From Thermomicrobiales bacterium (lineage in GTDB: Bacteria; Chloroflexota; Chloroflexia; Thermomicrobiales; CFX8), in the NCBI GenBank assembly GCA_023954495.1, contig JAMLIA010000025.1, forward strand, positions 1 through 42,262: DNA of 42,262 nucleotides, read 5' to 3'. The translations under genes were made by a program, and so were the position numbers. Below are positions 1 to 42,262 of this stretch, in pieces (the stretch's first letter is position 1; each line of letters starts with the position of its first letter). The notes beneath the pieces were generated by a model. It made no database searches. It was not told the DNA's origin and worked only from the letters and a program-made list of their open reading frames with translations.

Positions 1-1
1 G

Positions 2-679
2 ACGGGCCGGGCGCAGCCGAGTCGCGAGATGGTGCTGCGACTGGCTGAGCACCTGGAAGTGCCGCTGCGCGAGCGCAATGCGCTCCTGATGGCGGCTGGG
101 TATGCGCCGGTCTATCCCGCGACGCCGCTCGATGAGCCGGAGATGGATGCCGCTCGGCAGGCGATAGACCTGCTGCTGGCTGGCCACGAGCCGTATCCGG
201 CGCTGGCGATTGACCGGCACTGGAACCTCGTCGCGGCGAATCGGGCGGTTGGCATCTTCCTGGCGGAGAGCCCGCAGGTGCTGCTCACCCCGCCGCTCAA
301 CGTCCTGCGGCTGAGCATGCACCCCGACGGGCTGGCCGGGCGCATCAGCAACGCGAGCCAGTGGCGCGAGCATGTGCTGCATCGATTGCGGCAGCAGGTC
401 GCGGCGACGGGCGATCCGGTGCTGGAAGCGTTGCTGGCGGAGTTGCGTGCCTTTCCGGTGTCCGAAGCTGCGTCGGAGCGGCACGAGCCGGTCATCCACA
501 GCTCGGTGGCGTTCCCTCTGCGGATGCGGTCCTCGCTGGGCGAGTTGGCGTTCTATACGACGACGACGATATTTGGCACCGCGACCGACATCACCCTCGC
601 CGAGCTGGCGATCGAGACGTTCGTTCCGGCGAATGCGGAGACGGCGGCGCTGTTGCAGCGCGCTGCGGAAGTGGGCTAG
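2..679 (+). CDS. XRE-family transcriptional regulator, MmyB-like ligand-binding domain (5' truncated by window edge)
   Basis: The reading frame is open from base 2, so the gene starts outside the window. The first visible residues (TGRAQPSREMVLRLAEHL) look like the end of an XRE helix-turn-helix. They are followed by the linker VPLRERNALLMAAGYAP, which is typical of regulators carrying the MmyB-like ligand-binding domain (MLTR_LBD). The rest of the protein (about residues 35-215) fits that domain, including the pattern ALAIDRHWNLVAANRA. The family consists of DNA-binding repressors or activators that sense small, often lipid-like ligands through this PAS-like domain; the ligand here is unknown. 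The stop codon overlaps the stop of the convergent acetyltransferase gene by three bases. The DNA-recognition helices are missing from view, so operator specificity cannot be guessed. Confidence 0.85.
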   Translation, partial: TGRAQPSREMVLRLAEHLEVPLRERNALLMAAGYAPVYPATPLDEPEMDAARQAIDLLLAGHEPYPALAIDRHWNLVAANRAVGIFLAESPQVLLTPPLNVLRLSMHPDGLAGRISNASQWREHVLHRLRQQVAATGDPVLEALLAELRAFPVSEAASERHEPVIHSSVAFPLRMRSSLGELAFYTTTTIFGTATDITLAELAIETFVPANAETAALLQRAAEVG

Positions 680-1224
680 TCCGACTCTGCCCGCATCGCC
701 TCCCACTCGTCGCGCAGGATGCCCATGTAGACGGCGTCATCGTACTGGCCGTCGCTCCAGACGTGCTGGCGCAGACGGCCCTCTTCAACGAAGCCGCAGG
801 CGCGATACGCGCGGATGCCGCGCTCGTTGGCTGCGTGGCACCAGAGCCAGACGCGCTGCACGTTGCGATGGCGGAACGCGTAGTCGAGCAGCAGCCCGAT
901 CGCTTCCCGTCCGTAGCCCTGCCCCCAGTAGTGCGGATCGCCGATGGAGATGCCCAGCTCGGTCGTGCGTGCGATCGTGTTGTCGTTGGAGAGTTGGCAC
1001 AGGCCAATGACATGGCCTTCCGCCTGGATAGCGAAGACGGTGCCGTCGCGACCACCCTCCGCCCAGCGGCGCTCGAACTCGGCCTCGACGCGCGCGAACG
1101 CTTGAGGCATCGGCGGATCGCCACCGCCGGCAAGCTCGACTGCCAGATCGTTGTTGAACTCCCAGAACCGTCGCAGATCATCGCGCTCGATCGCGCGGAG
1201 TATCACCCGGGGACCCGAGAGCAT
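676..1224 (-). CDS. GNAT-family N-acetyltransferase (RimJ/RimL type)
   Basis: A 182-residue protein starting MLSGPRVILRAIERDD, the usual opening of RimJ/RimL-like acetyltransferases. The acetyl-CoA binding region is recognisable as the stretch around YWGQGYGREAIGLLLDY, followed by the ANERGIRAYRACGF helix typical of the fold's end. Such enzymes move an acetyl group from acetyl-CoA to an amine (protein N-terminus, drug or metabolite); the substrate cannot be told from sequence. I chose the ATG at 1222-1224 rather than the longer open frame because GAAAGG lies about 7 bases upstream and family similarity begins there. The gene is convergent with the upstream regulator and the stops overlap. Confidence 0.87.
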   Translation of the reverse strand: MLSGPRVILRAIERDDLRRFWEFNNDLAVELAGGGDPPMPQAFARVEAEFERRWAEGGRDGTVFAIQAEGHVIGLCQLSNDNTIARTTELGISIGDPHYWGQGYGREAIGLLLDYAFRHRNVQRVWLWCHAANERGIRAYRACGFVEEGRLRQHVWSDGQYDDAVYMGILRDEWEAMRAESD

Positions 1225-1399
1225 CGTTGCGCCTTTCGTTGATCGACAGTCACCAGCAGGGCAATGGTCGTGACGATATTCAGGACTATCATCCGCATTT
1301 CTGCAGCGCATTACGAATATCGTGCGATATCGGAGTATTATTGCTGAACAAGCGCGGTGCACTCCCGCGCTGGATGATGAGAAGAAAGGTGCGTATTCG

Positions 1400-1999
1400 A
1401 TGGCATCACTCTCCGAAATGCTTATGCAGCAAGTAGCCGGTGCCGCGCAACAGTCCGGGCAGGCGTTGCCTGTCGACGCCGATCAGGGCGCGGCGCAGAA
1501 CGGTCTTTCGGCGGCGATTCCGCTGCTGATGGCGGCTCTCTCGCGAAATGCTTCGTCCCCGGAAGGGGCCGATTCGCTGTTCAATGCCATTGAGAAGGAT
1601 CACGATGGCAGCGTGATCGACAACCTTCCCAGCTACCTGAGCAACCCGAATCTCGATGACGGGGCCGGCATTCTGAAGCACGCGCTCGGCGACAACCAGT
1701 CGTCGGTCGAGCAGAGCATGGCCAAGACGACCGGGCTGGACATGGCGACGATCGCGAAGCTGCTGCAGTTCGCTGCACCGCTGGTCCTCGGCATGCTCGC
1801 CAAGCAGAAGCAGCAGAAGAACCTCACCTCCAGCAGTGGTCTTTCGGACATGCTGAAGTCCGAGCAGGATGCAGCCGCGTCCGCCAATCCTGACATGATG
1901 GACATGGTTGGCAAGTACCTGGATGCCAACAACGATGGCAGCTTCATGGACGATCTGCAGGGGCTGGCCGGCAAGCTGTTCGGCAAGCGCGAGGCGTAG
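1400..1999 (+). CDS. DUF937 family protein
   Basis: A 199-residue protein beginning MASLSEMLMQQVAGAAQQSGQ, with a good ribosome-binding site (GAAGAAAGG, 1381-1389). It fits DUF937: an Ala/Leu-rich helical body with a core around IAKLLQFAAPLVLGMLAKQKQQK. It ends with the characteristic Asp/Asn-rich tail LDANNDGSFMDDLQGLAG before GKLFGKR. Two Asp-rich loops, KDHDGSVIDNL (residues ~57-67) and DANNDGSFMDDL near the end, resemble EF-hand/dockerin calcium loops. Calcium binding is only an inference. No enzymatic function is established for the family. A strong hairpin follows the stop. Confidence 0.8.
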   Translation: MASLSEMLMQQVAGAAQQSGQALPVDADQGAAQNGLSAAIPLLMAALSRNASSPEGADSLFNAIEKDHDGSVIDNLPSYLSNPNLDDGAGILKHALGDNQSSVEQSMAKTTGLDMATIAKLLQFAAPLVLGMLAKQKQQKNLTSSSGLSDMLKSEQDAAASANPDMMDMVGKYLDANNDGSFMDDLQGLAGKLFGKREA

Positions 2000-2006
2000 A
2001 TCGAAC

Positions 2007-2048
2007 GCGTCACCGCGAGGGACTGGCTGGTCCGGCTCGCGGTGACGC
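2007..2048 (+). terminator. Strong hairpin between DUF937 and DUF1330 genes
   Basis: A perfect 13-bp inverted repeat (GCGTCACCGCGAG, 2007-2019, pairing with 2036-2048) begins 8 bases after the DUF937 stop. The 16-base loop can pair further (GGAC/GTCC). No T-run follows, and the ribosome-binding site of the next gene lies close behind. It may be a weak terminator, an attenuator, or an mRNA-stabilising 3' stem. Confidence 0.6.
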
Positions 2049-2070
2049 ACCGTCCACAGGAGAGCCCTGT

Positions 2071-2361
2071 ATGGCAGCCTACGTTCTGGTCAACGTTCAT
2101 GTTGACGACCCCGATGGGTATAAGGAATACACGGCCCAGACCCCCGGCACAGTCGAACGCTACGGCGGGAAGTTCATCGTGCGGGGCGGCGCGTACGAGA
2201 CGGTTGAGGGCGACTGGAGCCCGCAGCGCATCGTCGTGCTGGAATTCCCGTCGATGGAGCAGGCGCGCGCCTGGTACAGCTCGCCCGAATATCAGGCCAT
2301 CCTGCCGATTCGCCAGCGCAACTCAACCTGCCAGTTCCTGACTTTTGTCGAAGGCACATGA
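2071..2361 (+). CDS. DUF1330 domain protein
   Basis: A 96-residue protein with the layout of DUF1330: AAYVLVNVHVDDPDGYKEY at the start, a central GGKFIVRGG, and a tail containing VVLEFPSMEQARAWYSSPEYQ. These small proteins adopt a dimeric alpha/beta-barrel (ferredoxin-like) fold. Their biochemical role is not established. The start is supported by CAGGAGAG about 7 bases upstream. The gene lies downstream of the DUF937 gene but separated by a hairpin, and it ends 10 bases before the convergent NHL-protein gene. Confidence 0.88.
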   Translation: MAAYVLVNVHVDDPDGYKEYTAQTPGTVERYGGKFIVRGGAYETVEGDWSPQRIVVLEFPSMEQARAWYSSPEYQAILPIRQRNSTCQFLTFVEGT

Positions 2362-2370
2362 CCCAACCGC

Positions 2371-3684
2371 TCACTGAGCCACCGGTCTGAACACCTCGAT
2401 CATCCCGCGCTGCGGGTCGGCGACGTAGACGCGTCCATCGTCGTTGCAGGCGATTTCGAGCACGCTTCCTGGCACATTTGGGTTTCCCACCTTCGACCAG
2501 CGCGCAAGCTCCTCACCATCCATCGTCATCTCGGCGATATCAAGCGACGACGCGAATGTGATGAAGACCGTGCCGGATGGCCCGACGTCAAACGAGATCG
2601 GAGCAGGAGTGCGACCATCTTCGCCACGGTCGAAGGTGAGTGGCTCACCGATGAGATTGCCGTCCAGGTCGAAGCGCATGATCACGCTGACCGGATCGGG
2701 GTGCTGGTAGCCGTTGGCCAGGACGTAGAGCGAGTCGTCGTGTACGACGATCTTGCGGATGTCAGTCGGGAACAGGTTGTCACCGGCCCGGGTCCAAGCC
2801 TCGACAAACTCGCCATCAGTTGTGAACTTCTGTACGCGTGAATCTTCGTCTGCCACGTAGATATACCCGTGGGAATCAACCGCGATCGCGACCGCCTGGA
2901 AGATGCTCCCGGCATCCATGCTCACGGTGCCACCCCATTCGGTGACGACCGTTCCGTCGGGCGCGTACCCGATGATGCGTGGTGTCGTATTGCGATCGAG
3001 GATGTAGATCGTGCCGTCGTCGGCGACGGCCACATCATCGCGCGTGCTCATCGGCGCGCCCGTCGTGCCATAGGCGATGGTGCCGGTCTCGGTTCCGTCT
3101 GGCGCGAAAACATGCAGGGTGCGGACACTGGTATCGACCTGATACACCGCGCCATCCGGCCCAACCCGCAGCCCGCCCCACGAGTTGATGCCGGTCTGCC
3201 AGAAGTCGGCATGCGTGTAGCCGGTTGGCGCGAGCGGGGTCCCCGTTGGCTCCGGCACAGCCGTCGATGTTGGCGGGATGATCGTCGGCGTCGCTGGTTC
3301 CACCGTGACGGTTGGCGATGCCGTCGTCGGTGATGCGCCGACGCCCGGCGCTGCTGGCTGGGAACCGTCCGAGCTGCCGAACACTGCAACGAGAACGATC
3401 CCGACCAGGGCGATCGCGGCGATGCCGGCCACAAGCTCCAACCACGGCCGCATGCGGCGCGGAGGCAGGTCGTCACGAGTTGCAGGGCCCGGGGGCATCG
3501 CTGACATGGGCTTGCCTGTCTCGTGTCCGGCGGTGCTACCCTGCGAACCTGTGCTGATCGGCAGGCCGATGCGGTCGCGAATGCGGCGGTCGCGTGCAGG
3601 ATCCAGTCGCACGGCGTGTGCGATGCTGCGCAGTTGCGCGTCAAGTTGGGGATTGACCGGCATGTCGTCGTATTGCTGGTTCAT
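2371..3684 (-). CDS. Membrane-anchored NHL beta-propeller protein, putative anti-sigma/sensor partner
   Basis: A 437-residue protein in four parts: a cytoplasmic N-terminus of about 85 residues; one membrane segment (LVAGIAAIALVGIVLVAVFG, ~86-105); a Pro/Thr/Ser-rich outer linker (~106-155); and a C-terminal beta-propeller built from NHL-like blades such as GYIYVADEDSRVQKF and GRVYVADPQRGMIEVF. The ATG overlaps the stop of the upstream ECF sigma gene in an ATGA, so the two are translationally coupled. That coupling, plus the single-pass topology, suggests it controls the sigma factor and senses outside the membrane. No zinc-binding anti-sigma motif (HxxxCxxC) is present in the N-terminus, so the anti-sigma role is inferred from context only. 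Confidence 0.75.
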   Translation of the reverse strand: MNQQYDDMPVNPQLDAQLRSIAHAVRLDPARDRRIRDRIGLPISTGSQGSTAGHETGKPMSAMPPGPATRDDLPPRRMRPWLELVAGIAAIALVGIVLVAVFGSSDGSQPAAPGVGASPTTASPTVTVEPATPTIIPPTSTAVPEPTGTPLAPTGYTHADFWQTGINSWGGLRVGPDGAVYQVDTSVRTLHVFAPDGTETGTIAYGTTGAPMSTRDDVAVADDGTIYILDRNTTPRIIGYAPDGTVVTEWGGTVSMDAGSIFQAVAIAVDSHGYIYVADEDSRVQKFTTDGEFVEAWTRAGDNLFPTDIRKIVVHDDSLYVLANGYQHPDPVSVIMRFDLDGNLIGEPLTFDRGEDGRTPAPISFDVGPSGTVFITFASSLDIAEMTMDGEELARWSKVGNPNVPGSVLEIACNDDGRVYVADPQRGMIEVFRPVAQ

Positions 3685-4274
3685 TGGTCAACCTCAAGAA
3701 GTTGCGCCAACTTGCTAAGAATGCGCGTCAGCCGCACCCGGACGTTGCCGGGCGAGATGCCGATGACGCGTCCGATCTCAGCGCTGGTTAACTCGGCCCA
3801 GTACCGCAACAGGACCAGATCGCGGTCGCTTTCCGGCAGATTGTTCAGCGCTTCGTGAATGCGCTGCGCGTCCTGGTGGCGCACCAGCGTCGTCAGTGCA
3901 TCATCGGCCGGGGGCGAAGGTTGATGCGCTCGCTCAATCGTCTGGCGATGTCGATTGCTACGCCGCTGCTGGTCGACGATCTGGTTTGTCGCGATGGTGA
4001 ACAGCCAGCTTGCGAACGATCCACGGTTGGGGTCGAACTGCGCTATGCGGTTCATCGCTGCGAGCATCGCATCGGCGACGATGTCCTCGGCGATCGACGC
4101 GCTGCCTGTCCGAGCACAGGCGTAGCGGAAGAGGCGTTCGGCGTAGCGCTCGTAGAGCGGCGCGAATGCCAGGCGATCGCGCTGTGCCGCTGCGACCAGC
4201 GCCACATCGTCGTCACGAACGGCGTTGGTGGATTCCAGCCCACCTGCCGATCGATTCGCCGTATCGCCTGCCAT
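3681..4274 (-). CDS. ECF-subfamily RNA polymerase sigma factor
   Basis: A 197-residue sigma-70 family protein. Region 2 covers about residues 35-105 (FAPLYERYAERLFRYACAR through GSFASWLFTIATNQIVDQQRR). Region 4 is about residues 130-190 (IHEALNNLPESDRDLVLLRY, then an HTH with SAEIGRVIGISPGNVRVRL). There is no region 1 or 3, as expected for ECF factors. It directs RNA polymerase to a dedicated promoter set, probably under control of the overlapping membrane protein downstream. A GAGGGGG ribosome-binding site precedes the ATG. Target promoters cannot be named; autoregulation is common in such pairs. Confidence 0.92.
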   Translation of the reverse strand: MAGDTANRSAGGLESTNAVRDDDVALVAAAQRDRLAFAPLYERYAERLFRYACARTGSASIAEDIVADAMLAAMNRIAQFDPNRGSFASWLFTIATNQIVDQQRRSNRHRQTIERAHQPSPPADDALTTLVRHQDAQRIHEALNNLPESDRDLVLLRYWAELTSAEIGRVIGISPGNVRVRLTRILSKLAQLLEVDQ

Positions 4275-4378
4275 TCCACCCCCTCACTCTGTATACGATT
4301 TGAGGCACCTGGGTGTTACACCATATACTCCTCATCTAGAACATGCGTGCGAGGCTGAATGGTCTGCGGAGGAACCGG

Positions 4379-6673
4379 ATGTCGCTCGACAGCTTTCTTG
4401 ATCGGCTGAATCGTGAGCCGCGCTATGCGCCGTGTATTGCTGCCTGGCGCACGCTCCCGGCTCAGGAGGCTGTCACTGCACCGCTACCGGACGCGCTCGA
4501 TGCGCGGCTGGTAAAGGCGTTGGCGGCGCGCGGCGTGACCCAGCTCTACAGCCACCAGGCCGACGCGTTTGACGCGATCGAGAAGGGCCGCCACACCGTC
4601 GTCGTCACGCCGACGGCCTCCGGCAAGACGCTGTGCTACAACCTGCCGGTGCTGAACACGCTGCTGGCCGACCCGACCGCCCGCGCGATGTATCTCTTCC
4701 CAACCAAGGCGCTGGCGCAGGATCAGTACGCCGGTCTGCAGTCGATCATTGACGCCGCAGAGGTTGACATCAAAACGTACCCGTACGACGGCGACACCCC
4801 GGCCGCCGAGCGCAAGCTGATCCGCCAGGCCGGCCACATCATTATCTCCAACCCGGACATGCTGCACTCCGGCATCCTGCCGCACCACACGCGCTGGCAT
4901 CAACTCTTCGAGAATCTGCGCTACATCGTCATCGACGAGATGCACGGCTACCGCGGTGTCTTTGGCTCGCACGTCGCCAATGTCATCCGCCGCCTGAAGC
5001 GCATCTGCCGACACTATGGCTCGAACCCGCAGTTCATCCTGGCCTCGGCGACGATCGCGAACCCGGGCGAGCTGGCCGGTAAGCTGATCGAGGCGGACGT
5101 CGAGGTCATCACCCGCAATGGCGCGCCGCGCGGTCGCCGCGAGTTCGTGCTGTACAACCCGCCGGTCGTCAACCGCGCGCTCGGTATCCGTCGCTCTGCC
5201 GTGCTGGAGGCGAGCGGGCTGGCCAGCGAGCTGATCCGCTCCGACGTCCACACGATCGTCTTCGCCCGCGCTCGCACGACCGCCGAGGTGCTGTTGACCT
5301 ACCTGCGCGAGGCGCTGCCGGCAAAGATCGGTCAGAGCAGCGCGATCCGTGGTTATCGCGGCGGCTACCTCCCTCACCAGCGTCGTGAGATTGAGGCGGG
5401 TCTGCGTGATGGCCGGATCAAAGGGGTTGTCTCGACGAATGCGCTGGAGCTCGGCGTCGATATCGGGTCGCTCGACGCCTGCGTCATGACCGGCTACCCC
5501 GGCACGATCGCCAGCGCCTGGCAGCAGGCGGGTCGGGCCGGTCGTCGCGAGGGCGTCGCGGCGGCGATCATGGTCGCGTCGTCCTCGCCGCTGGATCAGT
5601 TCATGGTGCAGCACCCCGAGTACTTCTTCGAGGGCTCACCGGAGAACGGGCTGATCAACCCGGACAACTTGCTGATCGTCGTCAACCACATCAAGTGCGC
5701 GGCGTTCGAGCTGCCGTTCAAGCGCGGGGAGTGGTTTGGCCACTACGAGCCGACCGATGCGCTGGAATATCTGACCGATGCGCGACTGCTCCACGAGGTG
5801 CGCGGCACCTGGCACTGGATGTCCGACACCTACCCGGCTGAGGACATCTCACTGCGCACGGCAGCCCGCGACAACGTCGTCATCATCGACAATGGCGATC
5901 GCAGCCGTCCCCGTGTCATCGGCGAGGTCGATGCCTTCTCGGCCCCGATGCTCGTCCACACCGACGCGATCTACATCCACGATGGCCAGCAGTACCACGT
6001 TGATGAGCTGGACTGGGAGCAGAAGAAGGCCTACATGCGCCCGGTGAACGTCGAGCACTATACCGACGCCAGCCTGTCGGTCCGTGTCGAGGTGATCGAG
6101 CAGTTCTCGGAAGGTCCGGCCGAGTCGGAGCGCGCGCACGGCGAGGTGATGGTCGGCGCGATCGTCACGCAGTACAAGAAGATCCGCATGCACACGCACG
6201 AGAACCTCGGCTGGGGCAAGGTGTTCCTGCCGGAGTCGCAGATGCACACGTCGGCCTACTGGCTGAGCCTGCCGCGCTATCTCTCCGAGCGCATGCACGA
6301 AGCGACGCTCAATGGCGCGTTGGCCGGCCTTGCCAATCTGATCGGCAACATCGCACCGCTTTACCTGATGTGCGACCCGCGTGACCTCGGCGTCTACGCC
6401 CAGATCAAGTCGCCGTTCACCGACTCCTCGACCGTGTTTATCTACGACAAGGTGCCGGGTGGCATCGGCTTCGCCGAAAAGCTGTACGACGCTCACGACC
6501 TCCTGCTGCGCGCCGCCCTCGACCACGTCCGCGCCTGCCCCTGCCAGGACGGCTGCCCCAGCTGCGTCGGCGTCCGCCCCTCCGAGGAAACGCTGCCCTT
6601 CGCCAAGCAGACGACGCGGCAACTGCTGGAGGTGTTGTTGATGCGGGGTGGAGGGTCTATAGGGCCGTCCTGA
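4379..6673 (+). CDS. MrfA/YprA-type DExH-box helicase with DUF1998 zinc-binding domain
   Basis: A 764-residue superfamily 2 helicase. RecA domain 1 has the Walker A loop PTASGKT (~residue 80), the Walker B VIDEMH and the motif III SAT. RecA domain 2 carries motif VI QQAGRAGRR. A DUF1998-type C-terminal region ends with a four-cysteine cluster (CPCQDGCPSC), expected to hold zinc. The family includes Bacillus MrfA, which acts in repair of mitomycin-type DNA damage; a 3'-5' DNA helicase role is inferred from that. I start at ATG 4379 because GGAGG lies just upstream. No mrfB-like exonuclease gene is adjacent. The TGA directly abuts the stop of the convergent Mrr fragment. The last dozen codons reappear twice downstream. 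Confidence 0.92.
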   Translation: MSLDSFLDRLNREPRYAPCIAAWRTLPAQEAVTAPLPDALDARLVKALAARGVTQLYSHQADAFDAIEKGRHTVVVTPTASGKTLCYNLPVLNTLLADPTARAMYLFPTKALAQDQYAGLQSIIDAAEVDIKTYPYDGDTPAAERKLIRQAGHIIISNPDMLHSGILPHHTRWHQLFENLRYIVIDEMHGYRGVFGSHVANVIRRLKRICRHYGSNPQFILASATIANPGELAGKLIEADVEVITRNGAPRGRREFVLYNPPVVNRALGIRRSAVLEASGLASELIRSDVHTIVFARARTTAEVLLTYLREALPAKIGQSSAIRGYRGGYLPHQRREIEAGLRDGRIKGVVSTNALELGVDIGSLDACVMTGYPGTIASAWQQAGRAGRREGVAAAIMVASSSPLDQFMVQHPEYFFEGSPENGLINPDNLLIVVNHIKCAAFELPFKRGEWFGHYEPTDALEYLTDARLLHEVRGTWHWMSDTYPAEDISLRTAARDNVVIIDNGDRSRPRVIGEVDAFSAPMLVHTDAIYIHDGQQYHVDELDWEQKKAYMRPVNVEHYTDASLSVRVEVIEQFSEGPAESERAHGEVMVGAIVTQYKKIRMHTHENLGWGKVFLPESQMHTSAYWLSLPRYLSERMHEATLNGALAGLANLIGNIAPLYLMCDPRDLGVYAQIKSPFTDSSTVFIYDKVPGGIGFAEKLYDAHDLLLRAALDHVRACPCQDGCPSCVGVRPSEETLPFAKQTTRQLLEVLLMRGGGSIGPS

Positions 6674-7126
6674 CTATGTTGTTGGAGTAAAGATCCGTGC
6701 CTCGATCCCGGCGTATTCCTCCAAAAGGTGTAAGAGATGGCTTCCGCTTAGCAGTTCCAGAGGTTTCCCTGCAGCGAACTCGTACGCAGCGGGACCATAA
6801 CCACTTGTCGTCACAAGAATGCCCTTCGAGGCACCTTCGTTTTGTACGGTACCGTACAAGTCGCGGACAGCGCTCACGCCAACGGTATCCTTGTATCGTT
6901 TGGCCTGAATAACGACTTTACCGCCGAATATCGGTCGCGGGTCGAAGGCGACGCAATCTACTCCACCATCGCGCGATGCCTGCGTGAGCCGAGTTTCCAG
7001 ACCCATCTTTTCAAACAGATTGCTGATGAGCGATTCAAACTCACTGGGTGAAAGCTCGAGAAGATTTGGTCGCTGGTCAAGTGTTGAAATGACATCGACT
7101 TCTTCGATGAATCGTGGGTCGACCAT
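6674..7126 (-). pseudogene. Mrr-like restriction endonuclease, C-terminal catalytic fragment
   Basis: About 150 residues matching the Mrr catalytic fold: LSPSEFESLISNLFEKMGL, then the PD-(D/E)xK-type elements DGGVDCVAF and VVIQAKRY, then AVRDLYGTVQNEGASKGIL and GYGPAAYEFA. The motif residues (D of GGVD, Q-A-K) are intact, so the domain could still fold. Family members usually carry an additional N-terminal region, which is missing. Upstream of MVDPRFIEEVDV (ATG at 7124-7126) the DNA encodes a PIN-domain start in another frame. No ribosome-binding site precedes the ATG. I regard it as a 3' remnant joined to a toxin remnant, though a short expressed nuclease cannot be excluded. Confidence 0.72.
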
Positions 7127-7226
7127 GCTGAATATCGAGCGCAGGAGCCGTGTGCTCCTCGTCGTCGAAGAGCCATTTGACCGCGATCGTCGCATCGACG
7201 ACGAGCTGGGGTCGCGGCGCGCTCAA
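7127..7226 (-). pseudogene. PIN-domain (VapC-like) toxin, N-terminal fragment
   Basis: Read from a TTG at 7224-7226, the frame gives SAPRPQLVVDATIAVKWLF followed by DDEEHTAPALDI. This is the first strand and helix of a PIN ribonuclease, including the first metal-binding Asp. The similarity stops after about 30 residues, where Mrr-like coding sequence begins in a different frame; the PIN frame runs to a TGA at 7077-7079 without further PIN features. The TTG overlaps the antitoxin's original stop (TTGA). A toxin this short has no catalytic core, so this is a dead remnant. Confidence 0.68.
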
Positions 7227-7434
7227 CGTCGCGGTTCGGAGTCGGCCTCCGCAATATGGTGAAGCTCATCGGCTCGATGCCAATCGGCTCGATCCGTTCA
7301 CGACGCCGGAGAAGTCGCTCGATGACGGTTCTGCGCCGGTCGAGTTCCTCCGCGGTCGGCCTCGCCGATCGTGAAACGCCGACGCCCGAATTGGTGGTCG
7401 TGTGGAGGTCGTGGTCAGTTGCATGGTGCTTCAT
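7223..7434 (-). pseudogene. VapB-like antitoxin 1 (frameshifted)
   Basis: It starts MKHHATDHDLHTTT at ATG 7432-7434, behind an excellent AGAGGAGGA ribosome-binding site. The core is TAEELDRRRTVIERLLRRRE then RIEPIG, a small charged helical segment that reappears in antitoxin 2 as AGELARRRALFGEIAQIRE then RIGPIG. After IEPIGI the frame must shift near 7267-7278 to read ADELHHIAEADSEPRR and stop in TGA overlapping the toxin start. The length (212 bases) is one short of a whole number of codons, consistent with a single-base deletion. It presumably once neutralised the neighbouring PIN toxin; family assignment rests on position and paralogy. Confidence 0.6.
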
Positions 7435-7464
7435 GCGTTCCTCCTCTGACGCCGTCTGACATGA

Positions 7465-7470
7465 GTATAG
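7465..7470 (-). promoter_or_regulatory. Putative -10 element of antitoxin 1
   Basis: The minus strand reads TATACT about 31 bases before the antitoxin ATG, a good -10 match. No convincing -35 box lies 17 bases upstream, so the call is tentative. Confidence 0.35.
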
Positions 7471-7550
7471 CGGCTGGGCAGGTACGCTACACCGTGCGTA
7501 GTCAGGAGCCCGATAAAGAACTGGTCTGAATCCGGATCTGCCGCATTGAC

Positions 7551-7629
7551 GAAGCGCTCCTCTGCCAAGCCGACGACGCGACAAGTGCTGGAGGTATTGC
7601 TCGTAAGACCGCGCGGCGAGCTCAACTGA
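7551..7629 (+). repeat. Degenerate copy of the helicase 3' end (copy B)
   Basis: On the plus strand this reads SSAKPTTRQVLEVLLVRPRG and stops at 7627-7629. The intact helicase ends PFAKQTTRQLLEVLLMRGGG. At DNA level, 29 of 33 bases match between 6601-6633 and 7562-7594, then similarity fades. No coding start belongs to it. It is a displaced fragment of the helicase gene tail, or of a homologue's. Confidence 0.65.
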
Positions 7630-8516
7630 AGGAAGCTATCAATCGTTGGAGTCGTAGGGTTCGAATTCGGAGAGAATGCTATTCAGATTCAGCCACCGTG
7701 ATCCCGAAGCAGCGCAAGCGGTGCTGTAGTTCGTCGTAAGTTTATCGTTCCTTGACGCGGGTTCGTGTATGGGGCCATCGACGCTTTCTGGGAGGCTGTC
7801 GGCTGGTGAGTACCGTGTCAGCAGTAAACGGGATCCAACAGCTTAACGAGCGACTTGAATGCCCTGATCGCAGGCGACTTATAGCGACTTTCCTTGCTGC
7901 CAGACGCTGAGCCGCGTTCTGCTCGATAGCCAGTTCCAGAATGCACTCCGAGCGAGCGCGACGCACCGGATCACTGTTCCGTCGCGGTTCCAGTTTGACT
8001 CCTATTGAGCGACTTGGATGGCTTCTGGCCGCAGGAGATGTCTGTTCATTGCAGGCGGCATGCATCCTGATCTTGCGAGTGATCTTATTCTTACTGCGCG
8101 AGATGGTCAGTAACAGACTCAAGATTCAGACGCTGACTGGCGTATTCGTCCATTCCTCGTGCTTGACTCAATCGAGTCTCTTAGACACGAGGCATGCATG
8201 GATTACGATGATCTTGACATGGCGCTTGGCTTTCGTGACGCGCTCTTTTCTTCGATGGTTTCATGACTACCTACGCCATCGTCGCTATCAACGCGAGACC
8301 TGGCGGGCTTCGTCGGTCTTGCAGATGGGAGTCGGCCAGCCCTGATCGCACTCGGTAGTAAATATGCGCTCGCAAAGAACACGAATGTGAAACCTATCTT
8401 CCGGTGCATGGGTATGGGGTCATGCATAAAGAGCCCGACGTTGAGCAGTCATCCGTCCCGCATGGCCTGGCGGGTATCGCCCCGGTTCAGAAGGCAGCGT
8501 ATAAGGTCGCTGTCGG
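7630..8516 (+). other. Stretch without a supportable gene
   Basis: About 0.9 kb, visibly lower in G+C than its surroundings, with only short unconvincing frames on both strands. Two imperfect copies of a roughly 30-bp segment occur near 7847-7877 and 8006-8036 (both contain GAGCGACTTG, then GCAGG). A plus-strand patch around 8300-8410 can be read as LAGFVGLADGSRPALIALGS, which hints at a decayed gene I do not recognise. It looks like decayed accessory DNA between two toxin cassettes. Confidence 0.5.
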
Positions 8517-8976
8517 TTACGTTGGCGGTAGTCCGATCCAGAGCTCGTGCTCGAAGCGGCCGGCGAGGGTGTTGTGCAGTCGTCGGTCGGCGTGGACGAA
8601 GGGGCAGGTCAACCTGTTGGCGAGGGCGAGGTAGAGCGTCGTACAGGGCGCAACCGTGACGCACCGCGGCGTCGAATGCCGGAAGAACTGTGATCATCGA
8701 TGGGTACGGTATGGGCCGGAAGTGCTGCGAGCGCTGTCATCGCCTGCCGGGCGGTCTCGACCGTCAACCTGTTTGGACGAAGCGTTACGAATCGCGTTGC
8801 CGACCTCGACCTGGAAAATGATCAGGCACGAAGACGGCGATCCGCGCGGCAGCGAGATCGTCGCCAACCGTCGCTGCTTCAGCCGACAGATCCTCGTCCT
8901 GCAGATACCACTTCACAGCGACGGATGCGTCAAGAACGATGATCCGCTGATTACTGGCCGCCGTCGTTGAGCTCAG
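8517..8976 (-). pseudogene. PIN-domain (VapC-like) toxin 2, full length but multiply frameshifted
   Basis: All parts of a PIN ribonuclease are present in order but in changing frames: RIIVLDASVAVKWYLQDED; AVFVPDHF then QVEVGNAIRNA; RLTVETARQAMTALAALP; VLPAFDAAVRHGCALYDA; and LYLALANRLTCPFVHADRRL to a TAA at 8517-8519. The acidic residues expected in the active site (D of LDAS, E of VEVG, D of YDAL, D of HADRR) are all encoded. At least four one-base shifts are needed. The coding start would be CTG at 8974-8976, overlapping the antitoxin stop as CTGA, where an ATG may have been lost. Total length (~153 codons) suits the family. It is non-functional as written. Confidence 0.78.
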
Positions 8977-9166
8977 AAGTCCGCGTCAATGAGGTCAACA
9001 GCGTTCATCCCAATCGGGCCGATGCGTTCTCGGATCTGGGCAATCTCCCCGAAGAGTGCTCTGCGCCGGGCGAGCTCTCCGGCGTCGGCGGCTCGATCGG
9101 CGGGATTTCGATCGCCGGACACGTGGCTGGCGTCGTGTCGTGGTGTTCCGGCTGTTGGTGATTCAT
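8973..9166 (-). pseudogene. VapB-like antitoxin 2 (frameshifted)
   Basis: It starts MNHQQPEHHDTTPATCPA at ATG 9164-9166, with GAGGTAG upstream. It then needs a frame change between about 9090 and 9130 to continue DRAADAGELARRRALFGEIA and RERIGPIGMNAVDLIDADF to the TGA at 8973-8975. The core parallels antitoxin 1 (E-L-x-RRR then RERI-PIG). The 194-base length is one short of whole codons. The stop overlaps the toxin start by the same 4-base arrangement as in the other two cassettes. Confidence 0.6.
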
Positions 9167-9197
9167 CTCGGCTACCTCGATTCGCTTTGCATCGTTG

Positions 9198-9203
9198 ATT
9201 ATA
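9198..9203 (-). promoter_or_regulatory. Putative -10 element of antitoxin 2
   Basis: A perfect TATAAT on the minus strand, about 32 bases before the antitoxin 2 ATG. No clear -35 box is visible. Confidence 0.4.
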
Positions 9204-9300
9204 AGGCGTGATCCGACTCCACACGTCGCACCGTGACGGTCCGCAGATGCCCGTTCTGGCCGTGTGGGGCGTTACACCCTTCAGCGTGCCTGTATCTTCC

Positions 9301-9348
9301 TTCTTCGCGTCGGCGACGCGGCAGTTGCTGGAGGTGCTGATGATGCGG
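9301..9348 (+). repeat. Degenerate copy of the helicase 3' end (copy C)
   Basis: It reads FFASATRQLLEVLMMR on the plus strand, against FAKQTTRQLLEVLLMR in the intact helicase. Thirty of 34 bases match between the last part of the helicase copy (6613-6646) and 9315-9348. It lies 28 bases beyond the stop of PIN toxin 3, just as the intact helicase end abuts the Mrr fragment. Confidence 0.65.
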
Positions 9349-9375
9349 ATCGACGCGCCGGAGTTGCTTGCCGGG

Positions 9376-9803
9376 TCAGGCGGAGGGGCCAGACTCAGCG
9401 CGCAATGCTGGGATTTCGCCCGGTCGGCGCCACCGCCGCGAGCGGGATACCCAGGCGCTCGACTCGCGCGGCGACAACGGCGTCGGCGAACCCGAGCTTC
9501 GAAAGTGACGAACAGGTCTAGCGCTCGGAGATAGACACGCTTGTCGCCGCGTGGCAGCCGGAAGCCGACAGTCGAGATCAGCCCGAGCATCGCGGCGATC
9601 TCGGCTGGCGGAACCGCGTAGTGCTTCCTGACGCGAGGATACGGATGACCTCGTGGAGCACGACCTCGGTTGTCGTGACCTCTTCCTCGCCGCGCTCGAT
9701 TGCCTGGAACAGTCCGCGAGTAGTCTCCGCCATCGCGTGCTGGGCGGGGGTCATGGGTTCGATCAGGTACCGAAGCGAAGTAGTTCGCGTCCAGAAAGAT
9801 CAC
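9376..9803 (-). pseudogene. PIN-domain toxin 3 (frameshifted)
   Basis: It begins VIFLDANYF at GTG 9801-9803. After a shift it continues RYLIEPMTPAQHAMAETTRG and TTTEVVLHEVIRILASG; after another, KHYAVPPAEIAAMLGLISTV and KRVYLRALDLFVT; then SKLGFADAVVAARVERLGIP; and finally EIPALRAESGPSA with a TGA at 9376-9378. The order, the acidic residues (LDAN, TEVV, FADAVV) and the length (~142 codons) identify a PIN ribonuclease of the type paired with AbrB antitoxins. At least four one-base shifts are needed. The GTG overlaps the antitoxin stop in GTGA. Confidence 0.75.
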
Positions 9804-10071
9804 GGTCGCTCGGGCCTGTGGACGGCCGCATCGACGAGGTCGTCCATTGCCTCGTCGATCTCGGCCTCGAAGTCGGTGGCGGCGTCGCTGGGGCGAGCCG
9901 GCACCGCGCCGTAGAGGGTCTCTAGCGTTCGGGTGGTCGGACGTAGCTGTACTCCCTCTTCGTCGAGGACAAAGGTGACACTATCTGGCGTGCCCAGCCC
10001 CAATCGCTCGCGGACCTCTCGAGGGATGGTCACCTGCCCTCTCGCGTTACGGTCGATACGATGGTCTTCAT
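9800..10071 (-). pseudogene. AbrB/MazE-family antitoxin 3 (one frameshift near its start)
   Basis: The body reads RGQVTIPREVRERLGLGT, the swapped-hairpin AbrB DNA-binding motif. A toxin-binding tail (residues ~45-90) follows and includes DFEAEIDEAMDDLVD. The natural N-terminus MKTIVSTVT begins at ATG 10069-10071 in another frame; one extra or missing base in CTCGCGT (10041-10047) separates them. An open frame from a GTG at 10076-10078 could still make an altered N-terminus. It is coupled to PIN toxin 3 by a 4-base overlap. Such antitoxins repress their own operon, and a palindrome sits just upstream. Confidence 0.75.
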
Positions 10072-10111
10072 GCCGCACCCTGGTAATGCATCGACAACGT
10101 AAGTAATGGCG

Positions 10112-10126
10112 ATGCTACGGTAGCAT
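10112..10126. promoter_or_regulatory. Palindrome upstream of antitoxin 3, possible operator
   Basis: ATGCTACGGTAGCAT is a perfect 6-bp inverted repeat with a 3-base centre, about 40 bases before the AbrB-type antitoxin start. On the minus strand TAGAAT, a possible -10, lies next to it. An autoregulatory operator is plausible. Confidence 0.4.
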
Positions 10127-10260
10127 TCTACCATCGTGGAGTCTGTGGTGATGACGTGTTATCCCTGCAGCGGTTGGGCTAAGAATCAACCCTTCATCAG
10201 CCCCGGAGGGTGTTCGTCCTGTCAGCCCGGGGATTCATTCCCCTGGGGCGTCGACATAGA

Positions 10261-10293
10261 AACACGCGGCTCCCAGTTCGAGAGCCGCGTGTT
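10261..10293 (-). terminator. Terminator downstream of gapA
   Basis: A perfect 12-bp stem (AACACGCGGCTC, 10261-10272, with 10282-10293) and a 9-base loop, about 30 bases past the gapA stop. On the minus strand only a short TTTCT follows. No gene or clear signal is seen between here and 10111. Confidence 0.65.
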
Positions 10294-10320
10294 CTGTAAC
10301 GATTCTGACGTTTTAACGAG

Positions 10321-11327
10321 CTACTTGCTGAGCAGCGCGCCAGTTTCGGCCAGGCGGGTGGCGTAGCCCCATTCGTTGTCGTACCAGGCGGCGACGCTGA
10401 GGAAGTGTTCGCCCATGACCTGCGTGATCGGCAGGTCGACGATCGAGGAATGGCTGTCGCCGACGATGCGGGAGGAGGCCCACTCGTCTTCCAGCACGTC
10501 CATGACCCCCTTCAGCGGCGCTTTCGCAGCAGCTTCACGGAATGCATTGTTGGCCGATTCGACCGTCACCGGTTTTTCGGTGATCAGGTTGAGCTCGGCG
10601 ATGCTGCCGGTGCGAACGGGAATTCGATACGCCTTGCCGGTGATCTTGAGATCGGGCCAAATAAACTGCAACGCGCGGGCGGCTCCGGATGACGACGGGA
10701 TGATGTTCTCGGCGGCAGCCCAGGAGTCGCGCACGTCCTTCATCGGCTGGTCGGTGAGCGCCTGCGTGTTGGTGTAGGCGTGGACGGTGGTGAAGAAGCC
10801 ATGCTGCAGGTCGAACTGCTCACGCAGGATTTTGACAACGGTTGCCAATGAGTTCGTTGTGCAGCTCGCCATGCTGACGATCTGGTGCTGATCGGGATCA
10901 TATTCATCGAGGTTCATGCCCGGTAGCCCGGCAGCAGGAAGGCGTCGGCGTCCTCTCGCGTCTTGCTGGCGGCGCTGATCAGCACGTGCTTCGCGCCGCG
11001 GTCGATGTGCGCCTGGGCACCTTCGCGCGTCGTTGTCCGACCGGTGCAATCGATCACCAGGTCGACGCCGAGCGCTTTCCAGTCTGGCAGTTCGTCCATC
11101 GAGTTGATGTACGTGATCTCGCGTCCGCCGATGACGAAACCATCTGGTTTCGCCGTGACCTCTTCGGGCCACAGGCCGTAGTTTGTGTCTGCCTCGAACA
11201 ACGCCGCGAAGGTTCCGGTGTCGCGGGCGTCAGAAATTGAGATCGGGACGAAGCGCTCGTCGCGCAGTGCTGCCTTGAGCGTCGAGCGTCCGATGCGTCC
11301 AAATCCGTGGATCGCGATGCCTGCCAT
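10321..11327 (-). pseudogene. gapA: Glyceraldehyde-3-phosphate dehydrogenase, frame broken by 8-bp duplication
   Basis: The N-terminal NAD-binding half ([20 protein letters not shown], ending ASKTREDADAFLLPG) and the catalytic half (EYDPDQHQIVSMASCTTNS with the active-site Cys; C-terminal WYDNEWGYATRLAE) are both well conserved. They lie in different frames. The break is an 8-bp tandem duplication at 10918-10931 (GCCCGGTA then GCCCGG). Removing 8 bases restores LLPG-MNLDEYDPDQ and a 333-codon gene. The enzyme oxidises glyceraldehyde-3-phosphate with NAD(P) and phosphate in glycolysis. It is normally needed for sugar metabolism, so either a second copy exists or the duplication is an artefact or a polymorphism. 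A small membrane-protein gene lies upstream on the same strand. Confidence 0.88.
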
Positions 11328-11431
11328 CGTTGTTACCCTCCCGAACGTCGTGGCTCGTGCGTTCGGCGGGCCTCATGCGGCATGTGTCGCACGTCGCTTG
11401 CCGTCCGCTCGGGAAACGATGGGCAGCGGTA

Positions 11432-11617
11432 TTACACGTCGTCGTTGTGGCCGTCGTAGCCGGCCAGCAGGAGCGCGGCGGAGATGATCCAGACAATCAT
11501 GATGACAAGCAGATGCTCATGGTCGAGCGGGCCGATGATGCCGTAAATCAGCGAACCGGCAATCAGCAGCACCCCACCGATGGTGAGCAGCCGTTTGGTT
11601 GTGTGGGTAGAACGCAT
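11432..11617 (-). CDS. Small two-helix membrane protein
   Basis: A 61-residue protein starting MRSTHTTKRLLTIGG, with GGAGG 6-10 bases before the ATG. Two hydrophobic stretches (LLTIGGVLLIAGSLIYGIIG and LLVIMIVWIISAALLLAG) flank a short polar DHEH turn, and the tail is acidic/His-rich (YDGHNDDV). It lies about 100 bases upstream of gapA on the same strand. I do not recognise a family. Confidence 0.6.
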   Translation of the reverse strand: MRSTHTTKRLLTIGGVLLIAGSLIYGIIGPLDHEHLLVIMIVWIISAALLLAGYDGHNDDV

Positions 11618-11901
11618 GGAGGCCTCCACTCCGTTGGCACACACGTCCACTACCAGCGTAACAGATTTCGTGCATTCTGCCGAAGTGTGATCGTCTGGCG
11701 TTCGATGATGGTGCCAGCGGACTGCCTCAGCCTCGCGTTGCGATAGATCGAGCGGCGCTTGTTATACGCCGTTTGTGCGCGATGCATAAAGAATCGGCAT
11801 GGATCTCATTTCAATGCACATACACCCGTGGCCGTGGCACCGGCAGAATCGATGCAGGTCGGAGGTCGGGCCGACCATAGACGCGGCACACGAGAAGAGG
11901 A

Positions 11902-13332
11902 ATGACGGTGATCGAGGGGCTGCGCGATTTTCTCCACATCCACTACGACGAGCTCGAAGAGCTCAACCTGGCCGCCAAGGCAGACCGCGTCGCACGACGC
12001 GACCCGGACGCCATCAAGGAGGAGCGTCTTCGCTATCTGGCGAATGAGCAACGCATCAAGGCAGTGACGGTCGCATTCTCAGACCTTGAGGGCCGGCTGC
12101 ACATGCTCGACTACGATAAGAAGTTCCTGCTGAAGGGACCGGATAATCTCACCTTCGATGGTTCGTCTGTACGCGGATTCACGCGCCAGAAGGAATCCGA
12201 TCTGCGCCTGGGCATCGACTGGCCGGCCTTCTACTGGCTCCCGGCCGACACCTTCGGGCCGGGCAAGGTGCTGGTCTTTGGCGAGGTGCAGGAGCAGGAC
12301 GGCACGCCGTATCGCGCCGACATGCGCGCCAAGCTCAAGGCGTTTGCGCAGGACAAGCTGGAGCAGGAGGGGCTGACCTGCTACGCCTCCAACGAGGTCG
12401 AAGGCATCCTGTTCAAGGGTCGCCACGCCGAGCAGGCGTTTGTCGAGACGGGCGAGTTTGAGCCGGTGACGAAGAGTGGTTACTACCACTCGCTGCCGAG
12501 CGACTACCTGCGCGAGTTCATCGACGCATCGGCTGAAGTGCAGCGCGCGCTGGGCTTCGAGAATGAGAAGGATCACCCGGAGGTCGCGCCGTCGCAGTTC
12601 GAGCTGAACTACTCCTACACCGAGGCGACGATCGCCGCCGATCAGGTGATGCTCTACAAGCTCGTCTGCCGCCAGGTGGCCAACAAGCTCGGCTACACCG
12701 CCAGCTTCCTGCCGAAGCCGATGACCGGCGTGAACGGCAACGGCATGCACACGAACCTGTCGGTGGCGAAGGACGGCGTCAACATGTTCTGGGATGCCGA
12801 CGGCGAAGAGAACATGTCCGAGTACGCCTGGACGTTCGTCGACCGAATCCTCAGCAGCGCGCTGGATCTCTGCCTGCTGCTGAATCCGAGCGTGAACGGC
12901 TATCGCCGACTGGACCCGGCCTTCGAAGCGCCGAACGAGATCAAGGCGTCGCCGAGCGATCGCGGCGCGATGGTGCGCATTCCGATTGGCAACAAGAACT
13001 CGGCTCGCGTTGAGGTTCGCTCAATCGCGCCGGATGCCAACCCGTACATGGTGATCTACTCGCTGCTGCGCACCGGCCTGGAAGGTCCGCTGGTCAACGG
13101 CGCTCGCAATTCGAGCTCGATCCTGCCGGATAACATCTACGACGCGATCATGTACCTGTGTGGGAGCAGCCACACCGCCGAAATGCTCGGTCCGGAGGTG
13201 CGCGATCGTTTCGCTGAGCTGAAGCGGGCCTCAGCCGATCGCTGCCCACGACAGCTCGGCACGATGATCAAGCCTGGCGAGATTCAGTTCCACCACGAGG
13301 TGACCAACCAGCATCTGTGGCGACTGTTCTAA
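11902..13332 (+). CDS. glnA: Glutamine synthetase
   Basis: A 476-residue type-I-like glutamine synthetase, forming glutamine from glutamate, ammonia and ATP. The N-terminal beta-grasp domain (~residues 45-150) contains FDGSSVRGF. The catalytic domain includes the metal-site glutamates in SNEVEGILF and EVAPSQFELNYSYTEA, the ATP-site GNGMHTNLSV, and NGYRRLDPAFEAPNEIKASP. The usual adenylylation-site motif NLYDLPPEE is not seen, so regulation by adenylylation is unlikely. The ATG at 11902 sits too close to AAGAGG. The GTG at 11908 has better spacing (7 bases) and may be the true start. A bidirectional terminator follows the stop. Confidence 0.93.
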   Translation: MTVIEGLRDFLHIHYDELEELNLAAKADRVARRDPDAIKEERLRYLANEQRIKAVTVAFSDLEGRLHMLDYDKKFLLKGPDNLTFDGSSVRGFTRQKESDLRLGIDWPAFYWLPADTFGPGKVLVFGEVQEQDGTPYRADMRAKLKAFAQDKLEQEGLTCYASNEVEGILFKGRHAEQAFVETGEFEPVTKSGYYHSLPSDYLREFIDASAEVQRALGFENEKDHPEVAPSQFELNYSYTEATIAADQVMLYKLVCRQVANKLGYTASFLPKPMTGVNGNGMHTNLSVAKDGVNMFWDADGEENMSEYAWTFVDRILSSALDLCLLLNPSVNGYRRLDPAFEAPNEIKASPSDRGAMVRIPIGNKNSARVEVRSIAPDANPYMVIYSLLRTGLEGPLVNGARNSSSILPDNIYDAIMYLCGSSHTAEMLGPEVRDRFAELKRASADRCPRQLGTMIKPGEIQFHHEVTNQHLWRLF

Positions 13333-13358
13333 CCCATCCCCTTCCCCACCACAGTCGG

Positions 13359-13388
13359 CGACGCGGAGCATGCAGACGCTCCGCGTCG
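13359..13388. terminator. Bidirectional terminator between glnA and the SDR gene
   Basis: An 11-bp perfect stem (CGACGCGGAGC, 13359-13369, with 13378-13388) and an 8-base loop, placed between two convergent genes (stops at 13332 and 13402). There is no strong T-run on either side. Confidence 0.6.
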
Positions 13389-13401
13389 TCGTGTCTGGAG
13401 A

Positions 13402-14160
13402 CTAGCGCCCGAACACCCAGCCGCCATTGACATGCAGAACCTCACCGTTCACGAAGCCGGCCTCAGGCGAGGCGAGGTAGGCGACGGCGGCGGCGATGTC
13501 CTCCGGCGCGCCCGGCCGACCGACCGGCGTCTGACCGACAGTGCGATCGCGCCGTTCGTCAGTCATGCGGTCGCCGAAGAACTCCGTTCCCAGCACCAGC
13601 CCCGGCGCGATGGCGTTGACGGTGATGCCTTGCGGGCCGAGCTCGGCTGCCAGCCCGTAGGTCAGCCCGACGACGCCGGCCTTCGCCGCGGAGTACATGT
13701 CGCCACCACCCCGGAATGCCGCGATCGAGCTGAGATTGACGATGCGGCCCCCCGGCCTACGCAGCATCGGACCGAGCGCGAACGTCATAAGCCAGGCGCT
13801 GGTCAGGTTCGACGCCAGAGTTCGGGACGCGTAATCGGCGGCATCGCTGGTCGAGGCGTCCGTCGGGAGATAGGCGACACCGCCCGCGTTGTTGACCAGC
13901 ACGTCGATCGTCCCGCCGAACGATTCGCGCAGCCAGATCGCAAGGTCGTCGATCTGAGTGGGGTCGGTGACATCGCAGCGATACGGCAGCACCCGCCCGG
14001 CACCGTTGGCAGTCAGCTCGGCGGCAGCGTCGTTGAGCACCTGCTCGCGCCGCCCGGCGATGACGACCGTGCTGACAGAGTTGGCCAGCTGTCCGGCGAT
14101 CGCTTTGCCCATGCCGGTACCGCCGCCGGTCACGACGGCGATCTTTTGTGTAGCATCCAT
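13402..14160 (-). CDS. Short-chain dehydrogenase/reductase (SDR)
   Basis: A 252-residue classical SDR: cofactor motif TGGGTGMG (~residues 12-19), NNAG (~88-91), catalytic Ser in NLSSIA, YSAAK with Tyr and Lys (~152-156), and the typical end VNGEVLHVNGGWVFGR. It catalyses NAD(P)-dependent oxidoreduction; the substrate is unknown. The ATG at 14158-14160 is chosen because GGAGGCG precedes it; a longer frame upstream would run into the operators. It is divergent from a MarR gene, with paired operators between them, so it is probably the MarR target. Confidence 0.9.
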   Translation of the reverse strand: MDATQKIAVVTGGGTGMGKAIAGQLANSVSTVVIAGRREQVLNDAAAELTANGAGRVLPYRCDVTDPTQIDDLAIWLRESFGGTIDVLVNNAGGVAYLPTDASTSDAADYASRTLASNLTSAWLMTFALGPMLRRPGGRIVNLSSIAAFRGGGDMYSAAKAGVVGLTYGLAAELGPQGITVNAIAPGLVLGTEFFGDRMTDERRDRTVGQTPVGRPGAPEDIAAAVAYLASPEAGFVNGEVLHVNGGWVFGR

Positions 14161-14172
14161 CACGCGCCTCCA

Positions 14173-14213
14173 TATCTTGACATTCAAGATAGTGTATCTT
14201 GAGTGTCAAGATG
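14173..14213. promoter_or_regulatory. Twin MarR-type operators
   Basis: There are two inverted repeats with the same arms: TATCTTGA-CAT-TCAAGATA (14173-14191) and TATCTTGA-GTG-TCAAGATG (14195-14213). Their centres are 22 bp apart, about two helical turns. They fill the space between the SDR start and the MarR gene, so one regulator could control both directions. Confidence 0.82.
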
Positions 14214-14225
14214 GATGAGGGGTGC

Positions 14226-14759
14226 ATGGCTGAACAGCATGATGCGGTGGATCGCGTGTTCGATGCCTGGATGGCTGAGCTGCCGGGCGTCGATCCGGTC
14301 ATTGAAGCGGTCCGGATGCGGTTGCGACGACTCGGGCAAGACATGAATCGGCTGCTGGATGGAATTGCAGCGCGGCATGATCTGACGTTGGGCGATTGGG
14401 AGACGCTCTCTGCGTTGCGGCGTGGTGGTGCGCCGTATGCATCGACGCCGACAGCGCTGGCGCGTGCGCTGGGCGTGACTTCCGGAACGATCAGCGTGCG
14501 GTTGGAGCGGTTGCAGCGCGCCGGACTGATCGAGCCGACCGCCAACCCCGCCGACGGGCGCGGGCGACCGGTGCAGTTGACCGCCACTGGCGCGGAGCGC
14601 TGGCATGCGGCGACCGCTGATCGCACGGCGCTCGAAGCGCGGCTCATCAACGAGGCGCTCGATCCGGATGAGATTGGAGTCCTCAACGACCTGCTCCGCA
14701 GGTTCGCATTGCGCGTCGAAGGAGCAGCGGGCGGCGATCACGGTTCCGATGCAGTGTGA
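14226..14759 (+). CDS. MarR-family transcriptional regulator
   Basis: A 177-residue winged-helix regulator starting MAEQHDAVDRVFDAW. The HTH is in STPTALARALGVTSGTISVR followed by LERLQRAGLI, and the wing is ANPADGRGRPVQLTATG. It presumably represses the divergent SDR gene and itself by binding the two palindromes. Alternative starts at TTG 14199 or ATG 14211 would place coding sequence inside the operators; ATG 14226 has GAGGGG upstream. The inducer is unknown. Confidence 0.88.
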   Translation: MAEQHDAVDRVFDAWMAELPGVDPVIEAVRMRLRRLGQDMNRLLDGIAARHDLTLGDWETLSALRRGGAPYASTPTALARALGVTSGTISVRLERLQRAGLIEPTANPADGRGRPVQLTATGAERWHAATADRTALEARLINEALDPDEIGVLNDLLRRFALRVEGAAGGDHGSDAV

Positions 14760-14864
14760 CCCTTCGTCGCATCTGCAGACACGTGCCTGAATCGTCACCG
14801 CGCCTTCATGCCGATTTCAGCATCGCTGCCTAGACTGAGTACAGGTCGCGCTGGAGCGCGATGC

Positions 14865-14888
14865 TATACTTGAGTCGTTCTGACTCAA
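14865..14888 (+). promoter_or_regulatory. Extended -10 promoter with overlapping palindrome before the M50 protease
   Basis: TGCTATACT (TATACT at 14865-14870) is an extended -10. A perfect inverted repeat TTGAGTC-GTTCT-GACTCAA (14870-14888) begins at its last base and covers the expected start point, suggesting an operator. Confidence 0.5.
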
Positions 14889-14894
14889 CTTATG

Positions 14895-14917
14895 CCCGGT
14901 CGATACGTAGGACCGGG
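14895..14917 (+). promoter_or_regulatory. Leader hairpin upstream of the M50 protease
   Basis: CCCGGTC (14895-14901) pairs perfectly with GACCGGG (14911-14917), inside the short 5' untranslated region ending at ATG 14939. The gene's ribosome-binding site is weak, so this stem may tune translation. Function is inferred. Confidence 0.4.
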
Positions 14918-14938
14918 TCGCCGCTGAAACGAGAGCCC

Positions 14939-15781
14939 ATGTCCTACGATCCAAATAGCGTCTATGAGGCGGATTACCGCGTCAGCCCGGAGGGTGAGGT
15001 CGTCCGCGCACCGCGCCGCGACCCGTGGCTGAAGCGTGCGCTCGGTCCGGTCGGTGCGGCGATCCTGTTCATTGTCACGAAGCTCAAGTTCGTTCTGGCC
15101 GCGCTCAAGGGCGTGAAATTCCTCGGCACCGGCGTCTCGGCGCTGGTCAGCATTGGTGCCTACGCGCTCTATTTCCCGTGGCAGTTCGCGGTCGGACTGG
15201 TCATGCTGATCTTCATTCACGAGATGGGGCACGTGCTGGTGCTGCGTCGCTACGGCGTGCGTGCGACAGCGCCGATCTTCATCCCCTTCCTCGGCGCGCT
15301 GATCGGCATGAAGCAGTTGCCGAAGAACGCCGTCATGGAGGCGTATGTCGGGCTTGGCGGGCCGGTGATCGGGTCGCTCGGTGCGGTCGCGGCCTACGGT
15401 ATCTATCTGCTCGATGGCCATCGGCTGTTTCTGGCGCTGGCCTACATCGGCATCCTGATCAACCTGTTCAATCTGCTGCCGATTCTGCCGCTCGATGGTG
15501 GCCGCGCGGTCGGCGCGATCTCGCGCTGGTTCTGGGCCATTGGCGTCGTCGGCCTTGTGGCGCTGATGATTGTGCGGCCCAGCCCGATCCTGCTCATCAT
15601 CCTGATCTTCGGCGTCCCGGAGTTGTTGCGCGTCTTCCGCTCGCGCGACACGTCCGACTACTACGACGTGCCCATGAGCGAGCGCCTGACGATCGGCACG
15701 ATCTACTTCGGCCTGATGTTCGTCCTCGGCTTCCTGCTCTACGAGATGGAGCCCCTGATGCACGCGCTGCAGCCGGGGTAG
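14939..15781 (+). CDS. M50-family (site-2 protease-like) intramembrane metalloprotease
   Basis: A 280-residue polytopic membrane protein. The zinc-binding motif HEMGH lies inside a membrane helix (VMLIFIHEMGHVLVLRRYG, ~residue 97), and the second conserved motif NLLPILPLDGGR is near residue 180. At least five hydrophobic segments are visible. Site-2 proteases cut transmembrane segments, often of anti-sigma factors; the substrate here is unknown, though an ECF-sigma/membrane-protein pair is encoded 11 kb away. There is no PDZ domain. The N-terminal 35 residues are polar. The start MSYDPNSVYEADYR is chosen because the preceding region is leader with hairpins. Confidence 0.88.
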   Translation: MSYDPNSVYEADYRVSPEGEVVRAPRRDPWLKRALGPVGAAILFIVTKLKFVLAALKGVKFLGTGVSALVSIGAYALYFPWQFAVGLVMLIFIHEMGHVLVLRRYGVRATAPIFIPFLGALIGMKQLPKNAVMEAYVGLGGPVIGSLGAVAAYGIYLLDGHRLFLALAYIGILINLFNLLPILPLDGGRAVGAISRWFWAIGVVGLVALMIVRPSPILLIILIFGVPELLRVFRSRDTSDYYDVPMSERLTIGTIYFGLMFVLGFLLYEMEPLMHALQPG

Positions 15782-15786
15782 AGTAG

Positions 15787-15833
15787 CGGCCCTCACCCCC
15801 CGGCCCCCTCTCCCAATGCTGGGAGAGGGGGTG
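15787..15833 (+). repeat. Hairpin repeat, copy 1
   Basis: It begins CGGCCCTCACCCC, then a perfect 12-bp stem CCCCCTCTCCCA with loop ATGC. The same unit occurs inverted about 180 bp downstream and starts again at the right window edge. Its position 6 bases after the protease stop could also serve termination. Confidence 0.75.
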
Positions 15834-15967
15834 TCCTCGTTCGGGCGCGTCGGCTGTCGTATCGAAACGGCAGGCAACCCCGTCGCGCTGGTCTCCCCCT
15901 CTCCTCGGAGGCGGGGCGCCCTCTGGGCCGCGGGCCGGGGTCCATAACACAATCCGCTAAATACCTG

Positions 15968-16013
15968 ACACCCCCTCTCCCAGCGTTGGGAGAGGGGCCG
16001 GGGGTGAGGGCCG
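15968..16013 (-). repeat. Hairpin repeat, copy 2 (inverted)
   Basis: The reverse complement of the copy-1 pattern: the stem CCCCTCTCCCA (15972-15982) pairs with 15987-15997, followed by GGGGTGAGGGCCG. With copy 1 it frames a ~135-bp GC-rich spacer that contains no gene. Confidence 0.75.
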
Positions 16014-16023
16014 CCAATACACC

Positions 16024-17185
16024 ATGAAAACAAAACGTTCGCGCTTGAGCGCTGGATGACGACGTGGGAGACGGTGCTGAGTACGACATTGCCGAGAGCG
16101 CATTTTGCCGATGTCGGTGAACGACCTGCTGGATTTAATGCCGGAGGGCGAGCGGGCGGCGACGCATGGCGCGGCTGCTTGATACACGCCCGCTATAGCG
16201 AAGCGCCGGGGTCGATTGAGCTGCGGCTTGTTGATCGCTGAGACGTACCGCGACACCGGCCCGGACGAGGTGCTGGTGACGACCGGCGCGATCGAGGCCA
16301 ACTTTCTGGCGTTCAACACGGTGCTCGATCCGGGCGACCACGTTGTCGCCGTCCATCCTGCATATCAGCAGCTGTACAGCGTGCCGCGGGCGATCGGCTG
16401 CGATGTATCGCTCTGGGAGCTACGACCGGAGAACAATTTCGCTACGATCTGAATGAGCTGGAGGCGTTGCTGCGCCCGAATACGAAGCTCATCGTCGTCA
16501 ACACTCCACACAACCCGACTGGCGCGATGCTCTCGTCCGACGATCTCGCCCGCGTGCATGAGCTGGCTGCCGAACGCGGCGGTTGGGTGCTGTGCGACGA
16601 GGCGTATCGCTGGCTGGATGTCCCCGGTGGCGATGCGTTCGCCCCGCCGGTGCGCAATCTCGGTGGGCAGGCGATCAGTGTCGGGACGTTCTCGAAGCCG
16701 TTCGGGCTACCGGGCCTGCGGATCGGCTGGCTGGCTGCGCCGGCGGAGGTCGTCGCGCGTTGCTGGTGGATGCGCGACTACATAACGCTCTCGCCCGGCA
16801 AGCTGAACGATGCGCTGGCCGCATTGGCATTCCAGCATCGCGACCGCATCACCGAGCGGACGCACCGGATTGTGGAAGCCAACCTGGCGACGGCCGAGCA
16901 GTGGTTCGCGGACAACGCCGATGTCGGTCTCGACGCCGCCGCGCGGTGGGCTGCTGGCGCTGATGCGTTACAACCTCGATATTTCATCGACCGACCTGGC
17001 CGATCGGCTTGCCGGTGAGTACAGTGTGATGCTCGCGCCGGGTGCGGTATCTGGTTACGAACACCATCTGCGCATCGGCATCGGGCAGGACCCGGCGGTC
17101 TTCGCCGAAGGACTGCGCCGCACGTCAGCCTGCTTCGCCGACCTGCGAGCGCGGGGTCGGGTTGCGATCTGGGGAGAAGGGATAG
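16024..17185 (+). pseudogene. PLP-dependent class I/II aminotransferase, multiply frameshifted
   Basis: In changing frames the DNA encodes MSVNDLLDLMPEGERAAT, RYSEAPGSIELR, LIAETYRDTGPDEVLVTTGA, DPGDHVVAVHPAYQQLYSVP, LIVVNTPHNPTGAMLSSDDL and DEAYRWLD. The PLP-lysine region GTFSKPFGLPGLRIGW follows, then the C-terminal domain to about 17185. These are the standard elements of an aspartate/alanine-type aminotransferase of about 380 residues. At least six one-base shifts are needed, concentrated in the first 250 bases. The catalytic middle (16467-16920) is open in one frame. Substrate unknown. As written it cannot be translated whole; sequence error and true decay are both possible. Confidence 0.78.
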
Positions 17186-17190
17186 CTGAG

Positions 17191-17778
17191 ATGGTACGAA
17201 CGGTCGGGATATTGATCTTCCGGATGTCGAGCTGCTCGATTTCGCCGGGCCCTACGAGGCGTTCACCGCGGCAAACAACGGCGGCAGTGGCGAGCCGTGG
17301 TTCGATGTGTTCACGGTCGCTGAGCAGGCCGGCGAGTTGCGGGCGCGCGCCGGACTCCGCGTCACACCGGATCACACGTTCGAGTCTGCGCCGCCGATCG
17401 ACATCCTCGTCGTCCCCGGCGGGCAGGGCACGCGGCGCGAGGTGAACAACCCACGACTGCGGAGGATCGCCCGACGTCCGGTGCCACTGAGCGACGACGG
17501 TTTGCACCGGCGCGTTTGCTGGCCGAGGCCGGCGTGCTCGCAGATGGCAGTCAGGCGACGACGCACTGGGCCAGCGTCGAACGGATGCGGGCGACCTATC
17601 CGAGCGTCGCCGTCCGGCAGGGCGTGCGTTTCGTTGATGATGGCCCAGTGGTGTCGTCGGCTGGAGTCTCGGCCGGCATCGACATGTCGCTCCACGTCAT
17701 CGAGCGGCTGTGCGGTCGCGAAGCCGCCGCAGGGTCGGCGCGCCTGATGGTACGAGTACTGCACCCGCCGGGGAGTAA
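17191..17778 (+). pseudogene. DJ-1/PfpI family protein (GATase1-like), frameshifted
   Basis: It starts MVRTVGILIF, with GAGAAGGGA upstream. After one missing C near 17220 it reads DVELLDFAGPYEAFTAANN, then PPIDILVVPGGQGTRREVN. After further shifts near 17470-17510 come LLAEAGVLADGSQATTHWAS and SAGVSAGIDMSLHVIERL. The Cys-containing elbow of the fold is recoverable as VCTGAF around 17500. A plausible end is the TAA at 17776-17778. Members include GlxA-type regulators, isonitrile hydratases and glyoxalase/chaperone proteins; I cannot choose. It follows the aminotransferase by 6 bases, so they were probably co-transcribed. Confidence 0.75.
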
Positions 17779-17781
17779 TTG

Positions 17782-18996
17782 TCAGGCGTTTCGCTGCCGC
17801 GCTGCTGGATCTGGTCGCACGCGGGTCGTTTGGCAGCATCAGCGCCGGGATCGGAATCGCGATCAGGATGACAATCGACTGCGCGCGCATCGCGGTCTGG
17901 ATGCTGAACATGTCGGCGATCGCGCCAGTGACCGGCACGCCGATCGCACCGGTGACGAAGCCCAGCCCGAGTGACCAGTCCCGAGGCGACGCCGGCGCGG
18001 CCCTGCACCGCTGCTGCGCCATGACCAGCAGGAGCGGCGCGGTCGAGGCGGCCAGCAGGCCGACCAGCGCGCCGGTCAGGAAGGCGATGCCACCGGTGAA
18101 CGGCGGTGAAGAGCAGGATCGCTGGGATCGTCGCAATCAGCGAGACGACGATGAGCGCTCGACGACCGTAGCGGTCGGCCAGCGAGCCGGATCCGAGCGT
18201 TCCGAGCGCGCTGGCGAGCGTGATCGTGGTTGCCAGGAAGCCGTAGAACGCCTCCGAATAGCCCATGTCGTCGTACCAGGTGGGGATGAATGCCTGCAGG
18301 CTGCTCATCGTCCACGAGCGCGCCATCATGACGAGGATGACGGCGGATAGCGCCAACCAGGGAATGGGAGGCAGGCCCGTCCGTCCGCGTCGCGATCCTG
18401 AGCCTTTGACGGCGATCTTGCGCATCTCGAGCAGCAGCCAGATGGCGATCGCTGTGCCCGGCACGATCATGAGCGCGAGGCCGTGGATGCCGAAGAGCGC
18501 AAGCAACCCGACGCCGATGAGCGGGCCGATGGCGAAGCCGACCGTGCCGCCGGAGGCATAGACGGACATGGCGCTGTTGCGGCGCCGGTCGTCGATGACG
18601 GCGTCCGCGTTCAGTGCTCCGAACGGGTGGAACGCGCCCGAGCCGAGCCCGGCGGCACCGGCCAGCGCGACGATCATCCAGAACTCCGGCACGATCGCGA
18701 TGGCGGCGAAGGTCACGGCTGTCCAGATCAGGGCCAGCCCGGTGAAGCGGGTGCCGTAGCGATCGGCCAGCCAGCCGAAGAGCGGCTGCGAGATCGAGCC
18801 GACGCTCGCTGTAGGCCAGCGCGACGAGCCCGACCGTCGCCAGGTCCAGGTCGAAGTCGCGCGACAGCAGCGGGAACATGACCGGCAGGAGGCCGGCGTA
18901 CAGGTCGATCGTCATATGGCCGAGGAAAAGCGTAATCAGCGGTCGATTGCGCAGGACGCTGCCCGTCGGTTCGGCTCTGGATGCCGCGAGGCTCAC
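17782..18996 (-). pseudogene. MFS transporter, fosmidomycin-resistance (Fsr) type, frameshifted
   Basis: The N-terminal piece (MSLAASRAEPTGSVLRNRPL, then HMTIDLYAGLLPVMFPLL) starts at a GTG at 18996. The main open piece gives FHPFGALNADAVIDDRRRNS and SVYASGGTVGFAIGPLIGVG, typical of Fsr-like exporters with 12 helices. The C-terminal piece carries GLGFVTGAIGVPVTGAIADM. At least three shifts are needed, but start and a TGA at 17782-17784 are in phase over 405 codons, so the indels cancel. The end lies 3 bases from the convergent DJ-1 gene. It would export a small molecule; the substrate is not determined. Confidence 0.8.
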
Positions 18997-19115
18997 CCGG
19001 GTTCCTGATCACGTCATGGCCAACGCCATCGCCCACCTGCGACGCCGCCGATGCAGCGTACGCAGGTAGGCCAGTGGCGTCAACTAGTCAGTGGGCATCG
19101 ACCCATGCGATCACC

Positions 19116-19142
19116 ACCGCCCGCGTGTCACTGGCGGGCGGT
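19116..19142 (-). terminator. Hairpin overlapping the stop of glycine-rich protein 1
   Basis: A perfect 9-bp stem (ACCGCCCGC, 19116-19124, with 19134-19142) and a 9-base loop containing the stop codon at 19128-19130. Nearly the same sequence ends paralogue 2 (around 22845-22865). There the frame continues to VTRGR, so the paralogue 1 end may be frame-altered. Confidence 0.5.
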
Positions 19143-22100
19143 TACGTTCGCCAGATCGATCAGTGTCTGAACCTGCTGCGCGTTCAGTCCGTGGTTGCGC
19201 AGCGAGGTCACCAACGTTGAGTACAGGTCGAGAAGTGCGTTCCGGATACCCTGGTGGCGTCCTTCAGCCCACTGCGCCGAATCCAGGTAGTAGCGTAGCA
19301 GCGTGCAGATCGTTGGCTGCCCGACGAACTGGCAGGACAGGTTCCCCAGACTGGTGTACGTCACGTCAACGGTGAACGTCGTCGAGGCGCTGGATGAGAG
19401 TCCGGCATAGTCCGTTGCCGTTGACGAGACGGTGCGCGATCCCGCACCGAAGGTCCAGGCTGGGCCGACGATATTCGCGCAGGTCGTTGATGCGATGCCG
19501 GAAACTGCGTCAGCCGCCGTGCAGGTGATGTTGACCTGCTGATCGACCGTGTAGGTTCCGAGATTGCCGGAGTAGGTGATCGTCGGCGGTGTCAGATCGA
19601 TCTTGAGATCCGCCGATGCTGTGGTGCTGTTTCCGACCATGTCGGCGCAGGATGCACTGAGCGTGTACTGGCCTTCGATGGCGGTACTCGTCGACGATAT
19701 GCAGCTGGCGGGGTCGATTCCAGCCCCGCTATCGCTCCAGTTCCAGTTGATCGTGATCGCGCTGGTGTACCAGCCGTTCGTCCCGGCAGTGCCGCTGATT
19801 GAGGGCGATGCCGTCGGAGGTGTCTGGTCGATCTTGATCGACTTCGACTGTGGCGTCTCGACATTCCCGGCCAGGTCAACACTGAAGAATGTCAGTGTGT
19901 GGTTGCCGTCAGTCGAGATCGTGATCGGGCCGCTGTAGGTATCGCAGCTTGCCGGCGCTGCCGGTGCGCAGCCGCTGTTGTCGAGGCCAGTGTAGGTGAT
20001 GATCTGGTCGACCGGTGTGTGGTTGTCGGTGGCGCTGAGCGTGACCATGACCGGTTGGTTGGTCCAGGTGCCGGGCACGTAGCTGTTGCTGTATGACGCC
20101 GTCGTGACCGGCGGCTCCAGATCTGGCAATTCATAGATGATGACAATCAGGCCATCACCCTCGTGGACTCCGGTGCTCAAGGTGGCGATGTCGGCCGGGC
20201 CGTAGCCGCTGCCGCCACCACCGCCGAAGGTGAAGAGATCCGGAGTGACACTGCCCCCGCTACCGCCGCACCAGCCTCCGCCGCCGCCGCCGCTGCCATG
20301 TGATCCGTTAGTCGCTCCCCCAGAACCGTTGCCCGGATGTCCACTACCCACAGTGCACTCTTGGTCGCCACCGTGACCTCGATATTCTTCGACCCCAGCG
20401 AAACTGAGCCCGTCACCGCCAATGATGCCGCCGCCGTTGCCGCCGCTTGCGCTTCCTGAGTCATCAAAAGCTGGGCTGGCTGCACCACCACCGCCGCCAG
20501 CAACCAGGACGCGGTGAGCCAGGTCGTTGCCTCCAATGCGGACATCCGACGCGCCGCCGCCGCCTGCGCCAGCGCAGTTGGAGACGCCAGTCCCCGCGCC
20601 GCCGTTGCCGCCACCGTTAAAGCCGCCCGGCGTGTCCTGCGTGAAGCACGCGCCACCGTTAACGCCCTGCCCGCCGACCATGAGCGTGATCGTGCTGCCG
20701 GGCGTTAGCGGCAGAATCGCGCGTGCCTGCCCACCGAGGCCGCCTGGCGAGAGCGTTGAGCCACCAGATCCGCCATAAAGCTCGAACTGCGCTTCGGTGA
20801 TGCCCGCCGGCACCGTCCAGGTCTGCGAATCATTGATTGGATAGGCGGTGCAGATGACGGTAATGCCGGACTGCAGGCAAATCGGGGCGTTCGGGAAGTC
20901 GAAGGTTATCGTGATCAAGCCGTCGGCCAGGAGACTCCAGCCGGAGATCGCATCAGCGGGACCGTAGCTGCTGCCTCCGCCTCCGCCGTGGATCCGATTC
21001 GCTGGTGATGGGGTCAACCTGCCGCCACTACCGCCGCACCAGCCGCCACCACCACCACCGTTGCCGGACACGGTTACAGCGTCCTCGCCAGCGCTCCCGA
21101 CTCCGGGAAGTCCGCTCCCCGTCGTGCAGTCCTGATTGCCGCCCTGCCCCTGATATGCAGGATAGTCGGGGTCGGCCGGCCCGCCATCTGCCCCGGTGAA
21201 TCTGTCACCGCGGCCACCAGATGACGGCCCGAGCGTGGCATCGTCGGCGTTGGCCGCCCCGCCGCCGCCGGCGGCAACGAGCACGCGATGAGACAGATCA
21301 GTACCGCCAATGCGCACGTCGGTTGCCCCGCCGCCGCTCGCACCCGCACACTGCCCATTACCGCCGCCACCACCACCATTGAAGCCGCCCGGGGCGGCGG
21401 CGATGTCACAGTCATCGATGACATCGCCTCCGTGCCCGCCGACCATCAGGGTGATCGTATCGCCGGGTGTCACGGCCAATGTGGCACTAAGGAAGAAACC
21501 GGCACCACCACTGGCTACTGGGGTGTTGCCGCCCCGAGCACCGGAGAGCTCGAATGTCGCTTCGCTGACGCCGGCCGGCACGATCCAGCCCTGCACGGTA
21601 CCGGTGAACGGGAAGGTGCAGTTCATCTTGTTGTCGTTTGTTTGCTCGCAGGTCGCATCAATCGTCAGGGGATGGTAACTGACGAAAATGAACCCATTCC
21701 CGATTGAGGCGCTCAGTTGAAATGCCGCGTTCGCTGGTGCATAACTGCTGCCACCACCGCCGCCAAACAGAGTGTCGTCCGGAGCTATTGCGCCTCCACT
21801 ACCTCCGCACCAACCGCCGCCGCCACCGCCACTTCCATGAATGCCGTTGTTTGCACCGGTTGAACCGACGCCAGATTGCCCGCTACCGGATGTGCAATCC
21901 TGATCACCGCCATGCCCGCGATATGGTTCAGTTCCTGCGGTATATGGATGGCCGTCTTCGCCAACGAGCTCGCCACCGTTGCCACCTGCCGGGTCACCTT
22001 GTGATGCACTAATCGTGCCTGCACCACCACCTCCGGCCGCGACGAGCACGCGGTGAGACAGATCGCTACCGCCGATGCGCACATCGGAAGCCCCGCCGCC

Positions 22101-22536
22101 GCCAGCGCCGGCACAGTTGAACACGCCGAGACCGGCACCACCGTTGCCACCACCGTTAAATCCGCCACGCGGCTGCTCGTTGTCGCAGCGACCTCCGTCC
22201 TCTCCCTTTCCCCCGACCATGAGGGTGATCACGGAGCCGGGCGTTACCGGCACAGTCGCGATCAGATCTTGCGCTTTGCCGCCATTTGCGGAAACGGTGC
22301 CTCCTCCGGAGGCACCGCTCACGCGGAATGTTGCTTCAGTAACGCCGACTGGCACGATCCATGTTTGAACACTGCCGGTGTCCAAATGCACATGCAACAC
22401 TCGTGCCTTGATCCTGACAGTTCGATTCGATCGCCTGGGCGACCCGAGTCGGAAATGCTGCCAGAAGAGGAACGAGAATCAGAATCGTCACCGTTGCGAT
22501 CCAGGTCAGCCGTGCAGTCGGTGTTCCTCGCCGCAT
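19128..22536 (-). CDS. Secreted glycine-rich multidomain protein 1 (three ALK/LTK-like glycine-rich domains; one frameshift near its start)
   Basis: The N-terminal signal peptide (MRRGTPTARLTWIATVTILI, ending RVAQA) is read from 22536. One extra base near 22386 (TTTGGAC for TTTGAC) separates it from a 1090-residue open frame. In that frame: three tandem glycine-rich domains (~residues 5-255, 265-510, 520-755), each with QxWxVPxGxTEAxF, GGFNGGG, GGGGASDVRIGG, HRVLVAxGGGGA and a Cys-containing GGGGGGWCGGSGG. An OmpL47/Ig-like segment follows (~767, SNSYVPGTWTNQPV), then Ig-like repeats with IDQTPPTASPSISGT and WNWSDSGAG, and the C-terminal domain shared with its paralogues (~1010-1090). The glycine-rich part resembles the extracellular domain of ALK/LTK receptors. 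It is probably an exported surface protein; function unknown. Confidence 0.82.
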
Positions 22537-22770
22537 GTTCCCTTACCCCCACGAAGTTACGATGTGCGTCTCGTCAGGTGACGAGATACTGCTCTCAGGC
22601 CGAATAGACAGATATCCTCGAGCGCACCGTTCCATTGGAGCATCGGTGGTGTTGCCTGCTCCTCGGCAGGGCATCACTCAATATTCGATCGTTCCGCGAG
22701 ATAATGCGAGCGGAAGTATGAATGACCGCATATCAGATGTCTATATTCTGGAGAAGTGAGTTTGTGGAAA

Positions 22771-22802
22771 GACCCCCTCGCCCAGATTTGGACGAGGGGG
22801 TC
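22771..22802 (-). terminator. Intrinsic terminator of glycine-rich protein 2
   Basis: A 10-bp perfect stem (GACCCCCTCG, 22771-22780, with 22793-22802) and a 12-base loop, followed on the minus strand by TTTCC. It lies about 40 bases past the stop of paralogue 2. Confidence 0.72.
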
Positions 22803-22842
22803 GTGACTGTCATCAACGCATAACGGTGAGAGCTATCGTCTG

Positions 22843-25194
22843 TTACCGCCCGCGTGTCACTGGCGGTTGAAGGATCTGCACCAGATTGAGCAGCGTCTGC
22901 GCGTCCTGCGCGGACAGCCCGCGATTCCGCAGCGAGGTCACCATCGTCGCGTAGAGATTGAGGTAGTGCTGCTGCAGGGTGCCGACGTGGCGCCCTTCGG
23001 CCCACTCGGCCGACGCGAGATAGTAGCTGAGCGTGCTGCACCATGTTTGCTGGTTGACCATCTGGCAGGTCAATGCCGCCAGGCTGTCGTAGTCCAGTCC
23101 GATGGTGAACGTCGTTGTCGCGCTGCTTGTGTGTCCGGCGTTATCCGTTGCGGTCGCCGAGAACGTGTGGGTGCCCAGCTCGAAGCTTGCGGCCGGGCCA
23201 GTGATGTTCTGGCAGGTTGTTGAAGCGATGCCGGACGTAGCGTCGGACGCAGTGCAAGTGATCTCGATCTGATCGTCGACGCCGTAGCTGCCTGCGTTAC
23301 CAGAGTAGGTCACCGTCGGCGGTGTCTGATCGATTCTGACCACGCTGCGTCCGGCTGCAACATTGCCGGCCAGATCGCGGCAGGCTTCCATTACCTCCTG
23401 CTCGCCGTCAGTCGTGACCAGCGTTGTTGTCGGGCAGGTTGTCGGGTTGATGCCGGAGGTCGGATCAGTCCAGTTCCAGGTGACGGTCACGGGGCTGGTG
23501 TACCAGAAGTTGTCGCCCTCAGTCCCGTTGGTGGTCGGGGCGAAGGCCGGCGGTGTCTGGTCGATCTTGATCGGGACAGAGCCAGTCGCGGTATTGCCCG
23601 CCATGTCGCTGCAGTTGGCGGTGATGGTGTACTGGCCCTCAGCGAGCGCGTTCGTTACAGGTGGGCAGGAGTTTGTGCCCGACGTGGCATCGGCCCAGTT
23701 CCAGGTCACCGTGACCTGACCGACATACCAGCCGTTGTCCCCGAGTGTGCCAGAGATAGTCGGGTTTCCCGCTGGCGGTGTCTGGTCGATCTTGACCGGC
23801 ACGGATGCTTCGTAGTCGTTGCCTGCCTGGTCATAGCAGGTCGCGCTGATCGAAGCCTCCCCGTCGCTGTTCGAGGAGGAGGTGGCAGGGCATCGAGTTG
23901 TATCCAGATCGGAGAGATCGTCGGTCCAGTTCCAGGTGACGGTCACAGCGCTGGTGTACCAGCCGTTGTCGCCCTCGGTGCCGCTGATCGTGGGCGCGGC
24001 GTAGGGGTCGGTCTGGTCGATGCTGACGAGCACCGTGTTGAGCGACTCGGTGTTTCCGGCGGCATCGACGCTGAAGAACAGCACGATCGCGCCGCTCTCG
24101 GAGGGTATGGTGAACGGTCCTGTGTATACGGAGCAGCCCTGCGGCGAGGCGGGCGCGCAGAGTGGGTTGGTCAGCCCGTAGTACGTTGCCGCGACACCGC
24201 TGCCGCCGACATTGTCGGTCGCGGTCAGGGTGACGGTCACGGCCTGGTTGGTCCAGGTGCCGGGCGTGTAGCCGTTGCTGTAGGTCGCGGTTGTCGTTGG
24301 CGCAACTGTGTCGGGCGTGTCGAATGTGACGATGACCTGGCCATTGCCGGATCGAACGTCCGTCTCGAAGACGGTGCCGTCGGGGCCGAAGCCGCTGCCG
24401 CCGCCACCGCCGGTGCCTTCACCGTCGGGGGCTGTCTGGCCGCCGGAGCCGCCGCAGTAGCCACCGCCACCGCCTCCGGATCCATGGGTTGTATTACTCG
24501 CGCCGTCACCGCCAATCCCGAGTTGGCCGCTGCCGGAGGTGCAGTCCGCATTACCGCCCTGACCTCGAACGGATAGCCATTCAGTGACGTTTGGACCACC
24601 AACCAGCCCGACGAGCCCTCCGCCCGCTCCACCGTATCGAATCCCGAATTCATACACGATGATATTGACGGCACCGCCGCCACCACCAGCAACGAGGACG
24701 CGATCTGACAGCCCTGTGCCGCCGATGCGAACATCAGATGCACCACCGCCGCCTGCGCCGGGGCAGGTGGTGCCTCCGGCGTTGCCGCCGCCGTTGAAGC
24801 CACCCTGTGGTATGTGATCTCCACAGGCCTGCCCCTGATCATCAAAGATTCCGGAGCCCTGGCCGCCAACCATCACGACAATCTGGTCGCCGGACGTGAC
24901 GGAGAATGTGGCAGTCGCGCGTCCGCCCTTGCCACCGTCGTCGGCGTATCTCGCGTTTCCGCCGGATGCACCATAAGCATCAAACTGCGCCTCGGTGACG
25001 CCGTTCGGGACGGTCCAGGTTTGGGATGCGCCGGTGTAGGAGAAGGTGCAGATGGTTTGCGCGCCGGATTCCACGCAGTCAGGATCGGCAGCCTCTGCGA
25101 CCCGCGCAGGTAGCGTGGTCAGTAACGGCGCGACCATCAGGATCGCTCCGAGAGTTATCCAGATGCGCCGTGCGCCAATCACGGATCGTCTCAT
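22843..25194 (-). CDS. Secreted glycine-rich multidomain protein 2
   Basis: A 783-residue protein with a signal peptide (MRRSVIGARRIWITLGAILM, ending RVAEA). The start is supported by GAGGTGGTGGGA just before ATG 25192-25194. It has one ALK/LTK-like glycine-rich domain (~48-288), with SQTWTVPNGVTEAQFDAYG, GGGGASDVRIGG, RVLVAGGGGGA and YCGGSGGQ. An OmpL47/Ig-like segment (~301, SNGYTPGTWTNQAV) is followed by three closely similar Ig-like repeats (~391, 468, 541), each IDQT(D/P)P, then NGWYTS or similar and VTVTWNWTD. A further segment (~623, TPPTVTYSGNAG) precedes the C-terminal domain (~700-783, LTCQMVNQQTWCSTLSYYL, AEWAEGRHVG). It is fully open, with its own terminator. Probably a secreted or surface-bound structural or adhesive protein. 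Confidence 0.88.
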   Translation of the reverse strand: MRRSVIGARRIWITLGAILMVAPLLTTLPARVAEAADPDCVESGAQTICTFSYTGASQTWTVPNGVTEAQFDAYGASGGNARYADDGGKGGRATATFSVTSGDQIVVMVGGQGSGIFDDQGQACGDHIPQGGFNGGGNAGGTTCPGAGGGGASDVRIGGTGLSDRVLVAGGGGGAVNIIVYEFGIRYGGAGGGLVGLVGGPNVTEWLSVRGQGGNADCTSGSGQLGIGGDGASNTTHGSGGGGGGYCGGSGGQTAPDGEGTGGGGGSGFGPDGTVFETDVRSGNGQVIVTFDTPDTVAPTTTATYSNGYTPGTWTNQAVTVTLTATDNVGGSGVAATYYGLTNPLCAPASPQGCSVYTGPFTIPSESGAIVLFFSVDAAGNTESLNTVLVSIDQTDPYAAPTISGTEGDNGWYTSAVTVTWNWTDDLSDLDTTRCPATSSSNSDGEASISATCYDQAGNDYEASVPVKIDQTPPAGNPTISGTLGDNGWYVGQVTVTWNWADATSGTNSCPPVTNALAEGQYTITANCSDMAGNTATGSVPIKIDQTPPAFAPTTNGTEGDNFWYTSPVTVTWNWTDPTSGINPTTCPTTTLVTTDGEQEVMEACRDLAGNVAAGRSVVRIDQTPPTVTYSGNAGSYGVDDQIEITCTASDATSGIASTTCQNITGPAASFELGTHTFSATATDNAGHTSSATTTFTIGLDYDSLAALTCQMVNQQTWCSTLSYYLASAEWAEGRHVGTLQQHYLNLYATMVTSLRNRGLSAQDAQTLLNLVQILQPPVTRGR

Positions 25195-25415
25195 TCCCAC
25201 CACCTCATACAGCCTAATACTCGTCATAACGTACGAATCGCTCGACCGCGACCGCCGCCGCGTGCGGGCGGTGTCACCGAGTCAGGCATTGCGCTCCGGG
25301 GAGTGCAGGCGAAAGTATGAGTGTGTGTATTGCCACGGTCAAGGAATCGTGAAGCGGATTCAGCCGGCAGCGTCATGCAACGCAGATGAGCATACGAGGG
25401 AACAGTGCGACGAGA

Positions 25416-25457
25416 GGCGAGCGCCCCATTCCCGGTTCTCGGAATGGAGCGCTCGCC
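25416..25457 (-). terminator. Long hairpin downstream of glycine-rich protein 3
   Basis: GGCGAGCGC (25416-25424) pairs with GCGCTCGCC (25449-25457), and CCATTCC pairs with GGAATGG inside, separated by one C/A mismatch, with an 8-base loop. It lies about 30 bases past the stop at 25490. There is no T-run, so it may terminate poorly or protect the 3' end. Confidence 0.6.
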
Positions 25458-25489
25458 AGTACCCGAACCGTTTCAGGCGGCGGGGAGTG

Positions 25490-27145
25490 TCAGCGTCTTG
25501 ACGGATAGAACAGAGCCGCTGTGTCGATGAGGAATTGAGCCTGCTCGCTAGTCAGGATGCGACCACTGAGCGCCTTGGCCATCGAGGAGTAGAGATTGAG
25601 GTGATGCTGTTGCAGCAAGCCGATGTGGCGTCCCTCCGCCCATTCGGCCGATGCCAGGTTGTAGTTCAGCGCGTTGCATATCGTCCGCTGGGTGACGAGC
25701 TGACAGGTCAGGTTCGCCAGACTGTCGTAGGAGACACCGACGGTAAAGGCGGTTGAGTCGCTGGCGACGTTTCCGGCCAGGTCAGTCGCGGTGGCTGTGT
25801 AACTGTGCGTCCCGAGCCCGAAACTCCAGGCCGGACCGCTGATGTTCTGGCAGGTCGTGTTGGAAATACCGGAAAGACTATCGGTCGCCGTGCAGGTGAT
25901 GTCGATCTGCTGATCGACGCGGTACGTACCGGCGTTGCCCGAATAGTTGACAGTCGGGTCCGTCAGATCGATGTTGATCGTTGCGTGCTGGTGGTCAACA
26001 TTTCCGGAGCTATCCAGACCGAGGTAGTCGAAGGCATGAGTGCCCTCGGTCGAAATGGTGATTGGATTGAAGTACTGGGCGCAACGGGTGACACCGTGGT
26101 TGGTGCAGTCGATATCGTCGACGCCGTAGAAGAAGTACAGTTGATCACTCGGGGTGCGGTTATCCGTTCCGGAGAGCGTGACCGTGACCGGCTGGTTGCT
26201 CCAGGTGCCGGGGACATAGCCATTGCTATATGTTGCTGTGGTCGTTGGTGGAGTTTCATCGCCGGCATTGAATCTGACGACGACCTTGCCGTCGCCCGAG
26301 TTCACGCCGGTCTCCATGGGGACTCCGCCTGGGCTATGGCCGCTGCCGCCACCGCCGCCGTACCAGTCACCGTTGCTGCCGATATGGCCGCCCGCGCCGC
26401 CACACCAGCCGCCGCCGCCACCACCGCCACTGCCGGAAATCGTGCTTGCGCCGGCGCTGCCGACGCCTGCCTGCCCGCTACCCTGCGAACAATCCTGATT
26501 GCCGCCGCGACCGCCGTAGGCGTTTCCGTTATAGACATAGCCGCCACGCTCGCCGACATCCCCGCCGCCAGCGCCGCCGGTTGCGTTGCCCCAGAAGGCT
26601 GCCAGGTTCGCAGCGCCGCCACCGCCACCGGCGACGATGACACGGCTGGCGAGATCGGTTCCACCGATGCGGATATCCGAGGCCCCGCCGCCGCCGCCGC
26701 CGGGGCAAGGTGGTGAACCTGTGGGCGTGCCGCTGTTGCCACCGCCGTTGAATCCACCAGTGGTGAAGGCTAGCTGGCAGGTGGTCAGATTCGTCTCACC
26801 GGCGTTCTGGCCTTTTCCGCCCACCATGATCGTGATTGTGTCGCCGGGCGTCACCAGCAAAGCTGCCTTCGTGTGACCGCCTTTGCCTCCGTAGATGAAC
26901 GTTCCAATGTTTCCGCCGCTGGCTCCATAGACATCGAATTGCGCGGTTGTCACCCAGTCCGGCACGATCCAGGTCTGCGCGGCACCGGTATACGAATAGG
27001 TACATTCAATGTCATTTCCGACGTCTTCGCAGGAGGGCTCCGCCGCTCGTGCGATCTGTGCCGGTAGTGCCGTGAACACCGGCGCGATACCAAGGAGGAG
27101 ACTGACGACGATCCAGATGACTCGCGTTCCTGTAGATGCCCGCAT
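25490..27145 (-). CDS. Secreted glycine-rich multidomain protein 3
   Basis: A 551-residue protein. The signal peptide begins MRASTGTRVIWIVVSLLLGI and ends QIARA; GAAGGA lies upstream of the ATG at 27143-27145. It has one glycine-rich domain (~52-287), with AQTWIVPDWVTTAQFDVYG, GGFNGGGNSG, GGGGASDIRIGG and GGGGWCGGAGG. One OmpL47/Ig-like segment follows (~302, SNGYVPGTWSNQPVTVTLS), then IDLTDPTVNYSG (~393) and the C-terminal domain (~470-551, LTCQLVTQRTICNALNYNL, AEWAEGRHIG). It lacks the WNW-type Ig repeats of its neighbours, making it the minimal architecture of the three. It is first in the tandem array. Function unknown; location outside the membrane is inferred from the signal peptide. 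Confidence 0.87.
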   Translation of the reverse strand: MRASTGTRVIWIVVSLLLGIAPVFTALPAQIARAAEPSCEDVGNDIECTYSYTGAAQTWIVPDWVTTAQFDVYGASGGNIGTFIYGGKGGHTKAALLVTPGDTITIMVGGKGQNAGETNLTTCQLAFTTGGFNGGGNSGTPTGSPPCPGGGGGGASDIRIGGTDLASRVIVAGGGGGAANLAAFWGNATGGAGGGDVGERGGYVYNGNAYGGRGGNQDCSQGSGQAGVGSAGASTISGSGGGGGGGWCGGAGGHIGSNGDWYGGGGGSGHSPGGVPMETGVNSGDGKVVVRFNAGDETPPTTTATYSNGYVPGTWSNQPVTVTLSGTDNRTPSDQLYFFYGVDDIDCTNHGVTRCAQYFNPITISTEGTHAFDYLGLDSSGNVDHQHATINIDLTDPTVNYSGNAGTYRVDQQIDITCTATDSLSGISNTTCQNISGPAWSFGLGTHSYTATATDLAGNVASDSTAFTVGVSYDSLANLTCQLVTQRTICNALNYNLASAEWAEGRHIGLLQQHHLNLYSSMAKALSGRILTSEQAQFLIDTAALFYPSRR

Positions 27146-27374
27146 GGTCGTTGTCGTCCTTCCGTGAGACCGTACTGCTGCATGCTGCCTCATTCGGGCG
27201 GCAATGAAGGTGCGCTCGTACAAGAAATCGGGCGCGTCCGCATTTCTGCATGGCGATGTCTGACGTTGCGTACTCCGCATCAATCCTAGAGTGATGTCGC
27301 CGAGCGCGCGTCCAGAAACTCTATAAAAAGCAGAAGCTGATGCAGCTCGCCTTTGTACAGAATCTCAATATGCG

Positions 27375-29750
27375 TTAGTGATGGGCGTCGATCGGAGGTG
27401 AGCTATCGGGGACGTCGTTCATGGCCGCCAGCGCATCCGCCACCTGCCAGCGCGAGCGGACGTCGAGCTTGGCGAGGATGCGGTGGACGTGGACGCCGAC
27501 GGTCGCGGTTGCGATGTGCAGTGCCTCGGCAATCTCGCGGTCGCGAAAGCCGCGGGTGAGCAGCTCGGCGACCTCGCGCTCACGAGGCGTGAGCGTTGAC
27601 GTTGGCGTATCGCTCACCCGCTTGCTGTTCGCCGTTGCGTCTGGTTGCGCGGTGAATCCCTCGATGACCTGCTCGATGGTCATTGCCTGTCCGTCAGCCC
27701 AGGCTTTCTCGAACTGGTCCTTGCCGAGCCGTTCTCGTGCGCTGGCGATCTCCGCCTCGGTTCCGACGGGACCGATCGGCTCGATGACCTCCTGAAGCGT
27801 GGCGCCCAGTCCACGAGCGAGGCCGAGGAGCTGCGCGGCGCGGCGCGGCTCTCCCGATGTGTTGGCGACGGCCGCCAGCAGCTGCAGGTCGTAAATGACG
27901 AACCAGCGATTGCTGACAGAGTAATGAAGGGAGAGTGCTTCGCACAGGCGCTCATTTGCACCTGACAGATTGCCGGAATCCAGATTGACCATGCCGAGCA
28001 TCGTCTGCGCAATGGCGATGAAGCGCGTATTGCCCTGCTCGCGATACATCGCCAGGCATTCTTCGAGATACTGGCTGGCTCGATCGAAGTCGCCGCGATC
28101 CTTCCAGGTAATGCCGGCTTCGAGGAGCGCGTAGGCGGTCGCGTCCGGATCGCCGATCTCGCGGCTGAGCGTCAGGCTCTGCTCGGCGAGGTCGGATGAG
28201 CGGTCCAGCCGTCTGGTAATGCGTGCTTCCATCGCCAGCTCGCTCAGCGCGATGGCGATGCCGCGTCGATCGTCCAGCTCGCGGAAGAGCGCGAGGGCCT
28301 GCGTATGGAACTCCTCGGCGCTGGCCAATGCGCGCTGCTGGTGGGCGAGGCGGCCGGCAGCGTGGAGCGCGCGGGCGCGATGTTGCAGCCCAGCGGTGCT
28401 GCGGTCTCCGTTGGTCGCCTGCAGCGCAAGCGTCAGCCAGTACTGGCCTTCGGTCAGATGATCGTGCGCCTCCCAGAAGGGGAACAGCGCAACGACGAAC
28501 TGCTGCAGCGCAGCGGTGGGATCATGGTCCGCGGCCCAGCGCAGCGCCGCGCGCAGATTGTCGGCTTCGCGCTCCAGCCTGGCGAGCCAGTCGCGTTGCT
28601 CCGGACCGGACAGGTGCGGCTCGGCTTCGCGGGCGAGGTCGCCGAAGTAGCGCGCGTGCTGCGCCCGGATCGCCTCAGCTTCGGTGCTCGTTGCCAACCG
28701 CCAGGCGCTGTACTGCCGCACTGGCTCCAGCATGCGGTACCAGGCCACCGGGCCATCGCGATCGACGATGATCAGCGACTTGTCCACGAGCTGACTCAGG
28801 ATGTGCAGGACATCGTCGGGTGAGATGGCGGCGTGCCCCGTGTCCGGGTGGGTGCCGCTCGCGATCGCCTCGGCGGCCTGAATGTCGCAGCCGCCGGTGA
28901 AGACGGACAGGCGCTGAAAGACAACCTGCTCCGGTGGCGAAAGGAGCGCGTAGCTCCAGTCGAGTGTCGCCTGCAGTGTTTGCTGGCGGTCCTGCGCGGT
29001 TCGATTGCCGCCGGTTAGCAGGCGGAGGCCGTCGTCGAGCCGACTGAGGATCTGCTCGACGGTCAGCACCTGGCAGCGCGCAGCCGCCAGCTCAATTGCC
29101 ATCGGGATGCCGGCCAGTCGCTCGCAAATGGCCGCGATCGTCGTCGCGTTCTGCGGCCCGAGCGCAAAATCCGCCGCCACATCCTGAGCGCGCTCGACAA
29201 ACAGCTGGACAGCAGGTGAGCGGGCGATGCCCTCCATGTCCGCGACCGTTTCGGTTGGCAGTGGCAACGGCTGTATGCGAACCTGCCGCTCTCCGGCGAT
29301 GCGGAGCGGCTCACGACTGGTTGCCATGATGCGCAGTGTCGGGCAGGTTGCCAGCAGTTGATCGGACAATCGCGCGCAGGAATCGATCAGGTGCTCGCAG
29401 TTGTCGAGGACGAGCAGCGCCGAGCGCGGGCGCAGAAAGCTGGCGAGCGTCTCGAACGCGGAGACATCGCGGGCCGGCAGGATGCCCAGCGCTGCGACCA
29501 CAAACGTTTCGAGCAGCGCCTCGTCGGTGATGGCGGCCAGCTCGACGAGCCAGATGCCGTCACTAAATTCGGCCGCCAGCGTCCGCGCCGTCGCCAGCGC
29601 CAGATGCGTTTTGCCACAGCCTCCCAGACCGGTCAGCGTGATCATGCGCGCGGGATTGGTCAGGATGAAGTCCCGAATTGTGCCCAACTCGGCGGTACGC
29701 CCGATCGTCGATGACCGCGACGTTGGCAACCTGTAGGATGACGCGCTCAC
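27375..29750 (-). CDS. NB-ARC/TPR LuxR-family transcriptional regulator
   Basis: A 791-residue STAND-type regulator. The NTPase domain has Walker A GLGGCGKT (~residue 42), Walker B LLVLDNCEH and ATSREPL. A helical arm (~250-400) and TPR-like repeats (~430-640, for example ASAEEFHTQALALFRELDD) follow. A C-terminal LuxR helix-turn-helix begins at TLTPREREVAELLTRG (~730-785). Such proteins hold ADP at rest and oligomerise with ATP when a ligand binds the repeats. The start is unclear: GTG 29750 has no good ribosome-binding site, and another frame encodes MRQFPVETLVRERVRMPLSE just upstream (from 29805), so a frameshift may hide a longer N-terminus. It lies beside the glycine-rich gene array, but a regulatory link is speculation. 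Confidence 0.87.
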   Translation of the reverse strand: MSASSYRLPTSRSSTIGRTAELGTIRDFILTNPARMITLTGLGGCGKTHLALATARTLAAEFSDGIWLVELAAITDEALLETFVVAALGILPARDVSAFETLASFLRPRSALLVLDNCEHLIDSCARLSDQLLATCPTLRIMATSREPLRIAGERQVRIQPLPLPTETVADMEGIARSPAVQLFVERAQDVAADFALGPQNATTIAAICERLAGIPMAIELAAARCQVLTVEQILSRLDDGLRLLTGGNRTAQDRQQTLQATLDWSYALLSPPEQVVFQRLSVFTGGCDIQAAEAIASGTHPDTGHAAISPDDVLHILSQLVDKSLIIVDRDGPVAWYRMLEPVRQYSAWRLATSTEAEAIRAQHARYFGDLAREAEPHLSGPEQRDWLARLEREADNLRAALRWAADHDPTAALQQFVVALFPFWEAHDHLTEGQYWLTLALQATNGDRSTAGLQHRARALHAAGRLAHQQRALASAEEFHTQALALFRELDDRRGIAIALSELAMEARITRRLDRSSDLAEQSLTLSREIGDPDATAYALLEAGITWKDRGDFDRASQYLEECLAMYREQGNTRFIAIAQTMLGMVNLDSGNLSGANERLCEALSLHYSVSNRWFVIYDLQLLAAVANTSGEPRRAAQLLGLARGLGATLQEVIEPIGPVGTEAEIASARERLGKDQFEKAWADGQAMTIEQVIEGFTAQPDATANSKRVSDTPTSTLTPREREVAELLTRGFRDREIAEALHIATATVGVHVHRILAKLDVRSRWQVADALAAMNDVPDSSPPIDAHH

Positions 29751-29875
29751 TCAGTGGCATCCGAACACGTTCGCGCACGAGGGTTTCGACGGGGAACTGC
29801 CGCATGTCCCCTGGGAGATGCTCAATTCTAGCAATGCTTTGCCGTTGCCTGATCTCAGTGCCCGATCCGTCTGTA

Positions 29876-29899
29876 GTAGAATCAGGACATACGTTCTAC
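29876..29899 (+). promoter_or_regulatory. LexA-like site and -10 element before recX
   Basis: GGACATACGTTC (29885-29896) differs by one base from the Gram-positive/Chloroflexota-type LexA core GAAC-N4-GTTC. It lies inside a perfect GTAGAA/TTCTAC inverted repeat (29876-29899) and directly after a possible -10, TAGAAT (29877-29882). SOS control of recX is plausible. Confidence 0.5.
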
Positions 29900-29904
29900 T
29901 CTGG

Positions 29905-30627
29905 ATGGCTGCCATGCGTCGACGCCCGACAAGCCAGCAACGACAAGCGCAAGAGCCCCGCGAGATCCAGCCCGGCACGATCACGCAGGTCACGCCGACT
30001 CAACGCGACCCGGAGCGAGTGAGCATCTTTATTGAAGGAACGTTCGCCCTTGCGCTGCCGGCGATCGTCGCGCTGCAGCGCGGTCTGCAACGCGGCGTTG
30101 AGCTTGACGACGCGGCCGTCCGTGAGCTGGCCGCGTTAGCCGAGGCGGAGCGCGCCGTCGAGGCGGCGCTCGTCTTCGTTGCCTACCGACCGCGCTCGGA
30201 GCGCGAGGTGCGTGACCGGCTGCGGCGTCGCAAGTTCGATCCGGGCGCTATCGACATCGCAATCGAGCGGCTGCGCGGTTGGAACTATCTGGACGACCGC
30301 GCCTTCGCCGAATTCTGGGTCGAGAATCGCACCGAGCATTCGCCGCGCGGTCGCCGTGCGCTGGAGGCCGAACTGCGTGCCAAGGGTGTCGATCGCAATG
30401 TCACCGGCGACGTGCTGGCCGAAGTCGACCTGGGCGAGGAAGACGCCGCACTCGCCCTCGCGCGCAAGCGCCAACCGCGCCTCGCCGCGCTCGACGAGCC
30501 AACCCAGCGCCGCCGCCTCGCCGCCTTCCTCGGTCGTCGCGGCTACGGCTGGGACGTCATCCGCCCTGTGCTGGATCGCTTGTATGGCGAGATGGATGAT
30601 GACGCAGAAGACGTTGATGTGCCGTGA
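29905..30627 (+). CDS. recX: Regulatory protein RecX
   Basis: About 240 residues (MAAMRRRPTSQQ; the second ATG at 29914 is equally possible, and neither has a clear ribosome-binding site). The RecX helical repeats are recognisable: ALVFVAYRPRSEREVRDRLR, IDIAIERLRGWNYLDDRAFA, FWVENRTEHSPRGRRALEAE and AAFLGRRGYGWDVIRPVL. RecX binds RecA filaments and limits recombinase and SOS activity. An N-terminal extension (~residues 15-75, with DPERVSIFIEGTFALALP) is common in Gram-positive and Chloroflexota RecX. recA is not in the window. The tail is acidic. Confidence 0.9.
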   Translation: MAAMRRRPTSQQRQAQEPREIQPGTITQVTPTQRDPERVSIFIEGTFALALPAIVALQRGLQRGVELDDAAVRELAALAEAERAVEAALVFVAYRPRSEREVRDRLRRRKFDPGAIDIAIERLRGWNYLDDRAFAEFWVENRTEHSPRGRRALEAELRAKGVDRNVTGDVLAEVDLGEEDAALALARKRQPRLAALDEPTQRRRLAAFLGRRGYGWDVIRPVLDRLYGEMDDDAEDVDVP

Positions 30628-30720
30628 ACGAGACGCTGCGGTACTGAGACGACGCTGCTGCCCGTTGCCCAGACGGCACCGCAGCAGGGGCCCGAACGAT
30701 CGATCGGAGAGGCACAATAG

Positions 30721-30746
30721 CCTGTCCGGACAGGGTGTGATATGCT
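30721..30746 (+). promoter_or_regulatory. Extended -10 promoter with upstream palindrome before the MBL-fold gene
   Basis: TGATATGCT (TATGCT at 30741-30746) is an extended -10. The perfect 14-bp palindrome CCTGTCCGGACAGG (30721-30734) covers the -35/spacer region, suggesting a repressor or activator site. The ATG is at 30820. Confidence 0.45.
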
Positions 30747-30819
30747 CGTCTAGGCACCCCGAAAACATCGGCATGGCCCACCTGAACACTCGAAATGCGT
30801 CCTGGCAAGTTGGGGGACG

Positions 30820-31455
30820 ATGGCTGAGATCAAGTGGTTTGGCCACGCCTGTTTCCGTTTAAAGTCGCGTGATGCGACTATCCTGACCGACCCGGTCCCG
30901 CGCTCTTTCGGCTACAAGGTCGAGAAGCAGAAGGTCGACATCGTCACCTTCTCGCACGCGCACCCCGGTCACACGGCGGTCGAGATCGTCTCGAACGAGC
31001 CGAAGATCGTCGACGGCCCCGGTGAGTACGAGATGAACGACGTCTTCATCACCGGAATCCGTACCTATCACGATGACAAAAAGGGCGAAGAACGCGGTCG
31101 CAACACGGCCTACCTCTTTGAGGTTGAGGATCTTGTTGTGCTGCATCTCGGCGATCTCGGGCATCTGCTCGAAGAGGACGAGGCCGAGAAGTTCAGCGCC
31201 GCCGATATCGTGATCGTGCCCGTCGGGGGTGGCCCGGTGCTGGATGCGAAGCAGGCAGTGGAAGTTATTAGCTCGCTGGACGCCAAGATCATCATTCCCA
31301 TGCAATACCGCATGGCGAATGGTGATGCAGAGCGCGAGCCGCTGGAGCGATTCCTGACCGAGATGGGCGTCACCGAGGCAACCCCGCGCGACAAGCTGGT
31401 TGTTCGGGGGAGCGATCTCGGCGAGTCACCCGAGGTGGTCATTCTGAGTCTGTAG
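30820..31455 (+). CDS. MBL-fold metal-dependent hydrolase (UlaG/UPF0173-like)
   Basis: A 211-residue metallo-beta-lactamase-fold protein. It opens IKWFGHACFRL, like UlaG-type hydrolases, and has the metal motif FSHAHPGH (~45), where Gly replaces the usual Asp of HxHxDH. Further expected elements are HLGDLGH (~108) and IIIPMQYRM (~158, in the position of the last metal ligand region). The substitution suggests an altered metal site, so activity is uncertain. The start follows GGGGG 4 bases upstream. It lies between recX and pyrG; no functional link is apparent. Confidence 0.82.
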   Translation: MAEIKWFGHACFRLKSRDATILTDPVPRSFGYKVEKQKVDIVTFSHAHPGHTAVEIVSNEPKIVDGPGEYEMNDVFITGIRTYHDDKKGEERGRNTAYLFEVEDLVVLHLGDLGHLLEEDEAEKFSAADIVIVPVGGGPVLDAKQAVEVISSLDAKIIIPMQYRMANGDAEREPLERFLTEMGVTEATPRDKLVVRGSDLGESPEVVILSL

Positions 31456-33297
<1,842 letters not shown>

Positions 33298-33306
33298 TGT
33301 TTGCGG

Positions 33307-33335
33307 TTTTGGCGGACGGTAGATTGTGATACACT
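33307..33335 (+). promoter_or_regulatory. Probable promoter of the atp operon
   Basis: TGATACACT gives an extended -10 (TACACT, 33330-33335), with a poor -35 (TTTTGG, 33307-33312) at 17-bp spacing. It lies just after the pyrG stop and about 30 bases before the first atp gene. Confidence 0.5.
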
Positions 33336-33363
33336 GCACGGAGTGTGAGGGGCGGGGGCCATA

Positions 33364-33663
33364 GTGGAAAACCCGCTGGACCCGAAGACTAAAAGAGACT
33401 GGCAAGCGATCGGCGCAGCCTCAGGGCTAGGATTCACCGTCGTAGGCAGTCTCTTGCTGTGTATCGTGGGTGGCGTCCTGCTAGATGGTTGGCTTGACAC
33501 GAAGCCAATCTTCACACTCACCGGGATTGTTCTCGGCCTTGGGGCGGCCGGATACGCACTGTATGAGTTGGCCATGCTCAGTGACCCGAACCGGGGTCGC
33601 GTGCGGCTGAAGAAGACAGACTCTCGGTCGCAGGGGGATTCAGGCTCGCGGTCGCGCCGGTGA
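33364..33663 (+). CDS. ATP synthase assembly/accessory protein AtpI/AtpZ
   Basis: A 99-residue protein from a GTG start, with two membrane helices (GLGFTVVGSLLLCIVGGVLL and FTLTGIVLGLGAAGYALYEL) and a basic Ser/Arg-rich tail. This matches the AtpI/AtpZ family (F0F1-ATPase subunit, putative Ca/Mg transporter), usually encoded first in atp operons. The family helps c-ring assembly or stability. The motif GGVLLDGWLDTKPIFTLTG is typical. It is 30 bases upstream of atpB. Confidence 0.82.
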   Translation: MENPLDPKTKRDWQAIGAASGLGFTVVGSLLLCIVGGVLLDGWLDTKPIFTLTGIVLGLGAAGYALYELAMLSDPNRGRVRLKKTDSRSQGDSGSRSRR

Positions 33664-33693
33664 TGCGTGGGGCCGCGCGGAGGGGGACATTGA

Positions 33694-34635
33694 GTGGAAG
33701 TCCACATCTCGGTAAAAGCGGAGTCGCTCTGGTCGTTTGACCTCGGACCGCTCGGTACGCTCAACATCACCAACTCCTTCCTCCAAATGGTCATCGTCAT
33801 GGCCCTCATCATCATCATCGGTGCGATGATCGCGCGAAAAGCGACGCTGGTTCCGAGTCGTGCCCAGAGCCTCTTCGAGATGGTGACCGAATTCCTGCTC
33901 AGCGTGGTTGAAGGCGCAGCCGGCCGTCAGGTCGGACGCCGCATCTTCCCGCTCATCGGCTCGCTGTTCATCTTCATTATTCTGGCGAATTACTCCGGCC
34001 TGATTCCGGGCGTTGGCACGATTCAGTGCAAGAGCCTGTGCGGCTGGGAGGAAAGCAGCGAGACGACGGCGATCGTCGCCTCGGCTGGCCATCCCGGTAG
34101 CGACGTTGTCGTTTCGTCGGCAACGGATGAGGCCGAGCACGAACCGGCTCCGCCGCTGCTGCGCGCACCGAACGCTGACCTGAACATGACCCTGGCGATG
34201 GCGCTGATCGCGTTCGTCTCGGTCCAGGTCGCCGGCATCGCGGCGCACGGCGTCGGGGGTCGCATCAAGCACATGGCCGATCCGCCGTTCATGTTCCCGA
34301 TCGAAGTCATGTCAGAGCTCTCGCGCATAATCTCGCTCTCGTTCCGACTCTTCGGCAACATCTTTGCCGGCGAGGTGCTCATCGGGATCATGATCGCGAT
34401 GTCTACCGCAATCCTCGAAAAGACGAAGTGGCTGACGGTCATCATGTTCGGCTTGCCGACCGTGTTCCTGCTTTTCGAGGTTCTCTTTGGCTTCATTCAG
34501 GCGCTTATCTTCTCGCTGCTGACACTGGCGTATATCGCGCTGGCGACAGGGGGTGGCGATGAGCATGGGCACGCGCACGAGCCTGGTGAAGAGCCGTATC
34601 ACGCGTCGGCACCCGCCACAAGCGGGGGAGATTAG
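33694..34635 (+). CDS. atpB: ATP synthase F0 subunit a
   Basis: A 313-residue membrane subunit forming the proton half-channels. The essential arginine is in SLSFRLFGNIFAGEVL (~residue 216), with the conserved FIQALIFSLLTLAYI helix at the end. GTG start. An unusual ~45-residue polar insert with two cysteines (CKSLCGWEESSE, acidic, then EAEHEPAPP) lies between ANYSGLIPGVGTIQ and NADLNMTLAMALI, where most bacterial subunits have a short loop. The C-terminal tail is His/Glu-rich (DEHGHAHEPGEEPYHA). Confidence 0.95.
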   Translation: MEVHISVKAESLWSFDLGPLGTLNITNSFLQMVIVMALIIIIGAMIARKATLVPSRAQSLFEMVTEFLLSVVEGAAGRQVGRRIFPLIGSLFIFIILANYSGLIPGVGTIQCKSLCGWEESSETTAIVASAGHPGSDVVVSSATDEAEHEPAPPLLRAPNADLNMTLAMALIAFVSVQVAGIAAHGVGGRIKHMADPPFMFPIEVMSELSRIISLSFRLFGNIFAGEVLIGIMIAMSTAILEKTKWLTVIMFGLPTVFLLFEVLFGFIQALIFSLLTLAYIALATGGGDEHGHAHEPGEEPYHASAPATSGGD

Positions 34636-34641
34636 TCGGCA

Positions 34642-35049
<408 letters not shown>

Positions 35050-35119
35050 TACCGAACGTGGCCTGCCGGCGTTCGTCGGCGGCACGTAGGCCGGAGGGGG
35101 TGGCTCAGCCTCCCCTCTC

Positions 35120-35140
35120 CGCCAGAGCGAAACGCTGGCG
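35120..35140 (+). promoter_or_regulatory. Hairpin between atpE and atpF
   Basis: CGCCAG (35120-35125) pairs with CTGGCG (35135-35140). A weaker GGAGG/CCTCC stem lies just before it (about 35093-35113). The 180-bp gap is long for an atp operon and could separate the abundant atpE message from the rest. Confidence 0.4.
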
Positions 35141-35229
35141 AGCCGGCGCGCCGCACGACGAATGGGTCGGGCGGTTTGGGGTATCTCCCTCGCGTCGGCA
35201 GATCGACGGGATACAGGTCGAGAGGACTC

Positions 35230-35754
35230 ATGGGCGCACTAGGTATTAACGGGGCAAATCTGCTCGTCCAGATCCTGGCCTTCCTCATCTTCGTCTGGCT
35301 GTTCTGGAAGTTCGCGCTGGGGCCGATTACCGGCATGCTTGACAAGCGCCAGGAGCGCATTCGCGAGAGCATCGAAGCTGCCCAGCGGATGGAAGAAGAA
35401 CTCCAGAAGTCCCGCGCCCAGAATGAGGAGATCATGGCGGAAGCGCGCCGCGAGGCGCAGACGCTGATCTCCCGCGCTCGCGAGGTGAGCGATCAGAACA
35501 TCGCTCGCTCGAAGGAGCAGGCGCAGGTTCAGGCCGACGAGTTGATCGAGAAGGCGCGCGAGGCAATTGCTGCCGAGACGGTGCAGGCGCGTGCTGATCT
35601 GCGGCGCGAGGTTGGCGATCTCGCTGTTATGGCGGCTTCGAAGATCGTCCGGGCCAACATCGATCGCGATGCGCAGTCGCGGCTGATCGATGAAGCCCTG
35701 GCCGAAGCCGGTGGTACTGGCAGCAATGGTAGCTCGCCGGTGACGGATGACTAG
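35230..35754 (+). CDS. atpF: ATP synthase F0 subunit b
   Basis: A 174-residue stator subunit with one N-terminal membrane helix (LLVQILAFLIFVWLFWKFAL) followed by a long charged coiled coil (~residues 40-155, for example AAQRMEEELQKSRAQNEEI). It links the membrane sector to F1. The start MGALGINGANLL is chosen because GAGAGG lies upstream; the longer frame runs into the leader. The C-terminus is a Gly/Ser-rich tail. Confidence 0.93.
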   Translation: MGALGINGANLLVQILAFLIFVWLFWKFALGPITGMLDKRQERIRESIEAAQRMEEELQKSRAQNEEIMAEARREAQTLISRAREVSDQNIARSKEQAQVQADELIEKAREAIAAETVQARADLRREVGDLAVMAASKIVRANIDRDAQSRLIDEALAEAGGTGSNGSSPVTDD

Positions 35755-35794
35755 CGAGAGCTGGTTGCACCGGCACCGGAGAGGGGGCTTCTAA

Positions 35795-36328
35795 ATGGCG
35801 ATTCGTGGAGTAGCCAAGCGGTACGCCCAGGCCGTGTTCGACCTGGCGACCGAGAATGGAACGCAGGAGCAGTGGCTTGCCGACCTGACGACGCTGGCCA
35901 ATGCGGCGAGCGATCGCGTGGTCGGGGAGTTTCTCACGAGCCCGAACGTTCCAGAACAGGCCAAGCGCGCTGCGATCGATCGACTACTGCCGAACGAGAC
36001 GCAGCAGTACGCGCGCAACCTGGCCTATCTGCTTGTCCAACGACGCCGGTTTAGCGCCCTTCCGGAGTTGCTCGACGTGTATGGGGATCTCATCCTCGAT
36101 GCACGGGGGATCGCGATTGCCGACGTCACCACCGCAGTCGAGCTGACCGCGGCGGAGCGCGAGCAGGTGAGGGCGCAGCTCCAGCAGATTGTTGGCAAAG
36201 AGATAGAGCTGCGGGCGACAACCGACCCTGACCTGATCGGCGGGTTGATTGCGCGCATTGGCGATCGGCTGATTGACGCGAGCGTCGCGGCACAGTTGCA
36301 GCAGATGCGAGCACAACTCGCGCGCTGA
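35795..36328 (+). CDS. atpH: ATP synthase F1 subunit delta
   Basis: A 177-residue protein with the family's start RGVAKRYAQAVFDLA and the conserved C-terminal part ELRATTDPDLIGGLIARIGDRLIDASV. It connects F1 to the b-subunit stalk. It lies 40 bases after atpF with GAGAGGGGG upstream, and 78 bases before atpA. Confidence 0.94.
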   Translation: MAIRGVAKRYAQAVFDLATENGTQEQWLADLTTLANAASDRVVGEFLTSPNVPEQAKRAAIDRLLPNETQQYARNLAYLLVQRRRFSALPELLDVYGDLILDARGIAIADVTTAVELTAAEREQVRAQLQQIVGKEIELRATTDPDLIGGLIARIGDRLIDASVAAQLQQMRAQLAR

Positions 36329-36406
36329 GGCGGCGTGAGGCTCGGTTAGCAGAGCAGGACGAAAACGACACCGCGCGGACGGGTCGTGCGGGAGCAGGAG
36401 GCCGAT

Positions 36407-37939
36407 ATGGCGGTACGCGCCACCGAGATTCGCGACATTATCAAGGATCAGATCCAGTCATTCGAGGCCGGGATGACGGTGACCAACGTTGGCAACGTCG
36501 TCGAGGTTGGTGACGGTATCGCGTCCGTCCATGGCCTGAGCGATGTTATGGCCAACGAGCTGGTTGAGTTCACCAAGCAGGGCGTCATCGGTATGGCGTT
36601 CAACCTGCAGGAGGATTCGGTCGGCGTCATCATCCTCGGCGAGTACACTGGCATTGAAGAGGGCGACGAAGTTCGCTCGACCGGTCGTATCGCAGAGGTC
36701 CCGGTTGGTCCGGCGCTGGTTGGCCGCGTGGTCAACGCGCTCGGCGAGCCGATTGACGGCAAGGGCCCAATCCAGACCGACAAGTTCAGACCGATGGAGC
36801 GCATCGCTCCCGGTGTGGTCGCCCGGCAGAACGTCGACACGGCGCTGCAGACCGGTATCAAGGCGATCGACGCCATGATCCCGATCGGTCGGGGTCAGCG
36901 TGAGCTGATCATCGGCGACCGCCAGACCGGCAAGACGGCGCTGGCAATCGACACCATCATCAATCAGAAGGACAGCGGCGTCATCTGCATCTACGTCGCT
37001 ATCGGACAGCGCCAGGGCCAGGTCGCCCAGATTGTGGCGACTCTTGAGCGCTACGGCGCGATGGATCACACGATCGTTGTGGCCGCGTCGGCCTCCGAGC
37101 CGGCCCCACTGCAGTACCTGTCGCCCTACTCCGGCACCGCGATGGGCGAGGAGATCATGGAGTCGGGCGGCGACGCCCTGATCGTCTATGACGACCTCTC
37201 CAAGCACGCCTGGGCCTATCGCCAGGTATCGCTGCTGATGCGCCGCCCGCCGGGCCGCGAAGCCTACCCGGGCGACGTCTTCTACCTGCACTCGCGCCTC
37301 CTGGAGCGCTCGGCGCGCCTGAACGAGGAGCGCGGTGGTGGCTCGCTGACGTCGCTGCCGATCATCGAGACGCAGGCAAACGACGTGTCGGCCTACATCC
37401 CGACGAACGTCATCTCGATTACCGACGGCCAGATCTTCCTGGAGTCCGACCTGTTCTACGCTGGCGTTCGCCCGGCGCTGAACGTCGGCATCTCCGTCTC
37501 ACGCGTCGGTGGCTCGGCGCAGATCCGCGCGATGCGCCAGGTGGCCGGTTCGCTCCGGCTGGAGCTCGCGCAGTTCCGTTCGCTGGCCGCGTTCGCGCAG
37601 ATGGCCTCGGACCTCGACCCGGCGACGAAGCGCCAGATCGACCGCGGTATGCGGCTGACCGAGGCGCTGAAGCAGCCACAGTACCAGCCGATGCCGGTTG
37701 AGGAGCAGGTCGCGCTGATCTGGGCCACAACCAACGGCTTCGTTGACGACGTGCCGGTCGATCGCGTGCGCTCGTGGGAGCGCCAGTATCTGGAATACCT
37801 GCGCAACAGCGGTACGGGCATCCTGCCCTCCATCAAGGAGAAGCAGGCGCTGGATGACGATCTGACAGCGCAGCTGCGTTCTGCGGCCGAGGAGTTCGCC
37901 AAGACCGTCTCGGCCGACCAGCTTGAAGTGACGATCTAG
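36407..37939 (+). CDS. atpA: ATP synthase F1 subunit alpha
   Basis: A 510-residue non-catalytic nucleotide-binding subunit. The Walker A GDRQTGKT (~residue 170), Walker [18 protein letters not shown] and the [11 protein letters not shown] region (arginine finger nearby) are all present. Length is normal. The start [12 protein letters not shown], preceded by GCAGGAGG, is better than the ATG seven codons upstream. It alternates with three beta subunits in the F1 hexamer. Confidence 0.97.
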
Positions 37940-37990
37940 CGATCGGGCAGGCCGGCCGCGGGTTGCTGGCCGCACACTGAAGGAGACACG

Positions 37991-38860
37991 ATGGCGAGCC
38001 CACGAGAGATTCGGCGGCGTATTCGCTCAGTCCGAAACACAGCGCAGATCACCCGCGCGCTGGAGATGGTTTCGGCGGCGAAGATGCGTCGCGCCCAGGA
38101 GCGGGTGCGCGCGGCACGGCCGTACGCCGAGCGCCTGCGCACGATCATCGCCGGGCTTGCCGTGGCCGGTGAGTCGGTCGATGTGTCGCAATTCCCGCTG
38201 CTTGAGCAGCGCCCGATCAACCGTGTCGGCGTCATCATCGTGACTGCCGACCGCGGTCAGGCCGGCGCGTTCAACACGCACATCATCCGGCACGCGGTTC
38301 ACTTCCTGCAGGAGTCCGGGCATCCGGCCGATCTCGTGACGGTCGGGCGCAAGGGCCGCGACTTCTTTGCCCGAACCGATCAGAACGTCGTTGCCGAGTT
38401 CACACAACTCGGCGACAACCCATCGCTCGATTCGCTGCGCCCGATCATTGGCGTCGCGACCGAAGCGTTCAACAAGGGTGAGCTGGACGCGGTCTATCTC
38501 ATCTATTCGAAGTTCGTGAACACGTTGACCCAGCGGCCCGAGACGCTGCAATTGCTGCCAATCGAGCCACCCGAGGATATCCCGGCTGATCAGGCCACCG
38601 CAGATTTCATCTTTGAGCCGGATCCCCGGACGGTCCTTGAGGCCCTGCTCCCGCGTTACGTTGAGGTGCAGGTCTATCAGGCGATGCTGGAGTCGCTGGC
38701 CAGCGAGCACTCGGCACGCATGGTTGCCATGCGTGCGGCAACAGACAACGCACGCGATTTCATCGACGAGCTGACGCTGTCCCTCAACAAGGCCCGTCAG
38801 GCGGCGATTACGCGCGAGGTTTCCGAGATCGCGGCGGGTGCCGCGGCACTCGGGTCATAG
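37991..38860 (+). CDS. atpG: ATP synthase F1 subunit gamma
   Basis: A 289-residue central rotor subunit. The N-terminal helix is PREIRRRIRSVRNTAQITRA, then EMVSAAKMRRAQ, and the C-terminal helix contains MRAATDNARDFIDELTLSLN and RQAAITREVSEIAAGAAAL. The typical GLCGG motif reads VTADRGQAGAFN here, a deviation in an otherwise conserved spot. AAGGAG precedes the start. Confidence 0.95.
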   Translation: MASPREIRRRIRSVRNTAQITRALEMVSAAKMRRAQERVRAARPYAERLRTIIAGLAVAGESVDVSQFPLLEQRPINRVGVIIVTADRGQAGAFNTHIIRHAVHFLQESGHPADLVTVGRKGRDFFARTDQNVVAEFTQLGDNPSLDSLRPIIGVATEAFNKGELDAVYLIYSKFVNTLTQRPETLQLLPIEPPEDIPADQATADFIFEPDPRTVLEALLPRYVEVQVYQAMLESLASEHSARMVAMRAATDNARDFIDELTLSLNKARQAAITREVSEIAAGAAALGS

Positions 38861-38922
38861 TGGGACGTTCGAGCGGAGTGCGGATCGGCATCCCGGATTC
38901 AATGCAGGCAGGCAGGAGATAA

Positions 38923-40344
<1,422 letters not shown>

Positions 40345-40361
40345 ATCAAGAGCCAATGAAT

Positions 40362-40407
40362 GAGGGACGGGGCCGGGTGCGAACCGCATCCATCACCTCC
40401 GTCCCTC
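40362..40407 (+). promoter_or_regulatory. Hairpin between atpD and atpC
   Basis: GAGGGACGG (40362-40370) pairs perfectly with CCGTCCCTC (40399-40407) across 28 bases. It lies between the abundant beta gene and the single-copy epsilon gene and could lower downstream expression by attenuation or processing. Confidence 0.45.
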
Positions 40408-40427
40408 GTCCCTGACGGGGAGGTTGC

Positions 40428-40889
40428 ATGGCAAGGCCGGAAAAGCTGAGCGTTGAGATCGTTACCGGCGAACGCGTCGTCTACGAGGCCGAGGGCGTCG
40501 ACATGGTCGTCGCACCGGGCGCAGAAGGACAGCTCGGTATTCTGCCGAAGCATGCTCCGCTCTTCTCGCTACTCTCCGCAGGCGAGATGCGCGTCAAGCA
40601 GGGCGCGAGCGAGGAATCACTCGTTGTCTTTGGCGGGTTCCTTGAGGTGCTCAATAATCGCGTCATTGTCCTGGCCGACTCGGCAGAGCGTGTAGTTGAG
40701 ATCGACATGCAGCGCGCCGAGACAGCACGGCAGCGTGCCGAGGCACGGCTGGCCCAGCGTGGTGAGGCGCTTGACTTGTCACGCGCCGAGCAGTCACTGC
40801 AGCGGGCGGCGGTTCGCCTTCGTGTTGCCCAGCGTCGCCAGCATGGCCGGGCACGACCCGGGGCGACAAACGTGAGCGACAACCCGTAA
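40428..40889 (+). CDS. atpC: ATP synthase F1 subunit epsilon
   Basis: A 153-residue protein. The beta-sandwich domain is ~1-88 ([40 protein letters not shown]) and is followed by a helical domain of ~90-135 rich in Ala, Arg and Glu. It inhibits ATP hydrolysis and couples rotor to ring. The tail beyond ~135 ([16 protein letters not shown]) is longer than usual. GGGGAGG upstream of ATG 40428. Confidence 0.94.
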
Positions 40890-40939
40890 ACTCAGGGTGG
40901 CATGTGCCGCGGACATGATCGACCCAGAGGAGCCTCCAC

Positions 40940-42244
40940 GTGACGCTATCGACCACTCGCGGAACGACTGTTTCCGCTGACGACACCGCCCGCGTAATCG
41001 TCACCAACGGAGGCATCCCGCTCAAGGGCCGCATCCGGGTAGGTGGAGCGAAGAATGCTGCGCTGCCGATGATGGCGGCGGCGTTGCTGACCGATGAGCC
41101 CTGCGTTCTCGAAAACCTGCCGATCCTCGAAGACATCTTCGTCATGGTCGAGCTCTTGCGCCACCTTGGCGCGGAGGTCGACCTCGACACCGCGAATCAC
41201 CGTGTCCGTATTCACGCGCGCGAGATTGAGCAGCGCAGCGCGCCGGCTGAGCTCGTCGAGCGCATGCGTGCATCATTCCTCGTCTCCGGCCCGGTGCTCG
41301 CGCGCACTGGCGAGATGGAGACGCCGGCCCCGGGTGGCTGCAAGCTCGGCAGCCGACCGGTCGACGTTGATGTGCGTGGCTTCAAGCGCATGGGTGCGAA
41401 GGTCTTTGTCGGCGACAACCACTACAAGATGACCGCCCCGCGTCTCGAAGGCGCGGACCTCTACATGGACTATCCTAGTCATACCGGTACCGAAAACCTG
41501 CTGATGGCGGCGACGCTGGCACGCGGCGAGACGACGATCACCAACGCGGCATCGGAGCCGGAGATCGTCGCGCTCGGCAACGCGCTGCGCGAGATGGGCG
41601 CGAAGATCAGCGGACTTGGCACGCCCTACATCAAGGTCAAGGGCGTCGAGCGCTTGCGCGGATTCCACACGTCGATCCTCCCCGACCGGCTGGAGGCTGG
41701 GACCTTCGCGATCGGCGGCGTCGTGACCGGCGGCGAGATCATTCTCGAACGCGTGAACGAGCACGACATGCAGCCGCTGACCTACAAGCTGCGCGAAGCT
41801 GGAGCCGAGGTCTGGTGGAGCGACAACTCGATGATGGTCCGTGCCGGACGTGCGCTGGAGTCGCTGGAGATTCAGGCGCTGCCGTTCCCCGGCTTCCCGA
41901 CTGACCTGCAGGCTGCGTTCGCTGTGTTGCTGACGCAGGCCGAAGGCACCAGCCGGATCAACGAACGTGTCTTCAACGATCGCCTGCGCTACGTCTCTGA
42001 ACTGCAGAAGATGGGCGCGGACATTGAGCCGGTGAATTCGCAGGAAGCACGCTTTATCGGCCCGTCGCGATTGTGCGGCACCGATGTCCAGGCGCTCGAC
42101 ATCCGCTCCGGTGCCTGCCTCATCCTCGCCGGCCTCGTCGCCGAAGGTGAGACTCGCGTCCACGAAATCCAGCACGTCCGCCGCGGCTACGAAGACATCG
42201 TCGGCCGCTTCCAGAAGCTTGGGGCGAGAATTCGGTACGCGTAG
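40940..42244 (+). CDS. murA: UDP-N-acetylglucosamine 1-carboxyvinyltransferase
   Basis: A 434-residue enzyme that adds enolpyruvate from PEP to UDP-GlcNAc, the first committed step of peptidoglycan synthesis. The active-site loop retains the cysteine targeted by fosfomycin (PAPGGCKLGSRPVD). The lysine of GGAKNAALPM, RASFLVSGPVLAR and FPTDLQAAFAVLLTQAEG are also present. A short N-terminal extension (~17 residues) precedes the usual start; GTG 40940 follows AGAGGAG. Placement right after the atp operon is common in Chloroflexota and Gram-positives. The Fsr-like transporter in this window concerns fosmidomycin, not fosfomycin. Confidence 0.95.
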   Translation: MTLSTTRGTTVSADDTARVIVTNGGIPLKGRIRVGGAKNAALPMMAAALLTDEPCVLENLPILEDIFVMVELLRHLGAEVDLDTANHRVRIHAREIEQRSAPAELVERMRASFLVSGPVLARTGEMETPAPGGCKLGSRPVDVDVRGFKRMGAKVFVGDNHYKMTAPRLEGADLYMDYPSHTGTENLLMAATLARGETTITNAASEPEIVALGNALREMGAKISGLGTPYIKVKGVERLRGFHTSILPDRLEAGTFAIGGVVTGGEIILERVNEHDMQPLTYKLREAGAEVWWSDNSMMVRAGRALESLEIQALPFPGFPTDLQAAFAVLLTQAEGTSRINERVFNDRLRYVSELQKMGADIEPVNSQEARFIGPSRLCGTDVQALDIRSGACLILAGLVAEGETRVHEIQHVRRGYEDIVGRFQKLGARIRYA

Positions 42245-42262
42245 ACGGCCCTCACCCCCCTG
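42245..42262 (+). repeat. Hairpin repeat, copy 3 (cut by window edge)
   Basis: ACGGCCCTCACCCCCCTG begins directly after the murA stop and matches the opening of the unit at 15787 (CGGCCCTCACCCCCC). Its hairpin would lie outside the window. Confidence 0.6.

Follow-up and report, generated by a model that had tools for sequence, protein, structure and literature searches.

In animals, the ligand of the glycine-rich domain (GRD) of the ALK receptor is known, and the domain has a receptor-binding counterpart in the tips of phage fibres. For GRDs in bacterial exoproteins we know of no function, and the literature provided no usable account of PF12810 (ALK_LTK_GRD), the Pfam family of the ALK and LTK domain, or of FIMAH (PF22888) in bacteria. 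In Pam3 gp24, a phage fibre tip, a conserved stem carries a variable tip that is tied to receptor recognition (PMC9608196).

The stretch analysed here (the window, 42,262 nucleotides from a Thermomicrobiales bacterium) holds three adjacent paralogues, P1, P2, and P3, made of the same building blocks in differing numbers. With a probability of roughly 0.55, we read them as adhesin-like binding proteins that are exported by Sec and then stay at the surface or are released, and that form a tandem family specific to this lineage. The ORF listing bears out the three neighbouring genes of a preliminary description, consecutive on the minus strand (P1 19128–22400, P2 22843–25227, P3 25490–27283), which is also the strand of every other feature given below. 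Plausible starts are ATG 25194 for P2 and ATG 27145 for P3, each with a purine-rich stretch upstream, and a Shine-Dalgarno-like GGAAGGA precedes the latter.

From ATG 27145, P3 is an exported protein of 551 aa (25490–27145) with a GRD (26255–27043), an OmpL47-type Ig domain (25955–26251), a HYR-like Ig domain (25730–25954), and a C-terminal helical domain (25493–25729). P2, also exported, has the same order of a GRD (24307–25089), an OmpL47-type Ig (24004–24303), a HYR-like Ig (23092–23316), and a C-terminal helical domain (22864–23091), with three WNW-type Ig repeats (78, 75, and 76 aa; 23317–24003) between the two other Ig kinds. The P1 body (19128–22400) starts with three GRDs (a, 21660–22379; b, 20886–21659; c, 20118–20888), followed by an OmpL47-type Ig (19815–20114), a single WNW-type Ig repeat (19584–19814), a HYR-like Ig (19359–19583), and the C-terminal helical domain (19146–19358). 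By profiles, the domain counts first read from the sequence, i.e. 3, 1, and 1 GRDs and 1, 3, and 0 WNW-type Ig repeats for P1, P2, and P3, are exactly right.

A profile search of the whole genome with PF12810 returns exactly five domains, all inside the array, at 79–88 bits (E 5e-22 to 1e-24) against a curated cut-off of 24.5 bits, while none of 14 control genomes has a match. The GRD unit is 231–239 aa long. The P3 GRD, modelled by AlphaFold2 together with eight relatives, reaches a pLDDT of 86.9 and a pTM of 0.87, and the best 21 PDB matches of this model are all ALK/LTK ectodomains (E 2.8e-9 to 3.8e-5, probability 1.00); the fibre of cyanophage Pam3 and a mycobacteriophage tail tip come next. 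Among viral predicted structures (BFVD) there are many matches, with TMq up to 0.72. The TM-score to ALK is 0.43–0.48, with an rmsd of 9–13 Å over both lobes, and stays below 0.5 because the superposition of the whole two-lobe unit is poor; the relative placement of the two lobes in the model is unsure. The predicted fold is a TNF-like beta-sandwich that carries a polyglycine-helix lobe, as in the ligand-binding region of ALK/LTK. Profile, fold prediction, and structure search thus uphold the ALK/LTK-like domain proposed earlier, and low-complexity disorder without such a fold, which had been named as the finding that would speak against it, is not seen in a GRD modelled at pLDDT 87. No kinase domain is matched by Pfam in P1–P3, and a PDB sequence search with P2 gave nothing useful.

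Column comparison of the six GRDs of the genus reveals a sharp split in constraint. In the glycine lobe, identity is 99% over the 48 columns that are mostly glycine but only 28% over the others, i.e. the loops, and the non-glycine columns of the beta-sandwich are 49% identical (permutation P < 1e-4). Insertions and deletions lie in the loops, and four cysteines are invariant in every GRD. Since this variable-loop pattern parallels that of phage fibre tips, we infer, by analogy, that the loops may form a recognition surface.

The split also bears on a structural explanation, in which a surface layer or extracellular matrix is built by polymerisation of the GRDs and Ig repeats, and the number of domains tunes packing rather than recognition. 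Polyglycine lobes can stack, P2 and P3 carry secretion signals, and among the matches of the Ig models are the HPI S-layer of Deinococcus and RbmA, a biofilm scaffold; however, the loops are hypervariable, in length as well as in sequence, unlike packing interfaces, one copy suffices in the sister species, and Pfam finds no known S-layer anchoring domain, so that we consider this explanation unlikely. For the family as a whole, the range of surface layer, adhesin, or matrix given in the preliminary description is one that we, too, can only infer.

The Ig-like segments of that description are present but fall into three kinds in Pfam and NCBIfam. Each protein has one OmpL47-type Ig (NF047446, cut-off 40 bits), which scores 53.3 bits in P1, 67.8 bits over the whole protein in P2, and 34.1 bits, under the cut-off, in P3. 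Each also has one HYR-like Ig, which in P3 scores 17.7 bits against a cut-off of 21.7 and is a beta-sandwich in the model. The third kind, the WNW-type repeats, is Big_13-like (47.7 bits over the whole protein in P2). The P3 stalk and tail, modelled from three sequences only (pLDDT 65.6), give two beta-sandwiches of confident-to-moderate quality and a helical tail of low confidence. Besides HPI and RbmA, the beta-sandwich models match SraP and an RTX adhesin, all of them proteins of surfaces or adhesion, and also cadherins; as such, they indicate a generic Ig-like stalk and not a function.

The common C-terminal domain of the earlier description is confirmed, the last Ig and C-terminal region being 55–60% identical across P1, P2, and P3. 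The C-terminal domains of P1 and P2 are 51% and 57% identical to that of P3, respectively, and the last ~75 residues are conserved in all three. None of the three tails has a Pfam match above cut-off. By tblastn, the last Ig and tail match exoproteins of Paenibacillus and Euzebya whose tails resemble FIMAH, and a comparison of the tail with the FIMAH profile scores 28–32, whereas none of 30 column shuffles exceeds 16. A FIMAH search of the genome itself (cut-off 24.8 bits) has no match at the array and matches elsewhere at chance level only, and membership in FIMAH is therefore not claimed. The domain is probably a remote relative, i.e. FIMAH-like and not FIMAH. By its position and company alone, it may serve in attachment.

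Another reading takes P1–P3 as secreted accessories of polysaccharide use, in which the GRD would bind a glycan and the C-terminal domain, of a kind shared with Paenibacillus and Arthrobacter exoenzymes, would attach them to the wall or substrate. The tblastn matches to Paenibacillus tails and the FIMAH-like profile score fit such accessories, as does a domain of the same kind at the end of a family 20 glycosylhydrolase, but P1–P3 have no catalytic domain in Pfam and there are no carbohydrate-active genes among the Pfam-identified neighbours, and we regard this role as doubtful.

Sec-type signal peptides are clear and in frame in P2 and P3, as judged by inspection and hydropathy, so that the claim of a signal peptide on each protein stands for these two. 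It does not stand for P1 as sequenced, in which the signal peptide and first mature residues (22384–22536; ATG 22536, MRRGTPTARLTWIATVTILILVPLLAAFPTRVAQA) lie in frame -2, the three-GRD body lies in frame -3, and the switch falls at about 22384. Downstream of the array, the MFS transporter gene (18168–18996) is itself frame-broken, having one base more at about 18805 than its counterpart in the sister species. With two such breaks lying less than 4 kb apart in genes that are unrelated, an error in the sequence is plausible, and the break in P1 is possibly of this origin. Decay, in which P1 and perhaps the whole set would be turning into pseudogenes now that selection has ceased, with drift behind the variation, would draw on these same two breaks but is very improbable, given that the P1 body is open over 1090 codons and has kept almost every glycine column, that P2 and P3 are intact, that scaffold and loops differ so sharply in constraint, and that the breaks themselves suggest sequencing error.

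Past the signal, neither P2 nor P3 has an LPXTG motif or a transmembrane segment (no 19-mer exceeds a hydropathy of 1.35), and no known cell-wall anchor was found in the array proteins.

PF12810 occurs in 2 of 61 close relatives, both of this genus, and in 7 of 400 genomes of a phylum sample. A contig scan with a single protein found no relative, and one with an alignment found only three distant GRD proteins. The genus comparison covers two species, with a sister genome that is about 89% complete. The sister species has a single GRD gene, which encodes 634 aa with one GRD, an OmpL47-type Ig, a WNW repeat, a HYR-like Ig, and the same tail, and which is followed by the same MFS gene, our synteny anchor. 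Between the species the MFS proteins are 86% identical over their main part, whereas the GRD proteins are only about 45–50% identical.

Trees of individual domains differ in the placement of the sister protein. In the GRD tree, the three GRDs of P1 group together (86/92), which is consistent with duplication within the gene, and the P3 GRD groups with that of the sister (83/88). In the OmpL47 tree, by contrast, P2 groups with the sister and P1 with P3 (96/95). AU tests reject a grouping of P3 with the sister for OmpL47 (P = 0.028) and come close to rejecting one of P2 with the sister for the GRD (P = 0.056). The conflict is modest and suggests a mosaic history of the array. The topologies of the WNW-repeat and C-terminal trees are unresolved.

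The single sister gene, the gap between 45–50% and 86% identity, and the conflicting domain trees support the earlier view of a fast-evolving family with gain or loss of domains. They do not extend to the mechanism offered with it, recombination between GC-rich repeats, if this is taken as a recent event between near-identical copies: no DNA repeat in the array exceeds 83% identity, and that over 41 nt, and the GRDs are 50–62% identical among copies, and the expansion is therefore old.

Behind the stop codon of P2 come a 14-bp hairpin and then TCTTTCC (22771–22802), a probable terminator, and a 13-bp hairpin after the P3 stop (25420–25453; the whole stretch folds at -39 kcal/mol) is a possible transcription boundary. 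Given these strong hairpins, the three genes may be separate transcription units. Promoter and terminator consensus matches are no more frequent than in shuffles, and promoters are therefore not claimed.

Upstream of P3 lies a regulator (27375–29750). The preliminary description had called this neighbour NB-ARC/LuxR; its NB-ARC match is under the cut-off, and it is better described as an AAA/TPR/LuxR-type (GerE) regulator. The sister genome, about 89% complete, has no detected orthologue of it, the best match there being 29% identical, and a regulatory link between this gene and the array is therefore not supported. A prophage or plasmid origin was also considered and set aside: searches among phages and plasmids gave matches for the Ig and tail parts alone, and no phage genes were recognised among the neighbours scanned.

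Each of P1–P3 begins with a module whose predicted fold is that of the region of ALK/LTK that binds the ligand, continues with an Ig-like stalk of 2 to 5 beta-sandwich domains, and ends in a helical domain. In the reading we prefer, that of binding proteins, recognition would lie in a tip made of the GRD loops, as it does in phage fibres. The Ig repeats would set the distance of this tip from the base, the number of GRDs would set avidity, and the C-terminal domain would serve as the tether to the cell or exopolysaccharide. The copies would have diversified by old tandem duplication and by duplication within genes, the latter giving P1 its three GRDs and P2 its three WNW repeats, and the paralogues probably exchanged domains. 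A bolder version, which we offer as speculation with little confidence, sees the array as a repertoire in which a fixed polyglycine scaffold bears hypervariable loops that are swapped and multiplied among paralogues, i.e. what the receptor-binding tips of phages would look like in a cell, and would assign it to kin recognition, to adhesion to prey or host, or to the trapping of phages or glycans.

Five GRDs at one locus, a single-copy locus in the sister species, and a clear split between scaffold and loops make the array a concrete setting in which to study the binding partners of bacterial GRDs and a possible role of loop diversity in specificity. Such work would also put right database entries in which GRD proteins free of a kinase carry names such as "receptor protein-tyrosine kinase".

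Compared with known systems, the array shares its Pfam family with the GRD/TG domain of the ALK/LTK receptors (PDB 7LRZ, 7NX1, and 7LIR), which the model retrieves first. It differs from these receptors in having no kinase, transmembrane helix, or EGF-like domain, and in carrying tandem GRD copies in one chain. With the TNF-like and glycine-rich tips of phage fibres (Pam3 gp24 and, by literature, S16 gp38) the GRDs have in common conserved polyglycine stems and variable loop tips, and the Pam3 fibre and many BFVD proteins are Foldseek matches of the P3 GRD model; however, the array proteins are cellular, have a signal peptide (out of frame in P1 as sequenced), and carry their GRDs on Ig stalks, and no trimeric shaft, chaperone, or prophage is seen. 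The FIMAH tails of Paenibacillus and Arthrobacter exoproteins resemble the array tail in their C-terminal position, helical nature, and profile, but the array tail is under the Pfam cut-off and has an extra segment, SAEWAEGRH, between helices; the relationship is remote at best. Leptospira OmpL47-type proteins share one Ig domain with each array protein, and that domain alone; the profile of OmpL47 itself (NF047441) is far below its cut-off. An exoprotein of Peribacillus simplex with a similar plan (WP_061466417.1, "glycine rich domain-containing protein") has a single PF12810 domain and, after it, Ig-like repeats that are homologous to those of the array, but its repeat set is another one, no C-terminal helical domain is seen in it, and it has no array of paralogues. 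Bacterial GRD exoproteins are a known kind; what sets this locus apart, and what we did not find elsewhere, is an array of variable dosage with hypervariable loops on its scaffold.

The MFS gene that adjoins the array (window 18168-18996) has its frame broken by one additional base at about 18805, as judged by comparison with the sister species. Together with the break in P1, the first paralogue of the array, where the frame changes between signal peptide and body at about 22384, this points to either errors in the sequence or decaying genes in the stretch. The aminotransferase class I/II gene at 16467-17018 may be broken or frame-shifted too, because in this frame the match is confined to positions 146-260 of the profile's 361.

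On the other side of the array, no convincing counterpart in the window was found for the DNA lying 5' of the single sister gene (L013:1-799), and the upstream boundary of the array thus differs between the two species.

The window's genome encodes a second exoprotein (L014:7168-12225; 1685 aa), which carries Ig/HYR repeats and a weakly similar tail and is without a glycine-rich domain (GRD). Its gene, too, immediately follows one for a LuxR/AAA-type regulator (L014:12666-15752), the second such case in a genome with only 16 GerE matches; i.e. exoprotein and regulator form a recurrent pairing, which was noticed post hoc.

In GRD proteins of another genome of the same class (G130; loci L019 and L025), the GRD is preceded by a twin-arginine-like signal, and this in turn by a PqqD domain at the N-terminus (PF05402; 45.4 bits for the protein of L025), an unusual combination. 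Among the BFVD matches (viral predicted structures), many phage proteins of GRD fold carry the name "receptor protein-tyrosine kinase", which probably reflects only the likeness of the GRD to ALK.
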